15,869 nt of DNA from Bryobacterales bacterium (GTDB lineage Bacteria; Acidobacteriota; Terriglobia; Bryobacterales; Bryobacteraceae). Position numbers and translations under genes: made by a program. The stretch is from the NCBI GenBank assembly GCA_016789785.1, contig JAEUQE010000217.1, positions 1 through 15,869 of the forward strand, written 5' to 3'. Positions within the stretch are counted from its first letter, which is position 1; every line of letters starts with the position of its first letter. Under the pieces are notes generated by a model. The model did not search any database. It saw nothing but the letters and a program-made list of their open reading frames with translations, and was not told the origin of the DNA. Shown one piece after another: positions 1 to 15,869 of the stretch.

Positions 1-71
1 GCGCCTGCGCTTGGAAAATAGAGCCACTGGCTCCGAAATCCCGGCAAGAATGGCTCCGTTTTAAACCGGCG

Positions 72-2804
72 CTAACACGCCAATGTCAACTGCATCGAGT
101 ATGCCGGCGCGGCGGGCAACTGACACCCGGGCGATCCCGGCAGACGGAACGTGCGGTTTTCCGCCGCCTGCATCCGCTGATTCCCGTAAGGCGGGGGCAG
201 CGAACTGTAAATAGGGCCTCTGGTATCGACCGCACGGCACGGATTCACGGGGTAATACAAGTAACCCGGCGTCCCAGGATCCGAGGTAAAGTAACCGGTG
301 ATATCGATGATCAAGTTTGTGTTGTTACTCGAATATGCGTTGATCGCACCGCCGTCGCCGGCCTCGACGATCGCGGAATTGGCGATGTAACCACCGGTAG
401 TCGTGCGGAGGGTCATAAATTCGGGCCGCGACCCGCCGGCGGGCCAAAGAGTGACATAGTCGACGGGGCCTGTCTGGTTCTCGATCGTGTCTGCGGTAAC
501 GTTTAGCACGTAGACTTGAGCTGAGGCCGGGATGTTGCAGGTGGTGGAAGATTGGACCGCGATGGTGCGCGTGACGCCGGCTGTCAGCATGGGCGGGCCG
601 AAGGCACCGGTCCTGGGACCCGCGTAGGTTGGTCGAGTATCCACCAGCCGGCAAGGAGTCACCGGAACATACTTATGCCCGACGGGCACGCCCACGCCGG
701 TGAACACATACGCCGCTCCGCTGCCAGACGCCGTGTTGTCGGCCTGATTTCCGTTCACGCCAGTAGCCGCGCTGTCCTCTCCGGGCGCCCCCACCACCAC
801 CGTGTCCCCAGATATCGCTACGGTGTGGCCGAACCAGTCATTCGCGCCCGTGTTGGACGCCTTCAGATACGCCTGCTGGCTCCACACCCCACCGCTCCGC
901 ACGAACACGTACGCCGCCCCGCTGTCAGTAGCGGTGTTGTCGGCCTGATTCCCGTTCCCTCCGGTGGCCTCGCTGTCCTCCGTAATCGCCCCCACCACCA
1001 CCCTGTCCCCGGACACCGCCACGCAACAGCCAAAAAGGTCCGCCGCCCCCGTGTTGGACGCCTTCAGGTATGCCTGCTGGCTCCACACGCCCCCGTTCCG
1101 CACAAACACATACGCCGCTCCGCTACCACCAGCGGTATTGTCGGACTGATTTCCGTTCACTCCGGTGGCCGCACTGGACTCTACATTCGCTCCCACCACC
1201 AGCGTGTCGCCAGATATCCCCACGGAAACGCCAAATTGGTCACCCGCTCCAGTGTTAGACGCCTTCAGATAGGCCTGCTGGCTCCACACGCCCCCGCTCC
1301 GCACAAACACATACGCCGCTCCGCTACCACCAGCGGTATTGTCGGACTGATTTCCGTTCACTCCGGTGGCCGCGCTGGCCTCATATGGCGCCCCCACCAC
1401 CACCGTGTCCCCCGACACCGCCACGGAAGTGCCAAAAGAGTCATACGCCCCCGTGTTGGACGCCTTCAGATACGCCTGCTGGCTCCACACGCCCCCGCTA
1501 CGCGCAAACACATAGGCTGCTCCGCTCCAAGGAGCGGTATTGTTGGACTGATTTCCGTTCACTCCGCTGGCGAAGCTGGACTCTGCACGCGCCCCCACCA
1601 CCACCGTGTCCCCTGAGATCGCCACCAACTCGCCAAAAAAGTCACCCGCGCCTGTGTTGGACGCCTTCAGATACGCCTGCTGGCTCCACACGCCCCCATT
1701 CCGCACAAACACATACGCTGCCCCGCTGTGGTAGGCGCTGTTGCTGGACTGATTCCCGTTCACCCCGGTGGCGGCGCTGGACTCAAACCACGCACCAACC
1801 ACCACCGTATCCCGGGACACCGCCACGGAAGTGCCAAAATAATCCCCCCCCTCGCCGTTGGACGCCTTCAGATACGCCTGCTGGATCCACACGCCACCAC
1901 TCCGCACAAACACATAAGCCGCTCCGCTTTGAAAAGCGCTGTTTTCCACCTGATTCCCGTTCACTCCAGTGAACGCGCTGTCCTCCCCTGACGCCCCCAC
2001 TACCAGCGTGTCCTCGAACACCGCCACAGACACGCCAAAATCGTCAGCCGCGCCCGTGTTGGATGCTTTCAGATACGCCTGCTGCGCGATCGGATCGATG
2101 GTCACCGGATAACGCGCACCCGCATCCTCCACCGTCAGCCGTACCCTTTCCCCGGCCACCGTCAGATTCGCCGGAAGCACGCGCTGATCGGCATCCCACA
2201 CCTTCAGCCCTCCGTACTGCACCACACCGAAGCTGACACCCCGCCCATCGGCCCGAGGCATCAACCCGCCGCGCACCGCCAGTTCGATCTCCAGCGCTCC
2301 CTTCCACCCCGCCGGACGCCGTTTCACCGTGAACCCGTGCTCCAACCCGCGGCCATCATTGACAAACCACTCACTCAAATCAGCATCGTGGCTGTAAGTG
2401 ATGCGGTTACCCTCCACCCGCGCCGCCGGCTTACCCTTCACCAACCTACCGCCGTAGCGCACCACCTCCAGACCCCACTTCCAGGCGCCCCCATCCGGCG
2501 TCACCTCAAATCCCCGCCCGTCAAACCGGGTCACCCATTGCTGACCGGGATTCCGCGCACTCCAGCCATCGCCGGTCCGCACCACGGCATGGCGGTGTTT
2601 CTCATACGCCGCCCGGATCTGGTCCCAGTCGGAGGAACTTACCTCCTTCGGCAGGTTCACAGCCGCCAATGGCGCGGCCGTGAACATCAGCAGCGCAACC
2701 AATCGCCGGTTTGCCCTGGAACCAGCGGCCAAGAGCCGTGCCAGCGTGCCAGCGTGAATCTTGCGTGAAGTTTTGCGGATTAAGGGATAGGATGAGTGCA
2801 TCAT
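72..2804 (-). CDS. Exported FG-GAP repeat (beta-propeller) protein with C-terminal VDTR domains
   Basis: Probable secreted or surface protein of unknown ligand. The N-terminus is basic, followed by a hydrophobic stretch (about residues 33-48, RRLVALLMFTAAPLAA) that fits a long signal peptide. Residues about 50-238 form a beta-rich region ending in ITIDP-like 'VTIDPIAQQAY'. Residues about 239-708 are seven tandem units of exactly 67 residues, each with QQAYLKAS, DxFGxSVAxSGDTVVVGA, TGVNGNQ and SGAAYVFVRSGGVW. These match FG-GAP repeats, and seven units suit an integrin-alpha-like propeller. Two 'PCR(L/A)VDTR' domains follow (from about residues 717 and 857). The first is complete (NVTA, LWPAGG, IIDITGYF); the second stops after QLTLAC, about 60-70 residues early. 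The start is the first of two adjacent ATGs; there is no clear ribosome site. The fold is fairly certain, the function is not. Confidence 0.85.
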   Translation of the reverse strand: MMHSSYPLIRKTSRKIHAGTLARLLAAGSRANRRLVALLMFTAAPLAAVNLPKEVSSSDWDQIRAAYEKHRHAVVRTGDGWSARNPGQQWVTRFDGRGFEVTPDGGAWKWGLEVVRYGGRLVKGKPAARVEGNRITYSHDADLSEWFVNDGRGLEHGFTVKRRPAGWKGALEIELAVRGGLMPRADGRGVSFGVVQYGGLKVWDADQRVLPANLTVAGERVRLTVEDAGARYPVTIDPIAQQAYLKASNTGAADDFGVSVAVFEDTLVVGASGEDSAFTGVNGNQVENSAFQSGAAYVFVRSGGVWIQQAYLKASNGEGGDYFGTSVAVSRDTVVVGAWFESSAATGVNGNQSSNSAYHSGAAYVFVRNGGVWSQQAYLKASNTGAGDFFGELVAISGDTVVVGARAESSFASGVNGNQSNNTAPWSGAAYVFARSGGVWSQQAYLKASNTGAYDSFGTSVAVSGDTVVVGAPYEASAATGVNGNQSDNTAGGSGAAYVFVRSGGVWSQQAYLKASNTGAGDQFGVSVGISGDTLVVGANVESSAATGVNGNQSDNTAGGSGAAYVFVRNGGVWSQQAYLKASNTGAADLFGCCVAVSGDRVVVGAITEDSEATGGNGNQADNTATDSGAAYVFVRSGGVWSQQAYLKASNTGANDWFGHTVAISGDTVVVGAPGEDSAATGVNGNQADNTASGSGAAYVFTGVGVPVGHKYVPVTPCRLVDTRPTYAGPRTGAFGPPMLTAGVTRTIAVQSSTTCNIPASAQVYVLNVTADTIENQTGPVDYVTLWPAGGSRPEFMTLRTTTGGYIANSAIVEAGDGGAINAYSSNNTNLIIDITGYFTSDPGTPGYLYYPVNPCRAVDTRGPIYSSLPPPYGNQRMQAAENRTFRLPGSPGCQLPAAPAYSMQLTLAC
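681..2088 (-). repeat. Seven tandem 201-bp FG-GAP coding repeats
   Basis: The motif encoding LKAS (plus-strand cttcag or its variant) recurs at 861, 1062, 1263, 1464, 1665, 1866 and 2067, a spacing of exactly 201 bp with no indels. Neighbouring copies can be almost identical: 1097-1172 and 1298-1373 are the same for 76 bp, whereas other pairs have diverged. This points to recent duplication or gene conversion within an older array. The limits given are approximate unit boundaries. Confidence 0.9.
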
Positions 2805-3091
2805 AAACTTAAACCATTTCGCAATTACCTACTCTAGATTGCCATTTTTCGGATCCGGATGGGTGGGGCGGAGTCGCCCGTAAGTGCGGGAAGCTTCGCG
2901 CTTGCAGGCGGGAATTGCCGTACGCCGCCGGGAAACGGGGGCCTGGCGTGAGACTCCTGGCCACTGGCGCACCGGATGTCCGGGCAAACTGGCCAGGGGT
3001 CTGGCCGGGCGTGCGGGGGGTGCAGCGGGGCACCGGCGCACTCGGCTTCTCCTGTTCCTGGATTTTTTTATTCCGTTGTGATGTCATTTTT
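2805..3091. other. Intergenic region upstream of the FG-GAP gene
   Basis: No gene is recognised here. The first 60 bases next to the FG-GAP start are AT-richer than their surroundings and probably hold its promoter, but I cannot place -35 and -10 boxes with confidence. The rest is GC-rich, and short open frames on both strands have no recognisable protein content. Confidence 0.4.
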
Positions 3092-3791
3092 CTAATTTTC
3101 CGGCTCGCTTCCGGTCATTTCCGGAACACTGGCGCCGGGCTGCGCGCCGTGGGTGATCTCTCGGATTCCGCTAAGATTCCGCTCGCGGGGCGGCTCATTA
3201 GAGGCCGTTGAGGCGGCTGGTTCGTTCCTGCGATTTTCCGTGCCGGGCGCGCCGGAATCTGGCGGCGATGGCAGGCTGTCCGGACTGGAGGGCTTCGGGG
3301 CGGGAAACCGGCGTTTTCCGGCGGGCGGGCTGAGGGTGAGCAGCCGGAGGGTGAGCAATCGGACAGCGGCGCTTGTGCGCATGGCGAAGAGTGCGGTTTG
3401 GCCTGCGGTAGGCATTGAGCACGTTCGCTTCGTGGCGGATGAGCATGCTCTCGGTGACGGTTTGGTTCTTGAAGCGGGAAGTGGCGCCGAACGCCTTTCG
3501 GGCGAGGAGGTCGGGCTGTTGCCCAGGCGGGTATTCCTGGTCCTTTTGGAAAATCTCCCAATCGAGGAGGGCGCTTTGGGTGGTTTCCATGCGCCGGTTC
3601 TTCCACTGCGCGTTGCGCATGGTGAGGACGAGTTGCGATTCGACGGCATCGCGAGGCTGGACGCGTTGGAAGAAGCCACGGCGCTGTCTGCCTTCCGCAG
3701 TGAGGGGGCCTTTGGATTTGGCGCCGTTGATGCGGGCCTGCCCGGTGTGGCTTTGTCCTTTGGCATTGGGGGTTCTCCCGCTTCCATGCCT
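3092..3791 (-). pseudogene. Decayed gene of the 'INGAKSKGP..EGR' hypothetical family
   Basis: Read on the minus strand from 3791, one frame gives ARINGAKSKGPLTAEGR, then VQPRDAVESQLVLTMRNAQ, LLDWEIFQKDQEY and LIRHEANVLNAYRR. This follows the usual order of a small uncharacterised family common in Acidobacteria (N-terminal 'ANGxKSxGPxTxEGKxRS', later 'QPxDxVE..LV..M..A.WR.RR', then 'RxExxLxRxYxRA'). The segment normally carrying 'NALRHGLT...' is missing between EGRQR and VQPRD, suggesting an internal deletion of about 35 residues. The good frame has no start codon after its TGA at 3792-3794; an ATG at 3785-3787 lies in a shifted frame. The C-terminal tail (NEPPRERN...GSEPEN, stop 3092) also lies in that other frame. 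At least two frameshifts are implied. Function of the family is unknown. Confidence 0.55.
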
Positions 3792-3794
3792 TCA

Positions 3795-4099
3795 GCTGGG
3801 AGAATCGGACGGTCCGGTGAAGGGAGAGCGATTCCCCGTGGGAACTCGATTGGCGGAAGTCACCAGAGCCGGTTTCCGAAGGTTCCGAAGCGTGGGTGCG
3901 CACGGCCTTCGCCTCCTTCCTCTGTCCGATGTCCCCGCTGCTCGGCACTCGGGAAGGGTAGCCGTGGGCGGCGGCTGTCCCCGGATCGAGATGGGGATCG
4001 AGATGGGGAGCGCATCGATGCCATCTTTGGACGGATGGCCCACCCGAAGCGGCCCGATCAGTTTTCCATGCAATTTCAATGCAAATCCACGCATTGGCC
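3795..4099. other. Gene-free stretch with a short tandem repeat
   Basis: No recognisable gene lies here on either strand. The only structure seen is a perfect 12-bp tandem duplication (atcgagatgggg twice, 3985-4008). Long open frames on the plus strand are antisense to the neighbouring pseudogene and look like a high-GC artefact. Confidence 0.4.
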
Positions 4100-4200
4100 C
4101 AATGCTCTTCGGGCGCAGCCAGGCGTCCCGGGACGCGGCACGGGGTAAACTTGCGCTACCGTCAGATGTGCGGCGCCAAAGTGCCAAGTGAACGTTATTG
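4100..4200 (+). mobile_element. Decayed 101-bp MITE-like element (copy 1)
   Basis: This aligns end to end with the 131-bp element at 11961-12091. The left end is CAATGCTCTTC (4100-4110) and the right end GAACGTTATTG (4190-4200). The shared core includes TGCGCTACCGTCAG (4152-4165) and GTGCGGCGCCAAAGTG (4168-4183), both identical in the other copy. It lacks 24 bp after the left end and a further 6 bp in the hairpin region. The 10 bases on each side, CGCATTGGCC (4090-4099) and CGCCTTGACG (4201-4210), match at 7 of 10 positions, consistent with an eroded target duplication. A perfect palindrome, GCGTCCCGGGACGC (4123-4136), replaces the long hairpin of the intact copy. No coding capacity. Confidence 0.8.
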
Positions 4201-4239
4201 CGCCTTGACGGGCGCATCCGCCTGCGCGAGGTTCAGGGT

Positions 4240-4432
4240 ATGGAAATTGCCGTGAAACCCGAGACCGAGCGGCTCATCCGGAACGAAATCCGAGGCGGCC
4301 CGTTTTCAGACCGTTGACGAGTTGATCGGCAAGGGTGTCGAAGCATGGCGCGAAAAGACCCAGTTTGCGCAAACCGCCCGGGTTTCCTCGAAGGAATACC
4401 ACGGCGCGGCAGATCGTATTCGTGAATTGTGA
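4240..4432 (+). pseudogene. Frameshifted ribbon-helix-helix (ParD/CopG-like) antitoxin
   Basis: From the ATG at 4240 the frame reads MEIAVKPETERLIRNEIR then GGPFSDR and stops. Removing one T from the TTTT run at 4303-4306 restores FQTVDELIGKGVEAWREK, continuing to a TGA at 4430-4432. The restored 63-residue product has the length and pattern of small RHH antitoxins (N-terminal beta strand with alternating residues, then two helices, ending 'VDELIxxGVxAWREK'). A weak Shine-Dalgarno-like CAGGG lies just upstream. A broken PIN-domain gene follows on the same strand, so this was probably the antitoxin of a toxin-antitoxin operon. A sequencing error in the T run could also cause the shift, but the partner is broken too. 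Confidence 0.6.
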
Positions 4433-4470
4433 ACGGGTGTCCAGCCAGATGCGGCGCAACGGCGTGACTG

Positions 4471-4847
4471 ATGCTGATCCGGGATTTCGTACTGGACGTT
4501 TCGGTTCCTGCCGTGATGCCGCGGATTCTCTCGGCTCGTTGCGGAATGATGGCCACCACGATTGGCGAATGGCGCGTCGCTTCCGTTTGGCCATTTGAAA
4601 ACACCAATTCCGTGATCCGGGCCGTACGGCGCAAAAGGATTTCCGTGGAACGGGCGGCGATTTGCCGATTCGAATCGATCCAGATCCCTTGAATCCGTGG
4701 GCCGCGCTTGCGGAATAGCCGCCCGCCCGCGGACTCACGACGTACGACGCCGCGGATTCGGATTTGGCGATGCGGCGTCAGTTGGCGCCGCCGCTTCGGA
4801 GGGCGCCCTTCGAGCAGCCCCCACGACGTGCGGCGCTTCGTTGGTGA
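4471..4847 (+). pseudogene. Decayed PIN-domain (VapC-like) toxin
   Basis: The frame from ATG 4471 gives RDFVLDVSV, resembling the first PIN strand with its acidic residue, and later WPFENTNSVIRAVRRKR, resembling the 'WPLEVANxLxxAxRRxR' segment of VapC proteins, then stops at 4690. The frame beginning at 4686 gives PLNPWAALAE, a TAG at 4716-4718, and ARGLTTYDAADSDLAMRR, a close match to the VapC C-terminal 'GLTTYDAAYLDLAMRR' block with its conserved Asp residues, ending at TGA 4845. Intact PIN toxins of this type have about 130-140 residues, which suits the 126-codon span. The middle part (about 4500-4570) is poorly preserved. Frameshift plus nonsense codon indicate loss of function. VapC enzymes are ribonucleases; this copy should be inactive. 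Confidence 0.65.
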
Positions 4848-4950
4848 AAGCATGGGCGACTGCCATGAGGGTCAAGCGGCCGGATGGAGTGAAAGCTGGC
4901 TTCTGCGCGCAGCGCGCACCACCCCATTCGATCGTCTAAGCATGCAGGCG

Positions 4951-4965
4951 CGTGAGTTACTCACG
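4951..4965. terminator. Small hairpin beyond the ileS 3' end
   Basis: CGTGAG-TTA-CTCACG forms a 6-bp stem with a 3-base loop, 42 bases past the ileS stop codon. It has no T run on the minus strand, so it is at best a weak or Rho-assisted terminator and may be chance. Confidence 0.25.
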
Positions 4966-5007
4966 GGGGAGGTGAAGGAGTTGGAGGTGTGAGGGGAGAG
5001 GAAGAAG

Positions 5008-8409
<3,402 letters not shown>

Positions 8410-8511
8410 GTTTGTGGAAACGCAGGCTAGGGACAAGCCTTGCTTTATCGTATCAAACCAGCCCCTCAGGGCCACGCTTGTAAACTCCCTCTGAAACACG
8501 CTGCTTACCTG

Positions 8512-8540
8512 TTGACGATCTACATATTTACCTGTAGACT
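8512..8540 (+). promoter_or_regulatory. padR promoter, probably near-leaderless
   Basis: TTGACG (8512-8517) and TAGACT (8535-8540) are separated by exactly 17 bp, as expected for a housekeeping sigma promoter. A start about 7 bases beyond the -10 box falls at 8546-8548, next to the padR ATG at 8549. No Shine-Dalgarno sequence precedes that ATG. The transcript should therefore have almost no leader. Confidence 0.6.
8520..8537. promoter_or_regulatory. Probable PadR operator (inverted repeat)
   Basis: CTACATATTTACCTGTAG has arms CTACA/TGTAG separated by 8 bp. It lies inside the spacer and overlaps the -10 box of the padR promoter. PadR-family dimers usually bind such palindromes in their own promoters, so autorepression is likely; this is inferred, not shown. 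Confidence 0.55.
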
Positions 8541-8548
8541 GCCGACAT

Positions 8549-8881
8549 ATGGGATCGAAAGCGGATCTGCTCCAGGGCACCCTCGACTTGATTGTGTTGC
8601 GGGTACTCTCGCTTGGGCCGAAACACGGCTACGGCATCGCCACGCGCATCCGGCAGATCTCGGAAGATGTGCTGCAGGTCAATCAAGGCTCTCTCTACCC
8701 CGCGCTTCTGCGTTTGGAGCAGCGCGGCTGGATCAAGTCCTACTGGGGCACCACGGACACGGGCCGCGAGGCAAAGTTCTTCGAGCTGACGCGGGCGGGC
8801 AGGAAGCAGCTCGCTGTGGAGTCAGAGAACTGGGAGCGCGTGAAAGGCGCCATTGGACGGCTGATGGAAGCAGTGGAGTAG
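8549..8881 (+). CDS. PadR-family transcriptional regulator
   Basis: A 110-residue winged-helix repressor. The PadR pattern is clear: LLQGTLDLIVLRVLSLGPKH, then GYGIATRI, then the recognition-helix and wing region QGSLYPALLRLEQRGWI and LTRAGRKQL, then a short C-terminal dimerisation helix (to residue 110). This is the short PadR class that accompanies acidobacterial duplicated permeases. The stop codon (8879-8881) is four bases before the permease ATG, and the permease ribosome site lies in the last padR codons, so the two are one operon with likely translational coupling. The regulator probably controls its own operon through the inverted repeat in its promoter. The inducer is unknown. Confidence 0.92.
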   Translation: MGSKADLLQGTLDLIVLRVLSLGPKHGYGIATRIRQISEDVLQVNQGSLYPALLRLEQRGWIKSYWGTTDTGREAKFFELTRAGRKQLAVESENWERVKGAIGRLMEAVE

Positions 8882-8885
8882 CGCG

Positions 8886-11540
8886 ATGCGCATGCTGTGG
8901 TCGCGGATCCGGGGATTTGTGTTTGCGGGCAGGCTCGATCGCGATTTGGACCGCGAGATCGAGGCGCATGTCGCGCTGATCGCCGAGGGCCTCGTCGAGC
9001 GTGGAATCTCGCCCGGCGAAGCGCGCAGAATGGCAATCCGTGAGTTCGGGAACATCTGTCTTGCCAAAGAGGACTATCGCGAAAGGAGAGGGCTGCCCAT
9101 GTTGGAGATGCTGATTCAGGATGTGCGTTTCGCCGTTCGTGTGCTGCGGCGCAAGCCGGCATACAGTATCGCGGCGATGATTGTGCTCGCCCTCGGCATC
9201 GGCCTGAGTACGGCGGTATTCAGCGTGATTCATGGTGTGCTGCTGAGCCGCCTTCCTTATCCGGATCAGGATCGCCTCCTCACACTCTGGCAGACGAATC
9301 CGAAGAAGCAGGGCACGAGAGACGAGGTGGCCATCGCGAACTTCCTCGATTGGAAAGAGCGGCAGCGCAGCTTCGAGAATCTCGCCGTCATCGAACCCTT
9401 CAGCCACGAGTTGATGGGTGATGGCGAACCGGAGGCCATCCGGTCATGGATTGTGTCCGAAGGTTTCTTCTCCATCATGGGAACTCCGCCGCTGTTGGGC
9501 CGTTGGTTTACCGCGGAGGACTATCGTGCCGCGCCTCAGGAAGGGTACGCTCCCGGAGGTGGGAACGTGGTGATTCTCAGCTACGGCTTGTGGCAGCGGC
9601 GCTTCGGTGGTGATCCGAAGGTCATCGGCAGAGCATTTCCGTTGCGCGGGCGTCCGATGATCGTAGTGGGAGTAATGCCACCTGGCTTTCAGTATCCGCT
9701 GAAACGGGAGTTATGGGCGCCGAGACTGGCCCAGAAACAGGATCGTGAAAGCCGTGTGTCAACCTACATGATGGCGGTCGCGCGATTGAAACCCGGAGTC
9801 CGCATCGATCAGGCGCGAGACGACATGATCCGCATTGCCACCGAGTTGGAACGGGAGCACCCCGCAACGAATAAGGGTTCCTCCATTCAGTTGATTCCCA
9901 TTGCCGATGCGCTGACGGGGCATGTGCGAACGGCCTTTTGGATCCTGCTTGGCGCAGTCGGGCTGCTGCTCGCCGTCGCCTGCGCGAATGTGGGTGGCCT
10001 CGTGTTGGCACGCGGCGTGGAACGGACGCATGAACTTGCGGTACGGCGCGCGCTGGGGGCATCGCCAGGGCGGCTCATGCGGCAGTTGGTCACGGAGACC
10101 AGCGTGCTTTCGCTTTGCGGTGGAATCGCCGGAGTAGCCATCGCGCATCTGGCGGCTCGCACGTTGCGCGCGCTTCCTGTTCCGGATGTGCCCCGGATGG
10201 AGCAGGTGGGCATCAGCGTTCCGGTGGTGGCATTCGCGGTCGCAGTCAGCGCGTTCACCGCGGTGGTGTGTGGCCTGCTGCCGGCGTTACGTCTCGGCGG
10301 CGGAGACAGTAGCGGCGCGATGAAAGCAGGCGGCCGTTCGTTCGTCACCACGCCCGCGCGCGAAAGAGCCCGCCGGTGGCTGGTCGCCGGGCAGATCGCA
10401 GTCTCCATGGTCCTGCTCACGTCTGCCGGTCTGCTGACGCGAAGTCTGGTGCATTTGTTGGCCATCCACCCCGGATTCACAGGACAGCGGGTTATCTCAT
10501 TGGAGGTTCATGCGTACAGGCGTACGCCCACTCCCGAAGAACGAATCGCTTACTTCCGGCAGACCACGGAGAGCATCCGCCAAGTGCCCGGCGTACAGGC
10601 CGCAGCCGCCGTTTCCGCGCTCCCGTTTCACGAGAACGCCATCGACGTCGAGACTCCGGTGCAGGCAACCGGGGAAGCGCTGAAACCCATCGACGCACGC
10701 CCTGTCGCGCGCGTGACCGTGATTACGCCAGACTACTTTCAACTGATGCGAATCCCGTTGCGTCAAGGCAGATTCTTCACCGATTCCGATGGCCCATCCA
10801 GCGCGCGAGTCGCCATCATCAACGAAGCGATGGCGCGAAGTCTGTTCGCGGGAACGGATCCGGTCGGCAGGCAGATCATTGTTGGCCGGGGAGCAAACCA
10901 TGTCCGCCAGATCATCGGTGTAACGGCCAACACGCTTCGTACGGGTTTGGATGAATCACCACGTCCGGAGTTCTTCCTGCCGCACGCGCAAAGCGGCGCG
11001 GGCTCCATGACCTTCGTGGTGCGGACGGAATCCGATCCTTGGATCGCCTTGCCAGCGATCAAAGAGGCGATCTGGAGCGTGAAGCGCGGTCAACCATTCT
11101 CAAAGATCGCAACCGTGGATGCGCTGGTGGCCGGCACCCACGGCGAGCGCCGGTTCCAGTTGGCATTGATCAGCGTTTTTGCCGCGTTGTCGCTGCTGCT
11201 GGCAGCAGTGGCCCTGTTCGGCTTCATGAGCTACTCGACCAGTCAGCGGCGTTCCGAAATCGGCCTTCGCATGGCCCTCGGCGCGTCGCGCAGGGATATT
11301 CTGCGGCTGATCATCAGCGACGGTCTCGCGATCGCCGCCGCGGGCGCCGCTGCCGGAACGGCCGGCTCATGGATCGTGGGCAGCGGCATTCGCGCGATGC
11401 TCTTCGGAGTGGCGCACTACGACGTGGCGACGTTTGCGTCAGTGGTGCTGACGCTCGCTGGTGTCACACTGACGGCGAGTGCGTTGCCTGCGATGCGCGC
11501 CGCCAGCACCGACGCCGCGAATGCCCTTCGATCGGAGTGA
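8886..11540 (+). CDS. ADOP-family (MacB/FtsX-like duplicated) ABC permease
   Basis: An 884-residue inner-membrane protein. Residues about 17-60 form the ADOP prefix domain (LDREIEAHVALIAEGLVERG ending IREFGN). One helix at about 95-117 is followed by a MacB-type periplasmic domain, three helices (about 346-370, 405-425, 440-465), another leading helix (about 497-520), a second periplasmic domain, and three final helices (about 760-785, 815-835, 845-870). The motif 'ELAVRRALGAS' and its partner 'EIGLRMALGAS' mark the two FtsX halves, as in the acidobacterial duplicated orphan permease family. No ATPase gene is nearby, which is usual for ADOP; the substrate is unknown. GGAG at 8875-8878, seven bases before the ATG, supports this start; an ATG two codons later is an alternative. 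The stop codon directly abuts a convergent rraA remnant. Confidence 0.93.
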   Translation: MRMLWSRIRGFVFAGRLDRDLDREIEAHVALIAEGLVERGISPGEARRMAIREFGNICLAKEDYRERRGLPMLEMLIQDVRFAVRVLRRKPAYSIAAMIVLALGIGLSTAVFSVIHGVLLSRLPYPDQDRLLTLWQTNPKKQGTRDEVAIANFLDWKERQRSFENLAVIEPFSHELMGDGEPEAIRSWIVSEGFFSIMGTPPLLGRWFTAEDYRAAPQEGYAPGGGNVVILSYGLWQRRFGGDPKVIGRAFPLRGRPMIVVGVMPPGFQYPLKRELWAPRLAQKQDRESRVSTYMMAVARLKPGVRIDQARDDMIRIATELEREHPATNKGSSIQLIPIADALTGHVRTAFWILLGAVGLLLAVACANVGGLVLARGVERTHELAVRRALGASPGRLMRQLVTETSVLSLCGGIAGVAIAHLAARTLRALPVPDVPRMEQVGISVPVVAFAVAVSAFTAVVCGLLPALRLGGGDSSGAMKAGGRSFVTTPARERARRWLVAGQIAVSMVLLTSAGLLTRSLVHLLAIHPGFTGQRVISLEVHAYRRTPTPEERIAYFRQTTESIRQVPGVQAAAAVSALPFHENAIDVETPVQATGEALKPIDARPVARVTVITPDYFQLMRIPLRQGRFFTDSDGPSSARVAIINEAMARSLFAGTDPVGRQIIVGRGANHVRQIIGVTANTLRTGLDESPRPEFFLPHAQSGAGSMTFVVRTESDPWIALPAIKEAIWSVKRGQPFSKIATVDALVAGTHGERRFQLALISVFAALSLLLAAVALFGFMSYSTSQRRSEIGLRMALGASRRDILRLIISDGLAIAAAGAAAGTAGSWIVGSGIRAMLFGVAHYDVATFASVVLTLAGVTLTASALPAMRAASTDAANALRSE

Positions 11541-11672
11541 TCACTGCTTCTGAGGCCTTCGCTCCTTCCAGGGCATGTTCGCGCGGCGCCACCACGACAC
11601 CGTCGCCATCGGCAACAGTAACGTCGCCGGGCCCGTTGAAACACTCGCCCTACCTGTTGACCAAAGTCGCAA
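11541..11672 (-). pseudogene. RraA-like gene remnant (C-terminal end)
   Basis: On the minus strand, PGDVTVADGDGVVV then PREHALEGAKAS closely matches PGDVIVADGDGVIV and PREHALEVAKAS of the intact RraA-like gene at 13600-14376. A weaker match, VNR then GPGD, extends it to about 11672 but includes a stop codon and a deletion. The final bases, AGAAGCAGTGATC, match the 3' end of the intact gene after a deletion of roughly 43 bp that drops MRFLDNIGLDRY. It is only about 130 bp of a gene of about 780 bp, cannot make a functional protein, and ends back to back with the ADOP stop codon. Confidence 0.75.
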
Positions 11673-11683
11673 GATGGACTTCT

Positions 11684-11946
11684 TCAGTCCAGCGCGACAT
11701 TGGCGAGCTGCCGGAAACGTTGGCCCAGGCGCGGATTCATGTTGTGATGAGTCCTGAAGACACATCGGTGCCGGCGCCGTATCAGAAGCTGAGGTAGCCG
11801 GAAATCTCGCCTTGATCGACGGCGCTGTTGAGGAAGCGGGTGAGGCGCGCCAGCGCTCCGGTTGCAGATCGGCTTGGGCGGGCGTTGCATGAGCGAAGCC
11901 GCGTGCGCCGCGATCGCGAAGAGCAGATCCGGGGAGGAAGGATCAT
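11684..11946 (-). pseudogene. Beta-lactamase-family gene remnant (both ends, middle deleted)
   Basis: Minus strand from an ATG at 11944-11946. Pieces in shifting frames give LLFAIAAHA (signal-peptide core), PAQADLQPE, and FLNSAVDQGEISGY, which matches VMNASVEKGEISGY of the intact gene next door. After a stop, another frame gives VFRTHHNMNPRLGQRF then RQLANVALD, matching the C-terminal RHRFKQLAYLALD. The catalytic centre (SxxK, Tyr motif, about 300 residues) is gone. It is on the same strand as the intact gene and directly downstream. Without the mobile element between them, its ATG would lie about ten bases past that gene's stop codon, so the pair probably arose as a tandem duplication or paralogous operon. 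Confidence 0.75.
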
Positions 11947-11950
11947 AGCC

Positions 11951-11960
11951 TACTTAGTCC
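11951..11960. repeat. Left target-site duplication of MITE copy 2
   Basis: TACTTAGTCC, a perfect 10-bp direct repeat of 12092-12101, abutting the left inverted repeat with no gap. Confidence 0.85.
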
Positions 11961-12091
11961 CAATACTCTTCAGTTAGGCGCTAGAGGCTAGGTTCGGGCA
12001 CAGCCATGCGTCCCGAGTCGGGGCGCGGCATGGCTGAAGGCCTGCGCTACCGTCAGGCGTGCGGCGCCAAAGTGCAAAGTGAACAGTATTG
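11961..12091 (+). mobile_element. 131-bp MITE-like element (copy 2) with TIRs and 10-bp TSD
   Basis: The left end is CAATACTCTTC (11961-11971). The right end is GAACAGTATTG (12081-12091), whose reverse complement, CAATACTGTTC, matches the left end at 10 of 11 positions. TACTTAGTCC flanks both ends exactly. Inside, CAGCCATGC (12001-12009) pairs with GCATGGCTG (12028-12036), enclosing a second stem TCCCG/CGGGG. The element has no coding frame, so it must rely on a transposase elsewhere. Insertion at the 3' end of the beta-lactamase-family gene left its reading frame intact, because the duplicated target carries the stop codon. A related, decayed copy lies at 4100-4200. A 10-bp duplication is compatible with some IS4- or ISAs1-like transposases, but I cannot assign the family. 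Confidence 0.88.
12001..12036. other. Internal hairpin of MITE copy 2
   Basis: Nine perfect base pairs (12001-12009 with 12028-12036), then an inner stem of five pairs including one G-U (12011-12015 with 12019-12023) closing on AGT. It could fold in RNA or single-stranded DNA and might act as a transcript-end structure for the upstream minus-strand gene, though there is no T run. Confidence 0.65.
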
Positions 12092-12101
12092 TACTTAGTC
12101 C
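12092..12101. repeat. Right target-site duplication of MITE copy 2
   Basis: TACTTAGTCC. On the minus strand it contains the last codon and stop (GAC TAA) of the beta-lactamase-family gene. Confidence 0.85.
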
Positions 12102-13300
12102 AGTGCCAGGTAGGCCAGTTGCTTAAATCGATGGCGATACGGAAGGGAAACCGCCGCCGATAGTTGGTTGATCATGAACACGCCGATGAGCTCTTCCTTC
12201 GGATCCACCCAGAAACCGGTGCCGGCGGCGCCGGACCAGTTGAACTCGCCTTCACTCCCGACGGTGCCGGTTCTGCCGGGTCCTTTGTTGACGGCCATGG
12301 TGAGGCCGAAGCCGTAGCCGGGCGCCACCGCGCCCATCGCTTGTTCAACAGGCAGATTGCCCAGGTGGTCCGATGCCATCAGTTCGACTGATTTGCGGCT
12401 GAGCAGGCGCTTGCCATCGAGTTCGCCTTTGTTCAACAGCATCTGGGCGAAGCGGGCGTAGTCCATAGCGGTGGAGACCAAGCCTGCGCCTCCCCAGAGA
12501 ACTTCCGGCTTCGTCTTCTGCATGTCCTGCCAGGCGCTTTTGTTTGGTTTGGCTTTGCCGTTGCCGTCTGGCTCATCCAACGACACCAGACGCGATACCT
12601 TGCCGGCAGGCAGCCAGAAGCCGGTGTCCTTCATGCCGAGCGGACGGAAGATGCGTTCGTCGAAAAACTGATCCAGCGACTGGCCGGAGACGGCTTCGAC
12701 GAAGCGGCCCAGCACATCGATGCCGACCGCGTAGTGATAGCGCGTTCCGGGCTGATGCAACAGCGGCTGCTTCGCCAAAGCCAGTGACCATGCGGCGAGA
12801 TTCATACCGGGTTTGGCGAGGTTCATGCCGCTGTAGTCGAAGCCCGCGGTGTGACGCATGAGGTCGCGGATGGTGATGGGCTTCTCGGCGCTCACCGTGC
12901 CCGCGGCGCCAGTCTTCACCTGCATGTTGGCGTACTCGGGCAGGTACTTCGAAACCGGGTCCGTGAGGAAGAGCTTACCTTCTTCGTAGAGCATCATGAC
13001 GGCGACGCCGGTGACAGGCTTCGTCATGGAGAAGATGCGGAAGATGGAGTCCTTGGTGACGGGTTGGTTGGATCCGGCACCCTGCCGGCCGTTGGCGTGG
13101 AAGTAGCCGATTTTGCCGCGGCGGGCGATGAGGCCGACATAGCCGGAGATCTCACCCTTCTCCACGGAGGCATTCATCACGCGCGTGGCGCGGGTGAGCG
13201 CATCGGCATGCAAGCCGGCCTGAGCGGCTGGGACTTCGTCCAACCAGGCGCCACACAACACGCCTGCGGTCAAAAACAAGGACAGCATTGTTTGTTTCAT
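12095..13300 (-). CDS. Secreted serine beta-lactamase/esterase-family hydrolase
   Basis: A 401-residue protein of the Beta-lactamase family (class C, EstB and penicillin-binding relatives). The N-terminal signal peptide (MKQTMLSLFLTAGVLCGAW, cleavage near AAQA at 25-28) sends it to the periplasm or outside. The nucleophile motif is FSMTK (Ser91, Lys94). YHYAVGIDVLG supplies the active-site Tyr (188-190), and the C-terminal motif NWSGAAGTGFWVDP takes the place of the KTG box, as in EstB-type esterases. MRHTAGFDY and DPVSKYLPEY are also typical. The open frame reaches 13333, but that first codon is GTG without support; the ATG at 13298-13300 is followed directly by the signal peptide and preceded by GAAGAAG. 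Substrate is uncertain: ester, D-amino-acid peptide or lactam. A MITE has inserted immediately after the stop. Confidence 0.9.
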   Translation of the reverse strand: MKQTMLSLFLTAGVLCGAWLDEVPAAQAGLHADALTRATRVMNASVEKGEISGYVGLIARRGKIGYFHANGRQGAGSNQPVTKDSIFRIFSMTKPVTGVAVMMLYEEGKLFLTDPVSKYLPEYANMQVKTGAAGTVSAEKPITIRDLMRHTAGFDYSGMNLAKPGMNLAAWSLALAKQPLLHQPGTRYHYAVGIDVLGRFVEAVSGQSLDQFFDERIFRPLGMKDTGFWLPAGKVSRLVSLDEPDGNGKAKPNKSAWQDMQKTKPEVLWGGAGLVSTAMDYARFAQMLLNKGELDGKRLLSRKSVELMASDHLGNLPVEQAMGAVAPGYGFGLTMAVNKGPGRTGTVGSEGEFNWSGAAGTGFWVDPKEELIGVFMINQLSAAVSLPYRHRFKQLAYLALD

Positions 13301-13599
13301 GGCTTCTTCGGATGACTCTCGCCAGTTTGTCACAACCGCGCGATCCGCTGGGGAATCACCCTCCTACCGGTCGAGAGTCATTGGCCGGCCGACATACGGC
13401 TCAGGTTCTCACGCCGCGGCAGATCAGGACCGCCAGCACGCCCTGCCGCAACGCAAGCTGCCGGCGCCGGACATCGCTGGCCCCGGTGCGTAACAGCCAG
13501 GTTGAATGTTGAGGACTGTTGGTGTTACTGAGGCTAACGTCCCAGTCGACGGGAGCCGTTGTGGGGCCGCCACCGATGGCCCCTTCGAGACTCTTCCGA
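13301..13599. other. Spacer between beta-lactamase-family and RraA-like genes
   Basis: No gene is recognised in these 299 bp on either strand. The beta-lactamase-family promoter probably lies in the right-to-left reading near 13310-13400 (TTGTGACA is a possible -35 box), but I cannot assign it firmly. A 13-base string, GATCACTGCTTCT, at the rraA end is shared with the rraA remnant at 11540. Confidence 0.35.
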
Positions 13600-14376
13600 T
13601 CACTGCTTCTTGCGCTGCTTGTATCGATCCAATCCGATGTTGTCGAGAAACCGCATCGAAGCCTTCGCCACTTCCAAGGCATGTTCGCGCGGCACCACAA
13701 TCACACCGTCGCCATCGGCGACAATTACGTCGCCGGGCCTCACCAACACGCCCCCGATCGTGACGGGACGGTTCACGGACTCGAGTTCGTTGCGGCCGGG
13801 ACGATAACCGCGCCCAAGCCGCTTGTAGTAGAGCGGGACCTTGTGCCGGATGATTTCATCGGTATCGCCAACCGCGCCGCTAGTCACCACGCCGAGCGCG
13901 CCGCGCTTCTTCCAACCCAGAAGATTCGACGAGCCAATGGTGCGCGTATCGCCATCCTGATCTCCGTCAATCACCAGCACCGAGCCGGGAAACAATGCTG
14001 CCTGGAAAGCCTCGGTCGTGATCTCGCGATACCAGCGTGACTCGGTGGGTTGATCCATCTTCGGCTCACGGCGATTGGTCGGGACATAGCGGCACGTCAC
14101 AGCGATACCGATAATGCGATGAGAGAAGCTATCGGTGTCGCGCCACAGCGTCTTGATATCAGCGTCCACCAATCCAACGCCCGCGAGGCCGGCCGCGTCC
14201 ATCCCATCAGACACATCGGCGACGCGAAGGCCTTCAAACGCCGCGAGCACCTGTTCATTCTCGGCTTGCGTGTACTCCTTGTAGGGGATGAAGTGCTTCA
14301 CGTTGGGATGCGGTGGTGCGGGAGGTTGGGCCTTGGCGGCCATCATGGCGAGCATGAAGAGTACAAGGAATTTCAT
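13600..14376 (-). CDS. Secreted RraA-like (HMG/CHA aldolase fold) protein
   Basis: 258 residues starting with a signal peptide (MKFLVLFMLAMMAAKAQ). The start at 14374-14376 is chosen because GGAG lies seven bases upstream and the signal sequence begins there; a longer frame to 14463 lacks such support. The RraA fold is visible: VADVSDGMDAAG (52-63), PGSVLVIDGD (130-139), GSSNLLGWKKRGALGVVTSG (148-167), then AVGDTDEI, and PGDVIVADGDGVIVVPREHA near the C-terminus. Family members act as HMG/CHA aldolases or oxaloacetate decarboxylases, or, as RraA of Escherichia coli, inhibit RNase E. The usual 'R-D' pair after 'GxV' reads G170-D171 here, so the pyruvate-binding Arg is missing while the metal-binding Asp remains. 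Classical lyase activity is doubtful and export argues against RNase E control. It lies 99 bp after the DUF1501 gene, possibly cotranscribed. Confidence 0.85.
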   Translation of the reverse strand: MKFLVLFMLAMMAAKAQPPAPPHPNVKHFIPYKEYTQAENEQVLAAFEGLRVADVSDGMDAAGLAGVGLVDADIKTLWRDTDSFSHRIIGIAVTCRYVPTNRREPKMDQPTESRWYREITTEAFQAALFPGSVLVIDGDQDGDTRTIGSSNLLGWKKRGALGVVTSGAVGDTDEIIRHKVPLYYKRLGRGYRPGRNELESVNRPVTIGGVLVRPGDVIVADGDGVIVVPREHALEVAKASMRFLDNIGLDRYKQRKKQ

Positions 14377-14420
14377 TGGTGCACTCCAAATCAGTGTTGT
14401 TTTGAAATCGAGTTCACCAG

Positions 14421-14440
14421 CAATCTTACTCAATCTTACT
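14421..14440. repeat. Perfect 10-bp tandem duplication upstream of the RraA-like gene
   Basis: CAATCTTACT occurs twice head to tail, 45-64 bases ahead of the RraA-like start codon, in the short gap after the DUF1501 gene. It may be a regulator site or a chance duplication. Confidence 0.5.
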
Positions 14441-14475
14441 CTCTTCACGCTGGCACGGGACACCGCGGCACGAAG

Positions 14476-15777
14476 CTACGAAAGCAGTTCGGGAACGGGA
14501 TCGCCGGTCTGATCCTCCAGCGAGTTCGCGATCTTGATGGGGCGGCCGATCGGCGTCATGTATTCCTTCTTCCAGTCAATGCCCAACGCCTTGTAGATGG
14601 TCGCGTAGAGGTCGCCCATCGTCACCACGCGATCGGTGACGTTGTAGCCCTTCTCATCGCTCGCGCCGACAACGATGCCGCCCTTGATTCCGCCGCCCGC
14701 GAGTGCAAGCGACCAGCAATTCGGCCAGTGATCGCGCCCCAGGTTTGCGTTGATCACCGGCGTGCGGCCGAACTCGCCCATTGCAATGACCAGAGTCGTG
14801 TCGAGCAATCCACGTTCTTGCAGGTCATCGACAAGAGCGGTCAAGGTGCGATCGAGCGTCGGGCAGAGGCGGTCCTTGTGCCCTTTGTCGTTGTCGCTGT
14901 GGGTGTCCCAGGAGGTGCTGTGATAACCAGCCGCGGTGACGAAACGGCTTCCGGCCTCGACCAGGCGGCGGGCCAACAGGCACGACGTACCGATCGAGTC
15001 ATTACCGTACCGCTCCCGCATCTTGGCCGATTCCCTGGAGAGGTCGAACGCGTCGCGCACGCCCGGCGTCAGGATCATCTTCCACGCCTGCGCCGTGTAT
15101 GCGTCCATGTTGGCGTGGTCCGCGCTCTCGTTCAGCGCACGGTATCTCCGGTCGACCGCCTTGAGAAACGCAGAGCGGCTCTCGACGGCAGTTTGCGAGA
15201 CGGACTTCGGCAGGCTCAAGTCAGTTACTTCAAAGCCCGGCTTACTCGGATCGGGGATGCACATCGGATCATACTCGCCGCCCAGGAACGCGGCGCGGAA
15301 GTGCTCTTCATACTGACGCGAGCGGTCCCACTTCGGTACCAGGACATGCGGAGGCACGGCATTGCGCGGTCCCATCTCTTTGGTGATGATCGACCCGAAG
15401 CTTGGAAATTGCATCGCTGGGTTGATCTCGTGCCCGGTCATGGCGTAGTGAGTCGCTTGCGGATGATCCGTGCCCCGCGTGTGCATGGAGCGAACCAGCG
15501 CGAACTTATTCATACTGGCGGCCATCTTCGGGAGTAACTCCGAAACACGAATTCCAGCCACATTTGTGGAGATTGGTTTGAAGTTACTGTTGGGCTTGGG
15601 ATCCCAAGTGTCAATGTGACTGGGTCCGCCCTCCAGCCAGAACAGAATGACCGAGTTTGCTTTTGGTTTCGCGCCGGTTGAGGGCCCGGCTTCGAGCGCA
15701 CCGCGTAGCGTCATGCCGAGCAATCCCAGCGAGCCAACCTTGACAAATGACCTTCGTGATGAAGAGTGATTCCGCAT
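14476..15777 (-). CDS. DUF1501 family protein with Tat signal
   Basis: 433 residues. The N-terminus carries a twin-arginine signal (SSRRSFVKVGSLGLLGM, Arg8-Arg9), so the folded protein is exported. DUF1501 landmarks: NSVILFWLEGGPSHIDTWDPKP (41-62), VRSMHTRGTDHPQA, MGEFGRTPVINANLGRDHW and ALAGGGIKGGIVVGASDEKG. The family has an alkaline-phosphatase/sulfatase-like fold; His and Asp residues in these blocks could bind metal, but no reaction is established. The start at 15775-15777 is preceded by a strong GAGGGAGA ribosome site and yields the Tat signal; the frame's earlier start at 15834 overlaps the upstream gene. The gene begins 14 bases after the DUF1553 stop codon, the usual operon pairing in Acidobacteria and Planctomycetes. 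Confidence 0.93.
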   Translation of the reverse strand: MRNHSSSRRSFVKVGSLGLLGMTLRGALEAGPSTGAKPKANSVILFWLEGGPSHIDTWDPKPNSNFKPISTNVAGIRVSELLPKMAASMNKFALVRSMHTRGTDHPQATHYAMTGHEINPAMQFPSFGSIITKEMGPRNAVPPHVLVPKWDRSRQYEEHFRAAFLGGEYDPMCIPDPSKPGFEVTDLSLPKSVSQTAVESRSAFLKAVDRRYRALNESADHANMDAYTAQAWKMILTPGVRDAFDLSRESAKMRERYGNDSIGTSCLLARRLVEAGSRFVTAAGYHSTSWDTHSDNDKGHKDRLCPTLDRTLTALVDDLQERGLLDTTLVIAMGEFGRTPVINANLGRDHWPNCWSLALAGGGIKGGIVVGASDEKGYNVTDRVVTMGDLYATIYKALGIDWKKEYMTPIGRPIKIANSLEDQTGDPVPELLS

Positions 15778-15791
15778 GACGTCTCCCTCGA

Positions 15792-15869
15792 TCAGTGATT
15801 CTCCGCAAACTCGCGCGAACTGAGCAGCGCCCATACAAACTCGCGCAGCGCGGCATTGCGGTCACCGCG
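15792..15869 (-). CDS. 3' end of a DUF1549/DUF1553 (PSD1-type) protein, partial
   Basis: The last 25 codons run off the window edge: RNAALREFVWALLSSREF then AENH and TGA at 15792-15794. This matches the characteristic C-terminus of DUF1553 proteins ('..DLLWALLNSREFLFNH'). These proteins, often with cytochrome-like and DUF1549 domains, are encoded directly ahead of DUF1501 genes and are thought to act together outside the inner membrane. Only the tail is visible, so identity rests on the ending and on its position 14 bases before the DUF1501 start. Confidence 0.75.
   Translation of the reverse strand, partial: RGDRNAALREFVWALLSSREFAENH

Follow-up and report, generated by a model that had tools for sequence, protein, structure and literature searches.

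The question raised by this locus is whether a short intergenic sequence with inverted ends, enclosed by direct repeats, is a mobile element and, if so, which type of transposase moved it. The window, the whole stretch of 15,869 nucleotides of a Bryobacterales bacterium that was analysed, carries at 11961-12091 (plus strand) an element of 131 bp and 61% GC. Sequence inspection places perfect 10-bp direct repeats, TACTTAGTCC, at 11951-11960 and 12092-12101 (neither assigned a strand), where they abut both ends of the element. Comparison of the ends defines a left terminal inverted repeat, CAATACTCTTCAGTT, at 11961-11975 (plus strand) and a right one, CAATACTGTTCACTT when read inwards, at 12077-12091 (minus strand), which are identical at 10 of 11 positions and at 13 of 15 over a longer span. 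The original prediction had described such an element, with ends matching at 10 of 11 positions and directly abutting repeats, and it is confirmed at 11951-12101. Among the 827 pairs of identical 10-mers spaced 60-2500 bases apart in the window, the 11951/12092 pair is the sole one with abutting 11-bp inverted ends (at most one mismatch). No listed open reading frame of at least 100 aa lies inside the element, which is too short for a gene, in keeping with the claim that it is non-coding. Its size, inverted ends and lack of coding capacity are those of a MITE (about 70-300 bp), and so is the target-site duplication abutting the ends. Given the perfect duplication, a recent insertion is plausible.

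Repetition with homology confined to the element is likewise found in the same stretch. When the element is compared with the rest of the window, 4108-4200 matches 11993-12091 (80.8% over 99 columns, E 1.8e-16). This is the only further strong match, in the same orientation and 7.8 kb away. The decayed second copy spans 101 bp at 4100-4200 (plus strand), with ends CAATGCTCTTC and CAATAACGTTCACTT; it is defined by the sequence match, its left end being placed by motif, and the homology stops exactly at the right end. Its left flank, CGCATTGGCC (4090-4099), and its right flank, CGCCTTGACG (4201-4210), which adjoins the matched right end, have no strand and are identical at 7 of 10 bases when compared by eye. 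They probably represent a decayed 10-bp duplication.

Relatives were sought in public genome contigs as two facing ends 92-122 bases apart, with the flanks ignored. This pattern matched 21 loci, with about one match expected by chance according to our estimate. By record label, the loci belong to Acidobacteria, Thermoanaerobaculales, Methylomirabilota/NC10, Oscillochloris, Viridilinea, Lentisphaerae, Burkholderiales and a MAG labelled Bordetella parapertussis, and span five phyla, to which a Prevotella locus (L015) is added. Oscillochloris and Viridilinea are taken here to be Chloroflexi. The Prevotella locus was regarded as a chance match within coding sequence; it is counted among the 21 loci of the duplication scan and left out of the set of 22 elements (20 loci and both window copies) whose interiors are described below. 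Duplications of 10 bp are exact at 8 of the 21 loci and have at most one mismatch at 12. When lengths of 6-15 bp were scanned over the same loci, only 10 stood out: 11 bp occurred once, and 6-9 and 12-15 not at all. The 10-bp duplications are present in four of the five phyla, the Lentisphaerae locus having none. Neither a lack of other CAATACT-ended copies nor homology running well past such ends with no duplications beside them, the two grounds on which the original prediction was to be given up, is what was found: such ends occur at 4100-4200 and at the 21 loci, and the duplications abut them at 12. In 11 genomes picked for bearing the end motif, the motif with one mismatch allowed occurs 242 times, versus 5 times for the reversed pattern. 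An exact CAATACTGTTCASTTAAG was found in G007 alone among 396 genomes of its phylum.

Plasmid and phage records gave no match to the element. In viral contigs, the paired-end pattern matched one locus, which has no duplication, and a pattern built from the right half of both window copies matched none. An 18-base end pattern gave eight viral loci, none with both a partner end and a duplication, and these were read as chance.

Full-length insertion sequences (ISs) that combine CAATACTG ends, 10-bp duplications, an NNNYTARNNN target and a transposase with Nterm_IS4 and DDE domains occur in other genomes and match the window ends over the first 8-15 bases only. A search for transposase-bearing ISs with CAATACT ends had been proposed as a check; it led to G421 and G108 and, with one end, to G073. 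The route to G421 was a 51-aa piece encoded in a 232-bp partial element of G407 (L152). In a set of 60 genomes akin to G407, matches to this piece came from that genome and from G421 (nine places, 44-53% identity) and from no other; the piece has no Pfam match and one weak protein match. The G421 IS measures 1449 bp and has CAATACTGCTTACTT ends, with terminal forms CAATACTGCTTACTTAA and CAATACTGCTTACTTTA. Exact 10-bp duplications flank two of the five copies having both ends, and YTAR lies at the left-end flank in all nine copies. Its transposase (L193) contains PF13006 (Nterm_IS4) and PF01609 (DDE_Tnp_1) domains; against NF033592, the IS4_1 model with a cut-off of 115, it reaches 226 bits. 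Nterm_IS4 occurs in 3 of the 149 genomes of G004's phylum. The G108 IS (1515 bp, CAATACTGTCGGTACAA ends) has exact 10-bp duplications at the three of its five loci that could be read (ACCCTAGGGC, ACCCTAGCCA and ACCCTAGTCC), one of them with a changed end. Genome G073 carries an end, CAATACTGTTCACTTAG (CAATACTGTTCACTTAGCG), about 66 bp upstream of a 414-codon Nterm_IS4 frame; a right end was looked for there and not found. An IS in a viral contig has ends CAATGCTGATCAGTTAAGG and CAATGCTGTTCACTTAAGC and a 12-bp duplication. All four proteins measured have DDE spacers of 75-76 and 100-104 residues and a YREK signature, and the full-length relatives agree with the IS4-family pattern given in PMC2266710, D(60-110)D(100-150)E and Y(2)R(3)E(6)K. 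As a side observation, the multi-copy Nterm_IS4 ISs of G421 and G108 with their CAATACTG ends were not matched to a named IS, ISfinder lying outside the comparison.

The main open reading frame of these ISs holds the DDE and YREK residues, and a KRK-containing tail lies out of frame in four of the five types. This differs from the IS4-family transposases treated by De Palmenaer et al. (PMC2266710), which are described there as single-ORF. In G421 (L193, L196, L192), G108 (L203, L205) and G073 (L199), the main frame stops just past a run of 5-7 C. In four Nterm_IS4 IS types, the next frame (+1 or -2) then holds a KRK(M/I/V)-type tail, as if a frame change completes the transposase. In the viral IS (L206), the tail is in frame and there is no C run.

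The ends of the window element, CAATACTCTTCAGTTA and CAATACTGTTCACTTT, fit the signature -AATR--------WTW---- that Table 1 of De Palmenaer et al. 2008 (PMC2266710) gives in its IS4 row. The same row lists direct repeats of 10-13 bp, and the repeat in the window is 10 bp. Because of the second copy, the 10-bp duplications in relatives and the matching full-length Nterm_IS4 ISs elsewhere, the 131-bp element is very probably an IS4-family MITE, inserted by the transposase of a full-length relative with such ends. The first reading of the locus as a MITE is thus borne out by the decayed window copy, the 21 paired-end loci and the matching ISs. To judge by the sequences, the mover of the window copy was presumably a relative of the full-length Nterm_IS4 ISs. 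Its transposase would bind both ends of about 15 bp, cut the element out and insert it, with a stagger of 10 bp, into a target resembling GGSYTARNCC; gap repair would then yield the 10-bp duplication. This cut-and-paste chemistry is attributed to the element by analogy with the family. The verdict is an IS4-type MITE, of a kind already known, that inserted at a stop codon and has a decayed copy 7.8 kb off. No name for this particular member was met in the open literature, and no open paper contains CAATACTGTTCA; the original prediction, which recognised no named element, held to that extent, ISfinder and subscription journals lying outside the scope of the search.

A partner was also sought within the MITE-bearing genomes. 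None of the IS4-family genes examined in these genomes carries MITE ends, and none was found intact as an autonomous partner. Of 61 places with PF01609 (36 and 25), 55 had loci that were checked, with no convincing case of flanking MITE ends; one (L076) lies within a single weak end pair that has no duplication. The IS1634-family gene of G407, linked to a CAATACT end via a 46-bp contig overlap, was considered as a partner and set aside, as it has its own ends by eye. Separately, loci L152, L153 and L092 of G407 show an IS1634-family element apparently inserted into a CAATACT-ended element, which retains, elsewhere, a fragment resembling the G421 transposase.

The mover might instead have belonged to another IS4-family group, whose ISs end in CACTA[CG]TGTCCGG. 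Three of the 15 MITE-bearing genomes examined contain such ISs, with ends partly like those of the MITE, and PF13006 is missing from 14 of the 15, the remaining genome having a 118-aa remnant. However, the readable duplication of the CACTA[CG]TGTCCGG type is 9 bp rather than 10 (L053, and L065 with a related end), and it is the Nterm_IS4 ISs that combine the CAATACTG ends with 10-bp duplications and a YTAR target. MAG assemblies often lose repeated ISs, so the absence of Nterm_IS4 from them is weak evidence. Transposition by the CACTA[CG]TGTCCGG group is accordingly considered improbable.

Two further readings dispense with an IS4-type mover. In one, the sequence is a functional intergenic hairpin, either a bidirectional terminator or a structured RNA, and its repeats arose by chance. 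The setting is suggestive, with the element lying between convergent genes (the permease ends at 11540 and the PF00144 gene at 12095), and the fold of the entire 131 bp runs through its ends. An internal hairpin had been part of the original prediction, and its arms, AGCCATGC...GCATGGCT, can be placed by eye at 12002-12035 (plus strand). This claim is imprecise, since the interior by itself does not clearly exceed dinucleotide shuffles in stability (z -1.52, and +0.53 in the second copy), and the hairpin of the window copy was dropped as evidence. No Rfam family reaches its gathering score in 11400-12700. The perfect 10-bp duplication, the second window copy and the 10-bp duplications beside relatives from four phyla (by record label) contradict a non-mobile hairpin, which is therefore given hardly any credence; a terminator role could exist in addition to mobility. 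In the other reading, a RAYT tyrosine transposase moved the element as a palindrome of the REP/REPIN type. In its favour, both cases that were tested show relatives with palindrome pairs as interiors, and these pairs are also present outside the shell. Against this, the window interior matched only twice, weakly and in part (30 bp at 90%, 22 bp at 100%), when the window DNA was compared with the 396 genomes of G010's phylum, one in each of two genomes and neither with an end pair around it. The 10-bp duplications also speak against a REP/REPIN origin of the shell, since no such duplications beside CAATACT ends are known from REP moves. This explanation is extremely unlikely.

For the IS4-type MITE, the target can be described from 34 distinct short elements whose duplications have at most two mismatches. 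The consensus is approximately GGSYTARNCC, with G at position 1 (24/34), G at 2 (24/34), Y at 4 (33/34), T at 5 (25/34), A at 6 (20/34), R at 7 (30/34), C at 9 (19/34) and C at 10 (24/34). The window duplication TACTTAGTCC agrees with its core. The PF00144 gene occupies 12095-13333 on the minus strand, and its TAA stop (12095-12097) falls inside the right duplication. Because the duplication holds this stop, the gene is whole, and the insertion probably costs it little. Elsewhere in the window, a PadR regulator is followed by a MacB/FtsX permease at 8549-11540, and 72-2804 (minus strand) encodes a protein of 910 aa in which units of the SGAAYVF(A/V)R type recur; by eye, these are FG-GAP-like.

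Insertion at stop codons recurs among the relatives. An initial count, made with no control, gave 20 of 33 elements, and an earlier controlled run gave 13 of 24, where the 307 YTAR sites used as control gave 21% (4 of 20000 draws). With control sites that share the central 4-mer, the stop of a frame of at least 100 codons is hit in 14 of 22 elements versus 33 of 296 control sites (0 of 20000 draws); for 6 of the 22 loci, which lack a control site, the mean rate was used. The count of 22 leaves out 12 of the 34 distinct elements with duplications, whose cores contain no stop. Both controlled runs were made post hoc on overlapping elements with mechanical reading frames, and they do not separate target choice from selection. 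The excess can reflect the placement of TAR in GC-rich genomes or the loss of harmful insertions. Within the window, 6 of the 9 control sites likewise qualify as stop-codon sites, so this case by itself shows nothing about a stop preference.

The relatives have common ends and different interiors. By blastn at E 1e-3, the interiors of the 22 elements sort into 13 groups, and members of different groups do not match. Fourteen of the 22 are more stable than shuffles (z < -3) compared with 2 of 58 flank controls; both window copies are not among them. In G007, the palindrome taken from the shell occurs at 35 exact places, of which 9 lie at most 150 bp from an end. Nineteen of the other 26 places were inspected, and no end is present at any of them even with 5 mismatches of 17 allowed; several of these end-free palindromes lie, by eye, within another, unrelated repeat. 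Loci L209-L216 and L229-L248 of G007 show the double palindrome GTGGGGCAGG...GGCCGATT free, in a CAATACT shell and in another, larger repeat, GGACAACCCACTGATTC...CAAAGTTTCTGCCGCCAGAGACG. Of the 21 copies of another palindrome in G002 and G003, 13 are in a shell, and the 8 free copies all belong to G003; the palindrome pairs of these two genomes (L249-L269) are CGTTCGGGCTGAGC. Since palindromes occur with and without ends in both tested cases, palindrome and shell are separable. It is possible, although rated slightly below an even chance, that CAATACTNTTCA ends mark one IS4-type shell in at least five phyla (by record label) that repeatedly takes up its hosts' dispersed REP-like palindromes and carries them onto stop codons. 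Five palindrome sequences, not all of them from the loci, were found nowhere in the open literature, subscription journals lying outside that search.

MIC231 is a MITE of the IS4 family made from IS ends. MITEAba12 (111-114 bp, with 9-bp duplications) is attributed to ISAba12 in PMC6382973. The window element resembles such MITEs in size, in its IS-type ends, in a duplication of the length of that type and in having no gene. Unlike in these, the end type found here spans several phyla and its interiors vary by lineage. With the IS4 and IS4Sa subgroups, as described in PMC2266710, the element shares the end signature of the IS4 row and duplications of about 10 bp. The full-length relatives carry DDE, YREK and Nterm_IS4 as that family does; the window element differs from the ISs described there in lacking a transposase and in being about one tenth of their length. 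Section 7 of Di Nocera et al. 2013 (PMC3733652) describes REP dimers set within longer palindromes. The relatives here similarly hold palindrome pairs in a larger palindromic carrier, with two cases also free in the same genome, but carriers with IS4-type ends and 10-bp duplications do not figure in that section. The likeness to REP/REPIN concerns the interiors of relatives, in which tags (GTAG/CGTC) were noted by eye, and the window interior is not shown to be REP-like.

For the window, the IS4-type MITE accounts for an otherwise odd intergenic repeat. The shell-and-cargo pattern of its relatives is the part worth following up. If a single shell does take up and carry palindromes, IS4-type transposases would be a route for short palindromes to spread inside a genome and from one genome to another while doing genes little harm. 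For the wider family, the finding links the dispersed short palindromes found in environmental bacteria with a definite target and a probable type of transposase, and makes their spread, so far a vague matter, testable.
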